A stretch of 64,000 bases of DNA, taken from contig NC_092672.1 of NCBI RefSeq assembly GCF_964355755.1, positions 7,378,001 through 7,442,000 on the forward strand. Reading direction: 5' to 3'. Positions 1 to 64,000 of the stretch are shown piece after piece (positions within the stretch are counted from its first letter, which is position 1; the number at the start of each line of letters is the position of its first letter). Made by a program: the position numbers and the translations under genes. Source of the stretch: Antedon mediterranea. Taxonomy: Eukaryota; Echinodermata; Crinoidea; Comatulida; Antedonidae. Under the pieces are notes generated by a model. The model was not told the origin of the DNA. It did not search any database and saw only the letters and a program-made list of their open reading frames with translations.

Positions 1-18
1 TAAAATAATATCCACTCT

Positions 19-167
19 TTAAGCCTTGTCTACACTATCAAACTTTATGTGAAAAAAATGTGCTGTGACATGATGTCATATCACTACTATATTTGGGAAT
101 ATCACTATCACACTAGCACATCACACTTTTTTGTCAAAGTAGTTTGATAGTATAGACAAAACTTTAT
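19..167. mobile_element. MITE family A, copy 1
   Basis: Inverted repeat whose ends read like ccttgtctacactatcaaac and its complement (gtttgatagtatagacaaaa in degenerate form). It lies in the SETD1 intron that precedes the off-window SET exons. The family recurs about ten times in this window. Confidence 0.75.
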
Positions 168-180
168 ACTTTTGACTAAC

Positions 181-3100
181 CTCTTCTGCTTCATTTCCTA
201 TCGTACGTGGTCTATTAATATATCGTTTCTTTTCCTTCATTGTGATTTTGTAATAGCCTTGTGTTCTCGCACACCCTGTATCATGCTGGCCCTGTTCATC
301 CTCTGTTTTTCTGCGCTTTTTTACAAATGCATTCTCCGGGAAGACAGTCAGTAAACATTGTTAAGGAAAGTAATATTATATTTGTAACAGTTTTTTATAT
401 TACACCTAAATAAATTCCTGTCATTTGATTGCACGATTGTGGGTCACATGGCTTTACCTCGTGGAAATAGAATTTCATCTTTCACCTCATGAAATTATAA
501 ACATTAATTATTTATATATTAATAAACTACATTGTTGGACTCTGTAATAGAAAGAACATTAGTTCTTTAATGAATCAATCAAACAGCACAATCTCACAAT
601 AAATAAGTCAAAAAAAGATATAAAAGTGATCTTAAAAGGATATCTGGATGGCTAACCCAATGGCAGTAATTAAGCCAAGAGTGTCTGTTGTCCTGAAGTA
701 ACATGCTGTATGTCTTGCGCAGAAAGCAAGCATCTTCCAAGTCGATACCAGTAGCAAGGATCTCGTACAGCTTCTGCCATTCATCGTAATAGTTCCTAGG
801 ATGAAAGAGAGGCACCTGAGCTTCTTTTTCTTGCTCTGCACGTTGGATCTGCTCCTCAATGATGGTCTCAAGCTCTGTCTTCTTTCGTTTCCTTTTCTTG
901 GTTGGTTTGACATCTTCTGGTGGTGTGTCAGCCTCTACTGGTGCCGATCCAACTTCTGCCTCAGACTTTGGTGCTGCAACCTTTTTGTCTTTTTCTGGTT
1001 GACTGTAGGAATGCTCAATTTCCATTGTGGTAGGTGGAGGTGCTGGAGGTGGTGAAGGCATCTTACAGTAGCTGTGATCCATAAGCATCATATCACGCAG
1101 ACTTGGTTCCTGTGGACGAGAGTATATTTTTATATTTCTTAATCAGAATGTGGTCTCTAATTTTAGAGAATATTTCACTGGAAGGGATTGATTGATTGAT
1201 AGATTAAGGGGGTGGGTGTCGTCCTGAGAACAAGGTGTAGGGTTATTTAAAACTTCTGTTTTTGCGATTTATTAAAACCAATAAATATAACAGAAAAGTT
1301 CACACTGTTACCTCATCAGCACTTTCAGTTTTTTCTGATGAATCTTCTGGTTTTTCTTCCTCATCTCCTCCTTCACTTTCCAACTCCCTAGCCTTTGAAG
1401 CCATCTCCACCAAGATCTCAAATGCATCAAGACCTGGACTTTCCTGCTTGCTTGTTTTGTTAGCTGCTTCTTTGGCCTTCTGTGAGGTAGACTTTGCTGC
1501 TTTTTCTTTGATCCTATACATGTATAAAGAAATGTACATCATAAGAAAATTGCCACCTTTCAAAACAATAGTACCAGTGGTTAGCAACAACAAATACTTT
1601 AATGAAATGCATACTGTAATGCATACAGATAAAGCTTATTCCAAAATCATATTTTAAAATCGAAAGAGTGTTAATGATGACATATATTATTATTTATAAC
1701 AATAGTTTGTTTTATCATTCTTACTTTACTGGCAGCTTTCCCTTGGCAATCGTGTCTCCATTTACCATGTCAGGTACTATTGATACATCCAGTTTAGCCT
1801 TCAATCCATCATCTGTATCTCTGAAAAAACAACAACAAATAACAATGAAACATATTGTAATATTTACAATAATTTTAACTGAAATGATAACCTATGCCAG
1901 CCAAATAATTTGAGAAGAATCATGCTGTGGTATTTAAATATCATGAGCAGATGAAAATAAAATTTAATGGATTTTCTATCAACACAAAAACGTTTTGGTT
2001 GTTTAATTGCTTGATCAACTTACTTGTCTTCCGTTTCCACATCAACCTCCTCATCTTCTTCCTCATCTTCTGAAGATGATGATGATTCACTTGTTTCTGA
2101 CTGGGTCTCCTCCCACTCTTCTTCCGACTCATCATCCTCCTCTCCATCTGAGCTACCAGCTGTGCTGTAAATTTCTGAAAAAACCAAAGTGAAATTCGTT
2201 CGTTTATAAAGGAAATTCTCCACACATAAAAACTTACATAATAAACAAGCACAAACTATCATTAACGGTACAAAAAGAGGGCTCTAAGATTACATGTACA
2301 TATAAATGGCACAATATATTTCTGAATTCCACACATTTCAATAAAACAATGAAACAAAGCAAAACCATCAGATTACCAAAGATAGGAGCACAGATCTCCA
2401 ACAGAGACCAGGTTCACCACCTAAACCTAGTTCCAACCCTTAACCACCCTCACCCGACCCTATTGTTTGACCATCAAGATCCAGGCTAGCCACATCTTAG
2501 GCTTATCCTTTGTGCTTAAGGTCATGTTTTGTGTCGGTCTGATTTTACAGCAGGTGTACAGACTTCAGCAAACACCCACCAAGATTACAGACCGCTCCCT
2601 AAACTAAACTCTGATTTCTCGTGGGAGTTCTAGGCTAGGTGGCTTGTGAACCGATGTCTATTGAAACTTCACTATAAGATACTCATCATGTGGTTTGTGA
2701 CATTGAATAGCATGTGGTAAAAATGAAGGATGGCAAGTATCTAATGACAGTTCCCAACCTTTTTAATGGAAACTGTTATTGTAAAAAAACATATCTCTAG
2801 TTCCACTACCAAAACCAGTATGTGAACACTCCAGAGTGTGATGCAAATTGTAAGGGGTACAGTCAACTCTCTCAATACCAGACACCTTTGGGCTGGCCAA
2901 ATACTGTACTGTATGTCTGGTTTTCTGGAAAGGCTGGTAGTGTATTGAGAATGTGTTTATAATGGTAACATTGAATTTAGGATTGTTTGGACAAAAAAAG
3001 TCCGGTATTGAGAGAGTTGACTGTACCATCAAAAATGTTTTAACCATACCTTCATCAGATGCTTCTGCTGATTTCGCCTCTAATCCTCGTTTTCTTCTGT

Positions 3101-6100
3101 GTAGTAATGCCATCAGGTCTTTTTCAATGTCATCGTCATCATCATCTTCCTTTTCACTCTCAGAGCTTCTATACTTCTTGGATGGTTTGGGTGAACCAGA
3201 AGTCTGGCTCAAGTCATCAACTTTGTCTTGCTCAGCATCTTAAGGAATTAAAAATAAACATTTTTTACATCTCATTTTTAAATTATTCATGACTGACTGT
3301 TTTTTAACATAGAACCACAGTTAACAATTTCTTCAAAAAAAGAGAAAGGTGCATTTTACTTCCCATATCACTGATTTGATACAACCTTTCCTAATACTCT
3401 ATTGATTATAAGCGTTGATTATTTACCCGAGTCTTCATCTTGGTCCGATCCAACAGATCGACGTCTTTGTCTTCGTTTTTCCTCTTTAAGATCCTCATCT
3501 GTAGGTTTTCGTTTAACCTTTTAAAAGAAAAAAAGATTGTTAACCATGTAAATAGAGCAGAGCAACAAGAATCAAAACAAAACAGGAGGTTTTTTAGCCC
3601 CTTGCTTTATACTAGAGCCATGACTGCTTCCTTCAACATTGACCCCACTTACCTTGAATGAAGGCATACGTGGCATTGCGGCACGAAGGCCAAGACCAAT
3701 ATCAAGCCTATTGAATCCAACAGATTTGTTGATTGATTTACTCCATTCAGTTGTGTTCTCAAGACTTGATAGTATTGATCTGCCTGCCACCTGGCTTTTG
3801 ATAGGTTCTGTTTCTGGTTTTGAAGGCTACAAAGAAATTGTCCATAAAATAATTAATTCATTTGTTTAAATTTAAAATGAATAATTAAAAGCAATTTACA
3901 GTATACAGACAAAAACTTTTTCGCTGTAAAAAAAAGAATTTACTTGTCTGTTTAAACTTCCCTCATGTTCATCCAATTTCAACTGCAACATATTACATAC
4001 ACATTTTAATTACCTTTGATTTCTCAACACAATCGTCCCACCAATTCTCAAGGCATTTGAAGGCAGATGTTTCCACCATTTTACGACAGAGATCTTTCTT
4101 CATAACATTCTTCAGTTCCGAGACCAGCTGTGTCATAGCTTCGTCAAGGGTAGCCTGACGTGGATCACTCTTAGGCGGTGACTGCTGCCATTGCTGCTGT
4201 TGTTGCTGGTTCTGGTATTGCTGGAATACATTTTGGTTCTGCATTTGATTCTGATTGAAACCCATGCCTTGATTCCAGTTATTTCCTGGCGTTTGGTTTC
4301 GCCACTGATCATAGTAATTGGTTGGCGGTGAACTAAAAGTTTGGGGCATCATGCCTTGGTTGAAGTTTCCTCCAGGCTGTGGCTGCCAAATCCCCATTCT
4401 AGCCATCATCTGGTAATGAGGATGCTGCTCCATGCTGGCTTGTGACTGTTCTTGCTGTTGATTAGTATTAAACTGACCAGGATGCTGAAACCCTGGAGTG
4501 AAATTGCCAAGGTTAACTGGGAAGCCTCCAGGCCCTTGACTCCCTTGGAACCCCATGTTAAAAGTCGGAGAACCAAAAGGACCTGGAAACCCAGGGTAGC
4601 CTTGTCCCATAGGAAAATTTGGCGGTGGTACATTCATTTCAAAGTTTTGTTGTTGAAATTGATTAAACTGGGTATTGAAATTGTTCATAGTTGACATGTT
4701 GAAATTGTTCCATATATTAACATTGTTCTGACTTTTTATCCCTGAATTTTCTTGTATTTCTGGATTGCCTTCTGACAAAAGAACTTTATTAATTCCATCA
4801 TCACTGATGGGTGACATACTCATGTCATCAGAAGCTGTACTCTGCATCTCCATTGGAACTGTGCCCCCGTCTGCATTACCATTCTATAAAAGATTATAAC
4901 AAAATGTTTGGTTACTTTTCTTGTCACAAGGTTTTAGTCTACTTGCTGAAGGCTATTGGGAGCAAGCAGTAGCTATTTCTCTCTAAGCAATCTTTAAACA
5001 ATATACAGTACTTTTTTTTTAATACTAAAAACAAATTAGATATTTCCAAACTTACTAGGAAATAATAATATATGTATATACTGTACCTGATTACTTTTAT
5101 CATCTAACTTATCAAGTTCTGTGTTGTCAGTGGGACTCTGCTTAATACTTGACTCGCGACTACTGATATCGCTTGTCTGACCAGCAAAAAAGCTGTCCAA
5201 CAGAGACTTTGAATTGACTGTGGTTGAAGGTTCATCAACTGATTCAGATTTTACGTTCCCTTCAATGGGAGACAGTTTATCATACATGAAACCAGGCGAG
5301 GAAGAGCCTTTGTAATGTGTTTTTTGGTTATCAAAACCATCCTTAGGAGAGCCTCTTTTATTTTTTCTAAAGTTAGAACGCAACAAACTTCTATCACTTG
5401 GACTTTCATTGCTGTAATGATCGTTATGAGACCCTCTCCGAAACTCTTCACTACTTTCTCTGGAATGTTGAAAATGTTCTCTTTCTGAATGCCTAGTGTC
5501 TTTTCTATGACGGTCTTTATGTCTATCTTTTTTACCATAATCTGATGCCTGATCGGAATCAGTCTCTAAATATTTACTCCTTGATACAACTTTTTCTGGT
5601 TCTGACGAATCTGCAAGTTCGCCTTCTGATATAGAATCGGTACTGGCACGGGTCTTTTTTAAAATGGCTGCTATTCTAGAGTCTAATGTTCCTCCTATAG
5701 CAGTATCTGAGGAAAGATCTGCTGACATTTCACCCTCTTTTTTAATACCAGAGTCTTTTGAAATGTCTTTAACTTGAAAATTCTGTTCAATGGAAGTTAC
5801 ATCGTGTTCATCTTGCGTTGGTGTACCTTGACCATCATCATCAACTACTGCATCTTCTACTTTAATTGTAGTACCTTCCCAAGGTTTCTCCACCACTTTT
5901 TCTGGGTCTTTGGATTTACTTCTTTTCAATCTACCTTCTCTAGAAGTATCATCTCTTTTTCTATCATCCTTCCACCGATCGTCCCTTCGTCGATCACCTT
6001 TATCATCTCTCCTTCGGTCATCTTTATACCTATCGTGTCGGTATCGGTCATCCCTATTGTATTGATCTGGCTTTCTTTCATCTCTGCCGTATTGATCCGG

Positions 6101-9100
6101 TTTTCTTTCATCTCTGCCGTATTGATCTGTTTTTCTGTCATCTTTATTATAATGATCATTTTTTCTGTCATCTCTACTATATTGATTCCTCCGATCATCT
6201 CTTCTCCTATCATCTCGTCGATCGCTTCGTCTGTCATCTCTCCATCTATCATCATCTCTTCTCCAGTCATCGTCATCATCATCCAAATCTTTGTCATCCT
6301 CTCTTCTACTTTTCTTTTTCTTATTTTTCTTTTTCTGTCGTTTGTTCCTATAATTGTCTCCTCTACTACTATTATCAAATTGTCCAAAGTTTCCTTGATT
6401 TTGATTTGGTCCATCATTGAATCTGTTATCAAACATTTGTTGCTGTGCCTGGAAACCTTGTTCCATTTGGTTACCAAACTGTTGATTTATTGCTGCTCCT
6501 TGAAAATTTTGATTCCAATTTCCAAATTGCTGGTTGTTGAAATTTCCCTGCTGATTTTGAAAACCCATCATATTGTTCTGATCATTACTTTGAAAACCAA
6601 AGTCACCTTGAGGTTGACCAAACTGAGCGTTCCATTGCTGTTGATTACCAAATCCTATGTTTTGTTGCATTTGTTCTTGAAATTGTTGATTAAAATTAGA
6701 ACCACCAGCAGGAAACCCTTGCGCAGAATTTCCTTGGGGAAAGCACATTGGATTCATTCCATGCATATCTTGCTGATTAAAATTAAATTGTTGTTGCTGC
6801 TGCTGTTGTTGTGCTTGGTTGGTAAATATCTGATTTTGCATCATATTTGGGAAATTTATAGCATCAGATGGCGTGTTAAAACCAGACACTTGTGGAGTTT
6901 CTTCAGGACGTCCATCTCCAGTTCCTTGTGGAATTGAAGAAGGAATTCCAAACTCAGCACCTTGAAAATTCATGGCAGCAATTCGTTCATCCAGACTAGA
7001 AAAATTACCAGACTCCTGAGATCCAGGCTGGGTCGTAGTACTTGGCTCAGAGCTCATACTTTTTGGCGTATCTGGCTCCTTAAATTTAAATGCATGTTCC
7101 GATTTTGGTGTTGGAGTAGGAGTCGGAACAGAATCACTCACATAGCCAAGAGAAGCAAGTTCAGGAGGTGGACGTGCTGCCTCAGAAGAGAGCCTTCTAG
7201 GGTCTTTCCCTCGAGGCAATTCAGGAGTTTTTTTGCCACCATATCGAGGGTCATAAGGTGTGGAACCACTACTGCTGCTTGGTGTACTTGCTTTGCCAGT
7301 CGTAAGGCAATCAAAGATTCTTTCACATTCTTTACCTTTAAGAAACAAGAAAGGTATGTGTTATTTATAATATTTTTTGGCTTTTGTATAATGTAGAGTT
7401 TCAATTTCATAAAAAATAGATATAAGTCAAGAGAAGAAATTCTATGTTGCTATTCTGCTTTGTCACGCAGTCATTACATTTATGAAGAAACTGTTATCTT
7501 TTATTATACTGTATATAATATGTTATGTACAGAATTTGTTATTTACATATTGCCACTGAATATTATATATTTGATTTGTTATATGATACATTTTATGATA
7601 AATAGTTTTATTTATTGTAGTATTTTAATCGACATTTTAGGATTTTATATTTATATATTGTATGGCATTTTTATCGTATTTTATATTTTATGTACTGTAT
7701 CCATTTTATATTTGTATGTACTGTACTTTGAAAAGGCCAACAGAGTTTCCCCATGGGGATAAAAAAGTTTTAATTGAATTGAATAAATATAAAAGATAAA
7801 AAACTAAATTTAACAAACCTCCAGCATCAACCTGTACAATAATGATTTTGCCCATGACAGACATTCGGTTAAGTTCGCCAGCTGCGACCTTTGCTGCCCT
7901 CGTAGTGGTAAATGTAACTGTAGCCAAACCCAAATGTTTGTTTGTTTTAGGATGGTGCATAATATTGACATCTTCAATTATTCCAAATTTATCACAAAGG
8001 TCTCGTAAAAACCTTTCTTTTACATTATCATTCAGGTTGGTAAATGTTATCTGTTTTGGAGGGACTTCACCAATATAATATTTATCAAACTGTGAAAAAA
8101 AAGGTCTTAATGTTTTAATATGGTCAAGTTCATTGGCACATCCAGTGGCAAAGTTGTTTTTAACAATGAAAGAGGTTCACATTTCAGTGTTATAAGGATT
8201 TACTTTATTAAACTTATTTAAAAGAGAAAACCCAAAAAAGAAAGAATATAAAATACAATATACCAAAAGACATTACAGTAGTAGTGTTTTGTATAAAGTT
8301 TATAGATTATTGCAGAAAAAAATGTTGATGATGATGTCCAAATATGAGCAGACAATATCCCACCACAAAGAAATAGAAGGCCCATCTGTTTTTTTTTCTT
8401 ACCAACCCAGTCCCTATCTCATAAATTTATACACAAAAAAGTAAAGCTATTTTGTATTGTAAATGTGCGATTAATTTATTTATTCAACCTACCAGTGCAA
8501 GTCAATCCCATTTTCAAAGTTAATTGTTTTCATGCAAAAAATGGTATAAATACCATCACAAAGTAAATATATGTACAGTAATACAATATATATAAACTTT
8601 CACATACACTATTTCAAATCACAAATGTTACCTTAAATTTTGGTATTGGTAAATCAGCTTTTTCCCTTCTCCATAATCGACTAATCTTTGACCTTGGATC
8701 TCGTAACATAGGACTTGGAAAAACATTGGCCTAAATAAAAAAATAATAAAATTGTAGTTTTCAACACTAATACACCAGAAGCACATTTTGGGGGTATAAA
8801 CAGAGGTATCAGTCAGAGGAAAAATGGCAAAAGGCTTCTACTTTCGAGATGTATTTGGTTAGTCTATATATTGTTTTGACAACTTTGTAATATAACCAGA
8901 TTTTGTCAATGACATACCAGGGAATAATTTTGCCAGTGTAGCATAGCAAAAAGCTATACAAAACAACCTTATTGCTACACATTTCTAAAATTATGTAGCA
9001 AAAAAGACAATACAAAACTATGTTTCTCGACTAAAAAATCAGTTTGATTAGCAATACTTGCTAAACAAAATTTTAAAATGAAATTTTTCTCTGCATACAG

Positions 9101-10109
9101 TCAACTCTCCCAATACCGGAACCTTTGGGTTGGCCTAATATCTCTGGTTTTCTGAAAAGTCTGCTATTCTGAATGCGTTTCTAATGGTAAAATGAATTTA
9201 GGACTTTTTAAATGGCAAGGAAAGTCTTGTTTTGGGAGAGTTTACGCAGGAGTTTACGGTTTTCAGAGAGCCTGGTATTAGAGAAGTTCACTGTATTTCT
9301 AAAATGTCGCAATGTCAAAAGCTGATATTTTTTATTGACAGTAGGCATACATTAACAAATTCTCAAAATAGTTTTTGTATTTCATCTTATTGACTTTACA
9401 ATTCAAGTCCATTAAAATAAATAGTAATAACTATTTTGAGAATTTGTAATAATAACTACTGTACTGTCAATATCTCTCTCAACTTGTTGCTAAAAATTAA
9501 AGCATAAACATTGGTACTGTATTGAGGTTAAAATATCCATAACAAAGTATGTATTATAAAAATCACAATTCCTTGTGGGTTCTTAGAATTTCCACACCTA
9601 TTTAAACAAATAGATTTAGATTTCAGTTCAGAGGATCTATAGAGATTTATAACTTATTTTTGAAAAAGATTTAAGTTATAATATAAATATGAAGTTAGAC
9701 ACAGTACAATGGTAGGGCCTGCCATGCTTACAGAAAGTTGATTTTGAAAAGGATAAACTGTAATTAAAAAAAATAAATTTGGTAAATAGTATATAATTAG
9801 GCAATACTTTCTTTAATTATCGAAATCTGTGGAGAAATATTGGTAATATTATTTGTTGGGAGGAAATGAGAGGCTACAGATAAAAAAATAAAACATTTTA
9901 TGTTAGAAAATAAACATTGTTTGACGTCAGATCTTTAATTTCGGTCCAGGCTTCATTGAATGAGTTGTATGTCTTACCAAGGGCCCATGGATAAGACCAT
10001 CATATCTGTAAACTTTCTGTTGTCCTTTCTTGATGAACGGATCGATCATCAACCTGTAGTTTTTCCACTTCTTTTCTGGATGATGTCCACTTGCACTTGG
10101 GTTGTCCAT
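181..10109 (-). CDS. SETD1: SETD1A/B-type histone H3K4 methyltransferase, C-terminus off the left edge
   Basis: Catalytic subunit of the nuclear SET1/COMPASS complex that methylates H3 lysine 4. Coding exons in 5'-3' order: 10109-9978, 8730-8632, 8089-7819, 7335-5087, 4883-4014, 3826-3653, 3517-3427, 3238-3050, 2174-2024, 1820-1725, 1513-1312, 1109-657, 333-181. They give 1,710 codons in continuous frame. The N-terminus carries the WDR82-binding motif (YRLMIDPFIKKG..KVYRYDG). The RRM starts at FDKYYIGEVPPK (exons 2-3). A long Q/N- and R/D-rich linker contains TLDSRIAAILKK. Exon 5 ends in the conserved KKDLCRKMVE..WW segment, exon 6 in GLGLRAAMPRMPSFK, and acidic serine-rich stretches follow. 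The N-SET signature (YYDEWQKLYEILATGIDLED) is in exon 12, and HDTGCARTQGYYKI in exon 13. The SET and post-SET domains should follow left of base 181. The start is the ATG at 10109, just after an acceptor at 10121, so a 5'UTR intron is likely. Whether it is the sole SETD1 or one of two paralogues cannot be told here. Confidence 0.95.
2858..3025. mobile_element. MITE family B (TA-flanked), copy 1
   Basis: Starts TACAGTCAACTCTCTCAATA and ends with its near complement (TATTGAGAGAGTTGACTGTA). The flanking TA and terminal CAGT resemble Tc1/mariner-derived MITEs. No coding capacity. It sits in a SETD1 intron, directly beside the exon 3050-3238. Confidence 0.75.
6050..6200 (-). repeat. 30-bp in-frame coding repeat in SETD1
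   Basis: Within the large SETD1 exon, several units of about ten codons (GRDERKPDQY type) repeat in tandem. The strongest repetition is at 6060-6130 with a 30-bp period, flanked by degenerate RRDD/DDRK runs. It encodes a charged, probably disordered segment. Confidence 0.7.
7480..7795 (+). mobile_element. Retroelement 3' end-like repeat
   Basis: An AT-rich stretch ends in 'tttccccatggggataaaaaag' style sequence followed by ttttaattgaattgaataaa. This resembles the 3' ends of non-LTR retrotransposons seen in many invertebrates. It lies in the SETD1 intron between the RRM exon and the big linker exon. No RT coding remains here. Confidence 0.4.
9096..9295. mobile_element. MITE family B, copy 2
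   Basis: Begins TACAGTCAACTCTCCCAATACCGG-like sequence and ends aagttcactgta. The right end has more mismatches than in copy 1. It lies in SETD1 intron 1. Confidence 0.7.
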
Positions 10110-10120
10110 GCCATTTGTAT

Positions 10121-12059
10121 CTGAAATGATAAGAAGAATCAATCAATCATGTTTTTGTGATATTAGTAGATTTTTAAATGTTCAAACTGGGTAAATTTTT
10201 GCACAAAATTTGAATATGAAATTTTGATTTTGTTGTGTTTTGTTGTTGAGGGAGATAGAAACTCACTAGATGAAATAGATTGCCTTCCATGTGAAGAATG
10301 AAAGTCTTCCATTATGATATCAAAACCCAATAACCAATCTGGGATACTTAAAGAACCATCAGATGACAAAAATGCATTTAAACATGATAAAAATCATCTG
10401 ATGATACCAATTCTTCTTCAGTCTCCATCATGGCCTGAGCAAAACATTACAAATCTCACACTGCTTGGGAAATACCCTTATGACCTCTATATACGACTAT
10501 TTGATTCGCCGATTCGATAAATATAAACTAAAAATATCAATCAAATTTATTTGAAAATAAATAAAAAATATTGAATAATAAAGTAATAATTATTATTTTA
10601 GGTACCTTTATGTGGTAATTGTGATATATTTATAGTTTTACTGTTAGTAAAATATAAATTCTTGGTACAAACAAAATTGTCAGGCTTAGCTTCGATGTAA
10701 GCTGGCCGTTGATTGGTTAATCCGTATAACAAAAAAACACATTAAGTAGCTATAGATGCTGGCATTTACCTTATTTTCTGACCGTTCTAAGAACATACAT
10801 GTAAGTTACTCTTGCAAATGAGGTACATTGACAAACTGCGACGTTGGTGTTACTATCAATAGTTTTCAAAACGTGATGAAAACCCAACCATACCACTGCC
10901 AAACGTATAAATATACCGTGCGTCCATTTCTGTCGATGTCCAATCGAAATCAACGTACAATCGATAAAACGACTGTTGCTGCTGCCCTCTATGTGTTACT
11001 TTTCTCTATATTGCGTGGTTGGTCTTGTGGTGGCGCTATTTACAAATAATAAAAAAATCTCCTTAAAAAAATATTTCGGTTCGATTGAAGAACTTTTCAA
11101 GCGATTGAATTAGGGAGTTATATTAATTCATTTAATTAACATTCTGATATAATATAATTTACCAACATTAAAATGAACAAAAGAAAAATTATGTTAATTC
11201 AGTATGTTTATCCAAATGAATTTTCTTTAATTAAAGTTTTTTAACAAAACTAAAAAGGAATCAATTTTTGTTTATCAAAATGTATTGATGTAAAGTCTGT
11301 CCCAGCTGCAATTTTGCTCTTCATATGCAATATAACCAGAGAATGATACAAAAACAATATGATGAGATTTTCCTCCAGATAAACACAAATTATCAAAATA
11401 ATTACACCATCTGTACAATAATGGTCTTGAATATATTTATTGCCATTATTAAATATAAAACACTTTGAAGATAAATTTAAGTTCAACTTGAATAGTTTTT
11501 AACAATATTTTCAAAGGTTAGTTAGAGATTCGAAGTCATAAACTATATTTAAAATGGTAGAGGAGGCCTACTCCATTGTCAAATGTTAGAAAAAATACAT
11601 AATTTACATTTAATACAGAAAGGCTCAGGTTCTGTTTCCTTTAGATTATATGTCTACTCAAACCATTTTGCAATATTAAATATAACATAACATGTATGTT
11701 ATGAACAGCTTCTCTGTTTTCAGAGTACTCTTGTAGAAAATGTTAAATTTGCTGTCTGCATTTCAAAACCACTTGTTTAAACTTTTCATTAAGTTAAATA
11801 ACATAAAAAATATACAAATAAATTAATAATAATAGTGAGAATTAGTTTTCATTTTGTTTAAACAGTATTCTTAATCGTCAATTGTCAATTGTGCTGATTT
11901 ACTAAAGTTGTCATTTTTTTAAAGCACATACTTAATATACAACTTTGGTTTTGCTATCATCATTGCTTCCAATGTCACCCCTTTTTAAGCTTACTAATTT
12001 TCATAAAATATTGCCCTTGCTAAAAATGATATGATTTTAAAATAACATTAACTCTGATG
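10121..12059. other. Spacer between SETD1 5' end and B3GLCT 3' end
   Basis: Upstream region of SETD1 and 3' flank of B3GLCT, both on the minus strand. It should hold the SETD1 5'UTR exon(s), its promoter and the B3GLCT 3'UTR. I could not place a 5'UTR exon with confidence. A relatively GC-richer patch at about 10,690-11,040 is the best promoter candidate. The rest is AT-rich without recognisable genes. Confidence 0.4.
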
Positions 12060-15000
12060 TTATAATTCATCTTTATTTTCTGTACTGTTTTCTATGTATT
12101 CATGCTGTATATTCAATTCACTGTCTGCTTTTCCAAACCAGTCTTGGTAAACTTGAACTGGCTTGTTGTTCCAATGTTTATGAAACGATATTGGTGTCTG
12201 ATGACCAAGGAAACCTTTGGAGTAGTCATTTGGTCGGGCCTACAATAAAAAAAAATGTATTATATTAAATATTGGATTCATTATTTTTTCAAAGCATTAG
12301 GTAAACAAAATACAGCAGAACTCCTTCCTTGGGCCACCCATTCTCAGTGTACAGTACTAGCCTTTAAGGGACACTATCTTGCAAAACGAGCGAGAGGAAA
12401 CAACTTTTATTATATTGTTCCCCCCCCCCCCAAAAAAAAATAGTTTACAAGTTTTTTGTTGAATATGCCATTTTAATGTAAAAAATGACCAACAATTTGA
12501 TCGAAAAGACTGAAAGTCAATGGGTTTTTGGTTGAATTTAACCATTTATTTTGTCTTTTTATAAGTGAAAACATTCTTTTTTTATTTATTTATTTTTTTT
12601 TTTTTTTTTCTACAGAATTGGTTAACTTTATAAAAAACTACAAAATGGCGTATTCAAGATCTTTTCATGTTTTGGGGGACAATACATCTTTAATAGAGAC
12701 TCTACTATAACAAAATGTATTTAGTTTAAGAATGTGTTTTACATACCTGATGCATAAGTGGAGTGTGGGTAATAATTAATTTATTTTGGCGGGCACAACT
12801 ACCAACCATCATATCATCAGGGTCTTCATTAGTCCGACATTTACAACCACTTGCCAACAATTCTGTTATGGCTGCACGGCTGAAGATCATTCTGTAAACA
12901 AGTTTTAAAACAACCAAATTAAAGTGTCAGAGACTGAGTGAAATATTTGATAACATGCAGATTATGACAGAGGGCGTGCTATTTAATAGTTTGCCTTATA
13001 TTGAACATACAGATAACCCAAGATTTAATAAGCTTTTGTGATATCATCAATATAACGATTTATTGAAAATCAATAGGCATGGTCTGTTGGTATAGCTATT
13101 TGTCGAAACAAAAATATCCATGAAAATACTGTAATGTGTGATGTTATCGACAAAACAAGTTTGCATACAAACATATAAATCAATCATTTTACCAAAAGTA
13201 TAAAAAAACAAGGCACAAAAAACGTAGAAAAATTTGTCTTACCCTCCACCGCCGGTAAGGTAATCATAGCCGTAACCATTCTTTAAAAATCCAAATCCAT
13301 ACCGTTCACCGAGTAACACTGATTCAGTTGGATCATAACATGATAGGTACTGTTGTAATCTGGAGACACTGGAATCATAAAATACACATAAAGTAAGTTA
13401 ATTAAAAATTGTAATATAATAATGAACCTCCTTTGGGAACCCCTATTCAGAGGACAGCCCTTTTAAGTGGACACATTCCCATGAAACATACTAGAGACAA
13501 CATATGTATAACACTATCGCCAAGCCTTATTTAGGAGACACCCTCATATTCAGGGGAAACCTCTGATATGGAAACAGTTTGTTGGGTCTCAATGGTGTCT
13601 CCTTATAGGGGTTCTATTCTAAGGAGGATGTAATAGGGCTGATAACTTACCTGAGGATTGTGTCATCATCTGTGACTACTAGCCATGGAAATTTCTGCAG
13701 GTTTTCATCGTTATTAAAACTATTGAATATAGCATATAGCTTTCCGCAGTGTCCTGCAATAAAAAAGAGGTAATGGTACAAACTAAAATGCCACTTTAAT
13801 GGTTAGGGCAACATTTTTCTTTCATATTTTTCTTTGCTTTCCATTTCACATTGTAATAGAAATAGATATACTGTACATTTTAATATTGACATATTCAAAT
13901 ATAACAAACTTTTCAAGTCACCTTTAATAAATAATTTTTAATAATTTGTTCAAGTTTTTTTATTTTATTGGTTTTTTAAGTTTATTTTTTTGATGATGCA
14001 TTGACATAAGGTTACCTCTTTCTGTATTTGGGACACCAGTAGAAACAGTTGGTATAGATTTGTCTTCTGTGTCGCTATAAAACACAATATTTTTTGCATA
14101 TTTTCCCCAGGTTTTCTGCACTACTGCAACTGAAATATAAAAAAAAATTGCTGTAGTATCGGAAATGCTTAAGCTAAGGAAATTCACTTATTTATTGACT
14201 TCAGTGAAAAAGGCCACATGTAAATTTGAATATTCAATCTACTTGTACACATTCACAAACACATTCTCTACTGCAGGTATTTATTAACACCTGTTAAAAA
14301 AATAAAATAAAATACCTCGATCCTTGTGGAATTTTGTACATGTTTTTACACCAAAAAATAAATCATCTAAAGAAACTGGTTCTCCCTGAAAAAATACAAA
14401 ACATTTGTAAACAACATATCAGAATGAAAGGTACAGTACTGGTAAAAAAAAGTGGTTTAAACAAGTTTTGTTGAATTGTGTTGTAAGCTTGTTTATTATA
14501 ACATATCATAATTTAAAGATGTATGGCTTCATTTGCAGCACTCTGGCCACATGATCAAACAACATTTAAATAATATAGTCCACTTCAAGTTTATTTGCTT
14601 AAAAGCTTAAATGTTTAAAAAAAGTTTATTTTGAAAAAAAAATTTACTACAAAAACTACTTACACACTTTTGGAATTCAACAGGATGTGATGTCACACAT
14701 TTATCAGTATCTGCTAAATCCACTTCTGTTGTTAGACCATCAATAATTTCTGTATCAGTCATTGGGATTGCGTTTACAGCAATGTTACCAGAGCAAAACT
14801 CATCAATTGGTGTTAACGTAGTTCCATTGCCATTCTCCCAAAGAAAATAGGCTATCTGAAATACATTTTTTGAAGAAATTTATTTTTTGTCAATAATAAA
14901 ACAATAAAAAAATCAGTAAGAAGTTAAGAAATTCAATATAACAAATACTTGATTTTTGGTTGATTCATTAATTGTAGAAATAATACAATAAGCGACTTAG

Positions 15001-18000
15001 ATAACTCTAGAGGGCGCCATATTTACAAGGTAAATCAGGACAAAATTTCCATCTAGGCCATAGCACGGTGATGTAAACTTACATCATCGCCTAGCTTAGG
15101 GCCTAGATGGAAATGTTTGTCCCGATTTACCTTGTAAATATGGCGCCCTCTGGAGTTATCGAAGTCGCTTATTAAATACATCCTCAATATAGAAACAAGT
15201 AAAATCAATCTTGTGCTGGCAAATGTGAATATATCATCATTGAAGTTAATATTGTGAAACTTAAATTATTATTGCTAAAAAAGATTACTGTAAGAAAACC
15301 AACTGACAACATTTAGTGTTACCTCATGTTTGACATCAATTGAAAAGTCAATTGTAATAACTCCTTTATTCCATCGTTCAACAAGGCTGAAAAAATAAAA
15401 AAGAAAACAATAGGGCTATTATTAATTTATCCAACATTCAAAAGATCAATATTAGTTATGTAACTGTTCTAGGTTCACTTTACCCCTCCCCACCATATAC
15501 TAATGATAAAGATAATAGAGAAGAAAATTACCTTTTAAAAAGCGGTTTACTTAGGAGCCAACCAGCTTCAAAATCTGGGTACGAGAATTTTGAAGGGTCG
15601 TCATGAAAGCGGAAATGATGTATAATTGTTGGGTTTCGATCCTGTAAGGCTTTACCAAGAAACATTTTCTAAATGAAAGTAAAAAAAGTATCTTTTCCAT
15701 TTCACTGTAAAATTAATCATGTAATACTGTAGATATAAAGATTGTAATGATATGTCAAATCAAAGGAATAAACACGTGAGAGGCAATACTTCTTGGATTC
15801 TATTGATAACCACTGCCTATGATGGTGTGCTAAACTCAGCACTAACAAGATTACTGTAATTACAATGTACCGGTGAATGGGTTGGTACTAATCTGAAAGA
15901 TATACACAAAGATACAAGACCTGAATTTTTAGTAACAATCAGATATCTTTTTTCCATTTTGAACTGAATTCCACCCAAAGCAACCACCCAAAAGATTATA
16001 TAAATATAAATTCCTGTTGAATGCATCTATGACTGAAGTGGCTTTCACAACACCCCATACCTATAGGCTATAAGTATAAACTCTTAAACTTTTTCTCAAT
16101 TGAATACAGTTTTTCTATGAAAGTAGCGACTTTGCTCCAATTGTCACGGACACTGTGGTCAGTATTTAAAAATGACAATAGATGAATTTATAAAGTACAA
16201 TATACTCAATATACTGACTGGTTAATACCAAAAGAATTTTTTCTGGGAACAATAGAATAACAAATCTGTATTGTTGTCAAATCTAGATACTATACACTAA
16301 GCATAGTATTAATATAGATGCTAACTGGGTAAATTTGAAATCTAACCCTATAGCTAATAAAACCCCAAACTTTCTTTCTCTCTACATTCTTTTTATGACA
16401 GTAATGGCTTTGCTCCAATTGGTACTTATAGGGGTCACAAATTTAACAATGACAATAAAAGGATTAGAATGATACTGGCCGGGTTTTGTGGTCATGTGTG
16501 TTCATTCATAGTGTTGACTTTTTGGGTGAAACTATTCAGATATTGCCTAAAGCATTGTAATCGTTTTTTCCAGTAACAATAACATAACAAATCTATATTG
16601 TTAAGCATAGTATTTTGATGCCACTGGGTAAATTTAACATAACATGCTAAAATCTTTTAATGCAATCAACTCTCACAAATGATTGAATGAAAATTATAAG
16701 GTTTCTAAGTTTTTTGAACTGGTGAAGTTTTTATTATTAGTTTAATACTATTTGAGGTAAATCCTCACCATTTTACCATTTTGCTTGAATCCAGTTTTAT
16801 TTTACAATTGAATTTTCAGAATTTTCCCCTTTTAGTCTATTTTTTACTATATTTGTAAACACCTTCTGAACAATTCATTTTATATAAATTCCCTTTTATT
16901 TTCTGTCCTTTTTAACATTGATTGTCTGTCTTTGTATTGTGATTTTAAAATTGTATTGTAATTTTGTTTTAAATGTCTTTCATGAATGTTTTAATCTATT
17001 GCTAAATAAACAGGACCATATGTAAAACAAGTGCAATATCTATACCTGATATGTTCTTATCTTGTCATGTTTTAAATAAATAAAATACTATAATATTAAA
17101 ACATATTATCAGGAAGGAAAAGTTAGGGGAGATGTACAGTACTAACCTTATTCCAGTTGTAGTTACTAAGAACTTGTAAAAGACCTTTAACACTGACTCT
17201 TGACTCTTCTTCACAAAGAAATATCCACTTTCTGTTTTTGTGCAAATTATAAATTCTACAAAAATAATATAGTTTTAACAAATCAAATGAAAATAATTTT
17301 TTTAGAAACGGTCAATTACTAAAATAACTTTTGGTTTTTATAGATTTTATGATAGTCAAAATCTGCAAATTAGGCAGTTCAGATGTTAAAACAATTGTAT
17401 GATAATGGAATATTTTTAAACATCAAGAATACAGGCATAAAGCTCTGTCTACACTATCAAACTTGTTTGACAAAAAAAGTATGATGTGCCCAAATATGGT
17501 AGTGCTATGCCCAAATATGGTAGTGATATGACATCATCATGTGCATATATGGGCATATCACATTTTTTTGTCAAATAAAATTTGATAGCGTTAACAGAGC
17601 TTAACACGGTCTAGATAATTTTTTCCCACAACATTTGAATTTCAAGAATTTCTGATTCATCAGATATGATGAAGAATAAGTTATATATTCTCATTCATGC
17701 ATTACATAAACAAAACACCCAGAATAGTTTAAGTTGTATTTTAACAATAGTACAACACCTCTACTAAACTAAAGCTCTGTCTACACTATCAAACTTTATG
17801 TGTCAAAAAAATGTGATGTGCCCATATATGGACATGATGATGTCATATCACTACCATATTTAAGCATAGCACTACCATATATGGGTACATCAAACTTTTT
17901 TGACACATAAAGTTTGATAGTGTAGACAGAGCTTTAATAATTGTTTTCATATCACAGAGAGCATTGAGTTGAGCAATTGGGAGCTTGTTTCTTCATGGTA

Positions 18001-21000
18001 CTGTGGGTTTAACTGTATTAAAGAATACAGCGTGACAATGTATATTAATTTAAATTTAATTAGATTTATGTACAGAGTGTCATTGTACACAATAAAGAAC
18101 TACTGTGGTATTCAACAAGACAATATTGCAATACAGATTTAAATGTATACTTGTATATTGAGATTTGAGATATTGTATTTGTAGTTTCTCAGTCATTGGT
18201 AAAAAATAGAGCATTGAGACCAAATTGTTTTGTTTGGTTTCCACACATTTTTCAAAATAAAATGTTCATACTTAAAGATGTATTTACCCACGAAAACCTG
18301 AAAAATTAAGATTAATATTAAATAAAGACTTTTAATAGGCCATTTCCAGGTTTAATAAACTAAATCACTTCTGTAAAAAGAAAAATAAACTAATGTTTTC
18401 ACTTATATAAAGACAAAATAAATGATTAAATTCAACCAAAAACCCATTGACAGCCAATTTGACATTTTTTTGCTTTATAATTTTGTAGTTTTTCAGGTAA
18501 ATACTGTATACATTTTTTCGATCCAATTTTTTAGTCAAAGAGAATAACTGTTATGTGACATTAAAATGGCATATTCAACAAAAACATAAAAAAAAAAATT
18601 GTTTCAGTGCACTAAGATGTTTAAGCATCTTGATTGAAAAACAGGTGTGAGAGTGTGTAGGAAATAAATACTACAGACTTTATAATACTAATAGAAAAAC
18701 ATACTGTGGTAAAATGGGTAGTATTGTCCACTGTCCCATGCTTCCAACATCTTCACTTAGTAACACCACTGATGGTTGACCCTAATAATAAGAAAGATTA
18801 AAAATAAGAGAAGAGAATCAATAGAGATACAGTAAATCGGTATTGAAATTTATACTAATTTTATATTAGAAAGAAATGATACGATTAAAGCTCTGTCTAT
18901 ACTATCAAACTAGTTTGATAAAAAATGTGATGGGCCCAAATATGGTAGTGATATGTCCAAACATAGTTAGATTGGCAAGCGATACCAGACTCAATGAAAA
19001 ATCAATTGTATCGTTCCATAATTTAAGTACCCCTTTAATTAAAATGATTTATTATTGTGAGAATTTTGTGACAGCTTGCTTTTTTTTAGCTTATATTGAG
19101 GGACAAGCATGCTGTAATTAATTATGTCAAATTATCACATCATGTCATATCACTTTTAACTATAGTATTATTATCAAGACATCTGTTATTTCTTTCTCTG
19201 TTGGTTACTGTATTCTTCACAATAGCAATGTATTATATTCAATTTCTCTTTTAGCTTGATTTGTAAATGCATTAGTATGGCATAGAAGCAGTACTAATAG
19301 GGAAGTAAAGAAAAACAAACACAAATCACCACCTCCATTTTGTTGTAATGTAAACTATACTTAAATATACTGTATGCTTTTTTCGAGTCAGAAATGCACA
19401 CTGTTGCTCATTGTATTAAATTATACATTTTCACTGTGAAAACATAATTATTAGTAATTGCCTCTACTTATTGTTGAATAACAATACAGTAAGAGTATGT
19501 GTTTATACAGGAAAGTGAGATTTAATATGGTCTCTAGCTTTGTAATATAAGACGAAGATGTTGCCTATATTATTTGCTTTCTTTGTTTATCTAATTATTA
19601 TTAGTAATTATCAACTAGGGCAAGTATTTAAGTGTTATTATTATTCAAGTGTTTAAATAGGTGATTTTATTTGAGCTGTCACATAATGATGTATAATATA
19701 AATATTGGATTTATAGCATCCAATTAAATGAGAATTTACTTTTCTTCCAATTCTCCCAGGACAAGTAACTTTGACAAATTCACTTGGGAAAATATGAATT
19801 AATATTAAAACAATGCATAAATATTGTCTTTAAACTATTTTAGTATTTATTAATCTTGACAACAAGTACATAAATTAGAAATGGAATGAACTTTACAGTC
19901 AACTCTCTCAATACCGGTTTCCCTGAAAACTGGACTTTTCTTGAAGTTCAAAAGGTCCCATATTCCTCTTTACCATTATAAACAAATTCAGAATACCAGA
20001 CTTTCCAGGAAGCCAGCCCAAAAATATCTGGTATTGGGAGAGTTAACTGTAATTGTTTATGATAGAAATAGTAATTGGTGATAAAACTTGCTGCTTACCA
20101 AATCCTGTATTCTACACTGTTGTTCAATATCATCCTTGACTTGCTCTGCACGTTTTAAATGCACTGGATTCTTTTGACTTCTTATCAGAAATACAATATC
20201 ATCTACAGTCACTGGAAACTTTCCCTATAACAATTCAATAATAAAAGCAATTAAACAACATTTTAACACAGCCTTTTATTAAAGAAAAAAAACATAATTA
20301 ATGTAGTGGATTTATATTAATTTACCAAAAATTTTTAAAATCTGTAAAAATGTTTAGTATCCTTTCAATTTGGGAAAATTCAAATCTTGTCGCACAATTT
20401 GATCAAATTTTATACTATTACTAATATTAGTTTTTTCAATTGTTGAGGGATTCATCATTGAAAACACTTTCACATTCAGTCACTGATGAATTTTTCTTAA
20501 TTTCAAGCATTTTTTACCTGTTTTATCAAATTGTGTACCTGATAAGGTTCATAAGAAAGACCAAGACCTGGAAGAGAAATCAATTAATTTACACCATAGC
20601 TATATACAGAGACACATTATAATATCTCTATTTATGGTTAAACATAAGCTGCAGCTTCAGTACATGTTACTGGCTGCCTGATCTGTCCAAGTCTTATACA
20701 TAGGAGTCTAGGCTAGAGGAGAAGAGAACCTACATCTCTAGCTAGTCTAGCCTAGTAGGGGCCTAACTATAGCCTGCTATAATAGAAGTTAGTATTACAT
20801 AGGCAAAGCATCAGCCAGCCAGACTAGCTAGTTAGAGCCTACCTCCATGCTACACACACACACTCTCAGACTCAGCTGTTCTTTTTAAATATGCCTGGCC
20901 TACTAGCCTACTACTAGCCTAGCTTGCTAGGCCTAAACGTGTATGAAACTGAAATAATATATTTAAAATACTTACAATATAGTAAACAAAAAGCTGTTAA

Positions 21001-21042
21001 ACAATAAAATATTGTTATATATCGTAATATGCAAACCATCAT
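12060..21042 (-). CDS. B3GLCT: Beta-1,3-glucosyltransferase (O-fucose-specific), complete
   Basis: ER-lumen GT31-family enzyme that adds glucose to O-linked fucose on thrombospondin type 1 repeats after POFUT2. Exons 5'-3': 21042-20976, 20567-20518, 20224-20099, 18781-18705, 17255-17147, 15668-15532, 15386-15323, 14855-14664, 14385-14316, 14129-14016, 13753-13651, 13368-13243, 12891-12747, 12239-12060. These total 520 codons including stop. Exon 1 encodes a hydrophobic signal peptide ([14 protein letters not shown]..). Family landmarks in order: [67 protein letters not shown], the metal-binding DDD in [35 protein letters not shown] and SFHKHW. The C-terminus is KDEL, where vertebrates have REEL. 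Length fits the human enzyme (498 aa). The neighbour across 196 bp is divergent. Confidence 0.95.
12445..12693. mobile_element. MITE family C, copy 1 (left end degenerate)
   Basis: Right end GGGGGACAATACATCTTTAA matches family C. The interior shares 'gttgaatatgccattttaatg' and 'gggtttttggttgaattta' type words with copies at 18.3 and 40.1 kb. The left terminus is not clear and abuts a C/A homopolymer run at 12420-12440. It lies in the last B3GLCT intron. Confidence 0.6.
13425..13633. mobile_element. Inverted-repeat element (GAACCTCCTT ends)
   Basis: Ends gaacctcctttgggaacccc and ggggttctattctaaggagg are near complements. Internal 'gtctcc' and 'ggacac' words recur at 26.7-27.1, 27.6 and 44.0-44.2 kb, so it is a dispersed family. 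It sits in a B3GLCT intron. Confidence 0.5.
14989..15172. mobile_element. Palindromic MITE with about 73-bp arms
   Basis: A near-perfect hairpin. The left arm starts aataagcgacttagataact and runs through agggcgccatatttacaagg to ttccatctaggcc; the right arm is its complement, ending agtcgcttatt. It lies in a B3GLCT intron. This is the only copy I see. Confidence 0.75.
17438..17604. mobile_element. MITE family A, copy 2
   Basis: Left end aaagctctgtctacactatc. The right end carries tttgatagcgttaacagagc, a mutated complement. Interior has 'gcccaaatatggtagtgata' twice. In a B3GLCT intron. Confidence 0.75.
17770..17937. mobile_element. MITE family A, copy 3 (best preserved)
   Basis: Almost perfect 60-bp inverted ends: aaagctctgtctacactatc at the left and gatagtgtagacagagcttt at the right. 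It is about 167 bp long and non-coding, and lies within 170 bp of copy 2 in the same B3GLCT intron. It serves as the reference copy for this family. Confidence 0.85.
18272..18623. mobile_element. MITE family C, copy 2, overlapping a possible microexon
   Basis: Starts TTAAAGATGTATTTACCCAC and shares 'gaaaaattaag', 'aataggccat' and 'aatggcatattcaacaaaaa' with other family C copies. The right end is degenerate near 18620. It lies in the B3GLCT intron between exons 4 and 5 and contains splice-like signals treated under findings. Confidence 0.65.
18884..18965. mobile_element. MITE family A, copy 4 (left half)
   Basis: Left end ttaaagctctgtctatactatc with the usual 'tgatgggcccaaatatggta' interior. 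The right half is missing or displaced: a family-like 'atcacatcatgtcatatcac' recurs at about 19,132. Confidence 0.6.
19894..20052. mobile_element. MITE family B, copy 3
   Basis: Begins TACAGTCAACTCTCTCAATA and ends gggagagttaactgta, with 'ataaacaaattcagaatacc' inside. Located just downstream of B3GLCT exon 3 (20224-20099), within the intron. Confidence 0.75.
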
Positions 21043-21238
21043 TAACAATCAATAGTAAACACAACTTCCGCGTGGTGAAATACTACACTACTGAGAAAAT
21101 AAATAAGTGAAGTTTTATTATCAAATAGTAAACACGTTTCTCATTGGATGTTGTTGAATTCTATAGAAATTATCAGCCAATCGAAACTGTTCTGTTTTTA
21201 GCGCTTGGGGATATAATTTGATGCATAAAATAACAAAC
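21043..21238. promoter_or_regulatory. Short shared intergenic region, probable bidirectional promoter
   Basis: Only 196 bp separate the B3GLCT start codon (minus, 21042) from the start codon of the plus-strand TBC-like gene (21239). An ATTGG (21143-21147) and a CCAAT (21177-21181) lie in opposite orientations about 30 bp apart. No TATA box is convincing. Divergent transcription from one nucleosome-free region is an inference from geometry. Confidence 0.6.
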
Positions 21239-24200
21239 ATGGCAGCTGCTGAAAAAAACTTTCCGTCCGAATGGCTTTTAACATGCAAGAAATCATTAAT
21301 TACTTCTTCTGTAAGTTATTAAATTTTCAAATAAATGACTTATTATACTATATTCGATAAAGGCAACTGTTTTATACGAACCGTGAATGAGTGTAGTTAA
21401 AACAAAGTCAAAAGACGCAGCCCATGCCTCTCTCCGGTCTTGCTGGACCTCCCTCCAATGACAATATGTTGTCGTATGTAGGTCTCTAATAGCTGGTCGC
21501 TTCGCCCTTTTTTTCAAATTCATTTTTTTTTATTGCTGCAGCTTATATCTAGTTTTAATGAATTTATAAATTGTTGTGGAAAATACCACATACAAGTTTT
21601 TCTATAATTTAATAATTGATTAAAATATTTTACGGTAATTGATTGTTGTGTTAATTAATTATATTAATTATAACCACCATCAGACGGAGTGATGATGCAT
21701 ACTACAGTATAATAAGGCCTTTAACTATAAAGTATAAATGGTTACCATAGTATGCATCACTGCGGCTTGAAATGGTATATATATGTACTGTATGATTTAG
21801 CTTGCAACGCAACCAGTATAACTATAGTCTATATACTGTTTTAATTTTTCTTTTCAGGAATGGAAATCATTTTCTTTGGATCTTCAGAGTGGTCTAAAAA
21901 ATGAATTGCAGTTGTCGGGAGTGAAGGATTTTGGTGATTTGTCAGATAATGAGAAAAAGCTTTTAATCAACAAAGCAGCAGCCACATTAAAGCATGGTAG
22001 TTTGTCAATTGTTAAAACATTTTAAAGTTAACTTAACTTATTCTTATTTTGTTATTAAATATTATGAGCAAGTCAGAGTTGCCGAGGCTTACATTTATAT
22101 ATATATATATATATTTCTTCTTAGGAAATAGCTTTCAGGAATTTCAGAATAAAGTGTCCAGCAATGTTGATGAAAGCCTAAGTCAAGAAGTGAATAAAGA
22201 CATTCTGAAATCATTCCCTGCGCAGGAGACTAAACCACAGTTATTGTTTCAACACATTGTAGAGGGGGCTGTTCATTTTTTAAAGCAGTGGCCAGAAATG
22301 AAATCAAAGTTAAAGATTTTCTTGAACCAACCTTTGACACCATTGAGAGAGTTATCATGGAAACTGTATCTTCAAAATCCAACCAGTGAGTTTTTACTAG
22401 ATCTGTCTACACTATAAAACTAGTTTCACACAAAAAAGTGTGATGTGCCCAAATATGGTAGTGATATGACATCTTTTTTTGTCACACAACGTTTGATAGT
22501 GTGGACAGAGCGTAATACTGTCAATAATTAATTTGCCTATTTACAGTTTTCTGCAGTCATAGCCCTAAATATCATCACATCATCTAAAGACCTTACAGTC
22601 ATTTTATAATGAATTAGATTTTAGTACTATTTGTTATTACAATTTATTTCAGTTGCTAGAGAATATTCCGATTTACTGAAGAAGAGTCCGAATGATGTTA
22701 TGTCCGTACTCGATCTAGATATCATCCACCAATCAGAAGCAGCTTTACAATCTGAACCAACATTCCGTCCACTAGCCAATAATAGAAGTAAGTCCAGTAT
22801 CCTTCAGAACCATATTAATTAGTCCATACATTTTGCATACATTCGTAAAAATGCAGTTAGGGTCTGTAATATATGTATAATATAATGTATAATATATATC
22901 TGTTATAATAACCTATCTACAGTCGGTATAAATTGTAAATGTAGTATTTAAACATGGAACTAAAGGCCAATTTATACAGACAAGCGGTAACAGTCATAAA
23001 AATATAGAATCCTTATGACCATTTACTCACAACTCAGAATGGACAGGTGGTTTCAGGATACTGATTATTCGTGTGATAAGCTACGCTGTTGTTCGCTTGC
23101 TATTACCTACTCTCATCTGTGTATATTGGCCTTTATAATGTGTAAGCCTGTTAATTTCAATAATCTACAATCTAATACTGCATAGATAAGTAGCATTTGA
23201 TTTAGTAATACTACCGTAATAGAAGTGTTCAGTATTACTAATTTTTAAAAAACAATTCTATTTTAAAGGTATTCTACATGCACTGAAGTCCGTCCTGTCA
23301 TATCACCATGCCAGAAAACAGACCAAAACAGCCTTACTAGAAGTAGACGTAATGCTGGCAGTTCCATTCCTCGTAGTTGCACTCATGGAAAATAAGCCAG
23401 AAGAATTAATAAGTCGACCTACAATGACCTTGATGATTCAGGAATATCTAAGCTTTATGACAACCAGACCAACGTACATGAAGGAGTCTTATCACAAAGT
23501 ATGAAAACTATTTTAGATTTACTGTAAGACATAAAATTGCAATTTAGGAGATTTTCATTGCCTTGACTGTAAGCAATGGTTTTTAGTCTCTCTTTTAGAC
23601 TCTACAGCTCATGGTTGGTCGGCACTAACTTGAGCATGCGACCTTGATCAATTTTGTGAACATTTAGCATTGATCAACGTTTTTTATTAATTATTAAACA
23701 TAGAAAAAGACAATTGTAACAATGGTTATACATTAAGGGTCTTTCACACACGGGTCCGGCACCGGCAAGTTAAATCGAACCGGTGTGAAAGAACCTTCAG
23801 GCTAATCTACAATCTTTCTTATACTGAAATCTAAAATTATGTTTATACTCTAGTAGAACTTTGTGACCAGTTAATATTTTATTATTTGATGAAAAGACAA
23901 AATAAATGAAATCTACCTAATTAATTTTATAATTTTCTCTTTTCCAGAATTTTCATGTATCCATGGAATCGTTTGTTTCCAAGTTAATTGAATTTCTCAA
24001 GAGAGGTAACAAGGAATTAGCAGAACATATTGAAAGTATATGTCAAAAAGAAGGTAAAAACACATGAAACTGAAAATATTGATTTATTTCTTAAAATAAT
24101 CTTAAATATCCTACTCCTGTACAGTCGACCTTGCTCCTTAATTATCAGCACAGGCCACTATGGCGTACAGTCCAGCATGTCAATACAAATATAGACACAT

Positions 24201-27200
24201 GGTCAATCATTCATATAGAAAATAATAAATTTATTATTTTTATATTTATAATAAATAATCAAAATAATAAAAAAATTCTTTTTAATGAAAATTTATGCTT
24301 GTGTGTTTTAGATGCAACTTCGAGTAAAGAGCCTGCATCCATTTTGAGTCCATGGTCAAGATTTATCCGACCAATGGTCAGATGCCTTTTTGTAGGTAAG
24401 TAAGTTTATTTTTCCACACATAAAATTAAGCGCTTTCCACATGTGTGTTTTCTTTATCCACACGTAAAAAATGAATCCTAAAGTATTTTGTACGTCACAG
24501 TTGTTTTTATTGTTTTCTTTATTTTTTTACAGGTTACTTAAATATGGATGCTGTTTTATTTTGTTGGGACCAGTATATACTCTGTTTAGGTAGTCCAAAG
24601 TCAAGCCTTGTACACGCACTGACGGCATCAATCCTTCTAACACTGAGTAGAGAACTTAAAGAATGCCAATCGGTAAATTATTCCTGTATTTCTTAAGCTC
24701 TATCTACACTATCAGGGATGTCACCACGCTGGTCGGCGCTGGTCGGCCCCGACCAGCACTCAACATTTCCGACCAGGATTTACAGGCTGCCGACCACCAC
24801 TATTATTTATTAATCATTACGATATTTATATTAGGCCTAGGCCTAACTAAAATTCGTACTAAAACATTTTACCTAGCACATCGTCAAGCTAGCCTCATAT
24901 AGATAAGACAAAAGACTACAGCAAATGTTTCCGTGGTTACGTACGTTACTTTATTTGTAACACAATACCAGGCCTACCCTGCCCTGGTATTCATTGTTAC
25001 AGCTTGTGAGTCATGGCGAACAACGTGCTACACAGCACAGTGTACAAGTTTAAAGTTCACATAGCGACCATTCAAGCGTTTTATTTTGCACAGATTAAAA
25101 ATACAAACAAGTACGCAGTAATTAAAAATGTACAACTACATAGACCCAAACAAAATCATTTTTAATTGCTGAATGTTTTGTCACCCTGCTTTAATTATAT
25201 TATGTTACTAGTTTTACATTTTTGTACTCTACGAACTATTAAAAAAAATAAAAAAACATGCGCATGGTTCAGTGAGACCGGGCAAGTTCGTTCGTTTATG
25301 ATCGCCGAGCATGGTACAATAATTACACGTCCCTGGGATAACTTCAGGTTGCTGAACTTCAGTTAACCCATAAACACGTGTCTGTTCTTGCCGGCCATGC
25401 ACTACATGCTTGCCGCACAGTTGTGAAACAAAAAATCCGGAATTCGCGAATACGCTAAACAACTCTCGCGCAAAAGAACACGAACATTATATCGAGCAAC
25501 AAGTAGTAAGGTCTAGGCTAATAATTTATCTACAGTATTTGATTAGGGATTAGGCCTAAATAAGGAAGCGCCTGTTTTTGTGGAATTCAGATTTTGGGGC
25601 ATCTATCTAAGCCTTGGCTAGGCCTAGTGGTCGTAGTGTCTACAAGGCTAGGCCTATTAAAGCCTGACGCGATCTATTGCTATTCATTTCGTAGGCGTTT
25701 TTTTTGTTTTCGCGAATAATAACGGCGACTCCCCGGTGGTACAAGGTTAGGCCTAGACCTGACGCAATTTGTTGTTATTATTATTTTCATAATTCTTTAT
25801 GTTTCGCTAAAATAACGACAAACCCCGGGGGGGGGGGGATACCTCGGGGGACCCCTCCCCGGGAAATTTGCCGACCGGCACTCCAAAAAGCTGGTGACAT
25901 CCCTGCACTATCACTGACAAAAAATGTGGTGTGGCCATATATGGACGTGTTGATGTCATATTACTACCATATTTGGGCATATCCCTACCATATTTAAGTA
26001 CATAACACTTAACAGTTTTTTTGTCAAACTAGTTTGGCAGTGTAGATGTGCAATGTTACGAAGTCTGCATGCATAGTGTATACTATGTAGGATCTACAGT
26101 CATGAATGATTGTCTTCTTATGTATAGTAACAAATATGAATGTACTTAAAATAGTAACACCTGACTTTACTCTATAAAATGGTTTTACTGTACATGACAA
26201 ATTATCTCACTGTAATAGATACATGCATGTTTAACGATAGTACGGCAGCACATTGATTGAGCAATTCTTCAATACTTAATATTTTTTTCATATATTTTTA
26301 AAAGCTACAAGAAATGCAAGAAGTTTTGAAGTCAAAATCAAAGCAAATAAAGAAAGAAGAATTAATGTACAAGGTAATATCTATATAATTTTAATTTAAG
26401 ATTTCTATATATTTAAATAAAAACAACATTTGAGTAATTTTGCCATAACAGTAAATCTTTCAGCTCACAAATTATTCCCCCCATTCAACATTTAAACATT
26501 CATTATTTATATAATATAGATACAAAAGTATTTTTTGACTGAACTTAAAAAGGAGTTGACTGAAGATGAAACAAGCTTCCAGACATTTGATCCAACTCAT
26601 CAATGTAAGTATTTAATTGTATATGCCAGAAATCATTTTAGAATTTAAACAAAAGCAGAGTGCAATGAAAGAGTTGAACCTCCCTATAAGTATACACTTT
26701 TCATGAACCCAAGAGTGTCCGCTTAAAAGATGTCTAACCGATACATAATAGTATTTGTCTTATTTTCACAGCCACATTAGAACCTTTCAAAACATTAAAT
26801 TCTGCATCTCTGCCACAAACTGTTAATGCACAAGATAGACGCCTAGCTAGACAAGAACGAGAAGAAGCAAGGAAAAGGTGTGTACCACCTAATTGTTATT
26901 GTTAACATGACCTAATAAAGTGTCCCTTAATAGATGTTGTTGTAATGGTAAAGCTACTATTGCCCATCTTTCTTTTAACAAGAAAGTATTTCCTTAAAAA
27001 GGGTGTCCCTTGAATCTGGTGTTGGTCACATTGTCCCTGTTTCATTTCACAGGAAAGTGTACCCTTGATATGGGTGTCTTCGGTTTTACTATACTGTATT
27101 ATGTAAACAATAGCATATTACACATTTTCAGCCATTATACGCCAAACTTGTAATATACATTGTCATAGCCTTGCGGTTTTATTCTCTATTGAACCTTTAT

Positions 27201-28848
27201 AAATGTCAAAATTTGTTTTTGAAGTTCTTAAAGTTAGTGAAAATATTATTTAAGTTGTTATTGCAATGTTCATGCTTGTATCGCCTACTACTGTATTTGT
27301 ATGCCATGTTGGACAATGTTATCCCCAGTTGTCAATAAAAGATAACAGAATATGTATCTTACAAATGTTTGTCATTACAGAGAACTGGAAAAGAAAAATG
27401 AGAAAGAGAAGACACAGTTGGAGATGAAAAGTAGGAACGAACTACTGGAAAAAGTAGTAGAAGAAAAAAGGCAGACATATCTTGAAAGAGAAAATCAGCA
27501 ATTAGAAATGCTGCTTCAACAGGTAATACCTGTAGTTTACATAGTCACAATCGGTATATTCAATTTGGATATGTTTCAGTTGAGTACAGTAGAACGCTTA
27601 AAAGGATACCATTTTGGACCCAACAAACTGTCCCCTGAATAAGGGTTGACTGTAGTGTTAAAATATATAGTGTCTCTCATTTGTTTCATAAAAAATTGTC
27701 CCCTGAATTGGGGTGTCTCCTGAATAGGAAGGTGTTGTTCTACTGTATTTATTTAGTATTTTGAATGATGTTAGCAAACTATCTTTATACAGGAAAGGGA
27801 GCAAAAGCTTGATTTCGAGAGAAAAACACGTATAGAAATCGACCAACTGATGGAACGGCTAAGATCTTCCAGGAATTTAGATTCTCCCCCTCTTATACCG
27901 GAATCAAAAATTGAAACACCGTTTTTACCAAGATTATCACAAATCAGGTATTAACATTTTTTTCATCACTTTTCATTTAATGTGATGCCTTTTCTTATTG
28001 TGTTTCAGTTGGGGCCTGTCTATTTAACTCTTATTTGCAACTGCATTTTAATCTAAATTGTGTTTTATATTATCATTTATGATTACAGTCATCACCCTAT
28101 TAATCCACCTGTGTCGCCACTAAGCCGACACTCGACAGCAAAGCCAGACAAAGGTTTACAAGAAAGATCAGACGAACAGTTAGCAAAGAATACAAGCCTT
28201 GATATTATGCAGAAAGTCATGCAAAGTTTTAACAAAGGTAAGCCTACAATTAAATAATAACAGTCCCGTCCAATGACAATTGGTACTAAATGCTCTATAG
28301 AAATAATTATCATATTGTAATATATTGGTCAAAAAAACTGTTTGTGTACATGGACATTTTTATTTTATTCTTTTTCATCAAACAGCGTGAACGCCAAAAA
28401 AGGAGCGATAAAAAACAATCATTTAATCCTCAAATTCTAGAATATTATCCACGGATGGCAAATTTTGACTTCGGCATTGTCCGTGTACTCCATTGTCCAC
28501 TTCTTTCGTCACTGTTTATCATCCTGGCTTTTTCATACTGGATCAAGACGTATGCTAATATTTATTATTACCATATTTATTCAAATAAACACCTCGAATA
28601 AACATCCGGCCCCTCCCCCATAGAACATCATTTTGAACAAAGGTCCCCTCGAATATTCCTTCAGTTGTTACTGTGTGATTGGAATATATAAATGAATTAA
28701 CGAAAAAGTTATCTTTGCTAATTTAAAAACTGAAAGCCATTTTTAGTGTTTAATTCATGCTTTGCTTTTAAAACAAATATTGAATTCTGTGTGTAATGAA
28801 TTCTTTGCAGTTGCTAATGGCGACAGTGCAGTAGATGAAGCCAGTTAA
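21239..28848 (+). CDS. TBC-like domain and coiled-coil protein, 636 aa, not identified
   Basis: Exons: 21239-21310, 21858-21996, 22125-22385, 22653-22787, 23269-23498, 23948-24053, 24312-24395, 24533-24672, 26305-26373, 26520-26604, 26772-26877, 27381-27522, 27793-27947, 28089-28237, 28811-28848. All junctions are in frame. The start MAAAEKNFPSEWLL is the first ATG before a good donor. Residues about 110-390 have a TBC (Rab-GAP) flavour: PLRELSWKLYLQNP, DLDIIHQSEAAL..RPLANN, LKSVLSYHHA, and MDAVLFCWDQYILCLG like the closing WDQ helix. The classical IxxDxxR and YxQ catalytic fingers are not apparent, so GAP activity is doubtful. Residues about 440-550 are a charged coiled coil (ERENQQLEMLLQQ, RKTRIEIDQLMERL). 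The tail is Ser/Pro-rich and ends DEAS. A cytoskeletal or ciliary/vesicle role would be guesswork. A second, alternative last exon exists at 29674-29807. A poly(A) signal AATAAA lies at 28997-29002. Confidence 0.8.
22398..22516. mobile_element. MITE family A, copy 5 (short)
   Basis: Inverted ends ctgtctacactataaaacta and tttgatagtgtggacagagc with a reduced interior. It begins about 12 bp after the exon 3 donor of the TBC-like gene. Confidence 0.7.
24692..26052. mobile_element. MITE family A, copy 6, split by a nested element
   Basis: The left fragment ttaagctctatctacactat (24692-24712) and the right fragment from 25906 (cactatcactgacaaaaaat ... gtttggcagtgtagatgt) together make one family A copy. 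The 1,193 bp between them is a separate insertion. Confidence 0.7.
24713..25905. mobile_element. 1,193-bp element with CAGGGATGTCACCA ends
   Basis: Terminal inverted repeat CAGGGATGTCACCA at the left and TGGTGACATCCCTG at the right. It is flanked by a duplicated CACTAT (24707-24712 and 25906-25911). If the shared CA is assigned to the target, the duplication can be read as CACTATCA. Sub-terminal GGTCGGC / GCCGACC words also pair. The interior has no long reading frame, so it is probably non-autonomous. CAGGG termini would suit a hAT-type element, but a 6-bp duplication would not, so I leave it unclassified. A G-run lies at about 25828. Confidence 0.7.
27585..27747. mobile_element. TA-flanked MITE (TACAGTAGAAC ends)
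   Basis: Left TACAGTAGAACGCTTAAAAG and right gtgttgttctactgta are inverted. The interior repeats 'gtcccctgaat'. Related internal words occur at 44.03-44.22 kb and 26.9-27.1 kb. It lies in an intron of the TBC-like gene. Confidence 0.55.
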
Positions 28849-30858
28849 GGTCAAATAATAGTAGTGGTATCTCATTGTGATCACAATGCTGCTATGGTAC
28901 TCTCAGTCTACGAACAGAGGTGTGTGTTCGAATCAAATTTGAACACTTTTTTTTATTAACCCTTTAATTTAATTTAATTATGTCAGTGTAAAATTGAATA
29001 AAAAATATTGTTATTTGTCTTTAAGTTTTAGTACACCTAAAATGCATTCTAGCAGATTTAAATTGTTAAATAATATTGTAAATATTTACATACTTTTAGT
29101 AATTTAAGATAGATATTTATTTATGTATTTGATATTATTATCTAGGTTTATTATATATTATATCATAATGTTATCTGGCCTTTAATTAAATTATGAGATC
29201 AAAAATCGACTAGAATGTTGTTTTATAAACACTATTTAGTATTAAATATTGTTATATACTACTTAATTAGCTTAGGACTTATTGATAATTATTATTGACT
29301 TATAATTGAACTACATTTGACTAATTGGGCTGTTAGTGCAGCAGTCAGTCACAATATTTCATTTTCTTGGCTAATCGGCAATTCGCTGCAAACTGAGATT
29401 TTGCAATCTCTGGCAGTCGCGGCATAATGGGATTTGGAAATATCTGGGAGTTGCAGCAAACTTGAGATTCCGCAAATTGATTAGATACCCCTTGACTAGG
29501 TGAAAAACGTTGAACGTGGGTCTCTCTTTCCAGCACAATTAGTGTACTAACATTTAAAGCAGATATTTTACACAATCCTAATCTTTGTGCACCTTAGCCT
29601 GCAGCTTATGACGTTGACCTATTTCAGCATAAATCCATTTTCTGCAAGTTTTCTCTAAACTTCTTTTTATTAGATGAGGTCAAAGCCAAGTCAAAAAACA
29701 TGCGTGATACTGTGAAAGAAAGGATACCTGCGTATGAACCAGTTTGGCGAACCACCAGGTATAAAAACACAGAACAGCAGCAAATATCTATTGTTCTGTC
29801 TATTTAATAAACATTAAACTTAAGTTACTACATTAAAAGTAGACAAAAAAGTCACATAAAAGGATACATTTTACCCATATATAGTAGTATGTGCAAAATA
29901 TTGTATGTAGTAAACATTAATGCTAAATTGCATTAAATGCACAAAAAAACATCACAAAAAAAGTTCACATTTTAAACCAAAACCCTGTAGTCAAGTAAAA
30001 TTCTATAAAATGTTAACGCAATAAATATGTACATTACAGTGTATATTGTATAAACCATGAGTCACAGAAAGAATTAAAATCCCTGTTTAGAAAATGCTGT
30101 TAGTACTGTAAATATAATAATTAACTTATTAATAAAAGTATTAGAATAGGTAACCATACTACCATGCAAAATGTACTGTATTTACATTTTTTTTTATATT
30201 GGAAAATTGCATTGACTTTGCCTGCATTTCCCAATATTAAACTACATTTAATATAGGAAAATTATATATTTTTCTATTTACTATACATTTACAGGCATAT
30301 AAAAACTCTAAACTGCCCAGTGTTATTGGGTATAATATACATATACTATAATTACCAAGATTAAGTTTTTCCCCAATAGAATAGAATAGAATGTATTGTA
30401 CTTAAATTACTAACTTTTACTTGTTAAACTTTAACTACCATAATATTGAAAGCAAATACTTCCATTTAATTGTATTTTAGCAGATTTGAATGTAGTAGCA
30501 GACAAATAATATATAAACACAAAATAGCAGATAGGACATCATACCAGGGACTCTTCCCTGATCATACTAATGGCGGATATGACATCATAGTCCACACAAA
30601 AGGATAGGCTCCTATTTTTTAGAACCGACATATATACCATTGGCTATTAAACAAAATTTGATTATAATATGCTTGATGAATACCCCATTTTTAATTTGTC
30701 TATTGTTTTACCATAAATATCAGCCTGTGATAAGGTATCAGACAATGTAAACCACTCTGGACAATAACCACCAATTTTGGACTGTACCATTGTTAGAGTG
30801 GGGTGGTTGGTGTTGCTCTCGCTCTACAATGGAGTGTGGTGTGTGGTGTCCTTCATTC
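28849..30858. other. Convergent spacer between the TBC-like gene and PRODH
   Basis: 3' ends of two converging genes. It contains the alternative last exon of the TBC-like gene (29674-29807). The remainder is AT-rich, with a G/C-richer patch at 29340-29560 of unknown nature. No other gene seen. Confidence 0.5.
29674..29807 (+). CDS. Alternative 3' terminal exon of the TBC-like gene
   Basis: A strong acceptor (ttctttttattag) at 29673 opens a frame in the same phase as exon 28811-28848, so exon 14 (ending 28237) can splice to either. It reads D-EVKAKSKNMRDTVKERIPA then YEPVWRTT. If read through it stops at 29805-29807, with an overlapping AATAAA at 29806-29811. A donor-like GTATAAA at 29759 could instead continue to an unseen exon. 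The amino-acid composition looks like genuine coding sequence. Confidence 0.5.
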
Positions 30859-33800
30859 TTAGAAAATCCTCTTTCTTAATGCCTGTGACAACATTTTCTT
30901 CTCCTTGTCTAGCCTTGCAAATACAGACTTGTTTTCAATGGCTCGACGCGACATGTTTGGCATTACATCCTCTATTGACCCACATGGGACGGACTTGTGG
31001 ATTAGATATCCAGCCTTGCCTGTAAAACAGAATATAAATACACTAATGTAAAAAATGGTATAATCAATATTAAAACACTAATGTAAAGCTCCCTGCTGTA
31101 AATTGGTAAAGTTAGGGTTAAGTATAGTATGTGTAAAAAGGAAGTACTCTAAATTTAAAAAAAAATTGAAATTAAAACAAAAAGATTTGTTTCACAATGA
31201 AATGTATACAAACAACAATATATGTTTCACAATGAAATGCATATAATAAACAATATTATATTTTTCACAATGGAATGCATAAAAATAAAAAATATGAAAT
31301 GCATAACAAACAAAAGATAACCTTCACAATAGAATGCATAAAAACAAAAGATGGCATATTGTTGTTTACCTAGGCTGTAGGAGACATGATCACACATGCC
31401 CATTAACTGTCCAAAATACACCTTGCCCGATTTCTTTTCAATGCCTTCTTTCTTCATCCTGAAAATATAGTATAGTATTTTGTTCTCTACTACTGTATAC
31501 TATTATCAAATAGGAGGTGTTCATTAATAGGATTTCTACTGTATTTAAAGGCTCTGTCTACACTATCAAACTAGTTTAAAAAGTTTGATGTTCCAAGATA
31601 TGGTAGTGATATGATGTGTGTCCATGCATTTTTGTCACAAAGTTTTATAGTGTAGACAGAGCTGATGCAAAACATATCAAAAATGATAACTTACTTTGCA
31701 ACAACCCTCTTAACAGATTTTTCATTGTGTGTGGCAAACATAGTGATGTATTTTCCATTCAGTGAATTTCTGATCTGGTTAAAGGCATAGTCCATACACT
31801 TGTTATATGACAAATTGGTTTTCTCATAAGAGTCATTGGTTGGAGCTGTACAAAAAAATTAAATCATCAGTTCATCTGACCTATTGGAAGACTAAAAATA
31901 CTTTTTTTATATAATATTTTTTTTTTTTGCTTTCTAACAAATATGTAGTGACACTGACAGTAGAAATGGTTTAATTTGGGCTATTTATGTGGTTTTAAAT
32001 ACTTTAAAATAAGACAAGGTCATTTTATTTGACTTAAATTTAAGGCGCACTCATGTAAGATAAATTCTAAAATAGAATGAAAGAATAACATAGCAAGTAG
32101 GTATAACATGCAAAACAATGCTGTTAATAGTAATTATGATTATACATACAGATAAAACCCTAATTATCAACCCCTTCAAGACGCAACAAAATGTCCATTG
32201 AATGTGGATTGGCCTTGGTAATGAAACTAAATTAAATAAAACATATTTCCTCTTGTTTTGTAGGAAAGTGTATAATTTAGAGGTGTTCTACTGTGTATTT
32301 AATTTTACCTTGAAAACCATTTTTCAATGCTAGGGCCTTTTCAGTTTCCAAGTAAGCACCTCTAACAAGTTTAAATCCAAAACCAAAGTTTTCCTTCTTG
32401 GCCAGTTCACCATCCTTACACAAGTTGTTGAAAGTTTCTTTCAGTAATGCTTGGTACGTGCCCCATACGTATGTTTTCTTGTGGTTGAACTTTGACATCA
32501 TGGCAAACGTGATCATTGCCATTGTGGAGCAGTTACTATAGTATTCTGCGTCCACCAAAAACACAAAGTCACAGTCAACAGATTTCTGAGGGAAAGAAAA
32601 ACCCAAAACAAAATGAACATAAAAGTACAATACAAAAGTAATACAATTCAACAAACATTTTTAATTGTTATTATTCTATTAAGCTGGCCAAGATATTACA
32701 ATTGGCCTTGTTAAGAATTCCCTACAAAATAATAAAAATTGGTTTAATTGACAAAACACAAAAGAAACTAATTTTAAAAGAAAAAAATTTTAATCAGGAT
32801 TCCATAGTTTTGGGATTTGAGGTCATAAACTATATTCTTACCTGGGCTACTTTGTTAATTCTCTGTAGTGCAGCTGCCAATGCCTCGTTCTCTGCTGCAG
32901 TAAGCTCAGGAATTGGCTGTCCATACAAGAAAAAGATTTTTCTTTTATGATATTGAGTTAATATAAGAGTTTTACAGAAATTGTAACACATACAGCGATA
33001 ATGCTGATATAAATAATAATCTGGAATTGTAGAGGTGACAAAATAAAATTATAGAATCATTACTGTTGAAGCACATAATAATGTAGCAGTGAAGATGCAG
33101 GTATAGAAACAGGATAAAATCATGGAAGAGATATCACTAAATACTGTAAGATACTTATTCGTTTACAAACCGAGTATGAATGATGAGTTGTTGACCCAAA
33201 ATCACAGTAGAATAAATTATACCGATACCGAAAAAGAACATTGCTCAGCATTTAAACAGGTTATTTTTGGAAGCAGTCAACCAGATCCACATAGAGGAAA
33301 TCCATGGATGTGATTGGACGGTTAGAATATTATTATAAAGGCCTAGCTGTCTTTACCTGGAGATTGCCATCAAGACCTTGTGCAAAATTCTTATAGTTAA
33401 CCAGACTGTCATTATCAAAATTTCGTCCATTTTTCTTTAGAACAACTTCCAATTTATCCTGTAAAATAAATTAAATACAGTACAGTAATTTGTTTACATA
33501 TTTATAACTATCAATAGTTTAATTTGGGTGACTTTCTGGCAGTACTTAAAATAAATATACTAAGTCTTACCAACAATTCTGTATCAATAAAGCTGGATAA
33601 CTTTATTTGTGAGATTACTTGCTGTGATGTATCACAATGTGTGGTTTGAAGATTAATACACTCTAATACTCCATCAGCATTTGTATTATACCATTGCTCC
33701 TTATCACTAAAAATCAAATTATTAAATCATTTGAGATACTGTGGAAGTAGGATGGTTAGAGCATGGAGGAATTAAATAAATCCTCCATAGAGGATACTGG

Positions 33801-35447
33801 GGAAGCAGGTTCTTGGATTGGATACAGGACAATACTGGGGACATAGGTCCCTGGATTGAGTACAGGACAATACTGGGGAAGCAGGTCCCTGGATTGGGTA
33901 CAGGACAATACTGGGGAAGCAGGTCCCTGGATTGGGTACAGGACAATACTGGGGACGTAGGTCCCTGGATTGGATACAGGACAATACTGGGGACATAGGT
34001 CCCTGGATTGGGTACATTACAATACTGGGGAAGCAGGTCCCTAGATTGGGTACAGGACAATACTAAGGAAGCAGGTTCCTCCTGGATTGAGTACAGGATG
34101 ATACTGGGGAAGCAGGTCCCTGGATTGGGTACAGGACGATACTGAAAAAGCAGGTCCCTAGATTGGGTACAGGACAATACAGGGGAGCAGGTTCCTGGAT
34201 TCCGATTGGGTACAGGGCGATACTGGAGTAGCAGGTCCCTGGATTGGGTACAGGATGATACTGGAGAAGCAGGTTCCTGGATTGGGTGCAGGTCCCTGGA
34301 TTGGGTACAGGACGATACTGGGAAAGCAGGTCCCTGGATTGGGTACGTGACAATAAAGGGGAGCAGGTCCCTGGATTGGGTACAGGAGCTAATTGGAAAG
34401 CAGGTCCCTGGATTGGGTACAGGATATTAGGGAAGCAGGTCCCTGGACTGGTTGTATTATTTACCTGCAACCTGATGAGTCCTCAGCTGTAATGTGCAGC
34501 ATTGATCCAATTTGAGCAGATGAAAGACGGGCAACAGTTTTACCTATTTCTTCTGATGTTTCTCCTGAGACAAATTGACTATAGAAGGTAGCCTTCATTA
34601 CTGAAGAAAACAGTCTTTTACCGAGAATTCCTTGTCCAATTTTCCATAGCTGTAAAAACAGTGGTGTCAATTTGATAGTTATTGATTTATTAAAAGTTGT
34701 TGATTTATTAAAAGTTGTTGATTTGGAATAAAAACAAATGTATACAATAACATTTAAAAACAAAAATGTAAACAAAAATGAAAATAAGGATTGACCTTAT
34801 TAAAATCCATTATTTTTTTACTTAAAGATGTATTGTCCCCCAAAAACATGAAAAATTAAGATTTATAAAATCAGACTTTAAATAGGCCATTTTGTAGTTT
34901 AATCAAGTTATTTACTTCTGTAATTAAAAAAAAATCTATTTGAGGCAAAAAAAAAACCCCAAAAAATGGTTTTTCAACAAAGTTTCTATTTTTATTTATT
35001 ATATTAATATAAAATTAAAATATAGAAAGAAAAGTATAATTAACATACCTTCAATGCATTATTTACGAAAACATTGTAGCTGCAGATTCGCAAAATAAGC
35101 ATAGCTCTAAGCAGTTCGAGGTTACTTTGATTTGCAAATGCTTTTTCTGCATTTTCAAAATCAAGTTCTGCATGTGTGGCCTCATCTTCGTAGCCTAATC
35201 CCAGTGTAGACTTTATATCTACATCATTTGACCATGGACGATCTGGCCACTGAGCACTACCGGAAACGCCACCGAAATGATCTGTTACCGTGTCCGATTT
35301 ATTGACGCTGTCCATATTGCTGCTATACCCATATTTGGGTGTATGCCAAGTAGTTAAAATCCACGGGTATTTCTGCTTTATCAGCCTGTTGTTATCGCGA
35401 CTGATGAGTAAACGACGAAAACCTGTAATGAATCGAATTTGATTCAT
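30859..35447 (-). CDS. PRODH: Proline dehydrogenase, mitochondrial, complete
   Basis: FAD enzyme of the mitochondrial inner membrane that oxidises L-proline to pyrroline-5-carboxylate, the first step of proline catabolism. Exons 5'-3': 35447-35049, 34649-34465, 33706-33571, 33458-33357, 32916-32842, 32585-32309, 31845-31695, 31458-31370, 31019-30859. They give 524 aa in continuous frame. The N-terminus MNQIRFITGFRRLLISR is basic and amphipathic, as expected of a targeting peptide. Barrel landmarks: FVFLVDAEYY, VWGTYQALLKETF, GFGFKLVRGAYLE, TMFATHNEKS, VYFGQLMGMCDHVSYSLG, and the substrate-binding arginine pair in NMSRRAIENKSV near the end. Length is a little short of human PRODH (600 aa), mostly at the N-terminus. 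It converges with the TBC-like gene and diverges from the decarboxylase array. Confidence 0.95.
31546..31663. mobile_element. MITE family A, copy 7
   Basis: aaaggctctgtctacactat at the left and tttatagtgtagacagagct at the right. Short interior. In a PRODH intron. Confidence 0.75.
33791..34457 (-). repeat. 38-bp minisatellite in PRODH intron 2
   Basis: About 17-18 tandem units with a 38-bp period (caggtccctggattgggtac followed by aggacaatactggggaag), with substitutions and a few shortened units. It is GC-richer than the surroundings. The array ends about 7 bp from the exon 2 donor (34464). Because 38 is not a multiple of three, all frames give repetitive pseudo-peptides, which are not genes. 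Confidence 0.95.
34822..34985. mobile_element. MITE family C, copy 3 (one end)
   Basis: Starts TTAAAGATGTATTGTCCCCC followed by 'aaaaacatgaaaaattaag' and 'aataggccat'. The other terminus is missing. In PRODH intron 1. Confidence 0.65.
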
Positions 35448-37491
35448 GATGGCTGCTCTGCAATAAGTTATAATATTAATAATAGTAGTATACTCTGAAT
35501 ACAGAGAATCCCTGTAAACAAGACATCAACAAAACAGTGGCGTATATTACCTACTACAACCAGAAATTTCCAGTTCTCGCCACACTCATTGTGGTCATTG
35601 TTTACTACAATATTTACTACTGTGCTTACTCAAGCGTAAACTTCAAAACATTGTTATCTTATGAAGTGCGCCTTCAATAGCTGCTTGCATAATAGACGAG
35701 TTTATAATATACAGTATATATAAGTGTAACGTTTGTTTATTTAGTGCGTGATATGTTGTTTATGTACGTTACTCTTTGGGTGTGGACCAGCGTAATCCCG
35801 CCGTTATAATGAACGTACTTGCAATACAATAGTTTCGTTTAGTTATTCATTTTTCTTTATTTGATGTATTTAGAGTATACTATTTATGCTATTACTAAGT
35901 AACAAATTTAAAACCGTATCGGTCCGTTTAGAAGTATATATTGAGAGCTTGCTGAATGAATATAGGCCTAAACTAGAGTGGGCCTAGCGTTTTGAATTTA
36001 AACGATACACTATTTAGGTAGACAAATACATTATTGTTGTTAGATTTGATTTCGAAATTCTGAGCCGTTTACGTATGTTCTACAAACGTCGAAAAGTGTC
36101 GGAAAATTGAAAGAAGGTTAGGACTCGGATGATGACTTTTATTGAAATTGGCTACTTTTCGAGATGCGCTTTTTTCAAGAACGTCTGACAATTAACGGTA
36201 ACAGGGTTCAAGTTCTTTTCGTAATCAATACTGTCAATTTGGTGACTTCTATTGCAATATTATAAACTTTCGGAGCTATAAATTCTGTTCTCTATAAACC
36301 AAATGAAAAGCATTAAAAGGCCTCGAGATAGATAGGCTTTTTTTCATGATTACTTTGACTAACTTATAATGAGAGGGGCTTAATTCTTTCGAAATGTCGA
36401 GGGGTTATTAAAGGCATACATGTTGAAAATAATACCTTTGGTGTCTTTAATTAATCACTAAAATTTCTATGTGTAATTAATATCGAAACAATCGTTTATT
36501 TTAGAAACAAATTCATCTAAAAATCAAACCCCGGTCAATGTAGGTAGGTTATGTCATGTTGCTACTACCAGTACCAGTCCTTATTCTTTTGTCAACATAT
36601 CCTGCTTCCGGACAGGAAATAACAATTTGAGGGCAGCACACAGGAAGACTTTATATAAGCAAGTCATTTTGTCTCAAGTGGTCCGTTTTAACCTAGTCTC
36701 CCCTATTGTTTTATTATTATTCTTTAGTTAAAGCGATAAATAGTTGGTTCGATTTTATTTAAATACAATACTTTGGCTCTGATCAAAGATAGTGCCACAC
36801 TATCTTTGCTCTGATGCTGGCGCCCTCAACACCTGTTGATCTATGAACAACTTTTAATCGATCACCCAGTTAAATTTTGACTTCGCTCGCGTAATAAACT
36901 CAGATTGCATACAGCCGACTCAACAACGGACAGCACAGAATTCTAATTAGTATTACCGTATTACTATTACTATTTAGACTGCGATTTTATAGACGTACAA
37001 GGTACAGTACTAAGAATCTTTTTTACTAGTGTGGTTGGTTAATCTGTCAAATATTTATTTAGGTCATTTTATCCCTGCTGTGCCTACAAACGTAAGAATG
37101 GACCGTAACCTCGTAACCTACTGTGAGAATCTTTAAGTTTGAACAGGTAGCGATGGGGTTGGCCCATTCTTATGTTTGTAGGACACAGCAGGGATAGATA
37201 GTTAGTATACTTACTAACTAGGCCTAGTGGAGTGGGACTAGCTACTCGTCTGGCTAAACAACAGAGAGTACATTTCTTTGAATTAAAAAATCTATTCCTT
37301 TTAAACCAACAGGAAATTTGATTATTATTTCAAATAAACCAATAATTATTACTTTATTATAACTAAAAAAAAAATATATATAAATATCAGAAATTATAAT
37401 GTTTTACTTAAATATGAATATGAAAGAAATAAATGTTTATTTGAATTGAATAATTATTAAATAATTCAAGGTAAAAAATATTCAGAAATGT
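35448..37491. other. Spacer between PRODH and decarboxylase copy A
   Basis: Divergent 5' flanks, expected to contain the PRODH promoter (about 35.45-35.8 kb). It holds one palindromic MITE (37070-37196) and a small hairpin at about 36,783-36,810 (aaagatagtgccacactatc). I recognise no gene. Confidence 0.5.
37070..37196. mobile_element. Palindromic MITE with about 30-bp arms
   Basis: tatccctgctgtgcctacaa then acgtaagaatgg at the left; the complement ccattcttatgtttgtagga and cacagcagggata at the right. About 127 bp, non-coding. Confidence 0.75.
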
Positions 37492-38515
37492 ACGGTGGCC
37501 TATAAGTGTCACGGCAACTTTCAAAAAATATCACGGCAACTTTCAAAAAAAGCTACAGCAATTTGAAAAAAGCCACGGCAATTTGAAAAAAGCCACGGCA
37601 AATTAAAAATAAAACATCACGGCAAATTAAAAATAAAACATCGCGGCAATTTAACAAAAATACCACGGCAACTTAAAAATGAAACACCACGGCAAATTAG
37701 TATTGAAACACCACGGCAAATTAGTAATGAAACACCACGGCAAATTACAGAATGCCACGGCGGAAGTGAGTTACCACGGCGGAAGTGAAACCTTGGAATC
37801 TTCGATTTTTTCTGAGGTAAGTAATTATTTGTGCATTGAAGTAAATATTATTATATTAATTTATTATATTTAACTGCTGCATTTACGTGTTTATTGCACT
37901 AGGCCTAGCTATGCCTACTACTAGCCCTAGGCTTAGGCCTACAGTAGTAGCTAGGTCTACTGTAAAAACAACTTGTTATATAAAAAACAGATTACTGTAA
38001 ATATATTAAAACATTGTAGAATGTTATAGGGCCTAGGCCTACCTTGTAATAAGGCCTGGTCTAGCCCGGCCTAGAAAGTTCAAGAAGAGTGCAATAATAA
38101 ACACGTAAACTGCTGCAGTTTAATAAATTAATATAATATTTACATCAATGCACAAACTATTACTTACCTCAGAAAAAATCGAAGATTCCAAAGGTTTCAC
38201 TTCCGCCGTGGTAACTCACTTCCGCCGTGGCATTCTGTAATTTGCCGTGGTGTTTCACTATTAATTTGCCGTGGTGTTTCAATACTAATTTGCCGTGGTG
38301 TTTCATTTTTAAGTTGCCGTGGTATTTTTGTTAAATTGCTGCGATGTTTTATTTTTAATTTGCCGTGATGTTTTATTTTTAATTTGCCGTGGCTTTTTTC
38401 AAATTGCCGTGGCTTTTTTCAAATTGCCGTGGCTTTTTTCAAATTGCCGTGGCTTTTTTTGAAAAAATTGCCGTGATATTTTTTGAAAGTTGCCGTGACA
38501 CTTATAGGCCACCGT
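37492..38515. mobile_element. 1,024-bp foldback element with tandem-repeat arms and 8-bp target duplication
   Basis: Starts ACGGTGGCCTATAAGTGTCA and ends TGACACTTATAGGCCACCGT. It is flanked by exact copies of AGAAATGT (37484-37491 and 38516-38523). Each arm is about 410 bp and consists mainly of repeated words of the form (c)cacggcaa plus an A/T filler. The arms then include two 'ccacggcggaagtga' units and a unique segment reaching 'tttacgtgtttattgcact'. The loop is about 37,908-38,095 and is rich in taggcct. The left arm lacks one or two units present in the right arm. It is located 48 bp upstream of the copy A ATG. No transposase. The 8-bp duplication fits hAT- or P-like integration; the tandem-repeat arms recall foldback elements. 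Confidence 0.9.
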
Positions 38516-38563
38516 AGAAATGTTTTCCTCCTAATAACTAATTAATGATTTAAATAGGTAAAC

Positions 38564-41500
38564 ATGGCAGAAACAAAAGAGTTTCGAGAGCAGGGTAAAG
38601 AAATGGTTGAATACATAGCTGGTTACATAGATACGATTGAAAAAAGACCACCGTTAGCACAAGTAGAACCTGGTTATCTCAGCAAACTGATCCCAAATGC
38701 AGCGCCACAAAAACCAGACAAATGGGAAGATATTATGAAAGATGTCGAGAAAGTCATTATGCCTGGTGTAAGTATCAAAATAATTCGTTTTTCTCTATAA
38801 ACGAGTATAATATTTTATTTAAATAAATAGAAAATAAAACATGTTTTTTATTCATTGAATTAAAAACGATTTGTTGAAAGATTGAACCTTCAATTTAGCA
38901 GTGGAACAGTCAATCTTTCAACTCATTACATTCTCCCTCATATTCAACTCAACAACTCATTGTTAAGTTGAATTCAAGTGATCGTGGAACCAATTAAGAT
39001 TTCTATTCAAAAACATTGACGTTATTATTCTATGCACAGCGTCTTCAAACAATAAACCATGCCTTCTAATATCCCCTTCAATCGTTTAGATGCAATCCTT
39101 AATTACACAGTATTCATTTTACGCATAAAGTCAGATGATTAGAATTGTCAGCGTTCCTACTATTACTTTATGTAAGTAAAAGGTCAATGACGTCATCCAT
39201 TTATATTGTTTTGTCTTGTTAACATGCTAGCCTATCTGATTGCTATGCTCACGTCATGCTTTCATGATAAATGTTAATAATTAATAATAAAATAAAGTTT
39301 AAGCAGTTTTTCAACAAAGCTGTATGACAAATTAAAAATATTTTTTAAAATTGAATCTCAATAATTGAAGTTCAACATTTTGATTGTTTCAGTATATATA
39401 TTAATAATATTTAACTAAATAACATATGTTTAAATGATATGATTTGGATTCTTTTCTAAACTTGCAACAATTTAAAATCTATGTTGAGTTACAAGCCCTT
39501 TTCTATATGTCACAAAATATTAGCTTAAAGTGGAGGTGCTCCCAAAAAAATTCCAAATTTTTATTTTATTCAGTTCTAATAAACATTTACTTTCATCTAA
39601 ATTAAGGTATTTTTTTAATTTGTTGTATGCTGCATGGTTATTCTGAAAAACATCAAAAAATGCCATCTGGGGGGATAGTTCAAATTACAAACCTTTTTCA
39701 CTATTCATTTGCCTGTAAATTGAAAAAAAAAACGATGCGTTTTCAAAAAATCCTTAAAAATATATGTAAGTTCCAGAAATATTTTATACATATATGTTTT
39801 CAGATTCTTCGGAAGCCGAATTTTTCATTCCCGATGTGTTTTTAAGGGCTTGACCAATTCATTTTTGCGTAATTAACGTAATTAAAAAAACTACCCACTT
39901 GACCCAAGTGGGTAATTTTTACTTTCTAGGGAGTCAATCAATTTTGTGCATGCGCGACCTTTCGGCTTTCTTTACTTTCTCTCGCTACTCTCGATCTTCC
40001 TCGCGCTAGACTCAATCGATCTGCTCGACTCGATAAACTAGGATATAAAATACATACATACGATTAAGATCTTTTAATTTTATTAATTTATTAAAGATAT
40101 TGTCCCCCTGAAAATTTATTTGTGGCAATTTTTTTTTCTTGAATATGCCATTTTAACATCACATATACGGTAATAGTTATTCAGTTTTACCAAAAATTGG
40201 ATTGAAAACTGTAATTTAAAGCACAAATTAGTGAAATTGGCAGCCAATGGGTTTTTGGTTGAATTTAACTGATTATTTTGATTTTGATTTAAGTGCATGA
40301 AAACATTTTTTTTTCTACTGAAGTGATTAACTTGTTTGGGGGAAATAATACATTTTTACTAATGCAATGTTTTCTCACATGCAGGTTACCCATTGGCATA
40401 GCCCTCATTTCCATGCTTATTTTCCAACTGGCAACTCATTTCCAGCCATCCTTGGAGATATGCTGAGTGATGTCATCGGCTGCATTGGTTTTACTTGGGT
40501 AAGATATATAAGATGAGTGAGTTGCACGACTCACGAAACAAGCCTGTAGAGACCAAACTGTAGTTTTTACTTCTTTTCCAGACTTAACGTATATTTTAGC
40601 TCTACTTTACCATATTGAGCACTTTTTAGACGGTTACATTGAACCGAACATTTATATATAATATATATATAATTACATTAGGCATAGAACATTCATTCTG
40701 AACTGCCCGGTGATATACTGAAATTTAATTAATTTGGAATGATAAGATGAGGAAATCTGTGAGAATGAGAAAAAGTCGCCCCAACCAAGATTCAAGACCA
40801 AGACCTCCTGCTTGATATGCAGATGTCCTAACCATTAGACCACTGGGGCTTTCATGGTATAGTTCAAACCCAATTGGATAGTGACTATATACAAACCACA
40901 TTTTCAGACTTTCAGAGATTGAAATTAATTCCTCTAGAAGCCTCTATAACATTAACATTCGACTTGAAAAACATCTTCACTCTAATTTATAATATTTATT
41001 CATAATTTAAAATAAATCATTATAATCACAATTGAGTTTGTAATACCATTGAAGAATATATTTTAAAAATATTTTGTATGCATAATATTGATATTTTAAT
41101 TATTGGTCTCTCGCGGAAAGCCACCTTCTGCGGCTGATCCGTTTGTGTCGTGGGGGTGGCTACTCCAGATATATTATCTGCAGTGTTGTATATTCCAATG
41201 ATTGGTGGTAAAAAAAGAAATATGAAAACACATGCGGTAGCTTATATTGTTGTAAAATATTACTGTAAGCCATATAATGCCAATAAACGTGCACCAGCAG
41301 AAACAGTAGCGTTCAGATAATGACAAATTATAATATAGATTATAATTAGTACAAACTATTTTTATTTTTATTTATATTTTTTTATATTTTTTTAAAAAAA
41401 CCAGAAACAACAGCAGAAACAAATCCGCCACTTATTTATTTATTTATTTTATTTATTTGTTCTTTCTTTAAACTGAAATACACTTTCAATACAAATTTAC

Positions 41501-44500
41501 TGATTTCCAAAGTGGTTCAGTAAACATATTTACAACAAAAATAAAATATAAAAGAAAAACAAAAAGAAAGAAAACAGATATAAAACTATTTACAATTGTG
41601 AAGGCAAAAAGGTTAATACATATATGATTTCTATAGTGAAGATTTAAAAGTTGCCAAAGACATATTATGGAGTTCTGATTTTATGTTATTTGGTAGAGAA
41701 TTCCATAATTTAGTTGATCTATAAACAAAAGTTCTTTTACCCTGAGAGTTATTCCATAACGGAATAGATAAATCATTATTACTTTGGGAGCGAGTGCATT
41801 TATTATGGTTATCTACAGTAAATTGAAATAATATTGTTAAGTATCTTGGAGCTATTTCTTTTAAACATTTAAATAGCATTATAAGAATATTTTCATTCCA
41901 TTTTTCTGTAAGTCTACTCCATCCAAGAGTATTTAAGATATCATTAATAGGGGTATACATGTCTACTGATAACAATATTCTACCTAATCGGTTGATTAAA
42001 ACCTGAAGAGAATCTGAAAAACTTACAGCTTGGTTTAACATATACAAAACAATTACAACAACTTTTCTTTAATTTCCTTTATAATAACTATTATTCTTTT
42101 TAAATACTTCCTAGCTATAAATCATGAGGCATTTAGTATAGATGGCATGCTTTTTTCTGCTATTTTCTCTATGGCAGGAATTAAATTTATTGAATTTTTT
42201 AAAAAGGTAACTAATTGAATCTTTAATGAATTATTACTACGATGCTGAACTTGAAATTGGCAACTGTAACTGATAGTTGACAATGTGTTGATAAAACATG
42301 ATTATAAATTATTGTATAAGATTTCCATTTTTGTACAGCGCTTTGGTCTCTGGGAAAAGCACTCGTTTATAAAATTGTGTATATTTTCCATTTATGGCAG
42401 ATTGCCAGCCCTGCTTGCACAGAGCTTGAAACGATTGTGATGGATTGGTTAGGTAAAGCAGTAGGTCTACCTGAGGAATTCCTGGCAGAGGGTAATGGAA
42501 AAGGTGGAGGAGTAATACAGGTAATTGGCCCTTTATAGCAAAGTTAATAAAGGTAAATATTTTTATTAATGGTGACATTAATCTAAAATAAGTTGTCGTT
42601 CATTTTGCAGGGTACAGCAAGCGAAGCAACATTAGTGGCATTTTTAGCTGCCAAAATGAAAAGAATACGTAAGGAACTTGAATCACAGCCTGATAAAGAC
42701 CAGTATGATATTTTGCCAAAGTTGGTGGCATATACTTCAGATCAGGTACAGTCTCTTCAAAACCACACATATTGTATTGCTAAGAAATTTAACAATTGTG
42801 ATTTTCATTGGTTTTTTTTTTGGATAATAGTGATTAGATTCAGTTTGAGTTCACAGTTGTTAAAAATTGCCATTGCGTATAGCGTTTGTTTTTTTGTATT
42901 CTAACATCTGTGGCCGGTCATTGAGGCGTGAGGAAGGTTCAATTGTAAACCTGTTTAGGTCAGTTCGTGTGAAAAGGCAGAATATTCTTTAATATTATAA
43001 GTACAATAGACATTCCACCAGTCAAGGTTTCTTACTCTTTTCTTAAAAGTACAAATTTTATTGGACTGATTGTTCTCCTAATCCTACTTTTAATGCTTTT
43101 GTTAGACATTTCAGAAATTTACCATTTGTGTTTTATCAACCATATTTGTTATTTAAAAATGGAAAAAAAAATCACATTATTGTTTCCACAGACATTTTCA
43201 AACTATTAAATTAATGATTTCACAGACATTTCCTAATTAATGATGTAATGTAGCATGCTAAGTGTGGTGCAAAGGTATCATAGTACAGTAATTTAATAAA
43301 GTAAATTAATTTAGTGCATTAATTATTGTGAAACTCGTAATTCTCATTTCTTCAATGTACTGTACAGTGTATTCTTCAATGTATATATACAGTATCTTCT
43401 TGTAGCATGCTAACTGTGGTGCTATGAAGGTTTCATAGTACTGTAGTTTATTGTTATGTAGCGTGGTAGTGCATTATTGTTTACAGTGTACAGTATTTCA
43501 TAGGTTTCATTATATTTCAGGCACATTCATCAGTCATGCGAGCATCTTTGATTGCCTCAATCCGAATGAGAAGTTTACCGTCAGATGAAGAAAATGCACT
43601 ACGAGGGAATGTTTTACAGAAAGCCATAGAAGAGGATAAAGCAAAAGGGTTAATACCATTTTTTGTAAGTGTATATCTTCAGTTGTAATTGAAGTAGTTT
43701 GTAAGTTAAATAATTATGTTTTTTTTAGTGTGTTTATCTATTTAAAGATGTATTGTCTCCCTGAAAAATAATTCTTACAATTTGTGTTGTTGAATATGCC
43801 ATTTTAATGTCACATAATAGTTATTCACTTTGACCAAGAATTGGATCTAAACACAATTTATTTACCTGAAAAAACTGTCATTTTATAAGTGAAAACATTA
43901 TTTTATTTCATTTTTTTTTCTATGGAAGTGATTAACTTTATTAAAAATACAAATGACCTATTTAAAGATTTAATTAATCTTCATTGTTCATGTTTTTGGG
44001 GGACAATACATCTTTAATATCATTTTAGACTCTCACTCTCAAGGCTCCTTAATGTGGGTGTTTCCCTTAATTGAGGTGTTCCCCTGAATTGGGGTGTGCA
44101 CCCTAAGTTGTGGTTGACTGTAGTGTCAAAACATATTTCCCATTCAATTCATGTCTTGAAAGTGTCTTCTTAATAATTAAAAGTGTCCTATCAGGAGTCT
44201 TCCCAAATAAGGACTTCTACTGTATTAGAAAGTCGATTAGAATTGAAACAGTACAAGTACATATATACTGTAGTAGTTGTGTATTTACTTTCAATTTAAT
44301 TTATTCATAAGCTATATTACTGTATTTGTGAGTTACATAAGAAATAAATAAGTACACTCTTAAATTTTGCTTGTTTAGGTTTGTGCTACTCTAGGAACCA
44401 CAGCGTTCTGTGCCTTTGATAACTTAACAGAACTCGGACAAATATGTGAGTAATGAATTAATTGTCGGTTGGTACTGCAACTTTTTGTTGGATGTTTTCG

Positions 44501-47500
44501 TGAGAATATTAAATGTTTAATATTGTATAACTGCATATATAACATGATGAGCCATGGCGACTAATCACGTCCAGTTGTGTTGGTTAAGATTTAATAATAA
44601 GATAAAGACCAGTCATATTTCCTTAAAATTATATTGAAAAATATTGTGTCATTTTTATTTATTTAAAAAAAAATGTATACGCATCCAGCAGCAAGCAACT
44701 CTCCAATTACAGGATCGATAAACTATTTTATAATTTATTGCCTTTAAAGTTATAAACTTATTTCTTATAATTACAAAGCAAACAACCCTAAATTATTTAT
44801 ATAGGTTTAATTTATGGAGTACAATTTGTTTATAATAAATGTATATATATATATATATCTTTATATAGGTTTAATTTATAGAGTACAATTTGTTTATAAT
44901 AAATGTATATATATATATATATATATCTTTATATAGGTTTAATTTATAGAGTACAATTTGTTTATAATAAATGTATATATATATATATATATCTTTTCCC
45001 GTCTTAAGTTTGACAGGTGTCAAAGTACTGTAAACTGTCTTAATACTATTATTCTCAGAATTGTTTTCCCTGAAAAGAAATTAGGAACAATTGATCCATG
45101 CGATCCATTCTTTTAATTATGGTTGTGTTTGTTGATAGGTGAGAAAGAGAACATATGGATGCATGTAGATGCTGCATACGCAGGCACAGCTTTTCTATGT
45201 CCGGAATTTAGATATCTACTGAAAGGTGTCAAAGTAAGTCAACTTTATGGCAAGTATGTTTCTGTAGACTATATGTGAACTTGTAACCATGTGAAATGAC
45301 TGCATTTTACCAAATATTTATTTACTTTAATTATTAAAGTTTCTGCAAAATACAGATAAAAAGTCAATACTGTACAAGAAAAACAGCTGTTAATTTATTA
45401 TTATTATTATTAATATCAAGTATATAAAACCTCTTGTCAGACAGACAATTAACCAATCTTGAATAATACCTGTAAATTTATTTAAAAAAACAGTTATCTT
45501 CATAGCAATCAAATCATCAATGGTTAATAATTAATGAAATTTAGAATGATAATTGCTAATTAAATGATTGAATGATCAAGACAAAAACCAAAATGTCTTG
45601 TTTACTCCAGCAGTTTGTCGTCTGCACATTAATATGTGTGGTCCAGTTTATAAAGTCATGTAATAAAAAATAGCAACGACAGAAATTACTGTACATTTTT
45701 TTTATCGTTTTTAAATCAAGATGTTTCTAAAATAGATATATAGATTTTGTTAAATTTTTAGCTCAGCATTCTTTATATCTATTATTCCCTGTCTACACTA
45801 TCAAACTTTATGTGACAAAAAATGATTTGCCCATATATTAATGTTTTATCACCACCATATTTGGGCATATCACACTTTTTTGTAGACAGAGCTTTAATAA
45901 AATAAATAATAAAGTTCATGTATTACTGTATTAAAAATGTTTCCAGTTTCAAGAGAGTTATAATAGAGAGATTCCAATTTGCGATGATTTAAGATCTGTG
46001 TATCATTGCATGAACCAAAAAACTACAAAAACTGTGTCAAGGAAGAGAATGCAAATCCCATCTTCTCTGCATATTGAAAATCAAAGACACAAACTATGGG
46101 CCCAAATTTGGGCATCGGGTTGAAAGGCCGCTGGGTGATCATCAGCCCTCCAAGTAAATTACAATGCAATTACCACAGGTCGATATTCTTAAAAATTGTC
46201 TTACCTCAGCCCCAACCACAGTGGAGCTGAGGTGGCAGACTATGTTAGTCCAGCTTGGTAGTCCCGGGAAACAGACGTTGGGCCGCAAAATAAAAATACA
46301 TTACAGATATATTCTAATCTCAATCTGATATGATGATTCTCTGATTATTCAATTTACACTATGTGATTATAAAACACATACATATACATTCTATTGTATG
46401 GTATGAGACCTGGTATATACAACCATTTTATTTTGTTTTCATGCAAAGTGTCATTTTATTAGAACAGCACAGTCACCACTTTATTACAACAGCACAGTCA
46501 TGCTACCCCTTAAGTGTGTAATTAAGTATGGCATGCTTGTTAAAAATTAATTGAATGCTTCCTTTCCCTGCCAAGAACCATGTGTTGACAGCTTGTTCAC
46601 TGCAGGCCTAAGCCTATTGTTTCTAGATATCTTTGATTGGTCATGGAAAACGATGGTGGTAACAACTATAAATGCCTCTAATATAATAATTAATATTAAT
46701 TAATCATTTCTTCAACACAGGAGGTGTTGAAACATATGTTTAAGTATCACTGTGTTAATAACTTATGCCATGTCAGTCATTGTAACATTAACAATTAAAA
46801 GTATACTTATATATTTTAACAAGGTCTGTTACATAATATAACAAAAGAACTCTATTTGAATTAGTCAGAATCAATATGCCATAAAGTCAGCGGTGTCAAT
46901 CAATGTATCAATTAAATTGTCAATGTGTTAAATTAAAATGAATTACGTGCTTAACTACCTTTTATAATTCAACATGCTATTACAATTGTGTGTTGTGTTT
47001 GAAAGAAGTATGTGTTTTATAACTTTGAAGTGACTACATGTAGAGATAATTTAATTACCAAAAATACTACTTGGACACATCCAAAAATAGAAAAAAAGTA
47101 GGCCTATATCCTATAACTGTGTAGACAGGCACCACAGACCTGTTAGCAAACTTTGCGTTTGCAAGCAATAGTTTGGTGTAGACTAGGCTTGAGTATCTTT
47201 CAAGATAGCACAAAATGTGCAGGCCTAACATAATGGAGTCTTTTTCAATTTTAAAGCAACTGGAACGTGTGACACAGGGCTAAAAGATGTTGCTGGTTCG
47301 AATATCAACCTATAGTGTCACTAAATTATTTGTACCATTGCACTCGTAAACATTCATTATTTTTATACTATATAACATGCATTATTTGTATTATAGTATG
47401 CCACTTCCTTCAACTTTAACCCTCACAAGTGGATGAGAATAAACTTTGATTGTTCTGCAATGTGGGTAAAAGACGAGGATGATCTGGTGCACGCATTCCA

Positions 47501-48961
47501 TGTAGATCCTTCCTACCTCAAACATAAACATCAGGGAGCTGTCAAAGATTTTAGGGTAAGTGAAACTATTTCTGGCCTCCTCTTTCTGGAGTGCTGCAAT
47601 GTCTGCAATGGCAGATGTGTAAGAGCAGATAATAAATAAATTGTAATCATATTTTTTGTTCCCTCATTGATCAGTTATGGAGGGTAGCATTTTAAATTGA
47701 ACTATAAAATATGTAAGCAATAGAATCATTGTAACAATTATTTTCAACAGCATTGGCAGATTCCTTTAGGAAGGCGTTTCCGATCTTTAAAACTTTGGTT
47801 TGTTCTGCGTATGATGGGAATTGAGAAATTACAGGAGCATGTCAGAAAGGCAAGTGAAAATAGAACTATTTTTCTGTTATGACAGCTAGTTGTCTGTTTA
47901 TGATTTGTAAAATGATTGTATTCGTGGTGCAAAATTTTCGTTAAACACTTGAGACCTACAGCTGTTACTAGAAAACGAAACACTAAATAGAAATGCTTTT
48001 TGCAGCAGAAATACACCCTACAAACAAATGGTTTGCCCATAGTTTATTATATTTTATATTGTAGTATTATTCTATTCATTTTATCTATTATTATATAGCA
48101 AGTGCAGTTAGCACATGACTTTGAGAAACTGGTTTTATCTGATTCACGTTTTGAGATTGTGGGCTCAGTAATTCTGGGCTTGGTTTGCTTTAGGTTAAAG
48201 GTAGGTAAAAATTGTCCATTCTTATTAACACATAAATTAATAAATACAATTTAATACTCTAATTTGAAAATATGACAGAAGATTTGAGGAGTTTGCACCC
48301 TTTGGAATGTGGTGGGGAAAATAACGGGAGTCTTGAGGGGTGCTGGATTGTCTTTTTCCTTTCCTTTTTTTTTTGCATATCTAAAACAAAATTGGAAAGT
48401 ATATATATGCCACTGAAGGATTTAACATTTTTTTAATAAATTCAATGACTGTAGCCTTTATCTATACCCAGGCATAACTTATGTACACAATATTATATAC
48501 TCCTATACAACACCACCCCCCCCCCCCCCCCCCCAAATTTAAATTTAATATTGGTACTCAATAAATGATGGTAAGTTTTCAAAAATGATATGGATCAGTT
48601 ATGGCCTATGGAAACCATTGATTATCACTAAATCAATGTGACTACACAGAGATGTTTCTCAAATACAAAATGCTGTATTTTCAAACCTAATAAACAAAAT
48701 AAAAAATGCTTTCCGAGAGGTAAAAGCAATTAAGTATTTCAATTTTCTATGCAGGAATCGAATGAAATTAACGAAAAGTTACTTAAAGAAATCAACAACA
48801 GTGGAAAGATACACTTGGTACATTCGACAGAGAAAGAGACATATTTCTTAAGGTTTGCAGTCTGCGCCTCATCAACAGAACAAAAACATGTCCAGTATGC
48901 TTGGAAAATTATCCAAGAACTTACAAACTCTATACTTAATGGCATTCCTCTCTCCAATTAA
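38564..48961 (+). CDS. Aromatic-L-amino-acid decarboxylase-like, copy A, complete
   Basis: Cytosolic PLP enzyme of group II (DDC/HDC family), 481 aa. Exons: 38564-38767, 40385-40498, 42401-42520, 42611-42745, 43521-43664, 44379-44445, 45139-45233, 47397-47555, 47751-47849, 48099-48200, 48755-48961. Catalytic features are present: His193 in DQAHSS (cofactor stacking), Asp272 in HVDAAYAG (pyridine nitrogen), Lys304 in FNFNPHKW (Schiff base), and Tyr333 in DPSYLKH on the mobile loop. Human DDC pocket residues Pro81, Thr82, Ile101, Phe103 and Gly354 are all matched (P82, T83, I102, F104, G353). This favours DOPA/5-HTP/tyrosine-like substrates over histidine. The mobile loop is two residues shorter than in human DDC, as in HDC. 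Intron 9 uses a GC donor (47850). An acceptor-like aatag just before the ATG suggests a 5'UTR intron. Product amine not provable here. Confidence 0.93.
40091..40358. mobile_element. MITE family C, copy 4
   Basis: Starts TTAAAGATATTGTCCCCCTG and ends ttgggggaaataatacattt. The interior shares 'gaatatgccattttaacat' and 'gggtttttggttgaattta' with copy 1. It sits just before exon 2 of copy A. Confidence 0.65.
40676..40852 (-). mobile_element. tRNA-derived SINE, type 1, copy 1
   Basis: On the minus strand a tRNA-like head (GCCCCAGTGGTCTAATGG A-box region; B-box-like CTTGAATC) is followed by 'tttttctcattctcacagat' and an AT-rich tail ending near 40676. The same head-tail order recurs at 58.16-58.30 kb, which makes it a SINE and not a tRNA gene. 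Inside copy A intron 2. Confidence 0.7.
41432..42047 (-). mobile_element. LINE relic, C-terminal part of a reverse transcriptase ORF
   Basis: A minus-strand frame (42047-41631) carries motifs usual in the C-terminus of CR1/L2-like non-LTR retrotransposons: [20 protein letters not shown], then [20 protein letters not shown] and ATFKSSL. The 3' end is marked by a TTTA-repeat run (41433-41460, plus strand), consistent with a simple-repeat tail. It is 5'-truncated and lies in copy A intron 2. Confidence 0.7.
43742..44017. mobile_element. MITE family C, copy 5 (complete)
   Basis: TTAAAGATGTATTGTCTCCC at the left and GGGGGACAATACATCTTTAA at the right, 276 bp, non-coding. TTAA at both ends may be the target duplication, as for piggyBac- or Kolobok-related elements. 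In copy A intron 5; the reference copy for the family. Confidence 0.8.
44801..44996 (+). repeat. Three tandem units of 64-68 bp with (TA)n tails
   Basis: ataggtttaatttatggagt and similar starts occur at 44801, 44865 and 44933, each followed by 'ttgtttataataaatg' and a (TA)n run of different length. In copy A intron 6. Confidence 0.85.
45786..45896. mobile_element. MITE family A, copy 8
   Basis: ctgtctacactatcaaactt at the left; tttttgtagacagagcttta at the right, with part of the right end deleted. In copy A intron 7. Confidence 0.7.
48510..48534 (+). repeat. Poly-C tract
   Basis: A run of about 25 C residues, interrupted only at its start, in the last intron of copy A. Length is likely unstable in sequencing. 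Confidence 0.8.
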
Positions 48962-51900
48962 AGACCACCTCTGTGTACTTGCGCTTTAGTTAAAGGAGGA
49001 ATTCAAAGGAGAATCGGATTTTCGTCCTTTGCAAAAGTTGTTGATCAGATAGATGCTACAGTATGTAGTGTGTATTGACAAATTGACATTTATAAAAAAA
49101 ACATATTCAACGTTCACACTTAAGCTCTGTCTACACTATCAAATTTTATGTAACAAAAATGTGCCTATATATGGACATGGCGATGTCATATAACTACCAT
49201 ATTTGGGCACATCATACTTATTTCGTCGAACTAGTTTGATAGTGTAGACAGAGCTGTATACTATAAAATGTATAATATGAGTGTAAATGTTGAATATAGG
49301 TTTTCTGTAAAATGCTCCTACTTAAGTTAATACCACTAAAATATTTGTTGAAGTGAAATACTTAGTGTTAAAGGAAAATATCTGACTTAAGTGTGATTGG
49401 TGAAAATGGGAACTGGATTAATTGGTGGTGTATTAGTAGTATATTTTTACTTTTGATTTATTAAACATTACTTATTTTACCAATAAGCAATACAAATTTA
49501 TAAATAACATTTTTATTTTTTTATTTTTTATTTAATCGGTATAAAAAGACTCAAAATACAACTCATAGTTGAAATGAAGAGCTTACATATGAAAATGATA
49601 ATTCACATAAAACGATGAAAAAAGTTAAACGATGAAAAAACACATTAAGGCCTATGATACAGTAATAATTTCTGTACAATTGATTAAACTTAAAATTACT
49701 ATAAAAATTGCACAAAGGTCAAAAGATAAAATTAATAATTACAAATTCTGAAATATTTACAAATTTAAAAAATAGACACTAATATTATTAATCACATTAT
49801 TTTTATACACCAATAATATATATGTATAATTCATATGAATGAATGAATGTGCAAGCATGGTGGTGGGTTATATTAATCAGGGAAATATATTTTTGATTTA
49901 TGCAGGGATATTTATAATAATAATAATAAGTATTATTCATTTTTTAAATGTTTTATTTCGCAATCTCTGGTCCCAGTTAAGCTTGAGAACGATAATAAAT
50001 ACAGTTGTACTATTACTTTTACCTTTAAAATCTAAAATTGAAGGCCATTAAACTTAACGTCTATTATTAGTGCAGGACGAAAGAAAATTACAACCAATTA
50101 ATTGAAGCAAGGCAATTCAACATTGCCTTGATTGGAGCATACATCTTTAATATCCAGTTTTTATTTCCGTTTGTACCTTTTTTTTTATTTCTGTAAATCA
50201 ACATTTTTTTTTCACTTTGAACATTTCATTATGTCTTTGATTATATTTTATTTAATTAATATTATAAGAATTACTTTATATTTTAATATGTTATTAATAT
50301 TATTCAAACTACTTAGTTTTCAACATACAGTATTATTATATAGGCCTATATATAAAATTGAACTACAAATTAGATGCAGGTTAGTAGAATGAGATTCATA
50401 GTTTTATTTCAAACTTCTTAGATGTTTAGAAAAATTGGTATAGAAGTTTTTAGTACTGAAATGTAGAAAAATGTAATGTTTGTAAAATTTACGACATATT
50501 ACGAAAATGGCAATTATATGTATATATAATATATTATATTCATAATTTTTAGTTGAATTGAGTGCAGTTTTTCGATGAATAAATTGTCTTCAATGGTTAA
50601 TTTTGTTTGTACGAAAGCCCATTATTGTCACTGCATGTACTGTGATTTGCTGTGACACTATTAGGCCCTCGTATATTTTGTATTTATGTTCAGCTACTGA
50701 ATATCAGTGAGAGTCGCATACAGTTTCAATCAAAAATAAAGCAACACAATGTTTAAAATGGTTTGTGAACGCAAGTCTTGTAACTTGAAGGAGTGCAAAG
50801 TTATAAGTTTGGTACAACGAGGGGAGTTCACTGGATACAACAACTTGACATAACTATTCGTTTCTTAACCGATTTTCAGGCCGCCATTTAACCGGTTATT
50901 AAACATTTTTCCTGTGTCTGCTGCCAAGAAATTGTGGTTAATTTATTCACATGGTTAATAATCGGTTATTTTTCCGCAGCAAAAACAGGTTATATTAATG
51001 GGATAACTGCGCTGATAATGACAACATAATACAACTTATGATGATTCACGCGAAGTTGGGCTGACGAGAAAAACGTATTAAACGCGGGAAAAGCAACAAG
51101 ACGTAACATAAAACGAGGTGGAATCAACAATTCAATTCTTCAATTCAATTCTTTATTACATCAAAACAAATTTGATAAATTAACATCAAGAAGGTATAAG
51201 CAACAAAACAAACAACATCAGAACTTTCAAAATAATTAATATATCTCCTAAAAAAGCGGAGTTAACATAAACCATAAATCGATAACAGGCAAAATAATAT
51301 CAAAATCATGCGCGACAAATTGAATTAATATGTCATTGTCAAAATAAATAAATAATAATAAATAGCTCCATCTCTAACATTGCTATACAAATCATAATGT
51401 AAATCTGAATAAACTGATCATTTGATTAAAAAATGAAATTCGCCTTTAATTCCGTTCCTATTGCAAAAGGTATATAGTCTATCAGAGGGAAAAGTTTGGG
51501 TATGGTGCCCCCTTTTCAATCATCAACAACGAATATGCTCTTGTTCTCAGTTGCACAATTCGAGCGCATCTCGACATTGAATAGTCCACAAATTCATTTC
51601 ATTTCATTATTTATTCGGTCTATTTCAGTACATGAAAAAAAAATGAAATCGGAGAGACCAGTGTTAACTTAAGTGAACTTAATCACTGTAGCTGAACCGG
51701 TTGACCCAACCCCATAGTCAGTTTACACATAAAGGACAACAAATACAGTTAAAGCTAGGTACAGGCATGAATTTTAAATATAATATCTGGTTAATTGTAC
51801 ATAAATCAAATATTTGTAACAGAAATCAAGACTAAAAAACATGAATTTCCCTTAATATGGCCAAATACAAAATTTGGCAAAATTCTGTCATAAAAACCAG

Positions 51901-54407
51901 GACCTTTTTTCAGTAGTTGGGTAGTTTAACCAAATTTAATAACATGTCTGGTGACTCCCTAGAAGGTGAACAAAGATGGTGGATATACAGTGGATAATTT
52001 TTGCTATAGCATGAAAATAAAAATCTGAAGTTGAATAAAAATACCAGAAATGTAAAATTTAAGTTATATTACCTATATTTAGACATCTGATTATATTTTT
52101 TACCACACCGTTTATTTTTCATAACTTTTTAAAATGCATCTCTATTTACAAAATGTGTGTATAAAAGAATAGAGATTTTACTGTGTAATTTAAGCTATCC
52201 CTCACTGATAAGAAAGTGCTTATTTTCAACAAGCTTTTGTAACACAAATAAAATCCCAAAAATTATGAAACATAGGGAAAACTATAGATCGATAATTATT
52301 GGAATGTATGATCTATAGTATTTTTTTGCCCGTACGGGCCTTTAAAGCGAATCAAAATGAATGTTACATTTTCTAATGACTGCAGAATCTGTAATGGTCT
52401 GGGAAGCTGGTCTCAGACACGGGGTAGCTGAAGCATGTGTCCTTAATGCTTGGTGGAGGAAGCACAGGTAATTATTGTGACAAAAGTATTTTTAATAGGC
52501 AATAGGTGCGCATCTTCAACTGATTGTTGTTGATATCATTAATCCAACAAACGCGAAATTGTTCATATCCGTCCTTTTTAACTGAGAGAAATTTTTTCCA
52601 GACGTAACCTAAATGGCAACAATTAAGTAAATAGTGCAAGTTTCTGTTAGCAATCAAACATCCTTTACAACGCCAGGCCTACTCAATAAATCGTGCACCT
52701 TCAAGTTCACGGTTTCGTAGACGTTCTCATTCTGGTTTTAGGTAAATTAATAATAATTATTAACGAACGAATTAAGATTGCGACAAGACAGTTTGAGGGC
52801 TAGGTATGAATACTTTTTATTTTATGTCTAGGCAATGTTGTAAGAGTCTTAATTAAGGACGGACCAATTTAATTCAACAGTCACATGGATCGTGTAGGGT
52901 CTATCTATAATTTTTAATCTTAGGTCTTGGGTCTTAGCTTTCGTGATCTTAGGTCTTAGGGGGTCTTAGCTTTCGTGGTCTTAGGTTTCGTGACACCCTA
53001 TATATAACACATATGTGTAGGCCTAATCGAGTTTCTGGTATAGTGTAGTGATTTAGTTGTGATATTTTGCAAATAAATTAAACCCGGCCTTGCCTAAAAT
53101 TTAGTGAATTATCATTCAATTAACTTGTTGGCATATATAGGCTAATAATATAAGCAAATACATCATGGAAAAAAAACGTGCTGGCATAAGCTTATGTTGA
53201 TGTACGAAAGCCCAATACACTAGAAGTAGGCATATGTTAGTATTGTGAATTAAAAGGGCACATTTGAACCTCCGTGTGTGTATTATTATCGAATTGTATT
53301 GTTTACACTAGCGTATATAATATCATAACCTCAGGCTATATTATTGAATGTGTGCAATGGACTATATGACCTCACATTGCCTAACATTAGCTATAACAAT
53401 TTCGGTTGGCCACCATTGTCACCAGTGAGAGTTTATTGTCTGGGTAATTGGGTAAGCAACTATCTGCATCTTTTATTGAATTTTACGTTTTAATTTGTTT
53501 TCATTATTTGTACCTAGTATTTAGTTATAGTTGTTTGCTGTGCATACACTAATTTAGTTAATAATAGCTGCTATCAGTTCTTATGATAGCTGAAATGACT
53601 CTGATAGCTGTATTTAATTGTCTTTGATTCTCTGCCATTCTTAGTATGCTGAAATAAAATAGCACATGCATACTGTAAGTAATGAGCTTTATATAGATTG
53701 GCCGCTGTAAAAGATGTATTTCCATGTGGGTGGGGGTCTCTAGTCAAAGTTTAGTGTGTCTGGTACTTGCGGTGCAGCGGCGGACATGTTAGTAGGCCTA
53801 TGTCCATGGAGGAATAAATTGTTATTAAATCTATAGAACAAGGTGGGCACCAGGCCAAGGGTATTTCCACCATGGTATGGTGCTACCCATTTAGTGTTCT
53901 GAACTCAATTTGTTATATTCAGTGGAAAAAATGTCTGTCGTTTGTGAATTTGCTATGAGGATGTACGTGCATCCGATGGTGTGACATTAGATGGTATCTT
54001 TCTCCCTATCTGATACCGATTTTTCAGAACATTTTATGCTCCCCCATGTCTATAGGGCCTACGCAGCGGAGGGAGGGGAGGGGGGTGTACCCGGCAGACA
54101 CTCATTTGTATTTACTTTGGCACCATACAGTTACATATTGGTGCCTACTTCATTTAACCAAATGTCTCTGGGTTGCAGGCCTATATCACAGATGAATGTG
54201 ATCATTCATCTCATTATGTAGGCCTAAGTTCCTGTAATCATTAATTTATGAAATTCTGTTTTCTCTTCTCTGTTCTCACCTTTTAATTCCTTATCCAATA
54301 TTATATCTATATCCTATATTCGATTATAAGACGTGTGTATACTATAGGCATAATTTATTTGTATAATTTTACCTTGAATTAGAACTGAAATTTGTAGAAA
54401 AAAAATC
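48962..54407. other. Spacer between decarboxylase copies A and B
   Basis: Copy A 3'UTR, then AT-rich DNA with one family A MITE (49121-49255). Sequence resembling the 3' ends of non-LTR elements in reverse lies at about 51,125-51,240 and 51,590-51,680 (caattcaattctttattaca). A 61-codon minus frame at 52,657-52,472 (..FRVCWINDINNNQLKM..) may be a transposon remnant. The copy B promoter should lie near 53-54.4 kb. No other gene seen. Confidence 0.45.
49121..49255. mobile_element. MITE family A, copy 9
   Basis: ttaagctctgtctacactat at the left and tttgatagtgtagacagagc at the right. Located 160 bp after the copy A stop codon, so probably inside its 3'UTR, where it could form a hairpin in the transcript. 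Confidence 0.8.
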
Positions 54408-57400
54408 ATGTCATCGGAAACAAACGAGTTTCGAAAGCAAGGTAAAGAAATGGTTGACAACATAGCTCGGTACATAGATACGATTGAAGAGAGGCCACCG
54501 TTAGCACAAGTAGAACCTGGTTATCTCAGCAAACTGATCCCAAATGCAGCACCACAAAAACCAGACAAATGGGAAGATATTATGAAAGATGTCGAGAAAG
54601 TCATTATGCCTGGTGTAAGTATAGTAGTAGTATTATAATTTAATCTTATTTGGAAATAATTACCATTTTGTGAATGTTTCCATTCGTTGGGCAAAATGTA
54701 CAGTTCTCCTGTGGGATTCGAACCCATAACACACAGATCACTATCTCACAAATAAAAAGAACACATTTTAAAATTGACAGTTGGGGGGAAAATTTAAAAG
54801 CTCAAGAACTTACATTTCCATCATATTGAACGGTGCTTAATGATAAATATCACAGCATTAAGCTTTGCACAAGCTAGTTTGACAAACAAAGAGTGATGTG
54901 GTCAAATTATGGTAGTGATATGAGGTCATATATGGGCCCATCACCTAAAGTTTGATAGTAGAGACAGAGCTTAATAGTAATTCATAATAATTTAATTTAA
55001 GTTGTCTTTTTAAACAGGTTAGCCATTGGCAAAGTCCTAATTTCCATTCTTATTATGAAGCTGGACATTCCTGTCCATCAATACTTGGGGATATGCTAAG
55101 TGATGGCATTGGCTGCCTTGGCTTTTCGTGGGTAATTATTTTTGTTTGTTTTATCAGAGACATCATCAAGAGATCTCTACTATCTATCAAACTACACACA
55201 ATTACAGCCATTTAAATATTATTAATAATGTCAGCATTATTTTATGTAGATTGCCAGCCCAGCTTGCACAGAACTTGAGACGATTGTGGTAGATTGGTTA
55301 GGTAAAGCAATAGGCCTGCCTGAGGAATTCCTGACAGAAGGTAGTGGAAAAGGTGGAGGGGTAATACAGGTAATTTCAAAATTAATTAAATAAATTAAAT
55401 GGTAACACGAAGAGTGGAAAATAAATACTCCGGTGAAATTTTAATTGGTTATATCTTAACCACAAGACCATCACGAGAGATCCAACGATGACCGACTGGC
55501 TAAATATTCTTTGGTCATCAGCGTGTTTGATTCTTTAATGCTACTCATACCGTAATCTTAATATTATTTATTTTCTTTTTCAGGGATCTGCTAGTGAAGC
55601 TACTCTATTTTCTTTGCTGGCAGCCAAGATGAAAACAATTCGTCAGGTTCTTGAAAGGGAGCCGGATAAGGACCAGTACGATGTATTGCCAAAAATGATT
55701 GCCTATACTTCAGACCAGGTGAGAATGCATTGCATTTAAGATAATTATTAAACCGTTCAAACGAACTATTAAACCATTCAATCGAATTATTCCAACATTA
55801 TTGGTATGTGTGGATAGACTTTGTTTCTGGATTTCTTCACTTTTTTAAGTCAATCCAAAGAGTATTAAAGTAGGCTATAAACATCACTTTAAGTTAATTT
55901 TTAATTTTACATGGCACCGCTACAGGCACATGCGTCAGTTGAAAGAGCAGCTTTGATGGGCTCAATCAGAATGAGAATTCTTCCATCAGATGACCAGCAT
56001 GCGATGAGAGGAGACACTTTGAAGAAAATAATCGAAGAAGACAAAGCCAAAGGACTTTTGCCATTCTTTGTAAGAATCATTAGTCGAAAATGTAATTTAT
56101 TTAATTCTATGATACATTTACGTTAATAATGTTATTGTTAGAGTAGGTTTTGTATAAATTTATTTAAAGTTAATTTCAAATATATATATATATTTCTTTT
56201 TATGTAATTATTGTAATTATTGATTTAGGTTTGTGCTACACTTGGAACCACTGGGTGTTGTTCGTTTGATAACTTACAAGAACTTGGAGAAATATGTAAG
56301 AACAAACCAAGATTATTAACCAGACGTTTTATAATTTTTTTCTATTCATTCCTATGTTTTTAATTCAATACAATTATTAATATATGAATAATTTGTCTGT
56401 TTGTTGATAGGTGAAAAAGAAAACATATGGATGCATGTAGATGCTGCATACGCAGGCACAGCTTTTCTATGCCCGGAATTTAGATATCTTTTGAAAGGCG
56501 TCAACGTAAGCGAAATAACAAACTTTATAGCATTAAACCAATAATAATAATGATCGTGTTTTTTATACCGATAGCGCGTATTGCACAATGATTCTAAGCG
56601 CTTCACATTATTACTACGGTCATTTTTTTGGGATTAAACACGTATGGAAACATACTCCCTTAATGCAGCTAGTAATCAGTGCAAAGTTGTGTCTTGATCT
56701 AACCGGGTACACATTTATACTTCTGGGTGGAGAGAAGCAAACGTAACTAAAGTGTCTTGCCTAAGGATACAAACAATGCGACAAACTTTGGATTCTAACT
56801 CACGATCTCACGATCAGTAATCAAACGTAATCACTGCGCCCTGTATACCATTTTTGTAAAATGTAATTTAATGTTAAAGTAAACAGACTAATAGTGTATA
56901 TTATGTATTATTTTAGTACGCCACTTCCTTCAACTTTAACCCCCACAAGATGATGAGAGTAAACTTTGATTGTTCGGCATTGTGGGTAAAAGACGAGGAT
57001 GATCTGGTGCACGCATTCTATATAGATCCTACCTACCTAAAACATAAACATCAGGGAGCAGTCAAAGATTTCAGGGTTAGAAAATTCTTTAAATTACAAA
57101 ATAATAACTGCAATTATTCCAATTTATTACAGCTTAATTTATAATAACTGACGGCTAGATTATCTATGCATAGGTCTAGTTAGTTTTCAGGTTAAAACAC
57201 TAATCACTAATTAACATGAAGTTAATTATCGTCACAGCATTGGCAGATACCCTTTGGAAGACGTTTCCGATCGTTAAAACTGTGGTTTGTTCTCCGAATG
57301 TTTGGAATCGAGCAGCTACAATCCCATGTCAGAAAGGTACGTTTTTCTTGGTATCAAGAGCAGCCCTGTAGATCAAAGGTTATGTGAGTCTAGATGTAGG

Positions 57401-58026
57401 CTATCTGTTTTTTGTTACTTATTATATTATATATTTTATATGCGGATTCGAGTTGCACCCGATAACAAAATAGCACCCGATAACTTCTTCTCAGAATCTA
57501 CAGCATGTGCTCTGATAAAATACATTACTTAATTAATTAATTAAAATAATAGTAAAATTTACATTTTTATTATTTTATCAGCAAGTGCAGTTGGCCCATG
57601 ACTTTGAAAAGCTTGTTTTGTCCGATTCACGATTTGAAATTGTGAACCGTATTGTTCTTGGATTGGTTTGTATCAGATTAAAGGTATGTGTATTATTAGG
57701 GATAACACAATCGTAATTTTAAACAGAATATATATATACTAATACAATGTAGTTATGTAGCCTACCGTGGTGATTAATCGCTTCGTTACGTTTGAACAAT
57801 CGATAACTCTTTCATTTTTTTTAAATATTAGGAATCAGACGAATTGAACAATGCATTATTGGAGAAAATCAATGCTAGTGGTAAAATTCATATGCTATCT
57901 TCAGATTTAAAAGGAAAGGCTGTCCTGAGATTTGCAATCTGTGGGGCATCAACAGAGAATAAGCATATACAATATGCATGGAATGTAATCCGGAGTATTG
58001 CAGACAATCTATTAAGTACTCAATAA
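54408..58026 (+). CDS. Aromatic-L-amino-acid decarboxylase-like, copy B, complete, altered pocket
   Basis: Paralogue of copy A with identical exon order and phases, 478 aa. Exons: 54408-54614, 55018-55131, 55250-55369, 55584-55718, 55926-56069, 56229-56295, 56411-56505, 56917-57075, 57238-57336, 57582-57683, 57832-58026. It is much more compact than copy A (3.6 kb against 10.4 kb). His194, Asp273, Lys305, Tyr334 and Gly354 are kept, so it should still be a decarboxylase. Pocket changes relative to human DDC are F80Y, P81E (Glu83), T82A and I101L. Three of these resemble histidine decarboxylase; the Glu matches neither DDC nor HDC as I remember them. The residue after the PLP lysine is Met rather than Trp, and AHSS is AHAS. 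An acceptor-like ttgtag before the ATG again hints at a 5'UTR intron. Substrate unknown. Confidence 0.92.
54858..54973. mobile_element. MITE family A, copy 10 (degenerate)
   Basis: taagctttgcacaagctagt at the left is worn; agtttgatagtagagacaga followed by gcttaa at the right is clearer. In copy B intron 1. Confidence 0.5.
56562..56850 (-). mobile_element. tRNA-derived SINE, type 2
   Basis: Read on the minus strand: a head ending in a degenerate B-box (GAGTTAGAATCC), then CTTAGGCAAGACACTTTA, CTCCACCCAGAAGTATAAAT and GTACCCGG, then a tail with AAGCGCTTAGAATCATTGTG. This arrangement matches, from memory, a SINE type widespread in invertebrate deuterostomes. In copy B intron 7. Confidence 0.6.
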
Positions 58027-58156
58027 GGTCTTCTACGTAGTTCCATGATGGCACTATCAGTCGGGTTATAAGATTTTGACTACTGCATTAGACATTATAC
58101 ATTGATTCCAACATGTATAATTTCTATCAATTGTACAATGGAATAAGAATTGGTTT

Positions 58157-58296
58157 TACTGAAAATTTAATTAATTAATCATAAACGATAAAGATGAGGA
58201 AATCTGTGAGAATGAGAAAAAGTCTCCAACCTAGATTCGAACCTGGAACCTTCTGCTTGATATACAGATGTACTAACCATTAGACCACTGAGGCTT
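58157..58296 (-). mobile_element. tRNA-derived SINE, type 1, copy 2
   Basis: Minus-strand head GCCTCAGTGGTCTAATGG with a good B-box (GGTTCGAATC), a foldable anticodon-like stem TCTGT/GCAGA around ATATCAA, then 'tttttctcattctcacagat'. The acceptor stem pairs poorly and there is no terminator, so it is a SINE head, not a tRNA gene. Confidence 0.7.
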
Positions 58297-58479
58297 TCAT
58301 TGTATAGTTCAAACCTGATTGGATAGCGACTCTTTAACATTCTCGGCGTGGTGGTACGGCGGAACATCATTAGTCCCTCAATTGTACGCACACGCACCAG
58401 AGATCAAATTGATACGCCCTCATCTTTTAGTTTATTCACGAAGCGGGATCTCCGAAGAGATAATTTTATATTTATAAAC

Positions 58480-58575
58480 ACATTAGGCACAGAACATTAA
58501 TTCTAAAACCGCCTGGTGATATACTGAAATTTAATTAATTAATTTGAAACGATAAGATGAGGAAATCTGAGGAAT
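58480..58575 (-). mobile_element. tRNA-derived SINE, type 1, 3' fragment
   Basis: Shares cattaggcacagaacattaa, 'ggtgatatactgaaatttaa' and 'gataagatgaggaaatctg' with the tail of copy 1 at 40.68-40.77 kb. The tRNA-like head is absent. Confidence 0.65.
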
Positions 58576-59128
58576 TAATGTTCTGTCTAAAACGCAAGAC
58601 CCATGACATCAAATACTTAAATATATGAAATTATCTCTGTACTTCCTATACAATTGCACATTATTTGCAGCCTATTAAAAATGAAATATGAATGAACCCC
58701 ACTAAACTGTACAAGGTTGAAACTTAGAATGAAGCGGTTTTTAAACAAGCAATCTACGAAATAGTATAATTTGTAGAATCGTTGATTATATTTCGCTTTC
58801 GTGAGTTTTTGGATAAAACTTGATATAAATAATTTAGTATATCTGAAAAATTACAAAAGTATAAATTTAATTTTGGATGGCTTTCATGCATGCGGCCTTT
58901 GGCCTTAATGAAAGTCTCCCTGATCCTACATAGTTTGCTTAGTTAATTCTTTCTGGATCAAATAAATCGACTTATGACATGTGTAAATATAGGCCTATTT
59001 ATATTAAGTATGATTATAAATATGATATACATATAATATTTGTATTCAATATTTTTCAGATAATTCATACGGAAAAAATCTTTAATTAGAATGTTTAACC
59101 TTAATATATATAAACAACTAAAATAGCC

Positions 59129-59190
59129 TTAAAAACTGTGGTGCGAATGTTTGGAATCGAGCAACTATAAGAGCATGTCAGAAAGGTTAC
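59129..59190 (+). pseudogene. Relic of decarboxylase exon 9
   Basis: The stretch gaatgtttggaatcgagcaa followed by ctataagagcatgtcagaaagg matches copy B exon 9 (57290-57336) and the first bases of its intron. A short deletion precedes it (the ttgttctcc segment is lost) and the Gln codon region has become a stop (CTA TAA). No neighbouring exons are recognisable, so it is the remnant of a partial duplicate. Confidence 0.8.
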
Positions 59191-60147
59191 GTTTTGTTTG
59201 GTAAAAGAGGAAACCTTAATAGATTCCTATTACAATTGCGGTCAGTTTGATCATTATAATGTATAGATACGTGCATTAACAAATAATTGTATAACAAACA
59301 AACAAACGTACAAACTCTCTCACTTATAATACAGATGTAGATTATAATACTATTATAGGCAATGATGCGATATGAGTATGTCGTACTTTTGTGACTTTCT
59401 TGTGGTGGCTTTTGAATGTGTGCATTTGACTGTGACTCCTTGAGTAACAGAAAATGTTCAGACTCTAAAAAGTAAGGTGTTTCTGTTTTCCATGGAATAT
59501 ATTATATTTCGTTCTTGTTGCTGAATTCAAACAGTAACGTGTCTTTTTTTACCACCCCGACATTTTACTATTTTTTTCTTTTTATATGTAAACTGCTGAT
59601 AAAGGTCATCATTAGTAAAAAAAATTGTAAGCATTTTAAACAGAATATAACACATTTACTTAGGGCTATTATAGTACGTCACAATGCCAAAGTTACCGAG
59701 TTATTTGAGTAGTCGACCACTCCAGCCGCCGTGTATACGTTAGGGCCATTATACAATAAAGTTGAATAGTAGGTGACACATAAACGTTGTCAACTCATAT
59801 TATAGCCTGTTTTGTATCGTCAGATAGGTTTTTACATTATCTCTTAATTTTTCACGAATTTCCCCAAAATCCTATAGATAGGGGAGCAAGAAAGACTGAG
59901 TGTTTGTCTAATGCCTCTCATTCTCTACTATCTTGACATATTAAAATTTAATTTTATTTATTCATTAAGTCACCGTCTGTCGTTATTTTAATAGGGATAA
60001 CATGATTATGCTTTTTGATGCCAGGCCTACAGTTTTTGTTTTAATACAGTGATTGCGGTCGAGTGAAGACGGGTTTGTCCGCAGCTTGCAGCCCGGTTTT
60101 TTCAAACTATATATTCAGCACGAGTATCATATATCCTACAACAACAA

Positions 60148-60285
60148 CCGTCGTGGCCTGGTGGTTATGGTGCTTGGCTGCCAATCCAAGGGTCCTGGGT
60201 TCAAGTCCTGTCATATGTCAGGATTTTTTCTAATGACAATTTACAACTCCACTCCCAAAGACTTGTAATAAAGACTTTGTTTATG
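60148..60285 (+). mobile_element. tRNA-Gly-like SINE
   Basis: cgtcgtggcctggtggttat (A-box), an anticodon-like hairpin cttggctgccaatccaag with GCC in the loop, and B-box ggttcaagtcc. An unrelated body ending in aataaagactttg follows. It is tRNA-derived but lacks a matching 3' acceptor strand. Confidence 0.6.
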
Positions 60286-60954
60286 TAGAGCATTGTGTGT
60301 ATAATTATGTTTGTCTCGTGAACGGATTGCCACCTTTAAGAAGGATAGTGATTGAATTTGCTTATGGTTATCCTTGGCAATTTGCCTAAATATAAATATA
60401 TTAACCTTAACACATCATTAACAAATACTTCTATACTACTTGGGACATCGATATCTTCACACAACCATATTCAGGAGTAAAAGAAAAACATTAAACGTTA
60501 TTAATTCAATGTACACAAAGTTATCAGCTCATGTTACGTTTGAGTCGACGGGAATCTATATATAAATTTACGTAAGGGCAACATTCTTCGGTAAATCGCT
60601 CGTTACTTCTAGAATTTGTACTCGATGCTTTATAAAGTTGGTTCATACGTCCACCCAATGTAACCCTGTTTACAAATTAAGTTGAGTTAGATAATTTGTT
60701 GTTGACGTTTAAAACGAATTGAGGTTGAACGATTTGCCCCAAATAGGGGTGTTTTCCGACCGTGATATACACTGTCTAATAGATGTCGATGCTGAAAATA
60801 CCCGTACACAATAATACGAGGATGATTCGCATTTGCCTATTTTCTTCTACGATAATTGATTAAACAGCTCCAGTACAGCATCATAAAGTTACAGAAAAGC
60901 CGATTTTCTTTAAAAAAAAATACTATTTTGATAGATTTAATATACATTTATACA

Positions 60955-61890
60955 TACAACAGGTTCTCCCTTTATTTAATATTTTTATTAATGATTTGAG
61001 GAACTTAGAATTCAAATAGGAGATTTATCAATTAATCATCTACTTTATTGTGCAGATAATCTTATATTATTTAGCGATATGCTTACTGTTTATGGATTAC
61101 AACATTGTTTAATTAAGTTGTCTGTTTATTATGCAAGATGGGATGTAACTTTCAATGTTAAAAAAGGTAGTGTTTACAAATTGTAGTAATCCTAAGAAAT
61201 TTGAAAAATGTAGTTACTTATTACAATGGAAATACAAAATTGACATTGTTAAGTCTTTGAACTATTTAGGAGTTATTTTCAACTCAAATGGTAATTGGAA
61301 TAAAGCAAAAAAAAAAAAAAAACAATTATCAACACGCTAACAAGACTTTGCTACATTACACAGATTCCCTATCCAAATTCGAAGTATAATGAATGAGATT
61401 CGTTACTGGCTGATACCAGGGTGGTAATCCAAATGGATAGTGATAAATGTATTAAACAATGTAATTATGTTTTTCAATTATAGAAAAGCTCAAAGAAATA
61501 AGCAATGTTGGGCCAATGAGGTAAACAAATATTATGTATGAATGGATTTGTTAACATGCTCAACAGGTCAACAATACATATACTTTTATTTCAAATTTTA
61601 AACATTAAATATAATTTTGGTGTTGAAGAATACTTAATTAAAATACAACGTAAACAAACTATGACTAAACCAAGACCAAGGATATTAAACAATAAATACA
61701 TTTGAAATTGAAAAAGGAAGATGGAATCGTATTAATAGAAATTAAAGATTATGCAAATTATGTTCTCTACAATCAATTGAATTGTCCCATTTATTTAGAA
61801 CTAAATTTATATTTCTTTTTATACGAATAACCCATCTAAGTTAAAATTTTATCTCATTACTAAGCTTGGAAAATTCATTTAAACTTAGAG
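60955..61890 (+). mobile_element. Decayed LINE reverse transcriptase
   Basis: Frames broken by shifts and stops still show RT blocks: PLFNIFINDLRN, HLLYCADNLILFS (catalytic YADD changed to CADN), LQHCLIKLSVYYARWDVTFN, SLNYLGVIFNSNGNW. Farther on is a C-terminal segment readable as GRWNRINRN then RLCKLCSLQSIELSH. This order is that of a CR1/L2-like element. Non-functional. It ends about 300 bp before copy C. Confidence 0.7.
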
Positions 61891-62203
61891 TAGAATTTTG
61901 AAATGGACTCTAATGTTTAATTTATTATTTTATTACCTGTATTGTATATTATTTCGGCCAAAGATCATATATAAAAATGTTTCTTGGATTTTCCAAGGAG
62001 AGAAGAAGTAAACACATTTTTAAAATAGATTCACCTTCTATATCAACAAAGTATAAACAATTTGGATTAATTCATGTTTTACCTCCTCATTTTTCCTATT
62101 TATTCTTAAATGCAGAAACAGTTATTTTTTTATTTTCAAAGAAAATGCATCTTGTTTATCTCTAATACAATTAAAACTGACATTGTTTTTAGAAGAAAAA
62201 ATC

Positions 62204-64000
62204 ATGTCATCAGAATCAAAAGAGGTTCGAAAACAGGTCAAAGAAATGGTTGACTACATAGCTTGGTACATAGATACGATTGAAGAGAGACCATCGTTAG
62301 CACAAGTAGAACCTGGTTAGCTCAGCAAACTGATCCCAAATGCAGCACCACAAAAACCAGAAAAATGGGAAGATATTATGAAAGAATTAGAGAAGGCCAT
62401 CATGCCAGGTGTAAGTATTTTTTACTTCGCAATTTCCACGATCATCAAAAAATCAGAAAAACAAACAGTTATTTGAAAAAAGTTTCGAAAACAGAAGTTT
62501 GGTGGGTTGTGGAGCCGTGAAATGTGCAAAAAGTCACATTTGTGCAAACAACCACATTTGTGCAAACATTTTACCTTTAAATGTGCAAATCTGTTAAAAT
62601 TCATAACCCGCAAATGTGCAAACATCTTGCCGTTAAATGTAAAAACGGTCAGATTTGACGTTAAATGTGCAAAAGGTATTCTACAAATGTGCAAATCATT
62701 TATTCAGTCAAATTCCTATTACATTTTATATTTTTGGTTCGTATGTCTTTCAGAGTAGAAATAACAATAGGAAAAAGAGTCTAATAAATTTAAAATGCTC
62801 AATATCTTAATAACTAATTATACTGTTGTATTTTATTATGATCAAAGGCTCTAAATCGCACATTTGAAGGTAAAATGTTTACACAAATGTGGTTGTTTGC
62901 ACAAATGTGACTTTTTGCACATTTCACGGCTCCACATGGGTCTCTTCTAACTCATGATCACCATATCGCTAATACCGAGTAAACAAACTCCTAAATTTCT
63001 TTCAAACACGTCTCTCTACATGATAGTAGTTGCAAATATCAAAGCATGTTTTTCAACTAAAGCATAGAGCCTCACTTCCAGGTTGCACGTGCTGCTTATT
63101 TATCAATTAGAGTCCATTCAATTTATACAATAAAACGAATTATACAATAAACAAATTATACAATAAAACGTTTTTTATTTGTGTATAAACAGGTTAGCCA
63201 TTGGCGTAGTCCTAATTTTCATGCCTTCTATGAAGTTGGAAGTTCATGTCCATCAATACTAATGTGATATGCTGGGTGATGGCATTGGTTGTGTTGGCTT
63301 TACGTGGGTAATTATTGTGTTTGTCTTTTACATATCATATTTTGTCTTTCGAAAAAAGAAACCATTGTTTGTCTATAATAACAAAAACAAATATTGTGGT
63401 TTATTTGTCTTTTACAAACAATGGTTTGTTCATAATAAAAAGACAAAATGTGGTTTTTAAAAGACATGATGATATGATAGTTTGTCTTTTTATAAAATTC
63501 CTGCTTATCAAATTATCAGATTCCTGCAACAAGGAATACAATCACACAATTAATAAATATTTTTGGAATATATATATATTATTTGAAATATTTGTTTTAT
63601 AAGACACATACAGCCGCAGGTTGGTTTTCAATCAGTCACTACGTTGCAAACAGTGTGAACGTGCAATAGAAACATTTGATAAAACTATTATAAAACTGCT
63701 ACTGATAACTACTATTAACCAATCCGATAGTAAAGATACACTCTTGTGTGCATAACATCACTTTTTGAATAGCACGAGATTCGAAAATAGCCAATCATAT
63801 AGTAAGCATACACTCGGTGACCAAGTGGTTATAAGACAGTGGAACCGCATCCCTAGACATAATACTGAGAATGTTTCTTGGCTCATTGGCTCAAAATATA
63901 CTGGTGATACGACGTCATTTATTGTTCATTATTGTGCCTCCTTCAATAATTCAACATTGTTTTGTGTAGATTGTCATCCCAGCTTGCACAGAACTTGAAA
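62204..64000 (+). pseudogene. Decarboxylase copy C, pseudogene, continues off the right edge
   Basis: Three exons are visible: 62204-62410, 63193-63307 and 63970 onward. Exon 1 is close to copy B (MSSESKEVRKQVKEMVDYIA) but has an in-frame TAG at 62318-62320 (codon 39), where A and B have TAT (Tyr). Exon 2 is 115 bp instead of 114: one extra base near 63260 shifts the frame after SCPSIL and brings in TGA. Splice sites are still intact (gtaagt at 62411, cag before 63193, gtaatt at 63308), so decay is recent. Exon 2 shares the glutamate (HAFYEVG) with copy B, placing B and C together. The exon 3 start reads IVIPACTELE. Confidence 0.88.
62509..62935. mobile_element. 427-bp foldback element with atgtgcaaa-repeat arms
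   Basis: Left arm GTGGAGCCGTGAAATGTGCA, right arm ends TGCACATTTCACGGCTCCAC. Arms of about 80 bp are almost perfect and contain several 'catttgtgcaaac' words, which recur in the interior too. No clear target duplication. It occupies intron 1 of pseudogene copy C. Confidence 0.8.

Follow-up and report, generated by a model that had tools for sequence, protein, structure and literature searches.

Sea urchin TU elements are flanked by 8-bp duplications, and the outer part of their long inverted repeats contains short tandem repeats of approximately 15 bp. The element described here is similar to them, by that description, in having long inverted repeats with outer tandem repeats, but it differs in the lengths of the repeat unit and of the duplication. 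Foldback and Tetris elements are mostly assigned to Mutator (PMC4079207). They share with our element the hairpin form, modular repeat arms, non-autonomous copies, and a link to satellite-like repeats, whereas they have 8-10 bp duplications and, where known, a Mutator-type origin, in place of the 6-bp duplications and IS3EU affiliation found here. Galileo, a foldback-like member of the P superfamily in Drosophila, has secondary binding sites for its THAP transposase in the tandem repeats of its arms; it encodes a transposase of a different class from that of the present family, in which bounded copies have 6-bp duplications (PMC3688188). The IS3EU superfamily is characterized by TA..TA ends and, in most cases, by duplications of 6 bp (PMC10045372), and its fungal families have TAYGG..CCRTA ends (PMC12730594). 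Passenger genes described in IS3EU elements are alpha-kinase and TET (PMC10045372, PMC12730594).

The foldback element in the window

The window, a 64-kb stretch of contig C3, contained an insert directly upstream of a first coding exon (gene A). The features of the insert and its surroundings are as follows (no strand is given for features without orientation).

37485..37490, left target-site duplication GAAATG, based on the 6-bp duplications of other bounded copies (all but one) and the single target in empty sites
37491..38516, whole non-autonomous foldback element, very probably IS3EU, 1,026 bp, based on the termini TACGGTGGCC...GGCCACCGTA common to the copies
37491..37517, + strand, left terminal motif TACGGTGGCCTATAAGTGTCACGGCAA
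37509..37792, + strand, left-arm array of CACGGC-core units at spacings of 20, 22, and 24 bp
37812..37822, + strand, consensus splice donor CTGAG/GTAAGT predicted from the sequence, facing inward towards gene A (cut between 37816 and 37817)
37900..38085, unpaired middle (loop) of approximately 180 bp, boundaries approximate
38162..38172, - strand, matching predicted donor in the right arm
38197..38498, - strand, right-arm array of CACGGC-core units, one 20-bp unit more than the left
38490..38516, - strand, right terminal motif, based on the termini common to the copies
38517..38522, right target-site duplication GAAATG, partner of 37485-37490
38550..38557, + strand, candidate splice acceptor TTAAATAG before the first coding exon of gene A
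38564..38769, + strand, first coding exon of gene A, start of a pyridoxal-dependent decarboxylase family member (PF00282, E 7.9e-6 on this one exon, 25.3 bits, just under the Pfam cut-off of 27; paralogues at 54414 and 62210)

The initial annotation had given the element a length of 1,024 bp and an exact 8-bp duplication, AGAAATGT. Both values needed correction: the element spans 1,026 bp, and the duplication is 6 bp, as in the other bounded copies and the seven empty sites described below. Eight bases appear duplicated because the terminal T/A of the element and one chance matching flank base on either side extend GAAATG. The long hairpin that had been proposed was borne out, since the arms (approximately 400 bp each) paired over nearly their whole length around the loop, and the foldback was almost complete with a DNA minimum free energy of -492 kcal/mol. 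The insertion was also correctly placed directly 5' of a gene start, with 47 bp between the end of the element and the ATG of gene A at 38564.

Each arm began with the terminal motif, followed by approximately 12 to 14 CACGGC-core units spaced mostly 20, 22, or 24 bases apart. The arms had been described as being built from CACGGCAA-type words, and all 20 exact copies of CACGGCAA/TTGCCGTG in the window indeed fell within the insert. Measured to the splice-donor mark, the arms were 327 and 350 bp long; this difference, which amounts to roughly one 20-bp unit and a few additional bases, agrees with the unequal unit number noted earlier.

Other repeats were present in the window. An AT-rich dispersed repeat with at least 36 further genome matches (85-96%) lay directly upstream of the element (37349-37451), and an imperfect inverted repeat of approximately 127 bp, possibly another small hairpin transposon, was located at 37070-37196. 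At 50610-50673, two inverted IS3EU-like ends (TACGAAAGCCCATTATTGTCAC / TACGAGGGCCTAATAGTGTCAC), spanning 64 bp, were separated by hardly any sequence and lacked a matching duplication in their flanks; this pair is probably a relic. An open frame at 33722-34426, composed of the repeated motif YPIQGPxxPVLSCTQSRDL, probably represents a tandem repeat and not a gene.

Copies across the genome and a full-length partner

A search of the genome for other copies and for a partner bearing a transposase had been suggested in the initial annotation. In the haploid assembly (354 Mb, 18 contigs), the 27-base terminus was found at 113 places (48 and 65, with three or fewer mismatches), corresponding to at least 113 termini, and a reversed-pattern control gave 0. 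More than 20 copies were bounded, mostly with a length of 0.8-1.2 kb. Every bounded copy started with TACGG and ended with CCGTA, apart from one ending with CCGAA, and a perfect 6-bp duplication was present in all of them except one (L063); a further comparison added L073, which was likewise bounded and had a matching duplication.

For the empty-site comparison, the two flanks of each of 22 insertions were fused around a single 6-bp target, and the resulting sequences were searched in the genome. For seven of the 22 (L009, L012, L013, L015, L022, L055, and L062), this retrieved related sites without an interruption, at 93-99% identity across the join, and all seven contained the 6-bp target once. 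Such a comparison had also been proposed earlier for the window's own insertion, for which the haploid assembly held no empty counterpart when its joined flanks were searched genome-wide; the joined flanks matched only their own two halves, the exon paralogues, and the unrelated upstream repeat. Gene copies B (54414) and C (62210) were considered as empty sites and rejected, as their upstream DNA was not alignable with that of A.

The arms of 16 measured copies fell into two types, and each copy had one of each. Type-a arms were mutually 97.8% alike, whereas their identity to the type-b arm of the same copy was 95.3%. The value for type-b arms of other copies was also 95.3%, and pairing within a copy was therefore no closer; homogenization of arms within a copy was not seen among the measured copies. 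The occurrence of two arm types, one each per copy, points to a single founder with an asymmetric arm pair, and to arms that evolve independently with no copying between them. All copies descend from this one founder, and their divergence from the arm consensus was about 1.8%. The main variable between arms was the 20-bp sub-array, with 1 to 6 or more units, while the remaining spacing pattern was nearly fixed. The number of 20-bp units varied separately in both arms, consistent with the independent changes in arm length that the initial annotation had envisaged.

Some copies had been altered after insertion or multiplied along with their surroundings. A foldback copy on C2 (L010:333-6698) was split by a BEL/Pao LTR retrotransposon (Peptidase_A17, E 3.5e-45; RVT_1), which accounts for its length of 6.4 kb. 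Partial or mini copies at C4:16.19-18.17 Mb (L065-L067) and C5:12.3-14.1 Mb (L068, L069) were multiplied with the surrounding DNA in segmental or gene-array duplications. Three terminus fragments were arranged in tandem every 46 bp at C2:26334166-26334284 (L070). One insertion was present twice on C10, at 20884244 and 20888584, 4.34 kb apart, which indicates duplication after insertion.

The search also yielded a 6.7-kb partner with a transposase (L009; C2:4389848-4396512, 6,665 bp, target-site duplication AATATC/AATATC). Its termini were identical to those of the foldback element, whose arrays and inner arm it also shared. From left to right, it contained a transposase gene of approximately 390 codons with one internal stop and a convergent ORF of 685 aa. 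The two halves of the transposase matched Pfam rva_4 (PF24764, Integrase core domain) with E values of 5e-11 and 1.3e-13. This was the sole significant Pfam match in L009, and the Pfam search detected no Mutator-type, THAP, or P-type match. D149, D209, and E243 were invariant in an alignment of six transposases of this genome (that of L009 and five others). The AlphaFold model of the L009 transposase was moderate (pLDDT 66), and its best PDB matches were IstA, TnsB, Mu transposase, and foamy-virus integrase (E 3e-6 to 1e-3). The protein is thus predicted, from sequence and model, to be an integrase-type DDE transposase.

The best PDB sequence matches of the 685 aa ORF were HUWE1 (E 0.0011) and E6AP (E 0.011), Pfam HECT was matched only with an E value of 0.034, and an LP.A.TC-like cysteine motif was seen by eye at the C-terminus; the ORF is accordingly referred to here as HECT-like. 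Single-sequence structure prediction of this protein gave no usable model. Two other partners were found: one on C1 (ending at 32772531), with a truncated left side and an intact second ORF, and one on C7 (11619081-11639958), which is 20.9 kb long, has matching CATTTC duplications, and presumably contains nested inserts. All three partner copies were broken or incomplete, and none of them had both genes intact.

Superfamily assignment

The traits published for IS3EU/GingerRoot were found in this family. With one exception, the bounded copies had a perfect 6-bp target-site duplication, the seven empty sites contained the 6-bp target once, the ends TACGGTGGCC...GGCCACCGTA agreed with both TA..TA and TAYGG..CCRTA, and the partner encoded a predicted DDE transposase with a retroviral-integrase-like core, as indicated by rva_4, the invariant D, D, and E, and the integrase-fold PDB matches. 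On the basis of the TACGG..CCGTA ends, the 6-bp duplications, and the integrase-core transposase, i.e., of published traits plus Pfam, the insert is very probably a recent, non-coding copy, non-autonomous, internally deleted, and of foldback form, of a cut-and-paste DNA transposon of the IS3EU superfamily, whose transposase probably also recognizes the arm units. The initial annotation had recognized no described family; at the superfamily level, the termini, the duplication, and the partner transposase match IS3EU. In common with IS3EU elements, the family has a passenger gene convergent with the transposase, but its foldback form, its arms of tandem CACGGC units, and its HECT-like passenger set it apart (PMC10045372, PMC12730594). 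A foldback, array-armed IS3EU variant is apparently undescribed in the literature searched, although Repbase entries may already contain one.

The long, internally repetitive arms resemble those of FB, Galileo, and Tetris (PMC4079207), and eight matching bases flank the window element, as would be expected if the element were of the Mutator or P/Foldback type and, like the classical foldback elements, duplicated 8 bp of its target. Such an identity is nevertheless highly improbable and was rejected on the basis of the duplications and the transposase class: the duplications were 6 bp in all but one of the bounded copies, not the 8-10 bp of Mutator-type Foldback elements, empty sites had the 6-bp target once, and the partner enzyme was of the integrase-type DDE class, with rva_4 in place of a Mutator transposase or the P-type transposase with THAP domain of Galileo. 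Even less credible is a non-mobile origin, as a fragment of a satellite or a local duplication in inverted orientation. Some of the family does lie within segmental duplications on C4 and C5, but the copies were dispersed over C1 to C11 with different flanks, target duplications, and empty sites, by which this explanation was also rejected. The window element is Foldback-like in form, and of neither the Mutator nor the P kind.

Two other IS3EU families of the same genome also had arrays near their ends. One had ends TACGAAAGCCTATTAGGGCC and 21-bp AATTCGAAATTTCGAATTATT-type arrays (L079-L082, with L079 as a diverged member), and the other had ends TACGGAAGCGTTAAAGTGCC and arrays of about 54 bp (L077, L083). 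In both families, the transposases carried rva_4, and the arrays started within about 50 bp of the terminus and consisted of units unrelated to the CACGGC units; subterminal arrays therefore recur in this genome. In L081 (2146-7722, C1) and L082 (314-6261, C6), the IS3EU-type elements (5.6 and 5.9 kb, with exact target-site duplications ATACTT and GGAAAC) were palindromes in which each arm carried a transposase gene and the two genes pointed towards one another. Inverted pairs of transposases of a similar kind were located on C1, C4, C8, and C9.

Role of the arm arrays and relation to gene A

The transposase of the longer relatives would recognize the TACGG termini and probably also the repeated CACGGC units of both arms, excise the element, and reinsert it with a 6-bp staggered cut, and the unit number would change by slippage or unequal pairing. 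From unit to unit, the CACGGC core was 92-100% conserved, whereas the spacers were about 40-90% conserved. Together with the Galileo precedent and the recurrence of arrays in other IS3EU families, this conservation suggests that the arrays most likely serve as multiple transposase-binding sites. Better conservation of words than of spacers was not seen among recent copies (divergence of 2.3% in words and 1.5% in spacers), as expected of post-insertion drift.

Arrays without function, as by-products of slippage in a long palindrome, would fit the free variation of the 20-bp sub-array, from 1 to 6 or more units independently in each arm. This explanation is unlikely: unit spacing elsewhere in the array follows a fixed pattern, divergence affects the spacers but leaves the unit core conserved, and the two other families also have arrays at their ends, made of unrelated units. 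It is somewhat more plausible, though still doubtful, that the repeated words chiefly bind host proteins, as promoter/enhancer or in silencing, with the arm acting as a promoter and first exon that can drive or re-splice gene A. In its favor, a consensus donor lies at the same place in both partner arms, with plausible acceptors downstream of it ahead of the two genes, and in the window the left-arm donor faces the gene A acceptor (38557/38558). The unrelated array sequences of the other IS3EU families suggest, however, family-specific recognition and not shared host factors. Binding of host proteins and the preferred role in transposase binding are compatible and not mutually exclusive.

In L009, the arm donors were followed by the plausible acceptors TTCTATTTTCAG, before the transposase, and CCTTTTAG, before the HECT-like gene. 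From this arrangement, the partner arms probably supply a promoter or non-coding first exon with a GAG/GTAAGT donor for the two convergent genes. The longer donor word CTGAGGTAAGTAATTA had 35 occurrences in the genome, of which those checked fell in copies of the foldback family. The candidate acceptor at gene A lies six bases before the ATG. In paralogues B and C, a TAG was also found shortly before the ATG exon, though their upstream DNA was not alignable, and its presence is consistent with a 5'UTR intron. Copy C, the third decarboxylase-type first exon (62210-62410), had an in-frame stop and may thus be a pseudogene. It is possible, judging from these sequence signals, that the insertion affects gene A or donates an exon to it. 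A stronger proposal, in which the array arm would be a portable promoter and first exon that starts or re-splices the gene A transcript (GAG/GTAAGT to the acceptor), and in which IS3EU ends would generally use family-specific arrays as combined promoter and transposase-binding modules, is rather improbable.

Repeat-armed foldbacks have mostly been assigned to Mutator, with P-type exceptions, and here the form occurs in a superfamily with a retroviral-integrase-like transposase; a single genome shows the partner, the empty sites, and how the family amplified. Gene A is a specific example in which an insertion near the promoter brings along a ready-made splice donor. Further, subterminal arrays, built from unrelated units, are present in at least three IS3EU families, which suggests that multiplication of end-binding sites has evolved repeatedly.
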